This document shows, piece by piece, positions 1-64,000 of a stretch of 64,000 nucleotides of DNA. Below the pieces are notes generated by a model that saw nothing but the letters and a program-made list of their open reading frames with translations, was not told where the DNA came from and searched no databases. Both the position numbers and the translations under genes were made by a program. This DNA comes from Stenocarpella maydis. Taxonomy: Eukaryota; Ascomycota; Sordariomycetes; Diaporthales; Diaporthaceae. Numbering within the stretch: the stretch's first letter is position 1; each line of letters starts with the position of its first letter. The stretch is taken from assembly GCA_002270565.1 (NCBI GenBank), contig NQMI01000029.1, positions 156,521 to 220,520 on the forward strand, read 5' to 3'.

Positions 1-3000
1 TTTGAGGAGCAGGAAGGCAAGGAAGGCCGTGGGGGTTTGATTGCCCCAGACAAGAATGCGGGCGACAGGTTCGTTTCCATCATGAGCAGCAGTCCACCCG
101 CAGCACCTGACAGTCCGCCCGCCGTAAAGACGAGCGTCGCTCTTCTGCCTGTCACTTATACACACTGGCTGCCGCGGCCAAGCCTCGGTGGTGGGAACGG
201 GGGACATGTGCTGCTGACACACCCCGAAAGCCGCGGGCACGGCGGGAAGCATTGGGGCTCCTGCTGACCATCGAAAATGCCAGCGAGACACGGCCGGATT
301 TGCGTTTTTCGCGTGCCACAGCATGTGTTTCTCGCGCCGATCTCCGGATTGTGCATGCCTTCGATACTGCAATCATGCATGACAAGGGTGGGCTTGGCTG
401 CACAAGATTTTGAGATGGGGTTATGGCTGTTGACCTGGAGTGGGATCGCATGAGGTTCGTCTGGGATCCTCTTACCTGGTGCGCCGACTGCATTTCTCGC
501 GAGGAAGAAGGTATCGGGCACAGCAGGAGCGCGTGAGTAATGGTGTTTATAGCCAGCCAGTATTAGGCTTGGAGGGGTAGTTGAGGACATTCCCCACGGC
601 CTCAGTGCAACAAAGCCGTTGCAAACCCGCTCGGGCTGCGGTATTCGCGGACGCTCTGCCTTGCCTTTTGGTGGCAGAATTTTCTCCAGGCATGCAGGCC
701 CCATCGAGCCACCGCGGCCACCTGGGGATCCCCTGAGCCATGCAAAGTGAATATGGAAATAGGGGCTTTGCCGCCCGACGGCCCTCCTTGGTTTGGCGAA
801 AGAACTCTGGCAGAGACAGTCATGTTCTTTGGCGCCGGTCCAGGACGTGGCCTAACTCGCGACTGTCAACATTCTCATTCCGGGCGTCAAATTGTACCTG
901 GAAGGCAGGAAGACAGGCCGCAGCATTGTAGTATTTCTGTAACAGTCAGTGCTAGGACAGCGAAACCTCGGTATTTCGTACTATGCCGTTCTTGACAGAG
1001 GCTAGAGAATCTCGCCCACTTTCCACACAATCCTTCCCGTCCGGCCATCACTCCTGATGGGCCGGACCACGTGCGATCAGAATGACCGTTTGGCGTCCGG
1101 ATCTGGGGCCGCCACCCAGGAATTCAAGCACCAGACCGTCTCGAGGAAGTTAGGGTGCCATCCGGGGGATGGGCCCGTTTTCTGTTTGTTGTAGCGTTCC
1201 ATCATGAGACGAAATTGCCGAGTGGTACAATGTGCCCCAGACTTGTCCTTGTGAGTCCGCTGCATCCCCGCCAAACGAGATGCAGCCAACATGTCGTACC
1301 ATGGCGGTATTCAAAGCTGGCCCCGTAACACTCTGGCCTTGTCCAACCAGCGAGGGATGATGCAGGGAGGAGCACATCACAGCTGGATGCACTTGCATCT
1401 GACCCATTAGCAGGGCCGTTGGTCCTGACAGGCGGGCGGGCGAGGGTTACATCGCGAGCTGTGTGGTTAGTGACAAATCCGTGTTCCCAGTGACCGCGCT
1501 CGCCAAAACGATGGCCAGGCGCTGCTGGAGGGCCAGGCTGACAGCCGCTGTTGGCCTGTACCCTAGGTGCTTGCAACGCGGTGCAATATTGCGCGACACG
1601 GAGACTGGGAGATAAGGAGACCGAGGCGCTGGCTCCACCACGAGTCAGGCTGCGAGTTTGCTGCGGATATAGCACGCTACTGGAAAGCCCTTGGGCCTCA
1701 GTGACAGCGGAATGATGGTGTGTGTCGTCGAGAGGTGTTGTCGGGAGGCGAGGGTTAGCCTCCAACGTCGGTGAGCTTATGTGAACCCCTGTTCCTTGAC
1801 TCTGTCCATGCTTCCCGCTCTTGACAGGAAATGTGGGGCTCACAGTTGCCCAGCCCAGCAGCGCTGCGGTTTCTTGGGTACCCTTGAGCCCCAAACGGGC
1901 GTGGCCTGCTTGACATTCACACCGATGACCAACAAGAGGAGTCATCCAGGGGCAGCATGGAATGGCGCCAGTGACCACATACACGTGTACTCTGCGGTAT
2001 GCAAGCCTCCACGATGTACCCTCCGCTAGCCTGTGGGTCGTTGAGCTGCCTCGAGCCCTGTCGGCTCCGCAGGGGCATGGCTCTTTGCGGTATCGTCTTT
2101 CGGATGGCGGAATCCATACCGAACGGCCAAATGAGCGCAACATTAGGGTGGAGACCAAGCCACGCGACGTGGTGTATCATGCCATTATTGCGCTTAGCCA
2201 GTACCCGGACGCAGTGGCTGGTCATCGTGGGATCAAGTCTCCACGCACGCTAAGGATTTGGTAGGGTCTGGGCCCGGAGGTCGTGTGAAACCTCGTATGA
2301 GCCGAGCTCATCGCCTTCCTTATTCACGGGCACGGGAAAGGAGAAATAAAGTTGTCGCGGGCCGGGTTCGTGGCAGGAGTATTCTCGGCGATTCTACATT
2401 TGAACCCCTGAGCCCGGGACACTAGAATGCAGCGATTGTGCAATATCGAATACCGAACGAGGCCTGGCTCTTGGTGCATATGAGAAAGCCAGGGCTTTAC
2501 ACTCCGTCCTGAGACAGGCATGTCTGCCACCACTGGTGTGTTTTGTTGCACCTCGTGCACACCGTGCAACTAGCCCGAACCCCTGGAACCGAAACGACGC
2601 ACCCCCAATGCTGACATGAGGGGCTTCCTCACAGGGTCGAACTCACCAAAACCAGCCAAGCTGCAAGCCACCATCACCATCTTCACGTGCGTGAGGTGGC
2701 GGCAAGGGCGAAGGTGTGCCGAGCTGTGGGTATGGTATCTGAGAAGTCGACCCGCCGCCTGGGGAAATGATTGATCGGGATCAGTCAGTCTCAAAAAGCC
2801 ACAGATTCATCATTTCCCCAATCCGGCGCTCCACCATGGGGGACCAGGGTTGGCACCAGACCCGGTGCAGTGGTGCGCCCATCAACAGGTAATGGTGGCC
2901 ACATGATGAGCGAAGCACGCATACCCTCTTCGCTGTGCCCTTTCAGGGCGGCTGCTCGGCAACAGAGGCCGTCGAGACCGGTAAAGGCCCGCGTTGGTGT

Positions 3001-6000
3001 GGGCTTGGGAGGGCTGAAAAGCCGATGTGAGTGACTCGAGGTCCGGGGAAAGCCATTTTTCAAATTGACATGTAAAAGTGACCTCGGTAGCTGCCGAATT
3101 ATGAGATCTACTGTGATCTGAGGTCAGTGCTGCATGCCGAAGGGGTCTGTTTGCTGATCCGGGAAATCAGAAGCTATGGATGTCTCCATAGTCGAGGCAA
3201 GAACTACTAGCACAGTCCGAAATGTATCCGTTTGCAACACCTCGTGGGCAAAATGGTATGGGCACTCCCACTAGCTGAAATATACTTCTCGACTAGGAGT
3301 GGCGACCAGGTAGCCCGATGTTAATTGCATTAAACAAAAAAAAACTTGTCGATGTGCGGCAACGAGGCGATGCGCGATGCAAGTTGGAAAGCTCCGCGCT
3401 GGTGGCTGTAGACTAGCACGCTTGATCGGAGTATTTATTCGAAATATTATAGAGCCGCCCAACGCAGCCGGGTTTGTCAAGGAGGTTGTTGGTCTGGTAG
3501 CAGAGAGAGAGATGGTCTCGGGTTGAGAACGGAGTCTGACCTAGAACACATCAGCTCTGCACATGAACAAAAACTCGGGCTCGGTGAGCGCGTAACCAGA
3601 TTCCCAAGGCCGCGGCAAACTAGAAGACTGAAAGTAAATCGCAACGAAAGGGTTCCTTGCATAAGGAAGCAAGGTCGACGAGGGAGTACAAGCAGCCTTG
3701 TTATGATGTGGTGTCCTAACTGGGTTTGCCCCCGTGCTAAGTTGGAAGGATCGGACGAACGACCGGGGCTAGTTGAGAAGTGGAAGCTGAAGTGTCCCGG
3801 GGACGCACTGCGGCGGTCCGGCAGATCATACCCGGTATTTCCATGTCCTAATACACATAAGACGGTTGGTGCAAGTACCATACAGGGATGGCGCTGCTTA
3901 CCAGGCTACCAAACCTGGTGGGTTTCCCAGAGGTACCCCTTCCCCCTTTGCAACCCAGGACTGATGGATTCTGCAGTGCCCAGTCAAGATCCCACATCTG
4001 GGCTGCTGTTGGGGCTCGTGCCACCATACTTCAGCGGCCATCAGCCGGCCCTGCCATGCAAAGGTGAGAGAGCGACAGAGAGACGTATCGTTGCGCGTGG
4101 AGGACCTGGATGGCAGGCTAGCTGTTGGCTGTTTGTCTGTCGAGGACGGGGCAGAACGTGCAGTAAGCGAGCAGGTGACCACTCGGGATTGAGGCCCACT
4201 GCTACAGTGTGTAATATCGCGCCGTCCCGTCACTGCAGCGCTAGGGAAGGAGAGATGGCAATGGCGGACGAGCTGATGAGGTGCGGTCTATGGGCCCGGA
4301 TCTTCAAGCATCACTGTGCTGTCTGTCACTGTACTGACTGGTTTTGTCGCCTGGGGAAATGTTCCGATATGGCGCCGGGCTGGCCGTCTGCCAAACGGAT
4401 GGAACGGGCTGCTCTGGTTCGTTCCGAGGCTGTTCCCGTCGGCCTGGCTTGGCGGCATGATTGTACCGTGGGCGACTCACAGCAGGTGGAATGCCCCCGC
4501 GCTTCCGCAGTGGCTGGCGGTGGCGACGCTTCTTTCGCGCAGACCAGATCTGGGTTGTACCGGCTCTGATCTTTTCCTCCTTTCTTTTCCCCCTTGCAAT
4601 TTCTTTTGCTTTACTTTTTCTTCAAAGTATGTATATAAATATATATGTTTGTGTGTGTGGATGAAGAGCAGGCCGTGATGAATGAGGTGGCTGGGTGGGC
4701 GGCGTCATGGCGTTGTGACTGATCAAATGTCTCCCGTCTGAATCGAAGAGGCATGGAGATCGAGATCAAAACTCAAATGTTTGCCGACCCACAAACACAA
4801 ACGGGGTTTTTTTGCCTTAGCGAAGGAAGCAGGGAAGGCAACCGCCGAATGGAGGGCTACAGGCATGGATGTGGGGGGCAGGAGGGGGGTTGCAGGCGAA
4901 GGTGGAGCCTTGGTCAACGGTTTCTTCGGGTTGGTGGGGATCGTACATGGCACCTGTCCGAGTAGGCTGGTAGGCTAAGCTGGTTGGACGATGCTAGCAC
5001 AATAGTGTACTGTACATGTGCTGACGGGAGAACCAAAGCCCGGTTTGCCGAACGAAGGGCATGGGCGGGCAGAGAAGGGGCAGCGTGGCGCGGCTGCTTG
5101 GATGTTTGGTGATGCTAGTATGTATGTCTGGTAAATATGGCTGTACCTGTATGCACTGCCTGTATGCAGACACTACCCAAGTATCGACCAGCCGTGAATG
5201 TCCGCCAGTGCAGTCTTGTTCTGATTGACGCGAATTGCAGGTCATGCCAAAATAGTGTACAGTAGAAATTCAAGCGAGTCGAGTCGAGTCAAGCACGAAG
5301 TGTCAGGGGCCTCGAGAGTGATCGTCGGGTCCCTCGAGATTGCCTTTTGACTCGTCGCTTAATCTCCAGACCCGCAGAGAGGGGGCATGGGACGGGAGGG
5401 GGTGTGAGCCAGCAAGTGAGTAATTAAGTGACCTCGAGAGCGACCTCATGAGGTAGGAGAAGCATCATCACCAGGCAGGCAGGCAGTCCTTTCCCCCAGC
5501 ACTCAGACCTTGCTCTCCAAGCAGAGAGACTGCAAGCGCAACAGACGGGTGACGGGTGACAGGGACCCCTGACGTAGTGTACCTACTCAGCCGCTCTGCA
5601 AAAAAGCCGCTGGTAACTCCAAGTCTCACCAAAACCCTTCTTGTTAGTATCACAATTATCTCACAATCGCACCGCTTTTGTTTGATTTTTATTATACACA
5701 GATATCAAGGAGAAGTGTCTGATTTAAATGATGTTAATATATCTGCTAGTATTGGTGGTTGTGGTGGTGAAATAGCTGGTTTAGTTGCGTGATCCGGATT
5801 CGGGTACTTAGCTAGCGGCGGTTTTTTTGTAGAGCGGCTGCTACTTAGTACACTACATTACACTAGGCAGTGCACTACAGTAGTCCTGCCGCCTGGTGCC
5901 AGTCCAGCCGTCCAGCCTGTCCTGGCACATTTGTACGCCTGCACGCCTGGGAGCAGGGATGAGACTCAAGGTGGAGCTACCCGAGCTGGTGGGAAGCGAG

Positions 6001-9000
6001 GGGCACTGAGGTTTGATTTCTCTGCTAATATACCCAGCTACCCGTACTCCGTACAATATACTTACTACAATAGGTACTCCGTAGTGTAGCTACTGGGCAC
6101 TTTTTCGAGAGAGAGCTTTTTGTGCCGGGGTTTCCTGGCTAGGCTCGGCTTGGCATGGCTGGGCTGGGCTGGGCTGAGCCAGCGGCTGCATACTACACTA
6201 CCTGGGTAGGTATGTTGTCTACCCCGTACACCATACATACCATTTATGTAGACTACCTCAGGCTGGCAGCTGGCTGCGAAGAATCACCCACTCACTCAGC
6301 CCGTCCTAATACATGCATACCATGGTAATAGTAATGCACACGAGAATAAATCCGCAAACCCACAAATCCCCCTCTACTACGGTACATATTGTACATTGGT
6401 ATTTACACCCTCTGCACAGACGATCCAATTGGTCCGACCCGGCTCACTTCTCCTCCTCCCTTACTCGCTTGTTCAGCAGCAGCAGCTAATAAAGTGGGGT
6501 ATTTCTTTTCCCCTTCTTCTTTTCTTCTTTGACTTACGGCCGGCGTCTGCCAAAGCACCTCCAACCGCCCGTGGTGTGCCTCTGGACCGACTATCACCAT
6601 CGTCCTGTCGCCATAGGACCGGTCGTTGCCGCAAACCCTTCTCTCCACCACGGCCCAAGCACCCAGTCCTGACAGTACACTACCGACACCGACACCTTCC
6701 TGTCCAGCCCAGTTCCGCTCCCATTCCAACAGAGATCCACAGGGCCGCAGGTGTGGATTCTCGACTCTGGGCCATGCGTACTATGTACTGGCACAGGCCT
6801 CTCGTCGCCAATCTGGGCATAGCCTGTCCCCAGAGTCTCACACCAGGGCCCTTGTCGGAGCCAGGGCACCATTGGCCACACCTTCACACCAACTCGTGTG
6901 AAGACCTTGCCAGGCTTGCCCATCTCGCAGACCAGGCGAGCCTGCTTGTCTCGGCCACGACCACAGCCCATCCTGCAACCCTGCCGTGCCTGCGCTCTTT
7001 TCTCTGCGGAACCTCCCAGTCCCGCAGCTCCTGGCTGCGATCGGGGACGTTTGACTGATGGTGGTCCACTCTTGCATGCTCACCATAGTACGACTGCAAA
7101 CGGTGCGAGAAGACAACGTCCTCCCGCACGAGTGTTGCAAACGAAGCTGCTGCGTCGTCGACCCTCATGTGTCGCGCCGATGCTGGTGCTCATATGGCCC
7201 CGCGCAAGCCAGGCTCTGGCTCTGCTCTGGCTCTGCCTTTTGCTATACTACAAGTACAGTCAGTGTGGTCTCGGCCATCTTGGGAAATCCCCGTTTTCGC
7301 CGTTTGCGGTGGCTGCAGCATGATCCTCAACCAGCCAAACTTGGCTCCCCCCTCGCTCTGCTTATCCTCCACGCTCAGCATCAAGTACTCTCGTACCACA
7401 GGCCCTTGTCTCGTACCCGGACAAGTCTGCCTGTATTACCGCAGGCGCCACCGTGCCGGCTCTTCTATCACCCACGCATGTCGAGGCATGCCATGCCATG
7501 CGCCGTCTGGGAGCTTAAGAAGCTCGACAACGACGTGCCTCATGCCGCATGCTCAGATCAGTTTCCTGGGTCCCCTCGACATGCTGACTGGCGGGTGAGC
7601 TGCGAGGCGGAGGCACGAGCAAGTAGCTCGGGTGCGAATAGCATGTCCAGGACCTCAGCAAGTCAGGAGCCCTGCCTTCCACAAGCCGGAACTGCTCACC
7701 CGGTCCGCAAGTATCAGCAATTGTCTTGCTTTTTCTTCTACCTCTGCTAGATCCCCTCTCGTCACTGTGCGACTCGCCAGCCAATATGGGCGCGCTGTAT
7801 GCCCATCGAGCCTGGCATGTACATGCTGCAGCCCGCCATGCATCAGGCAAAGCCCATCCCACATCCTCGTCCAGTCGCCGTGTTCCCCACTCAAACACAG
7901 GCTCTTGTTGGACCACCGAGACCACCTCCCCCGTTCTCCCCCAGCACGTACAGTTACGGAACGAGGTGTCATCACACCCGTCCTTGACTGACGTTATTAT
8001 AACCAGGGCTTCCCGTTTGGCATAATCCCCATCTCTACGGCACCCTGCCTGGCCAGACCAAGCCCAGGTTACCACCGTCGCCTTCGCGGCTCCTCCCCTA
8101 TCGAACCTTGCAGAGATCCATCTGATGCTGTTGCTCCCCGGCTTTATAGAACAAGAAGCATAGTCTCCGCCCCGGTGAAGATTTGAAGATCCAGCACCAG
8201 TCTCCCGGCCCATTCTACGCACTGGGCTCTCAGGCTCTGTCTCGAATCCCCACTGTCTCCTGCATGGGACAAGGGTCTGGGTAGCCCGCGGATACCTTTC
8301 TGTTTATCTAAGTTTCCATCCTTGCCAACCACAAGGGACTCACTCCATCACACGTACAGCACATATGGTGGCACTCACAATCTGCTCGACCTACATTACA
8401 TGCTCCTTTCCTCTCAGTCAAGCCCACCTTCTTGGCCCATCTTTCGTCCTTTTCCTTGCCGTCCGCCGAGAAAGAACCAGCTCCTACCAACTCCGAAAGG
8501 GTCAGTCGCTCCCCTCGGCCCCGGTAATAACAGCCAACGGAAAGCATCCCCATCCCGTTTGCCGTCGCAGGCGCCAGTATAGGTCTATCGTTTCCCGTCA
8601 TTTCACTTCTCGTGCTGTTCAGTCTGCCGTCACGGTTGGCGGACAGAGGCTGATAGGCCCTGGGCACAGGCGACCGAGGGGCATACTGTCTTTCCGCTCT
8701 CAGTTGTCGACTACGGACTCGATTTCAGTCCATGTCAGCCTTGGGCTATACTACTCGACATTGTCCGTTGGTACCTCGTCCGACAAACTCCGCCCCATCT
8801 GCCATCTGCCGCGAACACCGGGCCACTGTGGTGAGCATCGATTGGGCTGCCAAACACGACAGTAGAGACAGCCCGCTCATCTCTTTCCTTCACAACTCAT
8901 TAAACGGGGTTGTGCGGTTTGGTGCAGTCGAGTTCTGTCTGTCCCACTCGATCCTTGCGCAACACTATAACTTTGCCCGACCACCCCCCGAGGTTATTCC

Positions 9001-10207
9001 AACATCTGTTCATACATCCGTTTGCTCAGGCTTGGTTCCGGCCCCGTCTCTTCTCGGCTCGGCCTGTCCCTCCCTGGAAGTACAACTTTACTCTTTTATT
9101 TCTGCGGTAGCGACGTCGAAGGGCTGAGTCAATTGTGGTATTGGACCAGGCCCCCCTTGGCTCCTGCGCTCAGGACACTCGTTGTCATTTCTCGTGCTGA
9201 GGGGGCGTTGTGGGTAAGTGGCGAGCAGCTTTCCGATGTTTCACAGCCGTACAGCAGACAAAGACTGTGACGCCCGCCTCTCCTGGAAAAGTTATAACAG
9301 CAAATTGATGCGTCTACCCAAACAGCTGTGCAAGAACCAGCAATCCTGGGATTGTCCGCGGCAGCACCGTCTGATCTGACACAGGCCCAGCATTCTGTCT
9401 TTGTTGCCGACCGGCCTCTCTGTCACTTTAATAATCACCTTCAGCAAGGCAGTACCCAGAGGCTTGATACCGTCGATCGTGTCATCACCAGGGTGTCAGT
9501 CTGGTGCATAACCGCTTCCTGTCATACTCGGGCTTCAGCAAGCTTCCGCTCCAACAGACACGCAAGACCTGTGCCATCGATCTGCGGTCTAACCTCGACT
9601 TGGCTGCTGTCAAGAAATTCGCCGTCTGTCGGGAGGGCAACCAAGGCGTTTCGGCAGTTGTTGTCTTCAGGTACATGCCTGCTTCTCCTTGACCTCCCCC
9701 CCCCCTACCCTAGACCTACCCTCGCACATATATGAGCCATCCACGCCACTCGAGCTTGCTTCCTTGCCAGGACAGGTCAGGCGAGATCAGTCACAATCAT
9801 TCGTCGGCCATTCATTCCATTCACTTGAACCAAGACTCTAGTCTAAACTCCTTGCACAATCCTCTATTCATTTTGGTATTGGCTGTCGCCTGTCTCACCG
9901 GCAATTTGAGTAACTCAGTAAACAAAACTTCAGGAAAGCCAAAAGGAAATCGAGCAGGGTCCGGCTTTCGTCCAACCCATGTCGTCGTGCATCTCTTTCA
10001 GCCTCACCAATACTGCAAGCCATTACTGACCAGCTTCTAGTTGGATGGATGTTCCGCATTGCTGTTGTCTTTGAGACGTGTGGCCGCTTAACACCGCATA
10101 TAAAACCACCAGCGCGGAGTCAAAACGTGTCTTTCCCTGTCACATTCACGCTGTGCACTGAGCCTTTCTGATCATTCACTTGCAACACACATCTCAGCTT
10201 CGTGAAG
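1..10207. other. Gene-poor region, no supported protein gene
   Basis: No open frame here shows a family motif, sustained GC-rich third positions or a joinable exon structure. The longest frames (1202-2158 minus, 3523-4569 plus) read as Trp/Cys/His/Arg-rich chance translations. From about 6.4 kb to 10 kb the + strand becomes C/T-rich, as fungal 5' leaders often are, but it contains many ATGs, so it is not one simple leader. An AT-richer patch lies at about 5640-5790. Short simple repeats occur, for example three copies of GAGTC near 5276 and GCTGG copies near 6160. A pyrimidine tract with a TATATAAATATATAT stretch lies at about 4565-4650. The region may hold regulatory DNA or a non-coding transcript for the gene that starts at 10208; this is inference. 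Confidence 0.6.
10099..10105 (+). promoter_or_regulatory. TATA box of the YDR124W-like gene
   Basis: A TATAAAA heptamer lies 109 bases before the ATG at 10208, in a GC-rich setting, and is followed by a C/T-rich stretch that would serve as a short leader. Its spacing suits a core promoter. The transcription start was not observed. Confidence 0.5.
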
Positions 10208-12287
10208 ATGGTTCAGCCGGGCCACCCATCTCGCATTTGGCATCCTGCCGACAGGATGCCAGCCCGGATCCCGAATGATCCCATATACGAGAAACGAGTT
10301 CCTATGGTAAGAAGATAAACAGGGTGGTCTCGCAGACAGACGCTAATGTGACCTCCAGGACATCTGCACAATGTTCGATGAATATTGCAACATCCCACTT
10401 AAGCATTTTATCATGGCAGGCATCAGAGACGACGGCCAACTTGTGAGGTTCACCGGGCCACAAGAAGCTGCGACTTCCGAAGTGCTATCCAAGTATATCG
10501 ACCTCGAAGGGTATCAGAAATGGTACGCCACTGGAAGGATGATGCCAAGTAAGCAAACCTCATGCCGAAGTGGTTCGCGACAGTTTGCTGACGGTCTTCT
10601 TGCTACAGCCCTGAGTCCTTCATACGAAGAAGGCTATCTTGTGCACGGTGAGCCAGCTCGGTCCCACATGACCTCCGCATACGGTGGCCGTCGACAATAT
10701 GACAGGCGGCGCACCCAGGGTCTCATTGGTTACGACGACGAACCCTGTTATAACAGGACCCGGAAGAGGCAGAGGGGCGGCCTGTCCGGCAGGAGGGACG
10801 TCGCGTTGGAAGATGACCTGCCAGCAGTCCAGGTGGTGCTCTCAAAGAGGGGAATCAGAGTCGGCAACAAGGAGGAGGTCTGGAAGTTCTGCGACCAAAG
10901 ATTCAAGAACATACAACAGACTGCCTGCAAATTGATTGCCAAGGCATGGGTCAAACTGATCGCGCCAAAGAAGCAGTCTAATCACCCTTACACCGGTGCA
11001 GACGCGAAGGCCCCTGACTGGTGGCCGAAGCCTTGGGGTACGTCGCGAGATGAGAAGGTGCGGCACAAGGAGCCTGATCACCTCTATAAACCTGGTAAGT
11101 CACACGGACTTCTGCTGGTTGGCAGACGTGGAATCTGATATGAGACAGAGCGTGTCTATCTTTTAAACCATATTCTTCACATGATCACGGAGCCGAACCA
11201 CTTGCAGCACAAGGACATCCAGAAGCACGGTCTGAATGTTAGCAAACTGGAGGAGGCTACCTTCGAGGCACTCGGGAGCTTCTTTGGGGATGCAGAGAAC
11301 CCTAACAATGCCAAAAAGAAGCCGTATCTCAGGGAGATCTTCAAAGTAGCTCGTTACGAAGAGCGTTACAAAAACGGGGAGATAGGTACGGCGAACATTC
11401 AAGCTGCCCTGTTTTGGAGATGCTAATGCTAACCGCCCGAAGACGCCGAGTATGAAGCCATGGTCATGGCCGATGACAAGGTTCCTGATAATTATCAGTC
11501 TGACGATGACGATGACGACGTTCCCAAAGACGACGACGATGCCGACCAGAACCCTGCATCGGCGACCGATCCAACCCCGAAACCCGCAGATCACCACCTG
11601 CTGGTAGCTCCCAGTAGCGAGCCGAGCCCAGCTGGTAACTTGCAGGGTGGGCCATTCTTAGGAGACCTTCCAGTTCGCGGCCACCAATACCATCACCAGT
11701 CCTCGATCCTGCAGCCAAATTTCGTGGAGGGCAGTTCTATGGGCAACCAGTCCGCGATCCAGCAAGCCACCGGAATGCCGCTACAGGAGAACTTTCCGGA
11801 CCCCCATGCCTCAAGCCGGCGTCCATCTCTGTATGCCTCGCCATCTGAATATGGCAGCGCAACCACTTCGGGCTTGTACCAGGGCTGGCCGGCGACGAAC
11901 CCGCCGACCACACCATCCATGTACTCAACCTTTGATAACCAGCAACAGCAGGCACATCAGTCAGGATCCTACGTGCATCAGCAGCCTGTTCCGCTCGCAC
12001 AGAACGCACAGTATGTCGAGACAGCCTCTTTCGATAACATGCAGCGAGGCTCTTACGACCCGGGCCCCGCGAGTATCTATCGGACAGCCAGTGTCCCCCA
12101 GAGCTCGGTCAATTCGCATCCGACACAGGGCTTCCCAAATTACCTCCCGCCGCAGCACGACCCCAGGAGCATACCCGGGCCCACCTTGAAGATGGAATCG
12201 CTGGGGCGGGGCCAGTTGCACGATGAAGGGGCCAGTAATTTTGAGTATGCAGGGAACAAGAACCACCACAAACGCTGGGACTCGTGA
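10208..12287 (+). CDS. YDR124W-like helical-bundle (DUF2841-type) protein
   Basis: Five exons join cleanly: 10208-10306, 10359-10548, 10609-11094, 11149-11385 and 11443-12287. They give 618 residues. All four introns are GT-AG; the last has a TGCTAAC-type branch site. The middle third carries the signature I associate with the fungal YDR124W-like helical-bundle family: a run around FKNIQQTACKLIAKAWVKLI followed by PKKQSNHPYTG and a WWP motif. An acidic Asp-rich stretch (about residue 345) follows, then a Gln/Pro/Ser-rich disordered tail. The family is poorly characterised; related fungal proteins are often treated as nuclear or regulatory, so a regulatory role is only inference. Exon 1 was chosen because it starts at an ATG and its splice phase matches exon 2. 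The gene stands alone between two gene-free gaps. Confidence 0.85.
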
Positions 12288-15200
12288 ATGCGAAGTTGTG
12301 GAAGATGACGAGAGTGGGGGGGTGTAGGTGGTGGGACTCCTTGACCTAAGGGGCATTTGATACTTTGGGCCGGTTGACGTGATTTTCTCTTACACCACCA
12401 CTTGGCTTCGCAGCCCTTGTTCGATCTCAGTCGCGATTCTGCGACAAGACCCATGAAGATTACAACGCCTTCATGCCGGCTTTTTGCAAAAAGTTTTCTT
12501 CCGCCTCTACAGGAATAGATGGTACAAGGCGGCGGCTGGACAACGAAAGGACAGCTTCATCTTCCTTTCCCGTTTCTGTTTTTTTTTTCCCTTTCCTCTG
12601 CTCTTCTTCCGCCTTTATTTGCTCTGGCCAGAAGCATCTACGACAACAATGCGGTCGTTCGTTTATCATTTGGCACTATTAATATTCCAACGAACATCAT
12701 TCCCTCCACCCGGGACGGTATCTGCTCGACGCGCATCCTGGGTTTGGGAGAGATGGAATGATGAGACGAATCTGGGCGCGCCTGTACGAACATCCCCCAT
12801 CCTGGAGACCGTATGTCAGGGGCGCGTGTGTGCTCCTGAGATCAGAAAAGACACGCACGTGGGTGTTTGGCAACGGTGGATGATGGGATTATAGAGGCAA
12901 CAGGGGGTGGGGAGACCACAAAGGATTGAATACAAGAACAGAAACGAAAGCACAGCGCGATATAAACATACGGAAAACTCTTCAGGACGGGTTATTGGGG
13001 TCATGGGGGCATTGGGCGCGCGAGCATAATGATAGGGTCTCACGTGTGTCAAGTTTTTCTGATCTTTTTATTTTTGTCTCTTTCTCTTTTTGCCTTTTTG
13101 CTATCAGGGAGAACAATAATTCACACCAGCCAAGCGAGCGTTTCAAGTTCGTTTCTACCACCTTTTTACTGCCGCTCCGCAACCCTAGACTGTGTGTCCC
13201 AAGACAGACAGATGAAGGGCAGGATAGGCATCCGGCCTACTGACTATAATCTGAGAGATCACTCCAGGTGTTGCATTATACCCTGCTTGAGTGATACCCA
13301 GGTGACACGGGGGTCAATAACAGTCCTAAGCTTGAACAATAATATCTCTTGGCTGGGGAAATTCAGTTTTGTAATTGGGCAGCAATACTTGTCATTGAAG
13401 CAATGGACCATCTTACACGAGCCCCGGATCCTGGGGTGCCTTTGCTCTCGCCATCCCTGCGTTGACTCTCAATGATCACTCTTAAAACCTGCATTCCTCA
13501 TCGCATATTTTGCGCCCTTGATCTGTGAGGCATGGGAGAAGCTGACCCTCCTTTTCCGGGCCGGGACGGAAAGCAGGCTGTGAGGCCAGCCACGGAAGCG
13601 AGGGTGGGCATGGGATGGTCTTTGCCACCCCCCCTCTCATCAATCTCATCTGGCTTGCCCCCGGCCTCGTCTCATATCACATATGACTGATGAAGCACAG
13701 TTACCCGCTGCCTGCTGGCCGTCAATGATAATAAAAATCTGCCTCAGCTTGCCTTCCGGCTTTGCGGAACAACGGGTCATCGTGATACTGCGCCTCAGAA
13801 GCTCCCCTGCCGCTCCCGCGCAATCGGCGTACGAAATTATGTATTGGGGATGACTCGCAGACACAGACATCCTGGCCCCCTCCCCTTCTCCCAAGGGGCG
13901 AACGTGAAGCTTACCCGTGGTACATGCTAGATCTTGCCAGGTGCTGCTAAGCGGCAGTGGTGCTGTTGTCAAGGTGCGCAGGCGCGCCGCGTATGGATTT
14001 CGGAAGACATCGTTTAGAGGCTACGCAAAGAGAACATGTACATACATCCCTCGCCCTCACCCAGGGCCAAGACGAAACGCACACACGGGAAAGTATGAGA
14101 GAGTGGCCGGAGAGCTTCTGCCATAGGCCTGGCAACTGGAAACCCCCTGGCGAACCCAAGGCCCGCAACACCCTACCTTGCCACCACCGCATCTCTATGT
14201 AATCTCGCCTCATGGCCTCACGCCAGCGGCGGTTCCTTTGATCTGTCCTGTTTCGAAGCATGCGTCCCCACCCCATCGCCTCCTCCAAAGCTCCCGACCG
14301 CGACGGACAAGACAACGCATCTCGGAGGGGGGGACCAATTCACCGGCGACGCAATCTCCCCTCCCCGCCCCCCCTACTGCCTCGCCCAACACGCGTAGCC
14401 ACCTGAAAACAGGAACGGGGCCGCCAGCCGCCAATTATTATCACGTCCAACGCGCGCGCTCCCCCAGTCTCCAGCGTGCAACCCTCAGTCTCAGTCTTGT
14501 CGTGGGCCCTGAGGCAAACGCGAGACCCAACATCTGCCTGTCGGGCCGCCCCCCCCCCTTTCTCCCCGTCACCAGCGAAGTACCCTTTACCCGGCCACTG
14601 GAGCCCGGGGGCAAAGGGGCTCTGCGCCACCGCGTGTTCCCGCTCCCGTATTTGGGGGAAGGGGGTCTTGCAGCTTGTCTTGGACTATACCACGAGTGTG
14701 TGCGTGTGTCGACGACCTTGGTGAGTGCGCGTGTGGGCGCGGGTCTGCCCACCGGCCCCAACTACCCCCCTGCCGTCCCTTGCAGGTGTCATATGCACAT
14801 ACCCTTCGAATTTATTGCCCACGGGACAAGAATGAGCGTGGGCAGACATCACCGAGTGCTAGGAATGATGGGGAGAGGTCCAACCGTTTTCCTCACTGTG
14901 CATTGATTCTGTCTGCCAGTGGGTTATAAGGATGTTTGGGACGGTGCCGCAACTTCAGCCTGTGTATCCCCCCTCCGGTGGGGGGTGTCGATCATGGGAC
15001 CGATAAGTTGGGCGTTTGTGCCGCGCGGCGTGCATTGATGCATTACATGTCGGGCGATATGGCCAGCAAATAGAAGCCATTCCACCCATAATTACGTGGT
15101 TCTGGGCGTCGGGTGTGTGCCGTTCGCTACTGCCCATGGGCTCCCGTATATATTGCATCGCCTGATCGCATCAAGGAGCAGGGGAGTGAGAGATCCGGGG

Positions 15201-16855
15201 TGAGCAGGCCGCGGTGATCATGACCGCTTTGGGTAGCCGAACGAGGAAGAGCAGCAGCAGATGGCGCCCCTCATCAGATCCCGCACCGGATTGAGACCAT
15301 GCGGGCTCAACAGATTCAGTCTGCTGCGTCTCATCTTGTTTTAAGACACAGAAGTGGAATAGAATGTCGAGGCATGGTATGAGAGAATGGCGTGGTCTCG
15401 GAGGAAGATAGAAGCCTTAGGGTTTTCCCTTGTTGGATGTGCATGGAATGCCCACATACAGCGGCCGGAACTGTGGCACGAAGTGGGAGCTACGCCTTTT
15501 GGGAAAGGCTACTTGCATATCAACCAACGCAATGATAAAATAACCGACACCGTCGAGGGCTCGCCGTCCCCTGGAGCCCCTTGATGCAGCAACACTTGCA
15601 ACGTATCCAGCACAGTGTTCCCGCCCTGCGTTTTGTCAAAAGATGCCTGTGTCTCTGTGTGGCTGTCTTGAGAAAAAGGGCGATAGATAGACGTGCTTGA
15701 GGGGTGTGATGCATGCGCTGTATAATTACGGGTGCGCGCAGACGACAGCGGCCGGCCGGCAGCCCCGGAGGAGTGCAGCGTGGGCCGGCGGACCTCCAGT
15801 ACGACACGGGCGGGCTGTTGGCGTGGACGAGATCGGTGGCGGTGCGTCCCTTGTGCTCGAGAGACAGCCTCTCACATGGCCGGGCCCGAGTGTTCGAGTG
15901 CACCGGTCGTTCGCTGACCGGCCTTTCCTGGTCGGGGTATAAAAGTGCCACAGCAGTGGCGGCTTGGTGGCTCGGGGAACGGTGAAGCACCCGGTATCGC
16001 TCCAGACACCCTTGTTCGGCCAGCTATATTCCTCCACTCCTCGTATTAGGTGTGGCCGGAGGGCGCCATCATGACTATGCTAGACGTACTACTGTCTGAG
16101 GACTGCCATGGTCTGGGCATCCGACAGTATGCCTATGGAGTGTCTTCGGTGCGGGACGAGCCTAAATGCATAGGGTGCGATTGTTCGTGAGCAGTGTACA
16201 CGATTCCCCTGAAATTGTGACACTAGAACGACGAATATGTGGAGAATGAAGCTATTCATGTCTCTCGTGGCCATGCATCTCGAGCCCCATGTTGAGACTT
16301 GACCATCAAACAACTCATACTATAGACCTGTAGTGGGCCGGATGCCTCCAATGAGCCTTGGGCCATTCAGCATCGTGGATGGAGCACTTCCCTCGCTCTG
16401 CGAACTCCCTCGTTGGAAGGTAAGGAGTATCCTTTCCGCGCTGTCTCTAAGCCGCTCATAAGTGGCCCAGTTCAGGGGCCGCTGTGCTGGGGGAGACACG
16501 GCGGAGGCGCTGGGTAGACGGCCATCCGAGATGGCCCTTGCCCATCAGTGACTGACTGACTGACTGACTGTATCCTCGGTCTGATACTGGCCATGTCCTC
16601 GCATGCCGCATGGCGACGTCGAGGAGATAGGTTCCTCGTTGGACATCTCCGGCTGCCACTCTGCGTATTTTGAGCTTCTTGCCGTGCCTGCAAGCCTTGC
16701 CATAGGATATTTGTCTCGGGTATCCCATATGACTGATTCCTGTGCGGACAAGTGTATCGTGGCTTTGTCGTCTGACGAGTCGATCACAGAGGCTGACCAA
16801 TCTGGTCGTCCACAGACAAATTCGAGATCGAACACAACGCCGGAAACCTGCCCAT
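12288..16855. other. Intergenic, no gene seen
   Basis: This holds the probable 3' untranslated region of the upstream gene (pyrimidine-rich to about 12.65 kb) and otherwise no frame with coding character. Frames of up to 242 codons (14178-14906 plus) are Pro/Arg/Ser-rich translations of C-rich DNA. A 12-C run lies near 14554. I see no RNA gene or mobile element. Confidence 0.55.
16549..16570 (+). repeat. TGAC tetranucleotide microsatellite
   Basis: About five and a half perfect TGAC units lie 286 bases beyond the stop codon of the minus-strand methyltransferase gene. A looser TGAC/TGGC array occurs near 56250-56285. Confidence 0.9.
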
Positions 16856-17785
16856 TCAATCCGAATCGTCGCTGTCCTCGTCATCATTTGAGCGCTTGCG
16901 CTTCTTCGAAACCGCCTTCGGCACCTCGTCCTTCCTCACAAACACGTAGCTCCGGGCAGCGCGGTCTTCGCCCTTCCAGCCGCCGCCGATGTCCCCTTGC
17001 TTGTTCTTGATGACGCCGAGCGTCCTCGCGTGGTGGTACCCCGGGTACGCGGAGGCCTGGAAGCGGAAGCTGCGCTCGACCTGCAGGCCCGAGTGCCGCG
17101 CCAGGTCGCGGACGTTCCACAGGGTGTAGGGCTCTCCCTCGAAAAGGGTGACGATGATGGTGCCCCCCGGCGCCAGCGAGAGCAGCGCCCGCTTGAAGAA
17201 CTCGACGAGCAGTTCCTGGTTGTACCGTACTTGGCGGTTGACATCTGTGCTCTTGCCTCCCACGTGGGGGAAGTTGAATACTGCGCAGAGTGGTGGTTAG
17301 CCATATTTGTACTGAAGATGGTGGAGGAATAGCTAGGCAGACATACTTATCCTGTCCATGATGCCGACCGAGTCTTTACCCGACTTCTTGGCCCATGGCC
17401 CCATTCTCTTGGCGTCTACCCCATACACCACCTTGCTTCCCTCAGCCTCGATAAGCTCCACGTTCTCCTTCACATGAGGGTACTTGGCAGTGAGCTCGTC
17501 AAGATCCTTCTCCAGTACAGTTGCCGTGACATTCTCGCAGTAGTGGTGCTCCATAAGCGCCCTGGAGAAGCTGAGATCACCGTCTCCAACGAGGAGTATA
17601 GAGTCTTCGGGCGAGAAGGGAATGGTGGGCTCGAGATCACGAGCATGAGTATTATTAGTGTTGCTGCTGCCGCCGGGCTTGGCCTGTGGTTTTCCGGTCT
17701 TGTGGGCTGGTTTCTTGTCGTTGGCCTGGGCCTTGTGAGAGGCTGGCCTGTGCTTCTGCGGTCCGGTCCTGCGTTTCTTGGACAT
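16856..17785 (-). CDS. 25S rRNA (uridine-N3)-methyltransferase, Bmt5 type
   Basis: Two exons on the minus strand, 17785-17347 and 17280-16856, with a 66-base intron (GTATGT...GCAG), encode 287 residues. A Lys-rich N-terminus (residues 1-50) fits nucleolar targeting. The SAM-binding motif I is LLVGDGDLSFSRAL (about residues 64-77). The family motif FNFPHVGG follows the splice junction, and LSLAPGGTIIVTLFEG supplies a later Rossmann strand. The C-terminus ends in Lys/Arg then Asp/Ser/Glu-rich residues. This is the Rossmann-like DUF2431 family; yeast Bmt5 methylates U2634 of 25S rRNA in the nucleolus. Length and motif order match, and the ATG is preceded by an A-rich context. The gene is read towards the 12-16 kb gap. 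Confidence 0.9.
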
Positions 17786-19780
17786 ATTTTCCGGCAGATG
17801 CCTGACTGCTTAAAGTCAGGACTGTGCTTGTTGGCAATATGCGAGTGAGTTAGAAGGATGAGGCTTGATTCGAACTGAGATGGATCTGGTGCATTGATGC
17901 GCTTCAGGAGCCTACGCGGCCGAGCCCGCTTTTCCAAGGCTGGTCAACCACACTTGACCCCAGAAATAGATGAACCAGGGGTACAGGCCAATCAACGGCC
18001 ATGTAATGGTGACATAAGCAAGACGAAGTATCTAATACTTCCAGAGCAAGGAACATGACGGATCCTGCCGGCGGACCGTTTCACTGCCAGCATTCAATGC
18101 TAGGAGGAGCTCGAGGCAGGTGCTCGCACGCGGGAAAGGTGAAGTGCAGGCATACTTCTGCATCGGAGGCGGGGATAGGAGACATATCCAGAGGTATAAT
18201 CGACGTGAATAGGAGATTCTGGATCGGAAATGGTTGTGGCTGTTCCGAGGCCCCATAAATTGGTGACAGCCCCACCGCCACGGCATGCGACGCGAGACGA
18301 GATACCCTGACTCCGTAAATAAGGAGATAGTACAGTACGAGGATGCGCAGTGAGATGAGTTCCTGGACACTATTTCACAGGAGGCCGAACAGGGAAACGT
18401 ATATCTATGTACTATAAAAGATGCAGAGTCCGAGTATCCTGCTGTAAATAGGAACCTTGGAGGCCACCCAAAACGATCATTGCCATCCGGACTGAGAACT
18501 GTCGTTGGAGGAATTGGCCACCTAACGGTGTTTCTACTGACACCGACATAATGTTATGAGCGACTCGCACAGAGGCAGACGCAGAGGCAGACGCAGCATC
18601 AGCAGACAGTTATACCGTGCACAGATAGGGCGGGGAATTCACTCCGAGGATCTTCAGCCTTAGATGAGAGGCAGGAAAACGAGACAGGAACATAAACCGG
18701 AGGATAAGTTGAGCGGGAGCTGCTGTCAACAATCAGGCTTGTGATGCAGTGACGCTAGAGACCGCGTGACGCGGAATTGCGAGCTCCTCTCGATGCAGAA
18801 CCAGCCACATGTGATGATGTGGGCCTACCTCATGTGAGCTCGATCATTCTGGCCAAGGAATCGATCAGTGTGGGAATAGAGCTCCCAAGTCTGAGTTGCA
18901 TAGAGTAGATTTTGGAAGATGCGAGGGACCAGCATGTTGTGACCATGCACCAAAAGCACTACAAGAGTGGACGGAGAAGACGTCGGGTCTGGGCGAATGA
19001 AGGGTCGCCTGCAGCAGCAGCAGCAGCCGGTCACTCAAAACCCAATACATGCCACTGCTATTGACATAGAAACAATTGAATACTTCTAGTAATAAGCCAG
19101 ACAGATCAGAAATGCTATTGTTCTCCCCCACAAGCATAGTCTGCAGTTTCACTCCGGGGGAGCGCCAGGGTGTTGAAGTCAGGTTTTTTTGTTACCCAAA
19201 GCGGCAAAGTAGGTGCTGAGGTCAAAAATCTCCGCAAGTACCTTGTACCTCTGGCCCAGCAGCAGCCACTGCACCACACAGTAACGGATTGGATTGGATC
19301 CCCTTTGGCATTGACACCGACATGGCGACAGCATCAGTCAAGATATCCTGACCACAGCCTCCCCGAACAACCCGTCAATTCGTGAGACCCTGTTATTGGA
19401 GTCCTCTCTTGTCGCCCAGCCGCCTTTGTTGACCCCGTCGACACGGCCTTGTGCGCAGCCATCTTTGCATTCTGCTGGTCTCATTATCTCGCCTGGCGGA
19501 TTAGAGCAACACACGCCAATCCGTCCACCAGCCAGCAACCCGTCACATTACTTTCTTCCTCACAGGACCTACACGCCGCCAGCCCAAATTACGCTCCCAT
19601 CCAGCGGCCCTCAAAACATTGCAGCCCAGGTTCGACTACTTCAAGGCTGCCCGTCAGGTCCCCGTTTCTCGCATTCCCTGACGCACCCGTTCTCGCACCC
19701 TATCCTGATTTCCCCCATTCCACTCAGACTCTCCCGTCTCACCCTGCACTTATTCACAACCTCACCATTTGAATGGCAGC
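17786..19780. other. Intergenic between bmt5 and the basic nuclear-type protein
   Basis: This is a shared upstream region for divergent genes. I see no coding frame. It has a 12-base repeat (CAGAGGCAGACG, twice, near 18570-18593), a CAG pentamer run near 19013-19026, and a C/T-rich stretch from about 19.4 kb that probably forms the leader of the + strand gene. Confidence 0.55.
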
Positions 19781-19784
19781 ATGA
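19773..19784 (+). promoter_or_regulatory. Minimal upstream ORF overlapping the main start
   Basis: ATG GCA GCA TGA begins 8 bases before the main ATG at 19781. Its TGA shares bases with that ATG (ATGA). In scanning initiation such an overlap would make translation of the main frame depend on leaky scanning or on reinitiation after termination. The arrangement is read directly; the effect is inference. Confidence 0.55.
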
Positions 19785-22700
19785 GTGACCCTGCCCCTCA
19801 TCAACCCAGCCCGACCAAGAGAGGTCGAGGCAGAGGAAGAGGCTCCTCGGCCAGAGGAGCTGCTTCAGCCCGCGCTGGCAGAAAACCCACTGCCGGGCGG
19901 CGCGGCCGCCAAAAGGTCTACGAGACGTCTCGCGCCCAGGCTGCTCACGAGCGTCAGCGCGATCTGAAAAATGCTTATGCTACCGTGGCAGCCGCAATGA
20001 GACCAGCTCTCGAGGAGCTTGCAGATCGGAATATTGACCTGCTCAAGTCCAAATTCGACGCCCACCAGGAGGTTGACCAGTACGCCGACATCACCCGCTT
20101 TCTGGACCAGCGACTCCAAGATCGGCTGTCGGAGCTTGAAGCAAAATTGAACCTCAGCAAAGCAACCGCAGAACACGAGTGGTCCGCAAAACTGGCCTAC
20201 ACCGGCGAATCATTTCATGTAAGCTCTCAATCAACCAGCCATGGTCTTTTCATCTACTTCTCGGCTGCTTCCCCACCCCGCCGCATCTGCTCACACCTGC
20301 CAGAACCGCTGGGATGACCTGCTCGAGGATTACTTCGACGCCCAGCTCAGACGCCTCGACATACTGGAAGACCTGCAGAGGACCAGGGACCCGGTAAATG
20401 TAGGTCTCCATATCCCAAAGCCTGCTCGGATTGTTGTGCTTGTGCCTAACCGTTCTCAAGAAACTGGACCTCTCCTGGAACTACAAGTCAGTTACCACAG
20501 AGGAGGCTGCGGAGCAAGGTATTTATCGAAAGATCCACAGGGGGGTGGAAGTTCCGTATCCCCATCTGCATCCGGAGCTGGCCTCGGAAGCAAACAAGTC
20601 CAAGGCTGCCCGAACTCCCATCAAGCGCAAGGGCGCGGACCTCCTCGAGGGCCAGCCCACACCTAAGCGGCCGGTGAGCTCCCAGGAGAACAAGGCCGGC
20701 GCCGACCTGCCTCGCCACATCGGCGGTCTTCTATCTGCAGTGGCCCCAGACGAGCCAGCGAGCCAGCCGCCTTCGCCGTCACCCGTTGACGATAATGACG
20801 ACAACCCATCACCACCAAATGAGCCCACGGCGGCGACCCGTGGCAGAAAGCGGAAGCAGATGCCTGCACGGTCACCATCCGCCGAGGCCGAGGAGTCCGA
20901 TGCTGGAGAGGACGAGACCATGCCTCCGCTTCCCAACGGCGCAACAGAGCCCGATGAGTACGGTGCGAGGCTCATCAATAAGAGAGCCAGGGCTGGTGAC
21001 ATGCCCAACAACCGCATCATGCTCCCTGCGCTGTTCGAGTATGAGCCCCACGAGATTGGCTTCCGCGACTCGACCAACGACAAGAGCCGGGGCGCCACCA
21101 AGGCCAAGCGCAAGAAGTTTCTTGGCCAGCCCAACTCGAACGCCATGTTCTTTGACCGCACACTTTGGACGTACGATGCGACCCAATATGCCGACGGCGA
21201 CCTCGATCAGGAATTGATCGCGAAGCACAAGCTGCACCCGAAATACGGCCTGTTCTTGGAGAGCTCTGTCAACGACGAAGAGCCACCAAGGCCGTACCAG
21301 TCCGGCTGGAAGCCCACTGTATTTGTTCCACCCGATGGCAAGATTATCCATACCTCTCGGTCTATTTCGAAGGCCAAGGCCGAAGGAGCTTACGTAAAGA
21401 AGACCCTCAAGGGCATGTTGAGTCGGTTCATGGACCAGGAGGACCTGACAGAAGACGATCTCTACGATGCCGAGACGGAGAGGCTACTGAACGAACGTGA
21501 GGACCATCGTATAAAACTCGAGCAGGAGGAAGACGAGGCTCAAGACGAGCAGGATCAGCAATTGGGCGCCTACAACATCGATTTACTGGTCATCGCTAGC
21601 TCTGCCTTGGAGTCTCGAGAGGCACAAGAGGCCCAGAGCACGCAGGGAGCGCAGGCCGCCTCGCCTGCGCTTTCACGGCCTTCGACTATGTCGAGGCCCT
21701 ACGACGCGGTCAGAGACATCTTTGGAAATTCCAATTTACCCCCAGCTTCAACCCCACCCGTCGAAGATAACTCCGCCATGAAAATCCTGGCCGACATCGT
21801 CACTCAAGATGCGGAGCCGCGCGTCGAGCCAGCCTCGGGCTCCAAAGTCGACGAGCCGCCGCAGATTCAGATCCAAATGCCTGAGCCGGTCCGTCCCAAG
21901 CAATTGCGGGATCCTCAAGAACTCGTGCAAGCGGATGTCGCGATGGAACCTCCCGATTACCCAGACCCCCAGCAAGAATCCGGGCCGCAGCTCGCCATGC
22001 CAGAGCACTTCATGGGCGGGGGCCGGCCGTATGCTGTTCAGCCTCATCAGAACTTCCACGACCAGCAGGTACCACAGTCACCCTTGGCGCCGCCCGAGCA
22101 CTTTACCTACCGAGGACCCGAGACTGCTCACGAACGCCAGCACATGATGCAGGCGATGCAGGCTCCGCAACCAGCCCCTGGTCACCATGGGCAGAACCCC
22201 CAACCAGCGGCCCCCGAGTCATATGGATATCGAGAGTCAGACGTGCCTTACGAACATCCACATATGGCGCGCCCTTTGCCGCATGCATCTGACGAGCGAT
22301 ATGTTCCAGTACCAAATACAGACGATGCCCTCTTGGACCCACAGCTGTTCGAGGATGGTCAGCCGCCAAAGACTGTCCAGCATCAGAAGCCGCAGCAGGC
22401 TCAGCAAAGGCAGCCTTCACAGCCCAGCTTCTTCCAGACGGCTCTCAATTCCCCATCCACCCCGACTCCGCAGGCGCCAACTCAGGCTCCGGATTACCCT
22501 GAGCCTTCTCAGATGCCGCAGTATCCCGGACCACCCCTGGCGCCGGCCCCAAGACCAGCTGCAGCCCCGGATGGATCACCGGGACGGACGCCCTTCAGCA
22601 ATCCAGCCGGGGCAGAGTCGCAGCCATTGCCACCGTTGCGGCCACTACACCGTGGGTCGGGGTCCGGTCAGCTCATGCACCCAGCGGCCCCGGGGCCCCA

Positions 22701-23355
22701 GGCCGGCCAACACATCGCGATGAATCCCAATGATCAAGGAGCGCATTACCCTCCTCCACCGCTCCACAACGCATATGCCGATCAATCATATCCTTCAAAC
22801 GGATATGGGCCCGATCAGCCTTTGATGTCTACAGAGCAAGGCACTCGCCCAGGTTACATGGCCCAGCCAGCGATGCAGCCGGGCCATCAGCAGCTGGCGC
22901 CCTATGCCATGCAGCATCCATATCCTCCGGGATCATCCATGGGGGGCCAGCATCAGGTGCAGTACGACCAAGGCACCGGGCAGCAGGGTCAGGTTTTACA
23001 GAGCCCTCCTCCCTATCACAATACACACTCAGCAGTGTCGACCTCTCCGGGAAGACGCAGTGGCAGCATATCGTCTGTTCGCAACAGCGGCAGCAGCAAT
23101 AACAAGCAGTACCGCGAGATCAAGCCCGCGCCCAGACAGGCGGAGACTTGGGATAGCAATGGGTCCGAGCTACGGACACTCATGTACAATCCATACGAAG
23201 GCATCAGAGACTACTCAGCTACTGCACCACCGCCGTCCCACGGGCCGACGCAGATCCGCGGTTGGACGCACACGACGGGGAGTAGGAAATCCCGTGGCAA
23301 GAACTCGATGGACTCGCAAGCTGACCCCTCGCCGGCGCGGGAAGATAAGAAGTAG
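19781..23355 (+). CDS. Large basic, disordered protein, unrecognised
   Basis: Exons 19781-20218, 20304-20393 and 20461-23355 join in phase to 1140 residues, ending at TAG 23353-23355. The N-terminus is RG-rich (RGRGRGSS, residues 13-20), then Ala/Arg-rich, followed by a predicted helical or coiled-coil segment (about 55-175). Basic and acidic patches follow. A compact, probably folded stretch around NRIMLPALFEYEPHEIGFRD (near residue 365), with FFDRTLWTYDATQYADGDLD after it, is the most conserved-looking part. The remainder is Gln/Pro/His-rich and disordered. I do not recognise the family; the composition suggests a nuclear chromatin or RNA-associated protein (inference). The third-position bias and splice phases support the model. 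The same frame stays open for 225 codons after the TAG, so the true C-terminus may be longer. Confidence 0.8.
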
Positions 23356-24030
23356 GGTTCTTCTTCCGGCCAGAAGAGGGGACGTCAGAAAACCACCGCT
23401 CGTCGGAGACGCTCACGTGTGGAGGCGACCGAGCAAGATTCTGCGCAGAAGGTTCCTACCCGGAAAAGTCCCCCAGGGCATGGTCCTGCGAAGAGGGCGT
23501 CTACAGAGCAAAGTATTACAGATGTTGGCCCCCAACAGCAAAAGAGAGCTAATCTGGGAGCATCTCAGGACTTGGCTGTGCAGCAAGGGCCAACCAAGGG
23601 AAAGGGTACTGGCCCTCCAAGTCACCAAGACATCAGCAAGAAGCGTGGAGCTGCCGAGGACAGGGACAGCCACGGCACCCCGGCCAGGCGTCAAAAGTCC
23701 GGACAGGAGGGGGCCTTTGGATCATCGACCGTGAAAGCAGTCGGATTCCGACCTGCGAACCGCACTCCGCCTACCGAGGAGGACCTCGAATTGACCAAAC
23801 CCGTCCAGAGAGCCAGTCAAGGTGCTCAAGGCGAAGACTATGTCGAACCCGAGGAAGACGCTGAATTGGAGCCATCCCCGTCGAAGGCGACAATGTCCAA
23901 GCGGGTGTCCGAGCTGAGAGGTGGCAGTACGAAGAGATCGTCCAGGTCGAAACACCTGGAGAAAGTTGCCAGGCGGAGTGAGTACGGGCTCAGGAGCGGA
24001 CTCAGGAAGGAGTGGTCAATGGACTCATAG
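23356..24030 (+). other. In-frame open extension after the TAG
   Basis: Directly after the TAG the same frame runs 225 codons without a stop until TAG at 24028-24030. It is Lys/Arg/Ser/Gln-rich (QKRGRQKTTARRRRSRVEAT near its start; EEDLELTKP and EPEEDAELEPSPSKA later), like the disordered tail upstream. It could be read through, be the rest of a gene broken by a point change or sequence error, or be 3' untranslated DNA that is open by chance. I found no convincing intron that removes the stop and keeps the frame. Confidence 0.5.
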
Positions 24031-24642
24031 GGCAGATAATGGCTCGAGGGCCAGAGGCCCGTATCAGCAGGTGTATGAACGGGTTCCTCTTCTCTCCTTC
24101 TCTGCAGCCATCATTTCCAGGTTTCCTTTTTCATCTCTCATAGGTGCGGGTACAGCAGGACTTGTTGCTGTCGCTGGCACTGTTCGGCGAAGAAAAGAGC
24201 GCCGTGTTCGTCATGCTAGATTCATTTGGAAACATGCATTCTGGAACATGCATTCTGGAGTTGAGGACCAACCAAAATTCAGGGCGTGTTTACAGGGCAA
24301 GGGGAAAACGGAGGGAAGATACCCTTCTCGGCGTTTGCTGTTTTGTTTTTCGCCCCCGTCTCTCTTCATTATATACCTCCTTTCCCCCTTTTTGCGTTGC
24401 GATTTAGCCCCTTATTTTTTCCGACACGAATGGGTGTCTTGCAATAGACCGCAGCCGTGGCCTCGCATTTACAGGTTCAGGAGGCACAGGGAAGAGTAAT
24501 GATTTAGCAAGCCTGCTTTAATAACCGAATCTTAGCCAAATGGTACGATCCAGGGCCTTGCATTCAAGTGCTAAAGACCCCTGCCTCCGTGCGACGGGAT
24601 CTTCTTCGTGTGTGTGTGTCATCCCACAGGACAATGTGAATC
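24031..24642. other. Convergent intergenic region
   Basis: Shared 3' region of two converging genes. It is T-rich (about 24330-24425) and shows no coding frame. A short direct repeat (GGAACATGCATTCTG-type) occurs at about 24230-24260. Confidence 0.5.
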
Positions 24643-25716
24643 TCACGCGGAAGCAGCAGCCAACCCACGCTGCTCCTCCAGCCTCCTCTGCTCCTCCAGC
24701 CTCCTGAGCTCCTCCTTCTTCCACCGCTCCTGGATCCGCACCCTCTCGGGGACGATCTGCTCCCGCGGGTGCGTGATGGCCCACCCCTCCAGCCCCTCGC
24801 CCTCGCCCTTCCCCAGCATCCTAAGCGTCGCCCTCTCCACAAGGCTGTACTCGCTGCAGTCGTTTCTGTGGAACCTGAACGGCTCCCGCAGCGCGACGGG
24901 CGGGTTTGTGATGATCCTCACGTGCCGCAGCGGGTTGTTGGTGTTGGAATGCATCATGAGCGGGTGCAGCACGTAGACGTCCCCCGCGGCCCCGCACACC
25001 TCGACAAAGTCGCCGTCGGCGCCGCGCGACGCGACCTCGCGGTACCAGGCCAGGCCCTGGTCGGACACCTGGTCGGCGCGGAACCCGGGCTCGCCGCGGG
25101 GGACCATGCGCGGCGAGACGCCCTCCGGGTGGTCGCGCAGGTGGGCTGCGACCTCGCGCATGCCGCGCGGGTAGATCATGGTGCCGCCGCCCGAGGGCGG
25201 GACGTCGGTGAAGAGCGGGACGACCAGGAGGGCCTGCTCGGGCGAGTCGAGGTAGTGCACAAAGAAGTCGCCGTCGACGTGCCAGCGCTCGAGGTCCCGC
25301 GGCGGGTCGGGCCGGCCCTCGCGCTCCGGGGAGCCCAGGTTCACGATGAGGCCGTCGCGCCACTGGCGGAAGGCCGGGTCGACGCGGTCCTCGCCGCCGC
25401 AGAGCTCGCAGATGGCGGCCCAGGCGCGGGGGGCGAAGTCGCGCGCGTCGAAGGTGCGGTGGTGGGGCATGTTGGTCCACTGCCTGTGCCACGTCGTCTT
25501 GTCGTCCGGGTCCATGCCCAGCCGCGTCCAGACGTCCTTGGTCACCTCGGCGGCCTGCTCCTTGGTGAAGGCGCCGGGGATCCTGGGCGGGTGGTTGGTT
25601 GGTAGGTGTACATGAGCAGAGAGGTGTTGGTCGGTGTGGTTGTGGACTTACTTGAGCCAGCCATTGGCGAGGAAGTGTTCCTTTTCCTCAGGCGTGAGAA
25701 CTGGAACTATACCCAT
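24643..25716 (-). CDS. Phytanoyl-CoA dioxygenase-like Fe(II)/2OG oxygenase
   Basis: Two exons, 25716-25652 and 25582-24643, joined across a 69-base GTAAGT...CCAG intron, encode 334 residues. The N-terminus (VLTPEEKEHFLANGWLKIPG) is the usual start of PhyH-family proteins. The metal triad is visible: H123 and D125 in WHVDGDFF, and the distal histidine H233 in LHPLMMHS. Arginines at about 241-244 (RHVRIITN) suit 2-oxoglutarate binding. The tail is charged and helical with a repeated RRLEEQR element. This family hydroxylates small molecules or acyl-CoA using Fe(II), O2 and 2-oxoglutarate; the substrate cannot be told from sequence. The gene is very GC-rich at third positions, more so than its neighbours. 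No biosynthetic cluster partners are visible around it. Confidence 0.85.
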
Positions 25717-26875
25717 TTTGTGGACTTGATCAAATTATATGGTGTTTTGATGTGCTGTGGGTGCTTAGGTTTGGAACGTAATAGTCGATATCAGATGACT
25801 TGTTGGATCTAATGTGGTCCACGCCTAATATTGATACTAGAGAAGTCTGAGGTGCAACACGCCTATACACCTATACACCTATACACATACATACATATAC
25901 ACACACACGTATATATATAGATATATACTCTGGTGCATACACAGTACAGCGGAAGCTAAAGCAGTGGCACTGTTGTAAGCCCAAAGGCGTAGGTGTGCGG
26001 GACCACTTGGCCCCCTCAGGTCAACGATGCCATTTCATTTATCCACGCTGATGCTATTGGACAATGCTGGCCGAGCCCGGCCGCCGAAACGTGGGGGTGG
26101 GAGCTGTGTGAGACCCAAGAAGCGGCCCCTCCACCGCCCGCATGTGCACGCTTCTAGAACGAAAAACCTCATGGCGATACCGGGAGGGTTCCGGTAGGAC
26201 CGGAGGTCCGTGAACGGGAGTGACCGGGCGACAGGCAAAGCTAATTCGAGGCCATCCTCATCGTCGTCGTCATCGTGCGACTGCCGGCTAAATGTAGCTA
26301 TTGCCTTGTCTGTTATTGCTCGTAGAGGGGCATGCATCATTGGCCGTTGTGGAGGCGGCCTTGACCGTCGGGAGATTTAGTCAAGGTCCGGGACCCTAGG
26401 TTTAGTGTACTCTTCTAGACCTTGTTCCCAAATCTTGGGTCTTTTAGTCGAGGTTTTGCTGTACACTATCACAGGTCGTTGCGATGGCAGCACCCCTGTC
26501 ACTTATACCACACCACAGGGAGCCGAGATAGGTACGTACTCGGGTACGGACTTAAGGTCTAGTGCAGGGGGCATCCGGGTAGTGGGCTCACTAACAGCGG
26601 GAGCTTCACCGCCCACCGCCCACCGCCCTGGGTGTAGAGGTTGCAATCAGATGCGTGGCAGTATCCCGGCTTCCCTCAGAGAGAGCCTCACGTTGCAGCT
26701 CGAGCTCCTTTCCATCTCACAAGGGCTGCATCCCATGGCCATAAGCTCAAGCCTCTCCATCTTCACCGCTGGCCATTAACAGCCCACGCCCCATGCTCCT
26801 CCCTGACCTGGTTGTGCCTTAAGCTTTCGGTCCAAAGCATCCTCCATACAAGCACCTTTATCCAGGTCGCCAGCC
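25717..26875. other. Divergent intergenic region
   Basis: Upstream DNA of the oxygenase (-) and CFIm25 (+). It holds a compound microsatellite at about 25861-25930 and no coding frame. The last 150 bases before 26876 are C/T-rich, as expected of a leader. Confidence 0.55.
25861..25930 (+). repeat. Compound ATAC/TA microsatellite
   Basis: Three copies of CCTATACA lead into ATAC/CATA units, an AC run and a TATATATATAGATATATA tract, about 150 bases upstream of the minus-strand oxygenase start. Confidence 0.85.
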
Positions 26876-27746
<871 letters not shown>

Positions 27747-28252
27747 CGACCGGGTGCATCTGGCAGACGCAAGATTGCAAGAATTCACATCAGGGATTTT
27801 TTTTTAGAACGGTGGATGAGAGCCGCACAGACAGGCGACTAATGCTTCCCCTGTGTGGGGGGCCCTTGGCCTTATGGCTGTCTACAACTCAGGACAGCAG
27901 TTGCCATTGAAGATAGAACTAAGGGTCACTGGAGTCGGTGCGTGCGTTGGGTTTGAAGCATTGCCGTGGCAAGCATTATGCACATTGGGAAATGAGATTA
28001 TTAATGATACCCAAACTGGGCACCTACCGGTGGAAGCGCCAACGCCTGACCACCCAGGGCTGAAGAGGCAAAAACCTGGATCAAGTAAGGATATTCCAGT
28101 GCAGGACGAAAATGCCCAATGGTAGACTGGGTAAAAGCACATTGATAGTATGAGCAAAGATGGTTACAGCGGTTTGAAGTCTGATGGTCACATCAGCAAC
28201 GAAATACAATTCCACGGTTTACACCGTAGTTACAGGTGCAGAACGCTGATTT
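27747..28252. other. Convergent intergenic region
   Basis: Between the ends of CFIm25 and the YjbQ-family gene. It has a 9-T run near 27797 and no coding character beyond a 90-codon chance frame. Confidence 0.5.
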
Positions 28253-29019
28253 CTATGCCTTCTCTCCCTGGATGGTTGCGACAACACGTCTCTGGTGCTT
28301 CGCTGCTCTGAACTCAAGATACCCTGAAAGATTGAGGTCAGTATTACCTCTTGAAAGGGAAATTGAAGGAACCAAGATCCAAAGGGGCAGGCCATACATA
28401 TTCCTTGCCAAGTACCTGTTGCCAGCTTCCCGTCCCGGATCGGTATCGTGACTGACGCGCCGACCAGTGCCGACTTGATGTGAGCAGGCATGTCATCCGC
28501 GCCCTCTGGTGGTGGTCCCCCTCATGTTAGCGATTGTACGTGACACGTATATACCGGGTTCATGACAAAACGGTCACACTCACCGGCGGAATGGCGGTAA
28601 AGCTCCTCCCCCTTGGGCCCGGCCTCCGGGGCTATCCGATCCAGGGCGTCGCTCATGTCGGCGCGGACGTCGTCGTCCCAGTTCTCGTTGAGGCTGAGGG
28701 CGCAGCTCGTGTGCTGGATGAAGAGGTTCAGCAGCCCGACCTTGTACTGCTTCAGCTCGGGCAGCGAGCTGACGACGTGGTCGGTGATGAGGTACGAGCC
28801 CCGCGACTTGCTGGGGAGGGTGAACTGCTTCTGGTACCACGAGCCCATCCTGATGTCACCCGCCGGGTCGCCCGTGTTGTACGTTGGTGTCGAGGAGAGG
28901 ACGAGGCTGAGAGGGAAGGTCCAGATGTAGTGGAATATCCCTGGGAAGAAGGCGATTATGATGAGCGCGAAGAAGAGGATCGTGGTGGTGTGTGAGGCTT
29001 GGGGTGAGTTTGGGACCAT
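28253..29019 (-). CDS. YjbQ/UPF0047 family protein with N-terminal membrane segment
   Basis: Three exons (29019-28584, 28505-28398, 28323-28253) with 78- and 74-base introns encode 204 residues. The core runs from [19 protein letters not shown] through [20 protein letters not shown], with [19 protein letters not shown] and [16 protein letters not shown] at the end; this order is typical of YjbQ. The family is linked to thiamine-phosphate synthase side activity in bacteria. The fungal role is unknown. YjbQ proteins usually have about 140 residues and start at the core (here an internal ATG at 28848). The extra 57 residues include a hydrophobic helix ([15 protein letters not shown]) with strong third-position GC bias, so I keep the upstream ATG. 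Ser/Pro residues precede the helix. The gene diverges from wdr70. Confidence 0.85.
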
Positions 29020-29327
29020 GATGATGGGAGGTTTGAGGCAGCGGCGGTTTGATAGCAGTCGAACGTCATTCGCGGGGCAGTTTTGGCGGGCCGAAGAGCT
29101 CCCCGCAAGGATCCGGGGTAGCAAGCAGAGGGTGATTATTTACATGCGAGGGCAGATCAGGCGATGGATCTTGACCGTTAGTTACACTTTGGGTTCAACT
29201 CCACACCTGTCGTCACACACTTTTACAACCAAACCCTCCCGGCGGTCTTGCCTTCCCGACGTCGACACCCACCCAATTCTTCCATCACCGGACGGACTGC
29301 GACCCGGCGCGACAGCTGCGTGCCAGA
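29020..29327. promoter_or_regulatory. Bidirectional promoter region, YjbQ-family gene and wdr70
   Basis: The two start codons are only 308 bases apart in opposite directions, so both promoters must lie here or inside the leaders. I see no clear TATA box. The right part is C-rich, as in a leader. Confidence 0.45.
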
Positions 29328-31082
29328 ATGAGCGACAGCGAGGAATTCGAGGTCGAGGGGCCAGAGCTGGCGGCTGATGACCCGATGCGAGCTTTCCTTC
29401 CTAGCTCATTCGGCAAGAAGTCAAAAGATGCAGACATTGCCGCGCAGATAGACCGCAGCAAGAGGACCGCCAAGAAGCCAAAGGACCAACCACAGGTGAA
29501 AGCTGAAGGATCCAAAGGAGGCTCGAAATCTGATTCTGATGGCGACAGCGATGACGACGACTCGGATGACTCGTCCGGCGACGACGAAGACGAATACCCC
29601 GTCTCCCACGAGCTCGTCTTGAAGACCCACGAGCGGACCGTGACCAGCGTTTCCGCCGACCCTTCGGGATCGCGGCTGGCGACTGGCTCCCTGGACGGCA
29701 CCGTCAAGCTCCACGACTTTGCCTCGATGACGCCGACCACCCTGCGCGCTTTCCGAAGCATCGACCCGTGGGAGACCAGGAGCTCCACCACGGCGGCGGA
29801 ATCGTACCCGCTGAACCTCGTCAAGTTCAACCCGCTCGCAGGCGGCGGCGGCGCATTACTGTGCATCGCGGCGCACCCACAGGCCAAGATCCTGTCGAGG
29901 GATGGAGACATCCTGACGGAGTTTGTGAAGGGGGACATGTACCTGAGGGACATGCACAATACAAAAGGCCACGTCTCCGAGGTCACAACCGGCACCTGGC
30001 ATCCGACCGACCGGAACCTGTGCGTCACGGCCGGCACGGACAGCACGCTGCGAATATGGGACGTCAACAACAGGCGCAGCCAAAAGGAGGTCATCGTCTT
30101 CAAGTCCAAGGCCGCCGGCTCCGCGGGGCGGACTAGGATGACTGCAGTGGCGTGGGGTGCGCCAGCCCAAGGCGGCAGCAATGTTCTAGTTGCAGCTGCC
30201 CTCGACGGCTCGCTGGTCATGTATAGTGGCGACGGCCCATTTACGCGACCGACCGCGGAGATTCGAGACGCCCACAAGCCGGACACATGGACCAGTGGTG
30301 TGGACATCAGTTCAGACGGCCGGATGGTCGTGACAAGAGGCGGGGACGGCCTGATCAAGCTTTGGGACACTCGCAGGTTCAAACAGCCCCTGGTCTCGGT
30401 CGAGCATCCATCTACATCGGACAGGTTCTCAATGGCTAATATTAAATACTCGCCCAACTCCACAGCGATTATTACTGGGTCCGCATCTGGTCATCTTCAC
30501 ATCCTCAACCCGGGGAACCTCAAAGCAGAACACGTTACCCCGATCACACCGGGCGTGCCGTTGATCGTGACGGAATGGCACCAGAAGCTCAATCAGATCA
30601 TCACGGGCTCGGCAAACGCAGAGACACACGTCCTTTACAACCCATCGATGTCTCAGCGCGGCGCTGTAGACGTGATGAGCAAGGCGCCCAAGAAGCGGCA
30701 CGTCGACGACAACCCGGAATTTACAATGGATCAGACGCTTAGCCTCTCTGGCGACAGCATCGTGGCGCCGGGGGCCATGTCTGCACAGCAGCGCAAGGCT
30801 GGTATTACAGGCACAAGCAAACCTGTGGACCCGCGAAGGCCGCAGGTGCAGCAGATCACGCCGTTCATGCGCAGCCAGCCGGATGAGAAGCATATCGAGG
30901 AGAACATCCCGCTCAGTAAGATGCTGCACGAGGATCCTAGGGAGGCGCTGCTCAAGTATGCCGATCTTGCCAAGAAGGACCCGCTGTTCACGAATGCGTG
31001 GAAGGAGACGCAGCCTGTCACGCAGTATGCGGACATCAGCGACGAGGAGGAGGGTCCGGATAAGAAGAAGGTCAAGCGGTAG
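29328..31082 (+). CDS. WD40 repeat protein WDR70 (Gad-1 type)
   Basis: A single-exon frame of 584 residues. The acidic N-terminus (MSDSEEFEVEGPELAADDPM, then DSDGDSDDDDSDDSSGDDED at about 69-88) leads to a WD40 propeller. Clear blades include TGSLDGTVKLHDF, TAGTDSTLRIWDV and TRGGDGLIKLWDT. The stretches EFVKGDMYLRDMHNTKGHV and GSANAETHVLYNPSMSQRG are characteristic of WDR70/gastrulation-defective-1 proteins, and the C-terminal segment (RRPQVQQITPFMRSQPDEKH, IPLSKMLHEDPREALLKYAD) is typical of the family. In fission yeast and human cells WDR70 works with the DDB1-CUL4 ligase in H2B ubiquitination and DNA-end resection. Nuclear location is likely. Length is as expected. Confidence 0.92.
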   Translation: MSDSEEFEVEGPELAADDPMRAFLPSSFGKKSKDADIAAQIDRSKRTAKKPKDQPQVKAEGSKGGSKSDSDGDSDDDDSDDSSGDDEDEYPVSHELVLKTHERTVTSVSADPSGSRLATGSLDGTVKLHDFASMTPTTLRAFRSIDPWETRSSTTAAESYPLNLVKFNPLAGGGGALLCIAAHPQAKILSRDGDILTEFVKGDMYLRDMHNTKGHVSEVTTGTWHPTDRNLCVTAGTDSTLRIWDVNNRRSQKEVIVFKSKAAGSAGRTRMTAVAWGAPAQGGSNVLVAAALDGSLVMYSGDGPFTRPTAEIRDAHKPDTWTSGVDISSDGRMVVTRGGDGLIKLWDTRRFKQPLVSVEHPSTSDRFSMANIKYSPNSTAIITGSASGHLHILNPGNLKAEHVTPITPGVPLIVTEWHQKLNQIITGSANAETHVLYNPSMSQRGAVDVMSKAPKKRHVDDNPEFTMDQTLSLSGDSIVAPGAMSAQQRKAGITGTSKPVDPRRPQVQQITPFMRSQPDEKHIEENIPLSKMLHEDPREALLKYADLAKKDPLFTNAWKETQPVTQYADISDEEEGPDKKKVKR

Positions 31083-31320
31083 ATGAGGACATTGCCTGTC
31101 TACCACCAGGATCGCAGGTACCTAGGTAGTATGTGTATTTCACCCACGGATGCAACCCCCTGTCTTGTTTATTACACCAGTCCTACAGACCTCGGGAGTT
31201 ACGTGATCCTTTGGCCAAGTCTATGGCTGCTAGCCAGCCCTGCTAGCTCCTAACAGGCCTTACTCGGTCCTCGAGCGCGACTGCATGGGCCGAGTGATGT
31301 CGTAAGCAATGCAGGGGCTG
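31083..31320. other. wdr70 3' region
   Basis: Short non-coding stretch after the wdr70 stop; the last ATG before the remodeller start lies near 31308. Confidence 0.5.
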
Positions 31321-32249
31321 GACTCGCTGGACTGGCTGGGATCGAGGTACTGGGGTACTTCGTGTAAGTCGCCGAAGAGGACGCCAGGAGTGGTTAGTGT
31401 GGCGGGGCTCTGCTTCGATTGGCTGCATCCTACGCCTAGCGTGTGGCCCGTGCACAAGCCGGTCATCAGTTGCTGCCTCAGGCGTCGAGAAATCTGCACC
31501 TGCCTACGAACCTTGCCCGCCAGCCAGCGCCCGCGACGTGCCTTGTGGTCAAACCCATTCTCAATCACCAAGCACTCCCACCCACTCCATCCAAAGGCGA
31601 AGCGCGACGCATCGCAAAACCGCCCGCAACCATCGACAACCATCAGAAACTACCAAGCAAACTTGTTTGCACGCGAATTTGCCGCGCCTTTCGTGCAGCC
31701 TCTCGCCAAATCACCCCCGATTTGGCCAGCTTCTGCCAATTTTCCATTTCGCCCGCCAGCCTTTTTCCCTTCCCTTGCCTTGCTGCTGCGCATCCCACCC
31801 CACCGCAACCGCATCCGCATTCCGCGTCCGCGGCGCGCACCAAGCATTTCGACCTCCCACCTGTTCGGTCGCATCGCATCGCATCGCGAGGCAAACCTGC
31901 TCAGGCAGCAACCCCTCGACCTCACGCTAGACGGCTCTTTTGTCAGTGCGAACACGGTCGCTCCCTTTGTGCATCCGAGCCTCGACTGCACTGCGCCATC
32001 CTGGCCCTTCCAGCTCGACACTGCACGACCGACCGCCCCCCCCCCCGTGCACGCCCTCTCGGCCTTCATCTCGACGCCCCCCTACTCCCTCTGATTCACT
32101 AGCTATACTTCTCGGTCTTTCGTTCACCTCGCCGTGCTTGTGTTAATTGTTTGTCACACCTGCGCGTTGCTGACAGTTGCTTCACGTAAATTGTCTGTGG
32201 CAAGACTTATATTCATTCCTTTTGAGAGTGACCCTCTCTGACGGAACCA
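31321..32249 (+). promoter_or_regulatory. ATG-free upstream/leader region of the remodeller gene
   Basis: No ATG occurs on the + strand between 31321 and 32249. The first one is the start at 32250, in a favourable context (ACCAATGG). Much of the region is C/T-rich (31.68-32.13 kb), with a run of 11 C at about 32036-32046. This is what selection against upstream starts in a long 5' leader would give. Its exact transcription start and any leader intron cannot be fixed here. Confidence 0.55.
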
Positions 32250-32598
32250 ATGGCTTCCGTACAGCCTGCGGCGGCCCGGGCACTTCCCGGGTGCCAGCCT
32301 CCCGGCCAACTTGACGCAGCAACAGATCAAGGATATGTACGACGTATGTTTGCTCATGACATGGAACTCCAGCCCCCCCCCCCTTGACGCATTGTTAGGG
32401 ACATTCTTGTTGACAGACAATGTACAGCGTTTCAAGCAAATGAAGGCGAATAACACTCCTCCAAACGATCCAGAGCTCATCAAGACCCAGCAATTCCTAA
32501 TGGCTCTGCAGCAGCAATCGCAGCTGAGGAAGCAGCAAGCGCAGCTGCAGCAGCAGATGCAGCAGAAACAGCAGCAGCAGCAACAACAGCAGCAACAA

Positions 32599-32634
<36 letters not shown>

Positions 32635-35600
32635 GCTGCGGCTACCAACGGAGCGGTAGGCAGCGGCCCTACCGGACAGACCAATGGGCAGCTAGGTGTG
32701 CAGACAACCCAGGCCCCCGGATCGAACCTTGGTGCTTCCGCCCTGCCATCCACCTCCGGTGATGGTCAAGCCGCGGCTGCTGCTTCTCCTGTTGGACCTG
32801 CGCCTGGACAGTTCACTCCTGCTCATCTAAATCTGCTGAGACAGCAGATTCAGGCGTTTAAAATGCTGTCTAAGAACTTCGGCGTACCCGTTAACCTCCA
32901 GCAGTCAATCTTCCAGTCTCGCCAGCGGCGGCCGGCAGCCGTGGCTCAGCCGTCTTCTGTCACCCCCACATCTCAGGGCCCCAGGTCACAAACCCCAAGC
33001 AAGGCTGGACCAAATGGTGTTGAATCTGCTCAGCCTGATGACGCTACTGCTTCGGTTCCAAAAGAGCCCAAGTTCAAGAGACTGTCGCGCCCTGAGGGCA
33101 TGTTGCAGCCCACTGTCGGTCTCTTCGAACATGCGCGTCACGACTCTCGGCTGTTCATTCCTGGCCTGTTTCCCCACGGCATCGACTTTGATCAGTTAAG
33201 GGCAGACCGCGAGAAGATAGTGTTCAACAGGATGAGCACTCGATATAACGAGCTGAAGAACCAGCCGGGTAACCTTGCGCACTGGGATACTTCCAAGGAC
33301 ACAGTCTCAGCCGACGATAGCCTCAGACGGAAGGCGATCATCGAGATGAAGTCCATTGCGCTGTACTCAAAACAACGGGCGTTACGCGACAGGATCGGTC
33401 GACAGATGATGTGCTATGACAACCTCGCAATGACGACGAACCGCAGCATGTACCGGCGCCTGAAGAAGCAGAACGTGCGGGAGGCCCGCATTACGGAGAA
33501 GCTCGAGAAACAGCAGCGGGACGCCAGGGAGAACCGCGAGAAGAAGAAGCACAATGACTTTTTGCATGCTGTTTTCAACCACCGTAATGAGATACAAGTA
33601 ACGGCCCAGAGCCAGCAGAACAGGATGCATAAGATGGGCAAACTGATGTACAACCATCACTTTAACATCGAAAAGGAGGAGCAGAAGCGCATCGAGCGGA
33701 ACGCTAAGCAACGTCTGCAGGCGCTTAAGGCCAACGATGAGGAGGCTTACCTCAAGCTCCTCGACCAGGCCAAGGACACCCGTATCACCCACCTCCTGCG
33801 CCAGACTGACGGCTTCCTGCACCAGCTCGCCTCTTCGGTTAAGGCCCAGCAGCGCGCTGCTGCAGAACGCTACGGTGGCGATGTTGTCCAGGAGGAGGAG
33901 AGCGAGGATGACGAGGATGACGAGGACGAGGATGGCGGTGGCCGCAAGATCGACTACTACGCTGTTGCCCATCGCATCAAGGAGGAGGTGACCGAGCAGG
34001 CAGACATGCTTGTCGGCGGTAAGCTGAAGGAGTACCAGATCAAGGGTCTCCAGTGGATGATCTCACTTTACAACAACAACCTCAACGGCATCCTCGCCGA
34101 CGAAATGGGATTGGGGAAGACGATCCAGACGATCAGTCTGATCACGTACCTGATCGAGAGGAAGCAGCAGATGGGCCCGTATCTTGTCATCGTCCCTCTC
34201 AGCACGTTGACAAACTGGAATCTCGAGTTTGACAAATGGGCCCCTTCGATTGCCAAGGTTGTTTACAAGGGTCCGCCAAACACCCGAAAGGTGCAGCAGG
34301 ACAAGATCCGGCAGGGCAGGTTCCAGGTGCTGCTGACGACGTACGAGTACATCATCAAGGACCGCAACATTCTTAGCAAGATCAAGTGGTTCCACATGAT
34401 CATCGACGAGGGTCATCGTATGAAGAACTCGAACTCGAAGCTGAGCGCCACTATCCAGCAGTACTACTCGACCAGGTTCCGTCTCATCCTCACGGGTACA
34501 CCGCTGCAGAACAACTTGTCTGAGCTGTGGGCCATGCTGAATTTCACCCTGCCCAACATCTTCAAGTCTGCAAAGACCTTTGATGAGTGGTTCAACACTC
34601 CCTTTGCCAATACGGGAGGTCAAGACAAGATGGAGCTGACGGAAGAGGAGCAGATCCTCGTCATTCGTCGCCTGCACAAGGTTCTGCGTCCGTTCTTGCT
34701 CCGCCGTCTGAAGAAGGACGTCGAGAAGGACCTGCCCGACAAGACCGAGAAGGTCATCAAATGCAGATTCTCAGCATTGCAGTCTCGCCTCTACAAGCAA
34801 ATGGTCACTCACAATAAAATTGCTGTCAGCGACGGTAAGGGCGGCAAGAGCACTGCGAAGGGTCTGAGCAACATGATCATGCAGCTCCGGAAGCTCTGCA
34901 ATCACCCCTTCGTCTTCGGTGAGGTCGAGAACCAGATGAACCCTGCCAACGTCAGCAACGATCTACTCTGGAGATCTGCTGGCAAGTTTGAGCTCCTGGA
35001 CCGCATCCTGCCGAAGTATCAGGCTACAGGGCATCGTGTGCTCATGTTCTTCCAGATGACGGCAATTATGGACATCATGGAGGATTTCCTCCGCCTGCGT
35101 GGCATCACCTACCTTCGTCTAGACGGCACAACCAAGTCAGACGAGCGTTCGGAGCTGCTCTACGAGTTCAACCGGCCGGACTCGCCTTATTTCATGTTCT
35201 TGCTCTCGACGCGTGCGGGTGGTCTGGGTCTGAACCTGCAGACTGCAGATACCGTCATCATCTACGACTCTGACTGGAATCCTCACCAGGATCTGCAGGC
35301 CCAGGATCGTGCTCATCGTATCGGGCAAAAGAACGAGGTCCGCATTCTTCGTCTCATCAGCTCTAGTTCAGTGGAGGAGAAGATTCTTGAGCGGGCCAGG
35401 TTCAAGCTCGACATGGACGGCAAAGTCATCCAGGCCGGTCGTTTCGATAACAAGTCATCCGAGACTGACCGTGATGCCATGCTGCGGACGTTGCTTGAGT
35501 CTGCAGATCTGGCAGAGAATGGCGAACAGGAGGAGATGGACGACGAGGAACTGAACATGATCCTTGCCCGGAGTGATGAGGAGCTTGCGAGCTTCCAACG

Positions 35601-36774
35601 TCTTGATGAGATCAGGTCAAGAGAGCCCATCTACGGCACCGCGCCGGGCTGCAAGGGGATGCCTCGCCTCATGACAGAAGCTGAGCTCCCAGACATCTAT
35701 CTCACTGAGGATAACCCCGATGCTCCTGAGGAGGCTGAGATCTCACTCGGCCGTGGTGCTCGTGAGAGGACCAAGGTACGATACGACGATGGTCTGACCG
35801 AGGAGCAGTGGCTGCTAGCTGTCGACGATGACGAGGACAGCCCAGAAGCTGCAGCCGCCAGGAAACAGGCTCGCAAGGAGCGCCGGGAGGCGAACCGCCT
35901 CAAGCGCATGTCTGGTGTCAACGGCTCCGAAGGATCCCCTGCAGCTAGTCGCGCTAGTTCCGAGGAGCCAGAGCCAGAAGTGGAGACGCCGGTCAAGAAG
36001 CGAGGCCGCAAGCCCGGCGTCAAGAACGAGAAGCGCAAGGCTGAAGACGGCGAGGACGAGCCTCCACCAGCCAAGAAGCGACGCGGCCCTCAAGGGCGGC
36101 CGAAGTCAGTGGGTGCCGCCAACGGCGCGGATGTCAAGGTCAACCCTCAGCAACGACAAGTGCTACAAAGGAGCCTGCGCCACCTCTACGACAGCCTGAT
36201 GAAACTTGAGGTCGACGACCCGGACCCGGAGCCTGATGAGGACGATAAGGATGACGGGGACGACGGGCCGCCGAAGCGCCTGATCATCGGCCCCTTCATC
36301 AAGCTCCCCCCGAAGAGGGACTGGGCAGACTACTACGTCATCATCCAGAACCCGATCGCCATGACGCAGATCGAGAAGAAGATCAAGAAGGAGGAGTACA
36401 AGAGCCTGGGCGATCTCCGCAAGGACGTCGAGCTCATGTGCAGCAACTGCAGGCTGTTCAACGACGACGGCAGCCTGATCCACACCGACGCCACAACGAT
36501 CGAGGTAAGCATTGCCCGCCAGCATCATGCTTGTGGCCCCCTAGTGGCAGCGTGACTGACAGGACCGCAGACATACTTCCTGGAAGAGTATCAGAAGCAG
36601 CTGCAAGAGCACCCTGAGCTCAACGAGCTTGAGGACTCGTCGTCGCAGAAGGACACGTCCGCCGCGCCGACGACCAACAGCACGCCACAGCCGAGGATCA
36701 AGCTGACCAACAACTCGGCAAGCAACACCAACGGCGTCAGCAGCGCTGCGCGGAGCGAGGATGGCGAGGAGTAA
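32250..36774 (+). CDS. SNF2-family remodeller ATPase, Sth1/Snf21 (RSC) type
   Basis: Exons 32250-32343, 32428-36504 and 36571-36774 give about 1457 residues. Domains in order: poly-Gln, QLQ (FTPAHLNLLRQQIQAFKML, near 160), HSA-like basic helix (about 345-430), SNF2 helicase with ADEMGLGKTIQTI (near 588), DEGH and LTGTPLQNN, helicase C with STRAGGLGLNL and QAQDRAHRIGQ, a SnAC-like region, AT-hook-like RGRKPG, and a C-terminal bromodomain (about 1272-1420; DWADYYVIIQNPI, CSNCRLFN). This is the catalytic subunit of an RSC/SWI-SNF nucleosome remodeller. Intron 1 (84 bases, GTATGT...TACAG) lacks stops. Exon 1 has 94 bases, so ATG 32250 and the downstream frame (ASLPANLTQQQIKDMYD) differ by one base: a likely sequence error or a real frameshift. 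The next in-frame ATG is 32335. SWI/SNF Snf2 is the alternative, but the architecture fits Sth1 better. Confidence 0.9.
32569..32634 (+). repeat. CAG/CAA repeat coding for poly-glutamine
   Basis: Twenty-two consecutive Gln codons, mixed CAG and CAA with a pure CAG block at 32602-32631, lie in the Gln-rich N-terminus of the remodeller ATPase. Such tracts commonly vary in length between strains. Confidence 0.92.
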
Positions 36775-37919
36775 TGGCCCTAACTCAGGCGGCGGGACTG
36801 CAACATGGGCATCAAAGATTCGCGCTCAAAGTCTGGGGATTCGGAGTTTTGCCTGGCTGGGAAAGGGTGGGCTGTCTTCTGTGGGAGGGCACTGGCTGCA
36901 TTTCGATTCATGAGGCGTACGGACGAGTATGAAAGGGAAATACCAAGGAGGACGGAAGCCGACTGTAAATAGATTATCTCCGCGGTGGCCGCCTGACGCG
37001 CCTGTGACGGCGGTCGGCGGCACAGGTGGTTGTGGTGATGGTGGGTGTGAGGACGAGGTATATCTCTTCCTATCCATTTCACCAGGTCATCCACCCACCC
37101 ACCCGCTCCGGGTTTTGCCACGAGGTGGCTTTTCGCGTAGAGATTGCATTGTAATTCTACCATATACCATACATGATATAGACCTGAGAGACCACGGCAG
37201 GCGATGATGATCGACATAAGTTGTTTTGATTTGGCCGTGCTATGAACACACAGTCGATTAGCCAAATCGACGAGCCCCTCTGCTGCCCCTGAGTATGCCT
37301 GCCCATCGCGAGCCCACAGGCGGGTCCGTGGGCGGGTGGGCTCCTCGATGGTTTGTGCACGCCCTTTTTCTCAGCATCATTGGTGAAACTAATGGAGGGG
37401 CCACCTATTCATGCAAAGCAAGCTGGGGGGCTACTCTTGGGGGGGGGGGTTGCTGCCACGCCATACGTACTGTTACAGTCAGTCACATGGGACGCAGTGT
37501 AGGAGAGCGAGCGACTGGAGGAGTGACTGGAGCAGAGATAGCCGCTCAGCTTGCTTGGTATTATTAGTGTACGGATACTGTAGTGTAGTCTGTCTGCCCG
37601 CCGAAACCATCTATACCTCGTACTGTACATGTGTACCTTTAACCTACCTTGGACCTGCCCACCATTTCCCAATACCCAAAAGGCGAACGACCCCTTTCCT
37701 CTCCCAACTACTTACCTGGATCTGAACCACACCCCATCATACCAGCTGCTGCTGCACAGCTTCTTTTTCTCTTTTCCCCTCCTCCTCCTCGAGAGATTTC
37801 ACCCTTCTTGTTCTTGTTGTTGTCTTATCTCTTTCATACCTAGACCTACGCAACCCCACCTACCCCTACCTTCCCCCAAACGCCGAGAACCGTCGAGACC
37901 CCCCACCTACGAGCACCCA
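36775..37919. other. Intergenic, upstream of coronin
   Basis: Holds the 3' region of the remodeller gene and the coronin promoter. It has a 10-G run near 37440-37449 and a C/T-rich leader from about 37650 to the start codon, without ATG. No coding frame is seen. Confidence 0.55.
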
Positions 37920-40900
37920 ATGTCTGGCCGTTTCGTGCGCGCGTCGAAGTATCGTGAGTCTCGAGCAGCCCCTCCCTGGTCGCGTGCGCAAGCAGGCGTG
38001 GCTCAAGCTCCCATCGACCCGCTCCGCGTCGCCTCTGCACCGCATGGGCGCTTTGTGGCCTCGTTGCTGACGTCGCTGCGCTTTGCTGCAAAACAGGACA
38101 CGTCTTCGGCAAGCCGACCCGGAAGGAATACTGCTACGACAACCTCCGCATCAGCAGGAACGCTTGGGATACGAACCTCCTCAAAGCTAGTAGCCTATTT
38201 CCTTGAGTTTTCGATCCATAACATCGTTTTCTGCCCCCCCAAAAAGCCCCCCAAAAAGCCCCCAAGAAAACCCCCGTTCGAATCAAGCAAGAAATGTCCA
38301 AAACCATCGCGACAAGACCTCTCCAGTACCATTTTCGCGCGCGGCGCGTCCAGAGCAGATAAAGGCGGACGTCATTGCCTTAGTGCGTACACGCACAGGC
38401 AACAAGAAGATCGCGAGCGTCGTAGTTGGCGACTTTCTGTTTGGTGTTGACGGCAATCCCGTGCTCTGCCTGGACGTCTCACCCGTTCAGCAAGGCCCAA
38501 TGGTCAAGGTCACCTAACAACGAGTTTGGAAGCCTTCACAAAACGAGCTTCAGCTGCGCCCGAAACCACCCAATTCCCCTCAAGATCGTCGGTTCTCCAA
38601 TTGTCCGTCAACGAGGCAGGAAGATCACTTGGCTCTCGCGATGCGACAAGCAAGAGGTCGTCCGTGAAGCTGCGAGCCTCGAGCATATCAACGTCCTGGA
38701 GGATCTAGGCTAGAAGCTCTACAGAGCGCTGGCGGAGAGCAAGTTCGAACTTCCAACCTTGGACGACGTCCAATCCTACGTCGATTCTGTACTGAACGCC
38801 CACTTCAATTACGGCGCACACATGGAGCACAGCCTTGACATTGACGACGCCTTCTGAAGTCTGCCCGGCGTCGTCCCACGTTCCGAGCCTGAGGGCTTCT
38901 GCTCTGAGCTCCGCGACGTCGTCACGGGCTGGCATTTCGCCCTGCTTGGCGAAGCTTCTGAGGATCAAGAAAGCGAGGACGTTCCATTCAACGAGCAAGA
39001 ATTTGGGAGTCAGACGACGGCCGAGGGATCTTTCCACGAGTCTCTGGCGTCGGTGGATGATCCATCAGGAGACTCCCAAGGCACCACGACTTTATTTGCA
39101 TCCACCACTACCTCGGAATTCGGCGAAAACCTAGATCCCGACATCTTGAGAAGATTCGCCCGCTTCAAGGAAGAGCTGGACGCCCGAGCCTGTCCTTGCG
39201 CCGGCTTCCAACAGGTCTCGAGGACAATGCGATCCGAGAACGAGGCTAATATCCTCATCGACGTTCTCCGAGGGCCTCACTACCATATCGTCGACCCATG
39301 GATCATGAGACAAGGCGATGGCTTCCCAATGACCGGCGCCCAATTCTCTCAATTCTCTCAACTGTGCACCAAGATGGCGTATGAAAGATTTCTCAAGATC
39401 GTCCGCGGACCTCTCGTCGTTGAGGCTGTCTAGAATCCCTCGGCGTTGCCCGTTCACCCCTACTTCCTTGGGGCGTGGCCTGGTGACGGTAGCAAAAGTG
39501 GTCTCATGATCACTTCGTCGGACGTCGAAGCCAAGGTATGGCTCCAGAACTATGTCGCCGAGCTGAACGCCAAACGCCCGCCTGGAAAATGCCCTGTGAA
39601 GCTGGTCGAATCTCTCAGCCACCAAACCGGAAGCGTTGCTTACGTCCCGAAGGAGGACAAATACATCACCCGTACCAAAGATCATTATTGGTATTCCATC
39701 ATACAGAACGTCTCTCATCCTAGTGAGATAGATATGGACGCCTGTTCGTCGTGGTCTCAGAGACCTCGGGCTCCTCGGCGACAAAAGTGGCGGAATTCCT
39801 GACGTCTGCATGAACGCCAGTTTAGAGGAGCGCCTTCAGGTGATCGCGTGGATGATTGACACGGATGATTACTACGATCTCGCCGCGAACCAGTACGTCT
39901 TCCTGCAAGCCGGAGAAGAGCATCGTCAGATGGTTTACGATCTGAGGGAGCTCGTGACGCGCTGTGGGATCGAGTGCACCGTGGTCTCTCAGTTCTGGTC
40001 GGGCGTTTACGGAAACTTCCTCTACCGCGTCAGTTTCAGCGATAAAGTGGCTGAACAGCTTCAACGTTACCTCCTCCTACAGCGCAAGAAAATGGACATG
40101 TCATGGACGTTCTACGACCGCGATGGACATTTTATTACGGTTTCGGACGTCGTCCATGGGTCATACAGGCAGATACAGGTCTCGGGGCGCCAGTATCAGC
40201 TTGAAACCGCCTCCTCATCTCACAGTAATGGCGACAAGCGTCGCCCTGTATTATTATTTGTAAACACCAACATTTGCTAACTGTGGTGACGATACAGGTC
40301 AACCCCGAATATCTCTCGGTCAATTGGGAATCTGGTGGCGGTGGCGCATTTGCGGTTATTCCCCTGAACGAGAAGGGGAAGATACCTGAAGTGCTACCCC
40401 TCTTTCGCGGACACACGGCTGTTGTATTGGATACCGACTGGCACCCTTTCAACGACCGTATCATTGCATCCGGCTCCGACGATGGCAAGATCTTCATATG
40501 GGAGGTCCCCAAGGACTTCACTCTCTTCACCGACGCGGAGGAGCCCGCAGATGTCAGCCCAGTAAGCAAGCTGGCCGGACATTCAAGGTACGTCGCGAAA
40601 CGACGGTGGCTACAAAGAGAGGAGAATGCCGCGTCAAACATATCTGACAATCGCACAGGAAGGTCGGCCAGGTCCTTTTCAACCCCGCCGCCGAGAACAT
40701 CCTCGCCTCGGCATCCGGTGACTTCAGCATCAAGCTGTGGGACGTCACCACCGGCCAGTCCCCGCTGTCGCTGAAGCACAACGACATCGTCCAATCCCTG
40801 TCATGGAACGCCTCTGGAAACATGCTGGTCACGACCTCGAGAGACAAGAAGCTGCGCGTGTGGGATGTACGCCAGGAGAAGCCGGCACATGTAGGGCCTG

Positions 40901-42172
40901 GTCACGAGGGCGCCAAGAACAGCCGTGCTGTGTGGATGGGCGAGCACAACCGTATCGCGACGACGGGTTTCTCCCGGATGAGCGACAGGCAGCTAGCGCT
41001 GTGGGAGCCCGGTAGCGACAAGCCCATTGGTGGCTTCAACAACCTGGACTCCATCTCTGGTGTCTGCATGCCTTTCTGGGATGACAGCACCAACTGTCTG
41101 TACCTTGCCGGCAAGGGGTGAGTTTGACTGCTTCCGGACAGAACCCGACCGGCTTGGCTAATCTTCGGTTCTCAAGCGACGGTAACATTCGATACTTCGA
41201 GTACGAGAACGACAAGTTCGAGTTCCTTTCCGAGTACAAGTCAGGCGAGCCGCAACGAGGCATCGGCTTCATGCCTAAGCGCGGTGTTAACGTATGTTGA
41301 GCCGGCCACAAATACACCAACACAGCAGTGTGCTAACCGGATCGTAGCTTCACGAGAACGAGGTCATGCGGGCCTACAAGACTGTCAACGACATCTACAT
41401 TGAGCCGATCTCCTTCACCGTCCCTCGTCGCGCCGAGACCTTCCAAGGCGACATCTTCCCGCCATGTACAGGATCCAAGCCAGCCATGTCCGCCTCGGAG
41501 TGGCTTTCTGGCAAGACCGCACTCCCACCAAAGATCGACCTCGAGAGCAAGTACGACGGAAACGCTCCCGTTGAGGTCGCCGCCGACTACAAGCCGCCCG
41601 TGGCTGCGCCCGCGCCCACTCCTGCCCCGGCTGCCAAGCCTGCGCCGAAGCCTGAGCCCGAGCCGGTCACTCGTGCCGCACCGCCCTCTATGGCCCAGCA
41701 GAAGGGATCCATGGCCGCCGCGGCATCCAAGTTCCAGGACGACGAGGACGACAAGGATGATGACGCCGAGACGTCGAGTTTCGAGGAGGTGCAGAAGCCA
41801 GTATCAAGGGCTGCCCTGCCGGTCCGCTCAGAGCCCAAGCCGCAGGCCCAAGAGGAGACCAAGGCCCCGTCGCCCCTGAAGCCCACGGCAGCCTCGTCCT
41901 CGGTGCGTAGCCCGCAGCCGTCGCCGTCGCTGCCGCAGTCAGGAGCCGGGTCGGGCCACGTGGAGGCGTCGCTGGAGCAGATCAAGCAGCTGATCGAGGC
42001 GCAGACCAAGATCATCACGGCGCAGGGAGAGAAGCTCAGCGCGCAGGGCGAGGCCATGGCGCACCTGACGGGCGAGGTAGAGATGCTCAAGAAGAAGGTC
42101 GTATCCGGGTCGCAGGACCAGAACGAGAGGATCAGGCAACTGGAGCTAGAGCTCGAGGAGGCGCGGTCGTGA
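37920..42172 (+). CDS. Coronin, actin-binding WD40 protein
   Basis: Exons 37920-37953, 38097-38185, 40298-40587, 40659-41117, 41177-41291 and 41348-42172 join to 603 residues. The N-terminus MSGRFVRASKYRHVFGKP is the coronin signature, followed by CYDNLRISRNAWDT and, after the long intron, VNPEYLSVNWESGGGGAFAV. WD40 blades include SGSDDGKIFIWEV and TTSRDKKLRVWDV; GFSRMSDRQLALWEP and RAYKTVNDIYIEPISFTVPR are coronin-specific. A Pro/Ala/Glu-rich acidic linker leads to a C-terminal coiled coil (about 560-603) for oligomerisation and Arp2/3 contact. Coronin bundles actin and regulates Arp2/3 at endocytic patches. Five introns keep phase. Intron 2 is 2112 bases and opens with GCTAGT rather than GT; it holds an intein relic. 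If the donor fails, the protein would stop seven codons after Lys41. Confidence 0.9.
38186..40297 (+). other. Giant coronin intron 2 with atypical donor
   Basis: The coronin frame breaks after codon AAA at 38183-38185 and resumes at GTC 40298, both phase 0. The 3' end is standard (TGCTAAC branch site near 40275, GATACAG acceptor). The 5' end reads AAA/GCTAGT: a GC-type donor with G at +5, weak at +3. The other coronin introns are 56-143 bases. Between the ends lies the intein-like element. A C/A-rich repeat (CCCCCCCAAAAAG units) occupies about 38237-38280. Confidence 0.7.
38333..40230 (+). pseudogene. Degenerate intein: Hint domain plus LAGLIDADG homing endonuclease
   Basis: Read along three frames, the element has an intein's order. 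Hint N block: VVVGDFLFGVDGNPV (from about 38420), GPMVKVT, then after a +1 shift near 38513, FGSLHKTSFSCARNHPIPLK, matching intein block B (T/S-x-N-H-P). A linker follows, then the endonuclease: PYFLGAWPGDGSKSG (39464-39508) as LAGLIDADG motif 1, and after a second shift (about 39740-39770) LGLLGDKSGGIPDV and VIAWMIDTDDYYDL (39840-39881) as motif 2. Hint C block: YRQIQVSGRQYQLE then SHSN (to about 40230), like the intein ending ...HN. Stops interrupt it at 38711, 38855 and 39431. Functional inteins splice themselves out of a host protein while the endonuclease spreads them; this copy is dead and lies in a spliceosomal intron. The 5' edge is uncertain (38.23-38.34 kb). Confidence 0.75.
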
Positions 42173-43109
42173 GCGAGGGACAGAAGGCGTGTGGAGGTTG
42201 GAAAGGGGGGCTGGGATGGTGAGTGGGTGAGCGTGTTTCGGACGGTGGAACGAAGTTGATGCTGCTGCCACTGCTCCCGAGATGGGAGTAAGTCATCGAT
42301 ACGAGATAAGAAATTAAAAATGTCCATGCCTCGGTGACGTCCGTCGTAGCTGTGACATTGTCTTTGTGATGTGGTTGGTGCTGTACGATCCGTACGAAAA
42401 GAGGTCAGATATTGGTTCTCGGCCTGAGAAGGCCAACATCAAACCCATCCCCCAGGCGTTTATCAAAAAAAAAATCAAATATTCCCTCCCACCCATAGAA
42501 ACGGAGGGTACAAGGATCCCATTATTCAAACCACAGAGGATTGAGACCATAACGCAACTCAAATTTATGTACACTCACAACTAGACAGTGGGTGTTGTAG
42601 TATGTGTGTTTTGAGTGTTAGTACTGTTGGTATGGGTGTTACGGTTGTAGGCTCTCCTGGCTGTGGTGCGTGGGTTCTAGGTGGTATGCGGTGTAAGTGA
42701 TTTCGTGGTGGCTACCATCCATCTCCTCTCTTCGTCACTAGTTATGGGTTACCACTACAGCAATTACTCATGACGCGACATTGAGATGCCGCAGTGGCCT
42801 TGATAAGTATTTTGCCTCGTCGCCAGACGCAAGTACCCCGCTAGCCTCCATCCGTTACAGGTACATTACTGACCTCAGATCTCCTGCTTATGCTCTGGAC
42901 CAAAAGCTGGGCGACGTACGCCTTGTCTCTCTTGTAGACAGTAATATCTCCTTCAGGTATCCGCTTCTGGTCATATTTGTCTGATGACTGAGTTGCTAAG
43001 ATCCCGGGAAGCTCTCCTCGTTACCTCTACACTTGAGCGGATAAGAGGAACGGGCATCCGCGAAGATGCAAAAAGGCAGCTGTAGGAACCGTCCTCTCCC
43101 GCCACGCCG
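42173..43109. other. Convergent intergenic region
   Basis: Between the 3' ends of coronin and the GrpB-like gene. Contains an AT-richer stretch (42300-42580) and no coding frame I can support. Confidence 0.5.
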
Positions 43110-43878
43110 TCACTGCAGCAACCCCTTAGCCTTGAAGGCGCGGTCGAGGATCCCCCTGATGACGAGCTGCTTCCTGAGGTTGTATCCCTGCACACCCTCG
43201 CCGGCCTCGCGGCTCGCGGCGGCAGCCTCACGCTTGACCTGGGCGTACCTGTCGCGATCCTCGGGGTGCTGGTTGTGCCCACCGGGGTCAGCCAACGGGC
43301 AGGGCAAGACGCCGGGGCAGCCCAGCCACTGGCGCCCTCACTCACCTCGACAAGCCAGTCCCGGAAGATGCGGTGCCTCACGGCCTCGGGGGAGCCGGGC
43401 CCAAAGACGTGCACGTTGGCAACCGGGTCGTGGCACACAAAGAAGCGGTGCTGGTGCCAGGCGGGCTCGCGCAGGATGAACTGCAGGCCGGCGCCCCTGC
43501 CGGCGCCGGGGCGGCCGACGCCGGTGGCGCGGCCGGCGCTCTCCTCGTCGTCCCAGCCCTCGCCGACCAGCGCGGCGACGTAGGCGGCCTCGTCGGCCGG
43601 GTCGGCGACGACGACGTCGACGTCGATGACGGGCTTGGCGGGCAGCCCCGGGACCGAGGTGCTCCCCACGTGGCTGACCTGCAGGGCGCGGTCGCCCAGG
43701 GCGGCGCGGAGGCGGCCTCGAGGGCGGCAAAGGCGGCGGGCCACGAGGGGTCCGGGTCGTGAATCGCCGGCGGCGGCTGCGGGACTGCGCGGTGCGAGAC
43801 GCGCTGGACCGTCGTGGGGTCGAAGTCTGTGTGCTTGGTGATTGCGGCCGTGGTTGGGGCCTCGGGGGTGGCAGCCAT
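43110..43878 (-). CDS. GrpB/UPF0157 nucleotidyltransferase-like protein, frameshifted
   Basis: Exon 1 (43878-43346) and exon 2 (43268-43110) are joined over a 77-base GTGAGT...CCAG intron. Family marks are HDPDPSWPAAFAALEA, then in another frame VSHVGSTSVPGLPAKPVIDV (the nucleotidyltransferase-fold GS...P..D.D motif), FILREPAWHQHRFFVCH and, after the intron, HPEDRDRYAQVKREAA. The break is at about 43711-43712: one base is missing from a C run, so exon 1 has 533 bases where 534 would restore both the frame and the splice phase. With that base the protein would have about 230 residues, right for GrpB. GrpB-like proteins are of unknown function; some are fused to dephospho-CoA kinase in bacteria. 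A sequencing slip in very GC-rich DNA is more likely than true decay, because the rest is intact. Confidence 0.8.
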
Positions 43879-45455
43879 GTTTTGTTTTGTCTGCAGTTGC
43901 CCTCTTGTCCGCTGCTATTCATATGTCCTACGTATGCGACTGTGAGTGTGTCTCGGGGACTCTTGGGCCCTCGCCAAAGCAGGGCCGGCGTCGAATAAAT
44001 AAACTGACAAGATGAGATCCGAGCTAGCCCGCAATGCTCGCCGACACGACTCCTCGCCGACATGACTCCTCGCCGGCCAGCCGATCCCCCCTGCATCACG
44101 TCGGCTGCAGCATGGCCAGCCGTCCTGTGCGTGCATTGCTACTTGAATCGTGCCCACTGAAGTGGTGCAAATTCTCAAAAGCCTCCTTTTCTTCTTTGGT
44201 TGTTTGCTTTTTGGTCGTGCAGGCGCCTGGCCGTCTCCACAAGCAGCACATCAACGTAAACAGAACGGAGCTATGCATAATCTCAACCCAGAGACGGGCA
44301 GCATCGCAGCAGCCACACTTCCTGCGCTGTAAGAGGACCTCTGAGGTACTTTTTGACTTCCTCTCTATTATTCACTGCTACCTCCATCTCCCCGCTTCCC
44401 CCCCCCCCCCCACCCCCAGGCCCCCTCTCACCCCTCCGCTGATCGCCAACAGCGTCCTCTCCGCAGCAGCAGTGCCCATCGCTCCCGCCATATCCACATC
44501 CCAGGGGTGGGATATAATGCAATATACAGGTTGTTTTGGTTTTGGTGTTTAGGGAAGGGCTTGAGAAAGTTCTTCCCCTAGGGTGAGGAACAAAAAATGT
44601 TGACAAAAAAGTGTGAATGACCCGGATAGCTGGCGCCGTCCCCGCCCGTTCGCGCCGCCCCCAGAAAACCCCGCCGGAGCGATGCCTCGTGATGGTGATG
44701 CCAGATTATGTTCCTTTCTGCTTCCACTGACTTGCTTCAGCCTTTCCTCTCGCCACTTCCTTCCTCCTCCCCACCGCCCACGAGGACCCTCCAAGTCAAG
44801 CACACCTCAGCATCTCATGTGCGGGTTGATAAAACGGCAAAGAAAAAAAATGGACAAATCGGTAGTCCGTCGCGGGGGAAAGGGTATTCCTCTGCCACGA
44901 GGTTGGCTGGGTATGCTGGTGCTGTGGTATCAAATCCGTTATAAAGCAAAAAAAAGAGAATTTGGGGGCTCAGCCGTGAAGTGACGATTTAATCCAGTTC
45001 TTTTTCTTTCCAGGTAATGACCAAGACGGTTTTCAGAAAAACAAATGAGAAGCACAATAAAGACGAGAAAATAAAACAACAGAATGACTATACTTGGGGT
45101 ATGGTATGGGATTCAAAAAAAAAAAAAAAACTTTCAACACCGATGTTATGGACCGACCTTCCTATGGGTTTGGAGGAAAAAGAGAAAATCACCGCAATTG
45201 CTCGCTTCCAAAAAGGCGGCTTCCTCAAGAAGGCTGGCTTTCTAAATCAAACTGGCGCACAAACGAGGCCAGGATCGGGTCAAGCAGATTAAAAATGTGA
45301 TATCGGGTCGTCAGAGTGTTCCGGTCACAAGAGTCGTTCGCTTTGCAAGACATAAGGAATTCCTCGGCTGAGGCGATGTAGGGAGGCCCTCGCGCGTCCG
45401 CATCAGTGGGCCTGTATGGACAGGTTGAGAGGGCATTGGTCGAGGCTCATGTCGC
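43879..45455. other. Intergenic, divergent from the GrpB-like gene
   Basis: Upstream DNA of the GrpB-like gene, and 3' region of the ADF-H gene. Simple sequence: a C run at about 44400-44413 and a 16-A run at 45115-45130. An AT-rich stretch at 44.95-45.13 kb has no recognisable content. Confidence 0.5.
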
Positions 45456-48400
45456 TTACGAAGCCGAAGCGATGTACTTCCGGTGGTTTTCCTGGAGCGC
45501 TGTCGCACATGTTAGTAAACGCCCACTAGGCTCTCCTACTCCCGACTGGTACTTACTGTGCAGCCCATTGAGCTGCCCGGCGCGGTCTTGGAACGCAATC
45601 TGCAGGCTAGAGCCGTCGATGAAGTCCAAGCACACGCTGTTGGGAAGCTCCTGGAACTCGATCTCGGGCGTGTAGGGGGGCTTAAACTCGCTCAGGTGGT
45701 ACCGCTTAAGTTGCTTCTCCCGAATCGAGGTTACGCCCTGCACGGCGTTGAGGAGCAGGTAGCCGACCGTGTCCAGGGCGACGGTCCTTCGCTTCCACAG
45801 AAGGTTGTCGGGGAACTGCACGTTGACATCGCCAAGAGAGGCGGCGAGAGGGGCTGCGGTGGGCATGGACGGTGCTGTCACGGCCCGCGGCGGTGTGGCT
45901 TTCTCAACATCAGCGACGCTTTCCTCAGCTAAGGTGGGTGAAATCGTTGGAGTCGACTGTTTGCGTGGGCTCAATGAGCTGGACAGACGTCGCATGAAGC
46001 GGCTTGCTCGGCTCCCCTCCTTTGGCTTCTTGTCATCACCAGACTCAGTCAACTCACCCGTCGAGGTCGGAGACAGAGGCTGCACCGGAGAGGTCGCAGC
46101 ATCGGGGCCAAAAGAAGTGTGCTTCGAGCTGATGCTCAGGCGACCCATCAGGGAGGTGTGGCGTTGGTGCATCGATGGCGGCCGGGGCGTGCCCGTAGCG
46201 TCCTTGCCGACCATCGAGTCCCGGAGGAAGTCCCTGGCCATGGTCAAGGACGTGCGCTGCCCCGGCCGATGACCATCCCGATGCTCATCACCAGCAGCCT
46301 GAGAGCCAGCTTTGGACAATCGCCTTTCTTGGAGCGACTTACGAGGCTGGGGTTCTCCGGCGTGAACCAGAGGAGTCGGCACCGGCGGCGCAGCGTCCGG
46401 GAAGTGCTCCAACTCCGGGGTCTCTGCACCCTTGCGGTGGTCGATGATCAGCGGCGACTGCTTGAGCTCCAGGGGGCTGTTCTCGTGGTCTTGCTGGCTA
46501 TCCTGTGGCCTTGGGAGAGGCGGGTCACGGACGATCCTGGCTGTCACCGATATCGACTCGGGCCGTCCCCTTGGTGCGTTGCCACCCTCGAACACCGACA
46601 ACCGACTGGCCACCGACCCAGAGCGTTCCCGCGAAGGCTTGATGATAGCCTCTGGCGACGTCTCGAGCGAGTTGCCTGGCGACCTTCCCCTGACAGAGTT
46701 GGCCCGCTCAAGTGCGGCCGGGGATTGGGCTCCATCCCTGACGCTGTTCTTTCGGACTGAGAAGAATGCCGATGACGGACGATCCTTAGCAGACGCGGGC
46801 GGCAGGCCAGGAGATGGAGGCTTGGTCGCCAGCTGCTCGAATGCCTTGATCCGCGACGCCAGTCCACCCGAGAGCTTACCAGGCGGCCGGGGTCCCAGAT
46901 GCGAGGCCGACTGCTGGTTCATCCTCGAGTGGAATGCGGCGCCCTGCGAGACGGACCTCGAGGACGGGGGTCTGGCTTGTGGGCTCTGGATCGGGCTCGA
47001 TACGGTCCGCATGATGCGTGGTGTCGGCGGCTCGCTGGGCTGACCTAGTGGGGTGGCGGTGACGGGAGAGGCAATCGGGGAGGCGATTACGACCGGCTTG
47101 GACTCCTGGATTGTCGCGGACTGTGGCTCGTCTTCGGGTTGCGCATCTTCTTGTACTGGCTGCTCTTCGGGGAGGTCCAGGTTCGTAATGATGGGATCAG
47201 GTCTCTTAGACCGCTTCTCGCTAGAAGCGCTCTCGGCCTCCATGGTGTCTGCTGCATTGGCTAGGTCCCGGTGGTTTCCATCAGGCGTGTCTGTCGAGGA
47301 AGTCACAATGGCTGGGATGGTGGACGAGGCGGGAGTCTTGCTGGAATCGTGGGTAGAGTACTTTGAAATTGGAAGGTTCCATTTGGGCGGTGATGCGGCT
47401 GATCCGTCTGCTGTCCTCTCGGCAGCAGGGCCCACAGGGGCAGGGCCCACAAGGGCAGGGCCCACCTCATCAATCCTTTCAGGTACAGATGTAACCTCAT
47501 GTGGGTCCGGACCCATGGGCTCCACGACGGCCTGGCCGTTGATGGTTTTGGCGAATTTGGAAGTTGGGATAAAACTATGTTCGGCAGGCCGGTCTTTCTG
47601 AACAAGTGTTGCTTTCTCTTCATCCTCCCTTTGGACGTCCTCCATGTCAGGCTGTTGGTCCTTCTGAGTCAGTGGCGCTCGGGACACCTCTTGTCCCTCG
47701 ACCCCCGAGCCGCTCTCAAACCCAGTGTTGTCTGGGCTGGCAGCAGGGGCTTCATCCGGCAGTGCGTCATCTTGCTTGAGCGTGTCGGCTTCTTGCGCAT
47801 TCCCTGCACTGTGCTCCTCGTCTTGTTCATTCTTGTCGCATTGTCCCTGAATTGTTTCTTCTGTAGAGTCTGACACAGACGACGCCTTGGTCGAGTCGCC
47901 GACTTCCGAGGAAGCACATATTGGTGAGGGTGGCCTCGAATCCGTCTGCGTGCGTACCGAGGCATGGTCGGTCGGGATAGTAGAGGCATTCTCACCCTCG
48001 GACTCGACCTTGGTGAGGGAGAGGTGTTCCGCAGCCTGGTCGTTCTCTGCGGCGGCCTGGTTCAAGTCTTTGATGCTGGGCTCTTCAACTGCGGTCTGTG
48101 CCTCCTCAGGGTCGGCTGTGACCTGGACCGAGGGGACCGGGGGCGGCTGCGCGCTCGCCATCTTCTTCTTTTCTCGTAACTGCATTGCCTTCATAAGACG
48201 CAATTTCTCGGGTGTCATCGTATTCTTGGTAGGAGCTGATATGGACGGCAGCGACTTCACAGACACACCGGAACTGGTAGACGGCCGCCCGCCGCTGGTG
48301 CGCGGCCGCAGGGCCTGGAGAAGTGAAGAGTCTTCGGGTAGGGGTGTCGTCGGTGCGAGGAAGGTGTTGTCTCCGGCCTCTTCACTGATCACGGAGGAAG

Positions 48401-49648
48401 AGTCGTCCTGCGTCTTAGTTCTCTTAGATCCCTTAAAAGATAGTTTAAGGCTCGCGGGCATGGACGCGACCGGTCGGACAGAGCCAGGGCTGCCTTGCTT
48501 GCCAGCCGGATCCAGCGATGGGCGCGGTCCGAGCTTCACTCTTGGCTTGTTGTAATAGGACGAGGAGCTGTAGTAATCCTGCCTCGAGGACTGCGACGAC
48601 AAGCGCCGGCCTGTGTCCGTCTCGAAGGACTTGGCCGGGGAGGCCGGCCTCGGCGCGCCGGTGAAGGATGGGGGTTCTGTGCTCCCAGCGAACTGTGATG
48701 CTTCGGGCGAGGAGGCGAGCTGCGGGTCGAGGGTGACGGGTGGGCCAGTGATAGGCGAGCGCGGCCGAGATTCGGTTGGGTCGATATCTGACTGATGATC
48801 CTCCTCCTCTTCCACTGTGGACTGTCTCTTGGCAGTTCTCTGTTCCCCTTCTTCCTCTTCAGCTATTTCCATCAACCTCCTCCGGCGCAGCGAGCTTGTG
48901 GACGAGGATGTGGATTCGGACGCCGTGTGCAGGGAGCATGCCGCGGACAGCTTGGTATCCTTCAGTTCCTTTGCCTCGGCGATGTCAAGGGTGGTGTCAT
49001 AAGGGGTGAAGCGCTCACAGAACGCATTGAAGTGGACGGCGAGTCGTGCTGCAGACGAGTAATAAGTGAAGAGAGGTCAGCAGGTCCTCCCCGGGAAGTA
49101 AACAGTAGAGGGCACGGCGAGCTGCGGTGTGAAGGCGTGACTGGAGGCAGGGGCAGCAAAACAATAAGGAGCGCCTGAGACATACCTTGGATCAATCGGG
49201 AGCAGCCCTCGGGCAGGTATTTGATGATTACATTCCTGCGGCGGTAACGCAGGAGACCGAACAACGGCGACGTCTCTTCGTACTGGGCAATGTTGTTGCG
49301 CATATCGACGGTGCCGCCGTTGCCCTTGGCCAAGACGTCGACCTCATCGCGGCTGGTGTACTTGAGCAGGAACCTGTAGGCGGGCCACGATTGGCGGGGT
49401 CAGCGATTGGGTCTGCATAGCACTTCTTTTTTAAGAAAAAGAAGATATGTTTTTGGGCCTGACATATTGGTCGAGCGAGCAGGTGCACAAGACTGCATAG
49501 CATTTGCGCAGCACGCGGGGTGCGGAACTGTTTGCATTTGTATGACTAGGAATGTGCACATCATCACCACGTACCATCCTCCGGGCTCAGCGACGGCGGC
49601 TTCGTAAGCTTCCTTGACGGAAGCAGCGTCCAGGCCGTTCAGCGACAT
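45456..49648 (-). CDS. ADF-H (coactosin-like) domain protein with long disordered region
   Basis: Four exons (49648-49575, 49373-49186, 49048-45557, 45499-45456), introns of 201, 137 and 57 bases, encode 1265 residues. Residues 1 to about 125 form an ADF-H fold: SLNGLDAASVKEAYEAAVAE, FLLKYTSRDEVDVLAKGNGG, SPLFGLLRYRRRNVIIKYLP and ARLAVHFNAFCERFTPYDTT. Such domains bind actin. A very long Ser/Pro/Glu-rich region follows, with many SP/TP sites and basic RR.S clusters. The last 110 residues fold again (FPDNLLWKRRTVALDTVGYL, VCLDFIDGSSLQIAFQDRAG, ending ENHRKYIASAS), resembling a PH-like module. It is probably a cortical actin scaffold (inference). I know no experimental name for it; similar fungal proteins carry misleading labels such as splicing coactivator or cell-surface glycoprotein. 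Confidence 0.82.
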
Positions 49649-52600
49649 GTCTGCGACTCAGCGTGGCGATTAGTGCGAGGCAAGTGTCGCCGTCCGGTGG
49701 GAGAATGCGCTGCAGCGGCGCGGCGTTTGTGGTTGGCGCTGTGTGTGCTGTGTTGGTGGGGAGCAGGCGGGCTCTCGCGGCCGGGAGTAGGTTGTTAATT
49801 TCAGGGGCGCGAACTGGCGACGGGCGACGAGGTACCAGGCCGGGGCCGTTGGGCAGAGGCGGCAGGCGTAACGGTCGCGACCATAGAATCCTCTAGACTC
49901 GCTCAGCCAAAGAGCAGTCGCATTGGAGGGACCGACTGCTGTGCTGGCTGTGCTGGCTGTGCTGGCTGTGCTGGCTGTGCTGGCTGAGTTGGGCTTGCCG
50001 CTGCCTGCGTTCGGGTTCAAGGAGGACCGTGTTGATGGCAGGGCACTGTTGCCGGTGGGCTTATGCGTGGTGTGGCGTCCAAAGTTTTGGATTTCGGGGG
50101 AAAAAAATGGCGAGGGGGAGTGAGGGAAGGGGAAATCGATCGATAAGGAAATGAATGGAAAGGCATATGCAGCAGCAGTGCAGCAAGCAATACAGCATGC
50201 AGGCCCGGCAGGGAAGGGCAATGCAAGGTAAAAAGGCAAGGCCCTCGAAAGGACGACGGATGGTTTGGATGGATCGGATGGGTCAGGGAAGTGAAGACCA
50301 GGTACGAGAGCAAAGCAAAGCACGCCCAGGCCGGGATTGCGACAGGGCTGCACTCCGTCAAGGCAGACTAGTGTAGCCAAGTACGGCAAAATCTTCAAAC
50401 AAGGTTCCCGAAAGGAGAAATACTTTCCTAGAAGAAGAATAATAATAATAATAACAGTGGTAGCAATAATAGAAAGAGGCAGGCCAAGGCAGGCTGCTTC
50501 CCGCGGGAGGAGCAGCAGAGTGGTAGTCAATGTTGTCTTGTCGGGCAAAAGAAGCTCTCTGGCAAATTGTGGGGGGAGAGATATGGCAGCTGATGCCAGA
50601 TGCAGGACTCGCTTGACTCGTCCGAAACAAACTGCCGTCGTGCCAGCAGTGCGCGGGAGCAGCAGTGGCGGGCAGCACCTGTTGGTGTGTGTTGTACTGT
50701 TGTATGTATGCTTCTTCTATCTGGCATACATGTGTGTGTGTGTGTGTTCTATATCTCCAGGTCCCGCTGTTGCGCTGTCCATACAGCAAGTCGGAGAGCG
50801 ATTGGACGACATCCTGGCCAATAATTAACACGTACTACACTATAAATCGCGGCAAGTACAGCCGCGAAGAGTGACAACAACAACAAGCATAAGTCTGGAA
50901 TCATATAGGGCCGCTTTGCTTTCCCTCTGACGACACCTTCCCAGTTGACCTTGGACGTCTGGGCTCTGGAGCCACAAACGCGTTTGGAACTCTGGCGCTG
51001 CACGCTCTGCACAGGGAATCTCCCTGTTGGCCCCCGAGACGGGGGCCTGCCAGACCGGACTGTGCTGTGCTGACTTGTCGTTGCTTCTTGGGTACGTACC
51101 TCGCTGTAATGACTTTTTATAGTATGGTGTATACTTGCTCTTGGTAGGTTGTCTTTTCCCCATGGACTGCGCGACGGGCTGCAAAAACCTCGGACACAAA
51201 TCACCGATGGGACACAGGCAGATGGCACCCAAGGTATTCATCAGTGTATCCTTGACAATTTGCATTTCCCCCCTGCTGCCCCATCCAGTTCAGTCCAGTC
51301 CCATTTGCCCGCCTCGCAACCGGCTGGATACCCTTGGACTCTTTTTGTACAATCCAATTTGCCGACAGACAATTTCGTCTCCACTTATAACCACTCTCCC
51401 CCGCTGCATTATTCGTCCCTCACGCCCCCTTTATATGTAAAGTCAAGTCTCCCGCTTCAAAATGGCTGGCTTCCCCTCCCCGACGAGGCCCCGCCCCCCG
51501 CCATTGTGATTGATGAGGAAGAGTGACAGCCCAACATGACTGGCCGAGCCATTCTCATACTTACTCGCACGTTGCATTCCGCACCTGTCAACCCTCAGGC
51601 TTGTGGTACACTACATACATTGTTTCAATTACCGCTCCTGACAAACGCCCGCATCCCCGCCCACGCGTGGGAGGAGTGTCTTCAACACGCCTTGAACCTG
51701 CGAGCAAGGACGACGTGCACGCATGATCTGCCCTCACGCCCGCACATTACGTTGGCTAAATGGCTAATAATACTGAGCCCCATGCACACCCCCATCTCCC
51801 TGGGCTTGTTCATGCTCCAAATCACCGGCTGAGGTCCAAAGCGGGACGGGTACACCTGGCCCAGAGAAGAGCATCTGGACTAACCACCAATCTCCCTCTT
51901 GACGTGAAACACACAAATACCGGCCCGCTTTCCTCTCACATGGCCAATACAACCCTTTCGCATTTCAGGACCTGCATGAGCGAGCACGGAATCGAGATAA
52001 CACAAAGGTGACACGTCGCCCGCACCTCTTTCTCCACTGCCGGTTCGTCGTCCGCTTGGCCGGCGCACCTGGGCCCCCCGTTTGATATGCAACCTCTTCC
52101 CTCTTGCCCAGTAAAATTGGACAGAGGGCCCCCCGCACCCACAGCCGAAGATCTTCGGAGAGTGCGACGGGGTTCCCAACAGCGTTGTGGCCCTACCAGT
52201 TCATGCCCATCTTAACCAAACTCGGCACGCGGACGGGTAAGAATAGGATTGGGGGGCCTCAATGGGGTCAATCAACCCACCCCCCAGCGCAGGTCCGGCA
52301 GGCTCGGCGAGGGCTGGCCGATCGATCGTCCCAGGCACACAGCCAACACGCAAACGGTCTCGTGGGAAGCCCATCTGGCTTTGGCAGCGTGGTGTACCAA
52401 GCAAAGGTCCGATCAAGATGGGATCAACCTTCCTCGTTGAATAGCGGGCATGGCAACTGTGTACTCCGTAGTCGCTTTAAACACTGCTACAATTCAGACG
52501 GACGGCAGGGCACGCCACGACACGACACATACAGTTATTAGTTAGAGTTCTCCCCCTGAGACCATCCTGAGCAGGTGGTCAGTGCGAAAACCTTCAAGCA

Positions 52601-53428
52601 ACCCACCCTCAACGCGGCACAAGCGGGAAGGGCTTGTCCGTTTCCAGATCCCTGGGCTCCGGACTCCCCCCCTTCCCTCCTCCCAAGATTTCGGTGTGGT
52701 ATGGATCTCATGTATTTGGAGCCGGGTAACCAATGGTGTGCTTTTGTACCTTCTTACAAATCGGTAATGGTACGAAGGAGTCATCATTAATAACACAAGG
52801 AGACAAGACAAGAAACGCAAAGCATTGATCACATCGCGCTGCATCGCGCATCAGCACGTCAAGATCGATCGCTCGCATCTGGTTTCAGGAACGTTCCATT
52901 GATCTCACCCACGAACCCATTCCTTCTAGAAGGCTACCTCGAAGGGGACGGGGGGGACACACCAAGCAACCATGTATCAGCTCGTTTCCGTTCTCGTGGG
53001 CTGCAGGGCTCCCAAAGTAGTAGAGACTAAAACCAAAAATAAAGGCATAACAGCATACCTAGGGGATGCTATAGCATATACATCATACGCGACTTTCAAC
53101 GTGCCCCATGCCCCCTCACCAGCCAATAAGCATAACGACAGCGACAAAGGTTGTTTCTTCTCGCCTGTGTCTTGTCTCTGTCCACAAAACTCGCCTTCCT
53201 CCCCTATAAAGCCAAGAAGTCCGGCAGATAGGCCTGATATCCGACATTGTCCACGCTCTTGATTGTCTTCTCACATCATGCTGTGTCCACTGGTGGAGCC
53301 TCCTTATTGCCAAACTCCTTCCTACGGTGCGGTTCAACGGCGCCTCCTACTTTGATTTGAGACCTGTACAATTCCAATAGAAAATGCCCGGAACACAACC
53401 CACAAGACCATCCTTCTCAGCGTCAAGA
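49649..53428. other. Intergenic, 3.8 kb without a gene
   Basis: Carries the leader and promoter of the ADF-H gene (minus) and the 3' region of the PP2C gene. Simple repeats: a 9-base minisatellite at 49941-49985, AAT units at about 50436-50453 and a TG run at 50731-50747. Frames up to 292 codons (49670-50548 minus) translate these repeats and lack family motifs. No RNA gene is apparent. Confidence 0.55.
49941..49985 (+). repeat. Nine-base minisatellite, five copies
   Basis: Five perfect tandem copies of GTGCTGGCT, about 300 bases upstream of the ADF-H gene start and therefore probably in its leader or promoter. Confidence 0.95.
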
Positions 53429-55287
53429 CTATGTCGATGCCGGGACCGAGTTGACCTCCTTCGAGTCCACTGGCTTGCTTGACGCAGGGTCTGCGACCTC
53501 CCCGTCCACTTGCGTCGGCTCTTCCTCTACTGAGCCCTGGATGGCTGTCGGCGTAAAAGATTCTCCGCCCTCATCGTCCAGCGCGGTCATGGGGTCACGA
53601 CCCCTGCCGCTGTTGCTCGCCGACACGCCTACGGCAGGGCCACCGTCTGCGATCTGCTTCTTCGCGGCGCTGACAATCTTTTCCGTCTCGCTGATCTTGC
53701 TGCCGGCAGGTATACGATCTCCCTCGACGCCCAGGCGACTGGCCCTATTTGACTGGCTCTCCACAAGTGCGTCCTTGTCGAACCGGACGATCATGCACGA
53801 TAGGTTGTCAGTACTGAAGCGAGCCAGCGCGTGGTCCACCAGCAGCTTCGCAGCTGCCGTCGCGTCCTGAACGTTGCGGACAAGATCACAGGCTTCCTGG
53901 TCAGAGCAGACATCCCAGAGCTAGAGAGACACGGTCAGCAGGGCTGTAGTGGACATGCCAGGGGGTTAGGACTTACACCATCACACGCAATGATGATAAA
54001 CTCATCAATTTCGGGCTGTATCACTGTCTCGGTGGTGTATGGGTGCCCGGTGACCAGGTCCTTCATGTAGGAATCGCCAAGCGCCCGGGTTACCGCCAGG
54101 ACGCCGTTGACGCGGCTGTTGAGGATCAGACCACCAGCATTGGAGATGCGCTTCCCCTCGTTCTCGTCACTCCCCTTGTGGTCGTATGACAGGCGCAGCG
54201 CCTTTCCAGAACGGCACAGGATGATGCGGGCGTCCCCGACGTTGGCAGTGTACAGGACACGTTGTCTTGACGCGATGCCCTTCAGTTTCGCATGCTCGGC
54301 TTCGGGGTTCGGCCTGGCTTCAGGTTTCGCATCGCCGCCTTCCGAGGGCTTCTCTGCTGCTTTGGCCAACGCCGGTGCGATCGATTGGGAGCCGGTCTGA
54401 GAAGAGTTGCTCGGCACCCTATCCTCCCAACGCATCACCGCGACAGCCGCCGTGCAGCCGCTGTTCTTAAGCGGTAGCTTCTCGAGCTGGGCATCCACGG
54501 TCGTAAAGGTCTGGTCCAGCAGTTCCGGTATGGGCACGTTGGGGTTCTTCTTGATGATATCCTCTAGTATGATATGTAGCTTCTTTCCGCACCAGTCGGC
54601 GGCGAACGTGCCGGCGTGGCCGTCGAAGATGGCAAAGTAGCCGTTGTCTGTCTCGATCATGCCCTCGCCTCGGGCCTGTGAGCTGGTGTCGTCAGAGGAG
54701 GCTTGAGACTTGGCACTGCCCGCGTCGGAGCCGATAGCAGGCGCAGGGGTGTGGAGGAAATTGTACAGGAATGCGTGTGTGTCTTCCATGGTCCTGCGGC
54801 ACTTCTTATTCCTATCCTCCCACACGCCAACGCGAAATGTAGACCTGGGCCCCGGAAGGGACTCGCCGGCAGCGTTGTTGTGCTGGCCCTGGGGCACGAC
54901 AAGAGACGGGTCATCCTTGCCGAGCTTCTGGATGGGCGTCTGAGCCGTGGAACCGCCGTCGCTGCCGGACCTGCCGCTGCCCTGGGCGAAATTGAGAGTG
55001 TTTCTGGCGCTCGCAATGAGGCTGCTGGCCTTTCCGCTTACGCCACTGCTCCTCCTCTTGGACGTGGCAGACGTGCTGGGGGGGCTGCCATTGCCGCTGC
55101 GCTTCTCCCCGGTGGCGACCTGTTCGGCGTTCTTGGTAGGAATAGGAGAGGAGCCGTTCTCGGCAGCTCCTCCGGGGGAGTCAGGCGGGGGCGAGGGGGA
55201 CTTGTTGGCCGTCTTGGGGTTTGAGGAAGCGGTAGTGTTGGGATTGGTCTCTGCTTTTGGCGAGGAGCCGGATGAGCCGCCGAACAT
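53429..55287 (-). CDS. PP2C-type Ser/Thr protein phosphatase, Ptc1-like
   Basis: Exons 55287-53977 and 53920-53429, with a 56-base GTAAGT...CTAG intron, encode 600 residues. The first 150 residues are disordered (Ser/Pro/Asn-rich). The PP2C core shows motif 1 ([10 protein letters not shown], near 164), metal-binding FAIFDGHAG (near 219), [45 protein letters not shown], the split motif [13 protein letters not shown] across the intron, and [12 protein letters not shown] with the final metal Asp. All metal ligands are present, so it should be active with Mn/Mg. Ptc1 proteins dephosphorylate MAP kinases of stress and wall pathways. The catalytic core has two long inserts, and a 130-residue acidic tail follows. 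The frame is open another 201 codons upstream to an ATG at 55890, but that part does not look coding, so I start at MFGGSS. Confidence 0.88.
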
Positions 55288-57405
55288 CTTATTGAACAGC
55301 AGACCTCCTTGAGAGGAGAGACTGCGCCGCTTAGACCCTGCCAGGTTGCTGAAGGAGGGAGGTGATTTGAGGTGTGGGGTTTGGTTGCTGCTGCGTGGCG
55401 GGATGACGTTGTGCGGGTGTGCAGGTGTGCAGGTTGGCAGGAATTGGCGGACTTCGCGTAGCGTTTTCGAATCTATGTCTATCGTGTCGTGCACTGCGGC
55501 GGGGTATTGTCGATAGGGGAAGCCGGGGCAGCAAGTCCGCAGGCCCAGAGGGTAGGGGATGAATTCTTGTTGGGCCTGACTTGTGTACTGTGTGGTGAGA
55601 TCAGCAGGTGTGTGTGTGGGTTTGAAGACGTGATGTAGGAATGCGGGCAAGTTGAGTGATGTAGTAGTAAGGTGTGCAGTTGGCTGGTTGCAGGGCGAAG
55701 AGCCCCCGCGGTAGCAACCGAGCGGAGCCAGCAGCTTGCCCAGTTGAACTACTATGGATCCTGCGAGGCAGGCGGGTGCAGGCACACACGAACGCACGGC
55801 CAGAGAGGGCCAGAGAGGGAGGGGCTTGGACCATCTCACTGACCTTAGTGATGGTGACCTCAGGGGGTAATCAATGGCTGTCAGTATCATCAATGCAACA
55901 ATGTCACAGTTCAGTCCGGATGACGGTGCAGACAGACAGACTGGCAGACTAGTGTAGTCTAGCAGATGTTGTAGTCGATGTCAGTGAGCATGTCGTTGGG
56001 CTTGAGGCCCAGGTCCATGGGGTGCCACAATGGGCAACTCGGGGGTGGGGGGGGGTTGGGACCGGGGTTCTCAAAAAGACTGGATGATGTAATGACACCT
56101 TTGGTGTGATTGGGCTCCCCATATGTAGGGGTCCTATGTTGTTCCAAGGGAGCCTGGGCGTGAACAAGCAAAATGCAAGAAACAATACTATGCAGAGTAC
56201 GTGGGCGGGCGGGTGTGTTGTTTGTTTGCAGGACTCGAAGGAAGTAAATGATTGACTGACTGGCTGACTGACTGAACAAGTGGCTGACTGGCTTGGATGA
56301 CCAACTGAGGCGTGCACCTGCGACACATTCACAACAAGGAGGGTATCGTGCATGTGGGACAGAGAATGAAGGGCGGATGTGCACTACCAACTAGACTACC
56401 TAGTTCAGTCTCTCTCTGACACACACATGCACACGCACACGCACACACACTCAAGCAACACCGCAACACACCAGCACCGCACTTTCCTAGGCTAAATCAG
56501 GTTGGCTTACTCTGCCGGTCAAGTAGTCCAGGCCATTACTCGACCCAACACACATTCTCACACACCTATTCTGCTGCTGCATGCAGCATGCAGCATGTCA
56601 TAGGTACTAATAGGCGCTGCACAACTCTAAAGCGGCAAGCATCTGTGTCTCCGCACCTCCTCTGGCCAGTGGGATTCCTTAAAACACCATCCAACCAGCT
56701 ATGGGCATTGGCCTGGCTGAACACCAAACATGCAAATGCAGTACCGACCTGCTTTGTCACATCACCTCGAGCACACCTACCCACTTAATATGCGCTTGGT
56801 GGGTAGGCGTCGGGCGTTGAGCGTTGGGCGGGGACTACCTTCCCCTCAGTCCTGATTGTCAGGCCCCACGTCCAGTCCAGGCAGCTCTTCGTATTTGTCC
56901 AAATACCTAGATACCTATCTGAACATATACATGCGCACTAATTGGAGCAGATGCTTCATGAAGGTGGACTGTGATGGTGTTGTTAGTCACTTTGCTGGTT
57001 TGGAAAACAATGAAGACACTCAGTCTCGGTGGTCTTCGTCATCATTTAATACAGACTTTGACATCCTCTTTGGTCGGGTCAATACCACTGCGCTAGTTCA
57101 CCAAGAGGAGCCTCATAGATGGCAGCAAGCTGTATGTTAGGTACCCAGGCTCAGCCCAACTCTTGAGCAGACCTATCCCGGGCTCAAGATGACCCTGGCA
57201 CTGAAGCTCCAACAGAGACAGCAAAGAGCCCGAGTCGTTGCCTCCCATCACAAGAAGTAAAACGGTACTCCATATCCCTGACTCCCTTGGACGAAATCCT
57301 AAATGCCAGTATGCGATATCACCGTCTTTGGGCCCCCCCGGGGTGGGGGATTGACCTCGTTATTAGAAATGCCACTGCCATGGGACCAGTATGCCATAGA
57401 GTGCA
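55288..57405. other. Intergenic between PP2C and vps2
   Basis: The PP2C promoter and leader lie in the left part and the vps2 3' region in the right. A TGAC/TGGC array (56250-56285) and a CA-rich stretch (56420-56450) occur. No coding frame is supported. Confidence 0.5.
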
Positions 57406-58360
57406 TCATCTCCTCAAGCTGTCCAGGCGAGCTTGAAGATCATCATCACCGGCGTCGAATCCGCCCCCACCACCACCACTGCCAACCGCCTGGGCCACCT
57501 TGCCTTCTGCCACTGCGGTCGTCGGGAGACCTGAGGGGGTCTCGCCAAGCTGGTGAGAGAATCAAACAGTCAGCCACGGCCAAGAGCAATGCCTTGCTTT
57601 ACGGGGGCACTTACGGACTGGCTCAGGTCCACTCCGATCTCCTCAAGGACCTGTTCCACCAACTCATCGCCTTCCTCCTCCACGCCCGTGTCCATAGCGT
57701 CGTCGATAGCATCGTCCATCATCTCCTGACGCTGGTCCATGATGTCGTTCTCCCTCTCGAACTCCATGGCTATCCTCTGTAATTGAGGCAGGTTCATGCT
57801 CTTGTTCATGCTGCCTAGCGCCATCGTGGCGCCCTTCATCGCCTGCATCATCTGTTCGTTCGTCCGGTAGGTCTGCGTGCCACAGATCAGTCAGTGCACG
57901 CTGCGTCGTGTCTCTATTCGTAAGGCCACTGTTGCCGTACCTGTAGGCGAAGAGATATCTTTTGCAACTGGCTCCGCATGCCGTAGAACTTCTCGATGTA
58001 CCTGCGTTGGCAAGAGTCAGCCAGTGTCCCGGCCCATGTATGACCTCACGGTCCGGGCGGCGGCACCTCCTCGTCCGCACAAGATCTTTGGCCTGGATCT
58101 TCGCGGCGCCCATCTGATTCTTCTGTGCACTCTGCCTGATCTGGGTGACCAGCGTCTTCTCCTGCTTCTCAAGCTTGACCCGGACCTGGTCGAGCTCACG
58201 GATGGCCTTGTCGAGGGACCGCTGGTTCTTGCGCAGCCGCTCGGCGGGCGTCATGCGCTTTCCGAATGCCCATTCTAGGATCTGCAAGCCAGGTGTGACG
58301 ATTAGAAAGTGAACCGCCCCATCCCCCTCTCATAGCCTGTGTGCTGATGCTCACGTTCAT
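57406..58360 (-). CDS. ESCRT-III subunit Vps2 (Did4/CHMP2)
   Basis: Five exons: 58360-58355, 58281-58067, 58001-57941, 57872-57615 and 57549-57406. They encode 227 residues. The first exon is only ATG AAC, then GTGAGC; after splicing the N-terminus reads MNILEWAFGKRMTPAERLRK, the CHMP2 start, with a hydrophobic patch and basic helix 1. Coiled-coil helices follow (ELDQVRVKLEKQEKTLVTQI; YIEKFYGMRSQLQKISLRLQ). The acidic part (MDQRQEMMDDAIDDAMD) and the C-terminal MIM1 motif (DDDLQARLDSLRR), which recruits the Vps4 ATPase, are intact. Vps2 forms filaments with Vps24 and Snf7 on endosomes for multivesicular-body sorting. All introns keep phase; four in 0.95 kb is the densest in the window. The gene diverges from fzo1. 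Confidence 0.95.
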
Positions 58361-59005
58361 GGCGCCTGAATGGGGCAGGGCTGTGCGTGTGAGGGTGATA
58401 AGGTCGATATCGCGCTATCAGTGGGTGTGGATGGCGGTGTTGTCGTGGGCGGGGACGCAATGAGACGGTGTTAACGCAGCCCAGAATGTCTCGAGACTCA
58501 TAAGGGTCAGTCTGCCTGGAGATGTTGTACTGTTGTCGATGACGGAAAGCAGCGAGAGGTGCTCGTCACCGGCAGGAATCCTGGTTGACAGTCGTAATGT
58601 TCACACTTGGCATCTGGCCAGGAAGGCTGCTGCAAAGCACAAGTCAAGGGGCCTGTACTCCGTACGTTCCAGCCTGCAGCGCACTGCATGCTACCTAGGT
58701 ACAGTGCACTAGGTTTTGCTGCAGGCCCAAATGTTCCCACAGCGGAAAGTCTGCCTGGCCGCTTACTGCTGCCCTCTCACTGCACCTCGGCCGGCTTATG
58801 TCATCTAAATCGGTCCCCCCCGACCAACCCTTGGCTGCCGACAAAAAATCGTGGAGCCATTCGCCTCTCTTTGCATGAAGTCACGGTATTGAAGCTCCAT
58901 TCTGCGAAAAATAAGTGCCACCCTGCGCTTGTCTCGTCTCCTTTGCTCCATCCCTCCCGACATCCTCCCTCCCCTATCACGTCTGATGGACACCTACGAA
59001 TTGCA
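58361..59005. promoter_or_regulatory. Divergent promoter region, vps2 and fzo1
   Basis: The start codons of vps2 (-) and fzo1 (+) are 645 bases apart. The right half is C/T-rich and probably forms the fzo1 leader. No clear TATA box is seen. Confidence 0.45.
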
Positions 59006-62000
59006 ATGAGTCAAGACTACTTCAACGGCAAGGGCAAGTCGCCCGTGGCGCGACCGGACGACGAGCCCTCTAATTCCGATGACGTCGCGAATCAGTCCGG
59101 CAGCAACGCGAGGCCGCCCGCGTACATGACTGTCGGAAGTGGGTCGACCTCCAAGCACGCAGCCCACCTGCAGGAGCTGCTCGACCGCGATTCTGGCTAC
59201 GGCGGCTCTCTCGCCAGCGGCGGCGATGGCAATGCCCTCCTGCCCGGCTCTCCCGCGTGGGACTCGGCGACACACGCAGACACGCCCACCTCCGCCGGCT
59301 CCGACCGTCGCATGCAGGCCAGCGCCGTCCACCAGCTCTGGTACAACCAGCACCGCGGGGCCCTCAACAGGGCCATCAACAAGGTCATCGATCTTCTCAA
59401 GGAGCTTCAGCAAGAAAACGTGAAGTGGCCCGCCCACTACCCCTCCGTCCAACGCGCCGAATTCGATGTTGCCCCCACGTCGCCACCGAGGCCCAAATAC
59501 CAACAGACGTTCTCCCACCTCGACGACTTCACCGGTGCATCCTCCTCCACTTCGCCACCACCCATCAGGCGCGCCGCCACGTGGGGGGAGGACCCTGCGG
59601 CGGCCGAGTCGAGCAGGGCCGCTGAGAGGCGCCCGGCCGCAGAGCCCAGGCTGGTCACGCCTCAGATTGCCCAGGAGTTCTCTGTGCTGAAGCTGGACCT
59701 CAAGCTCGGTGCCCTACATCAGACGCAATTGGTTCATTCTTTGGAGAAGGGTTCAATCGCTGCCCTGCTTGACGGCAAGATCAGCTCCAGCATCAAGCAC
59801 CTGCTGAACCTGCGGGAACGAATCGAAGATACGGCCAGTAAAGTCTTGGTTACGGGTGACCTGAACGCTGGAAAGTCTACTTTCTGCAACGCGCTTCTGA
59901 GAAGGAAGGTCCTGCCAGAAGACCAGCAGCCCTGCACAAGCATCTTCTGCGAGGTTCTGGACGCGCGGGAGAATTCGGGAATTGAAGAGGTTCATGCTGT
60001 CCACAAGGATGCTGCTTACGATCGAAACGACGAGACCACATATGACGTTTATACCCTGTATGAGCTGGAGAAGATTGTTATCGACAACGACACCTACATG
60101 ATGTGCAAAGTCTATGTCAAGGATGTCCGGACAATTGACGAATCATTGCTCAACAATGGCGTCGTTGACATCGCGCTCATCGACGCTCCTGGTCTCAACT
60201 CGGACACGACCAAGACCACCGCCGTATTCGCGAGGCAGGAAGAGATAGACGTCGTGGTCTTCGTGGTCTCAGCAGCCAACCACTTCACGCAATCAGCCAA
60301 GGAGTTCCTGTGGGCAGCAGCGGCAGAAAAGGCCTATCTCTTCATCGTTGTGAACGGTTTTGACATGATTAGGGACCAGCGGAGATGTCAGAAGATGATA
60401 CTCGACCAGGTTTCTTCGATAAGCCCAAGGACCTCCAAGGAGGCACAAGAACTCGTCCATTTCGTGTCAAGTAACGCGATTCCTGTGGCTTCTTCGCCGC
60501 CGGGTGGTCCTGATGGAGGCGGCAGCGGCAGTTCGAGCGGAGGCGGCGGTGGTGATGATCCAAGTGACGACCCGAAGGGCAAGGGCAAAGACAAAGAGAA
60601 GCTCCGTGATTTCCAAAACCTCGAGCAGTCGCTGCGGAGATTTGTACTGGAGAAGCGAGCGCGTTCGAAGTTGGCACCTGCCAAACATTATCTGCTCAAC
60701 ATCTTGAACGACGTGAATTCCCTGGCCACTGTCAACGCGGAAGTTGCTCAATCAGAGCTTGAGCGGGTGGGCAAGGAGCTCCGGGAACTCGAGCCACAGC
60801 TGGAGGCCAGTAAGAAGGCCCAGAACAAGATTACTGATGACGTGAACCACACGATAGACGAGACGTGCGACGACGTCTATCAGCACACACGCAGCAGTCT
60901 CAACCTAGCGATTTTGCATGCCGACGAGGACCTCGACGTCCCCTACCCGGGACTGTTCCAGGCATTCGACTACGCTGAGAACCTGAAGGAGGCCATGTTG
61001 CACGGAATTCAGACCTGCGTCAACGACTGCGAGGAGTATGCACGTGGCAAGGCCGTCGGTGGCGTCAACGCCATCAAGCAGCTTGGTATCCTGCACCTGG
61101 GCAACGAGTATACCGGACTCAACTTCCACCCGGATGTGATGTTCCGGCGCAGACGGGACGTCTTGGCCAAGCAGATCGACATCCCGACCGAGCTGTGGGA
61201 CTTTGTCGACTGGTCGACTCTGATGCAGCGTCAAGAGAAGGTCGCTGGAACGGGCATGGCTCTGACGGTGGCCACAGCAGTCGGCACCCAGATGATTGGT
61301 GGTGCTGGATGGATGAACCACGCCTTGAGCGTAGCCCGGGTGATGGGCAACGACAACCTCCGCCGGATGATCATCCCTGGCATGGTTGTTGCTGGTTCGT
61401 TACTCCCTCCCCGATACCATACCCCCCCCCCCAATCCATACTGACAAACCTCGACAGCTGTCGCAGCTGGGGCCTACATCCTCAGCCAGATTCCCCACTC
61501 CCTACCCCACCGCCTCTCCAACAAGATCTCGGCCCAGCTGGAGGCAATAGAGTACGCGCACAACAACGCCCACCGCATATCTGGCTCGGTGCGCAAGGTG
61601 CTGCACNNNNNNNNNNNGAGATGAATTCCACCTCCCGTCCCCCAATCCATACTGACAAACCTCGACAGCTGTCGCAGCTGGGGCCTACATCCTCAGCCAG
61701 ATTCCCCACTCCCTACCCCACCGCCTCTCCAACAAGATCTCGGCCCAGCTGGAGGCAATAGAGTACGCGCACAACAACGCCCACCGCATATCTGGCTCGG
61801 TGCGCAAGGTGCTGCACACCCCCAAGGACCACGTCGTCTTCAACCTCCAGCGGTCGGTCGAGCAGCTCGGCAAGAAGCGCGAGGAGACCCTCAAGGTCAA
61901 GAAGGAGAGCAGCGACGCCCTCAAGTACTTCACCAACCTCACCCGGGACAGCGCTCAGCAGCGCTCCATGGTCGAGGCCGTCGACCTGGAGAACCACCCC

Positions 62001-62018
62001 ACTAGTGGTGTGCAATGA
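59006..62018 (+). CDS. Mitofusin, transmembrane GTPase Fzo1
   Basis: Exon 59006-61394 and a last exon ending at 62018, interrupted by an assembly gap. Taking the second copy (acceptor at 61668, exon 61669-62018) gives 912 residues in frame. The N-terminus is long and disordered, then comes heptad-like HR (QLWYNQHRGALNRAINKVI). GTPase motifs: G1 GDLNAGKST (near 284), G3 DAPGL (near 392), G4 NGFD (near 448). A Gly/Ser/Asp-rich insert follows, then a coiled coil, then two membrane helices (about 752-778 and 790-812) and a C-terminal heptad repeat (RSVEQLGKKREETLKVKKES). Fzo1 tethers and fuses mitochondrial outer membranes, with both ends in the cytosol. G4 has Gly where Lys or Arg is usual. The frame is open upstream to 58607, but ATG 59006 (MSQDYFNGKG) fits best. 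Confidence 0.93.
61428..61817 (+). repeat. Duplicate contig ends around an N gap
   Basis: Bases 61428-61606 and 61639-61817 are identical over 179 bases (offset 211). Eleven N (61607-61617) and a short unmatched piece (61618-61638) separate them. The copies cover the fzo1 intron end and the start of the last exon. This looks like two contig ends that were not merged, next to a C run (about 61423-61432), rather than a biological repeat. Only one copy should be used. Confidence 0.9.
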
Positions 62019-63264
62019 AAACGGACGGAAGTCTCGACAAAGGAAAAGAAATAAACGGAGGAGGATGTCGAGATAGAGAGCCTGTGGGCTCTTTGTTTTT
62101 CTTACTTGATGACGTTGCCATGCCAAAAAAATACCCCCTACTCAGTCCCCTTGCAGGCTAGCTTTCCCTTTTTTTTTTTCTTATTAGAAATAAACAATCA
62201 AAGAGCACATCGAATGGCGGCGTTCCAGAGAGTGAATTTTCACGTTGGTTACGCCGCTTTTCCCTAGCTCTGCGTATGCGTGAGGATTCAATGAATCGCG
62301 AAGGGATGGTGCTGATAGGAGGTGGAAGCGTGAGGTATACTAAGACGAAGGACTGTGTGACCTCTTCACTAATTATACATGAAAAAGAAAGGGTTATTTC
62401 TCTCGGCTGACACATGTCTCCGCAGCTGTGTGTAAAGGGGCCATGCTTGATGGGTGGTTTAGGACGTGGGACAAATGCAAGAGAAGATTTGCGCCTTGCC
62501 TGGGCTGATGCTCTCCCCAAAGGTGATAACAGCTAGGTTCAGCTGGTAACCCATAAGTCTCACGCCACGGTCCTCGGGAGGCACCACAATCACACACACA
62601 CACACAAGTTGCGTTCTTTCTCAAAGAGAGACAGTGTTGAATGACGGCGATGGCCGTGTTTCCCCCCCCCCGGTCATAACGCCATTTTCCCCTTTGTCAT
62701 TTGAATACCTCCAGCCGGTCATCCAGACCAGATCCGAGGTGGTGTTGGTGTCTCATGCAAAACATGAGGAGGGGGTGAGAGGAAAGGAGAAAAGGTTATG
62801 TAACACGTGAATTCATCTCGCAGCCCCATTCTGGGGAGAGATGAGAGTTCCAAGCAGCCCCCGGTTTGAGCCCTGCCCACCACGCAGAGCAGGCCCTAGT
62901 CTTATTGTACACGCACGTGGGAGAAAAAAAAAACTCGTGGCCACTCCCCGTTTCGTCGTCAATCCGTCTCCCCCGAGAACAAAGTTGCTGTTGCATTTGT
63001 GCGGCCAACGTCTCGTGAAAAGTGTACCCTTCCTCAGATGCAATTCAAGACTCTATGCAAGTGTGTGTGGCGAGTGAGGAAAACCAGACCGAACCGTTCC
63101 GTAAACCGAGGATGATTTTTTGTACAGTTGCGAACAGTGCGTTTCGAGCTGTCTCTTGAGGCTTCACCAGAGCGGCCCTCAAGTTATGCCGACGGCTGTT
63201 CCTTAGGTCGTATCTCGTGGCGCTCGATGAGCGAAGAAGGAAGAAAATCCCAGCAGAGAACCGC
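62019..63264. other. Convergent intergenic region fzo1/tom22
   Basis: 3' regions of both genes. It contains a T run (62170-62180), a CACA run (62591-62604), a C run (62663-62672) and an A run (62923-62932). No coding frame is supported. Confidence 0.5.
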
Positions 63265-64000
63265 TCACAGTCCGGCGGCCTTGACCTTGACACCGCCCTC
63301 CTTGCCGAGAGCCTGTCCGACGACGTCGGCGGTGCTACCACCCTCGCCGCCCGCACCACCACCGGCGGTGAGGACGTCGGCGCCCATCTCGCGCATGCGG
63401 GCCTCCTGCTCCATGGCGATGACCTGCTGCTCCTCGGCCCAGCACAGGGCAAAGGGCACGCCGATGAGCAGCGCCGAGACGGAGATGGACCACATGGAGC
63501 GGCCGGCGAAGAAGATGACGCCCTTGACGACGCGGTGGGCGGCCTGGTACTTGTTCCAGAACCAGGCGCGGGTGGTCGCCGGGATGATGTCGCGCAGGGC
63601 CGAGATGCGCTCGGCGAGGGTCTCTTGGGCCGGGTCGTAGTCGGAGTCGTTGGAGATTTCCGAGTCTGTTGCGGTGGGGGTTTAGTATCTGGGGAATTCA
63701 TATGAATGGGAGGGCTTGAGGGAGATTGAAAGGTGTTTGGCGTCGAGAGAGGGCCGTGGTGAGGCTGCACCGGCGGTTTAAGGCAGCGGGTGCGACGAGG
63801 GATGGTGATGCTTTTCAATTTTTTGGCCGATTGCGTCACACGTGCAACGGTCGCGCAGAGGCGGGCGCCAGGGTATGTAAAGAAGGGCGAAGAAAAGCAA
63901 TGCAATTAGAAGAGGAAAAGAAGAAAAAAACATACCAGTATCTGTGTAGTCGCCGTCGTCCTCCACAGGGCCCTCCTGGGCGTGCTGGAAGTGCTCGTCC
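63265..64000 (-). CDS. tom22: Mitochondrial import receptor Tom22, 5' end outside the window
   Basis: The visible parts are exon 63265-63665 and the end of the previous exon (63936-64000, running off the edge), joined over a 270-base GTATGT...ACAG intron. The acidic cytosolic segment (QHAQEGPVEDDGDYTDTDSE) leads to the family signature ETLAERISALRDIIP and TRAWFWNKYQAAHRVVKGV. The membrane helix SVSALLIGVPFALCWAEEQQ follows and a Gly-rich intermembrane-space tail ends at TGA 63265-63267. Tom22 is the central receptor and organiser of the TOM complex, binding presequences through its acidic patch. Its start lies beyond 64000. It lies 1.2 kb from fzo1, a second outer-membrane gene. Confidence 0.93.

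Follow-up and report, generated by a model that had tools for sequence, protein, structure and literature searches.

Inteins are selfish, self-splicing protein elements that are normally confined to coding sequence, and that require a Cys, Ser or Thr at the +1 position. The nuclear hosts that appear in the rows drawn on from a 2018 survey of eukaryotes are PRP8, VMA1, RNA polymerase, ThrRS, GLT, CHS and eIF5B; coronin is not in those rows (PMC5784728). The relation between the GLT and CHS inteins is described there as among the most puzzling in the intein network (Green and colleagues, PMC5784728). In the section of Goodwin and colleagues drawn on here, ectopic movement is judged a probably very rare event, since a cut made off-target has no homology on its flanks to use (PMC1635734). 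The nearest published case that we found of intein-derived endonucleases without exteins is that of the yeast WHO elements; the portion of the WHO study used here reports pseudogenes and off-target insertions among these elements and, in a small Kazachstania clade, an intron of FBA1 located where WHO is inferred to cut (PMC7282813).

The coronin locus described here touches on an open question: how inteins reach new sites. The window (i.e., the whole stretch of 64,000 nucleotides that was analysed) carries a broken intein inside the second intron of a coronin gene. The relic had first been placed at 38333..40230; that place was right, and its bounds are now refined to 38362–40229. The features of the locus are as follows.

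37920–37953, + strand: coronin exon 1 (MSGRFVRASKY..; splice model and translation; DUF1899)
38097–38185, + strand: coronin exon 2, ending ..AWDTNLLK in phase 0 (splice model)
38186–40297, + strand: coronin intron 2, 2,112 nt, GC-AG, phase 0 (splice model; site common to 12 relatives)
38186–38361, + strand: intron sequence 5' of the relic; no Pfam match, stop-free in the relic frame from 38194
38362–40229, + strand: intein relic, full length and colinear with GLT1-type inteins (homology to relatives; leave-out profile)
38362–38517, + strand: relic frame 1, with the Hint_N blocks but no Cys1, and a TAA stop in frame at 38515
38522–39721, + strand: relic frame 2, past the first frameshift, with block B (CARNH), the middle region and helix 1 (LGAWPGDG); stops TAG 38711, TGA 38855 and TAG 39431
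39735–40229, + strand: relic frame 3, past the second frameshift, with helix 2 (IAWMIDTDD), Hint_C and an HSN end, then a Gly codon
38194–38514, 38426–38710, 38714–38854, 38858–39430, 39434–39799 and 39732–40277, + strand: six stop-to-stop pieces that match the intein profile
40230–40297, + strand: intron sequence 3' of the relic, a tail with branch site and acceptor
40298–40587, + strand: coronin exon 3, starting VNPEYLSVNW (splice model)
40659–41117, + strand: coronin exon 4, WD40 (splice model; Pfam)

Like the fungal GLT1/CHS2 inteins, the relic consists of Hint_N, a long middle region, two LAGLIDADG helices and Hint_C in colinear order; however, the known inteins of this family lie in-frame in coding sequence, while the relic is disrupted and intronic. 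With the WHO and HO elements of yeasts it shares an intein origin and a position outside any spliced host protein. It differs from them in three respects: (i) WHO/HO elements carry a zinc finger and lack motif G, whereas remnants of motif G are kept in the relic, (ii) they lie beside a host gene and not inside it, whereas the relic is within a spliceosomal intron, and (iii) HO groups with the VMA1 inteins in the network of PMC5784728, as represented in the part used, whereas the relic belongs to the GLT1/CHS2 family. No C-terminal zinc finger of the WHO/HO type was matched by Pfam in the six relic pieces at E ≤1, and the relic ends 68 nt before the exon. The intein pseudogene Arth_1007 of Arthrobacter FB24 is likewise dead and without a real host protein; as described in the excerpt drawn on, it is bacterial and sits in a gene with only 66 extein residues, outside any intron (PMC3196547), whereas the relic lies in an intron. 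Finally, group I and group II introns also have LAGLIDADG endonuclease genes lodged in them, but the intron here is spliceosomal, Hint blocks are present, and there is no ribozyme match: an Rfam search of 37800–40700 returned no group I or II ribozyme at E ≤1; its single match, to a family of a different kind, scored below the gathering threshold and is put down to chance.

Identification of the relic began from a list of intein-type blocks, said by the earlier note to stand in the right order, and every quoted block was located, in that order and on the + strand, when all frames were read. The Hint_N block GDFLFGVDG is in piece 38194–38514, block B (ARNHPIPL) in 38426–38710, and the first LAGLIDADG helix (FLGAWPGDGS) in 39434–39799; the second helix (VIAWMIDTD) and the C-terminal block (VSGRQYQLE...SHSN) are both in 39732–40277. 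A profile was built from 14 relatives, without the relic, and searched against the 1,330 stop-to-stop pieces of the window that are at least 30 aa long. At E ≤10 its only matches are the six consecutive relic pieces, with E-values of 2.7e-50, 5.7e-25, 4.2e-24, 3.8e-11, 6.9e-11 and 1.3e-4; in 20 mononucleotide shuffles of the intron, the top score with this profile was 2.5 bits. The relic read-through matches P0001, a 637-aa metagenome protein, with an E-value of 2.7e-100 and 37% identity over 99%, and it shares 30–37% identity over 592–597 columns with ten full-length rows of the GLT1/CHS2 family. Used as a query of its own genome, the intact intein GLT1-a finds the relic in three frames (8.4e-43, 6.2e-22 and 1.35e-3); the query in this search and in the Pfam search, L006:3979–5889, was one codon off (Lys to His), while the exact GLT1-a intein was used in the scripted analyses. 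The homology runs full length and colinear from Hint_N through the endonuclease to Hint_C, and confirms, at the level of sequence comparison, that 38362–40229 is a full-length, colinear, degenerate intein of the GLT1/CHS2 family.

The suggested search with Hint and LAGLIDADG profiles had a split outcome: the 14-relative profile matches all six pieces, but the Pfam Hint and LAGLIDADG models match none of them, the one Pfam match (DUF7140, E 0.16) being due to chance. As the six pieces contain no intein-type Pfam family, the assignment rests on the relatives. A PDB sequence search with the last relic piece alone likewise returned no intein, and two chance matches (E 1.2). The relative GLT1-a exceeds the Pfam Hom_end cut-off, and the endonuclease of the family is of the PI-SceI type, as seen from Hom_end in GLT1-a, from a match to PI-SceI by a profile that contained the relic's own read-through, and from the fold of P0001, the model being of this relative rather than of the relic and having low confidence in its Hint parts.

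Around the relic, coronin exons 1–4 read intact. In the spliced coronin model, DUF1899, which is the N-terminal domain of the coronin matches, is matched over all 66 positions across the exon 2–3 junction; no coronin residue is missing there, and the +1 residue is Val. The intron has a GC donor (AAA|GCTAGT), a branch site (CTAAC, 40277–40281) and an acceptor (TACAG|GTC), and with these signals and its conserved position 38186–40297 reads as a spliceosomal intron. The phase-0 exon ends, the branch site and the acceptor described in the earlier note all stand; the donor is GC rather than GT. Together, the leave-out profile, the read-through match and the spliced model bear out the main claim of the earlier note, that an intein relic lies in a spliceosomal intron of coronin. 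At title and abstract level, the literature searched, which took in few subscription journals, contained no account of such a location for an intein. Two further observations were made in the same intron. Firstly, the GC donor (38186–38191) is weak in consensus, whereas introns 1, 3 and 4 start with GT; the 2.1-kb intron may be poorly spliced. Secondly, a 12-nt tandem repeat (3.4 copies of CCCCCCAAAAAG) occupies 38235–38275, 5' of the relic.

The relic is made up of three frame segments, with 617 codons, two frameshifts and four stops (38515, 38711, 38855 and 39431). Cys1 aligns to Ala, position 2 (Leu2) to a gap, and the preceding residue is Lys: the N-terminal nucleophile is absent. The TxxH of block B is broken by T68A (CARNH), the His being kept, and the C-terminal HSN is followed by GGC (Gly) where an intact intein has HN and then Cys, Ser or Thr. 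Neither is there an open frame in frame with the host, the relic frames being unlike those of both exons. With its reading frame shifted twice and stopped four times, Cys1 gone and a Gly at +1, the relic is unable to splice; judged by these lesions, it is a non-working intein pseudogene. Both LAGLIDADG helices are present with their aspartates (GDG and DTDD), and carry the changes L386P, G504W and G510D, which probably damage the endonuclease helices.

How much of this divergence arose after function was lost can be estimated from the stops. Four stops in 617 codons correspond to ~0.065 neutral substitutions per site (95% 0.018–0.168), while the relic's end branch in the family tree measures 2.27 changes per column; when neutral decay of the intact GLT1-a was simulated down to 42% identity, the 60 runs averaged 17.1 stops, and none had fewer than 8. 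GC content by codon position across the three relic frames (0.593/0.404/0.653) resembles that of GLT1 coding DNA. The coding-like GC pattern and the small stop-based estimate relative to the branch indicate that most of the divergence accumulated under constraint, and that decay is the recent part. Residue loss gives a higher figure, ~0.147 substitutions per site, at which four or fewer stops were seen in 11 of 100 simulated runs; the two estimates are thus in mild tension.

The history of the intron itself was followed in coronin relatives, a comparison that had been called for and that was based on protein fragments, often predictions made on unspliced DNA (120 classified among 276 matches). 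The exon 2–3 junction is reached by 67 of the 120 listed matches. An intron at the same site and in the same phase (K|V), without an intein, is present in 12 of these: P0133 and P0138 read it through in full (72 and 75 nt), while in the ten others unrelated sequence runs straight into V or A after Gln (i.e., a CAG acceptor that has been read). Exons 2 and 3 are contiguous in 43 of the 67; exon 1 is also joined in 18 of those 43, which marks them as spliced models or transcripts, and the remaining 25 include genes truly without the K|V intron. A further nine begin at or beside the Lys and are ambiguous, including P0083, the closest among the matches listed, and three are uninformative. These strict classes replaced looser ones (44 contiguous, 41 starting after the junction, one gap, 34 without information). 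The intein-free intron of 12 relatives indicates that the intron predates the insert; the K|V intron is, from these fragments, older than the relic, though not universal.

We consider it likely that a complete GLT1/CHS2-family intein was copied into this pre-existing phase-0 coronin intron, and that it then decayed. Of the two routes put forward in the earlier note, ectopic insertion into an intron is the one favoured by the finding of the intron without an intein in 12 relatives. The events would have been as follows. A complete intein, with Hint and endonuclease domains both still under constraint on arrival, would have entered the intron; removal of the intron at the RNA level would have made protein splicing unnecessary and kept the cost to the host low; and with selection lifted from both domains, substitutions, four stops and two frameshifts would have accumulated evenly. 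The insertion itself was probably a double-strand-break repair event that took up intein DNA in the absence of extein homology, the break perhaps having been cut off-target by the intein's own endonuclease. Endonuclease-driven insertion is plausible, but the similarity of the relic flanks to the two GLT1 homing sites does not exceed that of shuffled sequences. No significant target-site duplication is evident in the ends of the relic, where an 8-nt near-repeat agrees at 7/8 bases, a degree of similarity reached by 293 of 3,000 random pairs.

An alternative that we regard as improbable is that the intein first turned into an endonuclease gene housed within the coronin intron, was kept there by homing while the intron took care of removal, and then died. 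Such an element would be an intein crossed with an intron-encoded endonuclease, or would live much as the yeast WHO elements do. Extein-free endonucleases of intein origin have indeed been published (WHO/HO, in the portion used of PMC7282813), the family member P0010 looks nearly extein-less, and both helix aspartates persist in the relic. However, faster decay of Hint than of endonuclease was sought in the relic and was not seen: 22/31 invariant residues are kept in Hint, 40/55 in the endonuclease and 2/2 in the middle region (Fisher p 1.0 for Hint versus endonuclease), in a sample small enough for a modest Hint–endonuclease difference to go undetected. The invariant columns were taken from 13 relatives, with Lipomyces left out, and under three alignments the counts were 21/31 or 22/31 for Hint and 40/55 for the endonuclease. 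By the same test, ten full-length relatives keep 22/22 to 22/24 in Hint_N, 9/9 or 9/10 in Hint_C and 55/55 to 55/61 in the endonuclease; in the three partial rows, 50–54 out of 55–59 endonuclease residues survive (gaps scored as losses), and P0010 keeps 27/31 and 51/55 for Hint and endonuclease. Also against an intron-dwelling homing gene are the lack of a Met in the relic frame from 38194 to the Hint block, the failure to find a zinc finger with Pfam in the six pieces, and copy number: the proposed search for alleles elsewhere in the genome was run, and it turned up the relic only once in the assembly. Even loss in the two domains fits their joint release from selection, as on landing in an intron; the pattern is as if a working intein had landed there and then decayed neutrally. 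Similarly doubtful, in our view, is the combined reading that inteins can integrate without homology into non-coding DNA, with spliceosomal introns as a refuge, and that the coronin relic homed there for a while; if true, the intron-resident intein would be a third lifestyle between inteins and intron-encoded endonucleases, with RNA splicing replacing protein splicing.

Copying of a complete intein into the intron is compatible with a variant to which we give little weight: that the insert was part of another intein-bearing gene, and that the extra intron DNA is decayed extein. Without the relic, intron 2 measures 244 nt, whereas two relatives have only 72 and 75 nt there, and by this difference extra DNA may have entered along with the relic; the relic frame is, moreover, stop-free from 38194 to the Hint block. 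On the other side, the flanks are unlike either GLT1 site, the 5' piece has no Pfam match, and 41 nt of the 5' flank consist of the 12-nt tandem repeat.

The second route of the earlier note, in which coronin once had an in-frame intein and the site that housed it afterwards turned into an intron, is very unlikely. The position of the relic between two phase-0 exon ends would suit it, but 12 of the 67 junction-reaching relatives have an ordinary intron exactly at K|V, and both the Val at +1 and the absence of any lost coronin residue argue against a former in-frame intein; the relic is, besides, read in other frames than the two exons, a weak argument given its indels. An assembly artefact, with an intein-bearing contig misjoined into coronin, is scarcely credible: the relic sequence occurs once in the assembly, a point in favour of a misjoin, but the lack of a second copy also speaks against one. 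On the 399,534-base contig, moreover, neither half of coronin is damaged, the end of the intron keeps its branch site and acceptor, and two joins would be needed, both inside the intron.

The coronin relic, then, looks like the fossil of a jump to the wrong site: a whole intein in a place where, on present evidence, protein splicing was never possible. As such, it is physical evidence that conserved coding sites and extein homology can both be dispensed with when intein DNA lands, and both an empty site and a donor can be searched for in sister strains.

The genome that holds the relic also has two intact members of the family, both in GLT1, and an intein in PRP8. In the family tree, GLT1-b, the copy at the GLT1-a site (P0007), the copy in a Sel1-repeat protein and the CHS2 copies form one clade (support 100/100), in agreement with the GLT/CHS similarity noted in the part of PMC5784728 used here. 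The GLT1/CHS2 intein family is, as far as these sequences tell, one that changes sites. The relic lies outside the GLT1-b/CHS2 clade and has no supported sister; constraining it to group with the six GLT1-a rows gives a p-AU of 0.125, and with its own genome's GLT1-a plus P0003 a p-AU of 0.19; a GLT1-a grouping has no support in the tree and is not rejected by the test. Viral and prokaryotic collections yielded 118 and 43 relatives (80 and 43 kept), with best-segment identities to the family query of 23–35% and 25–32%; at these levels, there is no close donor among them.

Several members of the family have features of their own. The +1 residue is Cys wherever the end is readable, and Ser in P0010. 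P0007 is a GLT1-b-type intein at the GLT1-a site (MRK|C...HN|CHLNTC), an arrangement that suggests site switching. P0009 is a family intein in a Sel1-repeat protein, which we take to be perhaps a chitin synthase regulator. This host is outside the rows drawn on from the survey in PMC5784728. P0010, from Lipomyces chichibuensis, begins MNPSQG with Gly in place of Cys1, ends VVHNS and has almost no exteins; it may be a derivative that stands alone, or else the product of a truncated gene model. In the genome of the relic, GLT1-a and GLT1-b are intact and occupy two sites of one glutamate synthase gene (L006:3982–5892, and ~416–2474 of L007 on contig C291). The coding sequence of GLT1-b is itself split by a 106-nt GT-AG spliceosomal intron (L007:933–1038, bounds set by eye), the removal of which keeps the frame. 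The PRP8 intein, at L001 on contig C111, has a 1,073-aa open frame with Hom_end_hint above its cut-off, and is adjoined by the U5-snRNA-binding domain of PRP8.
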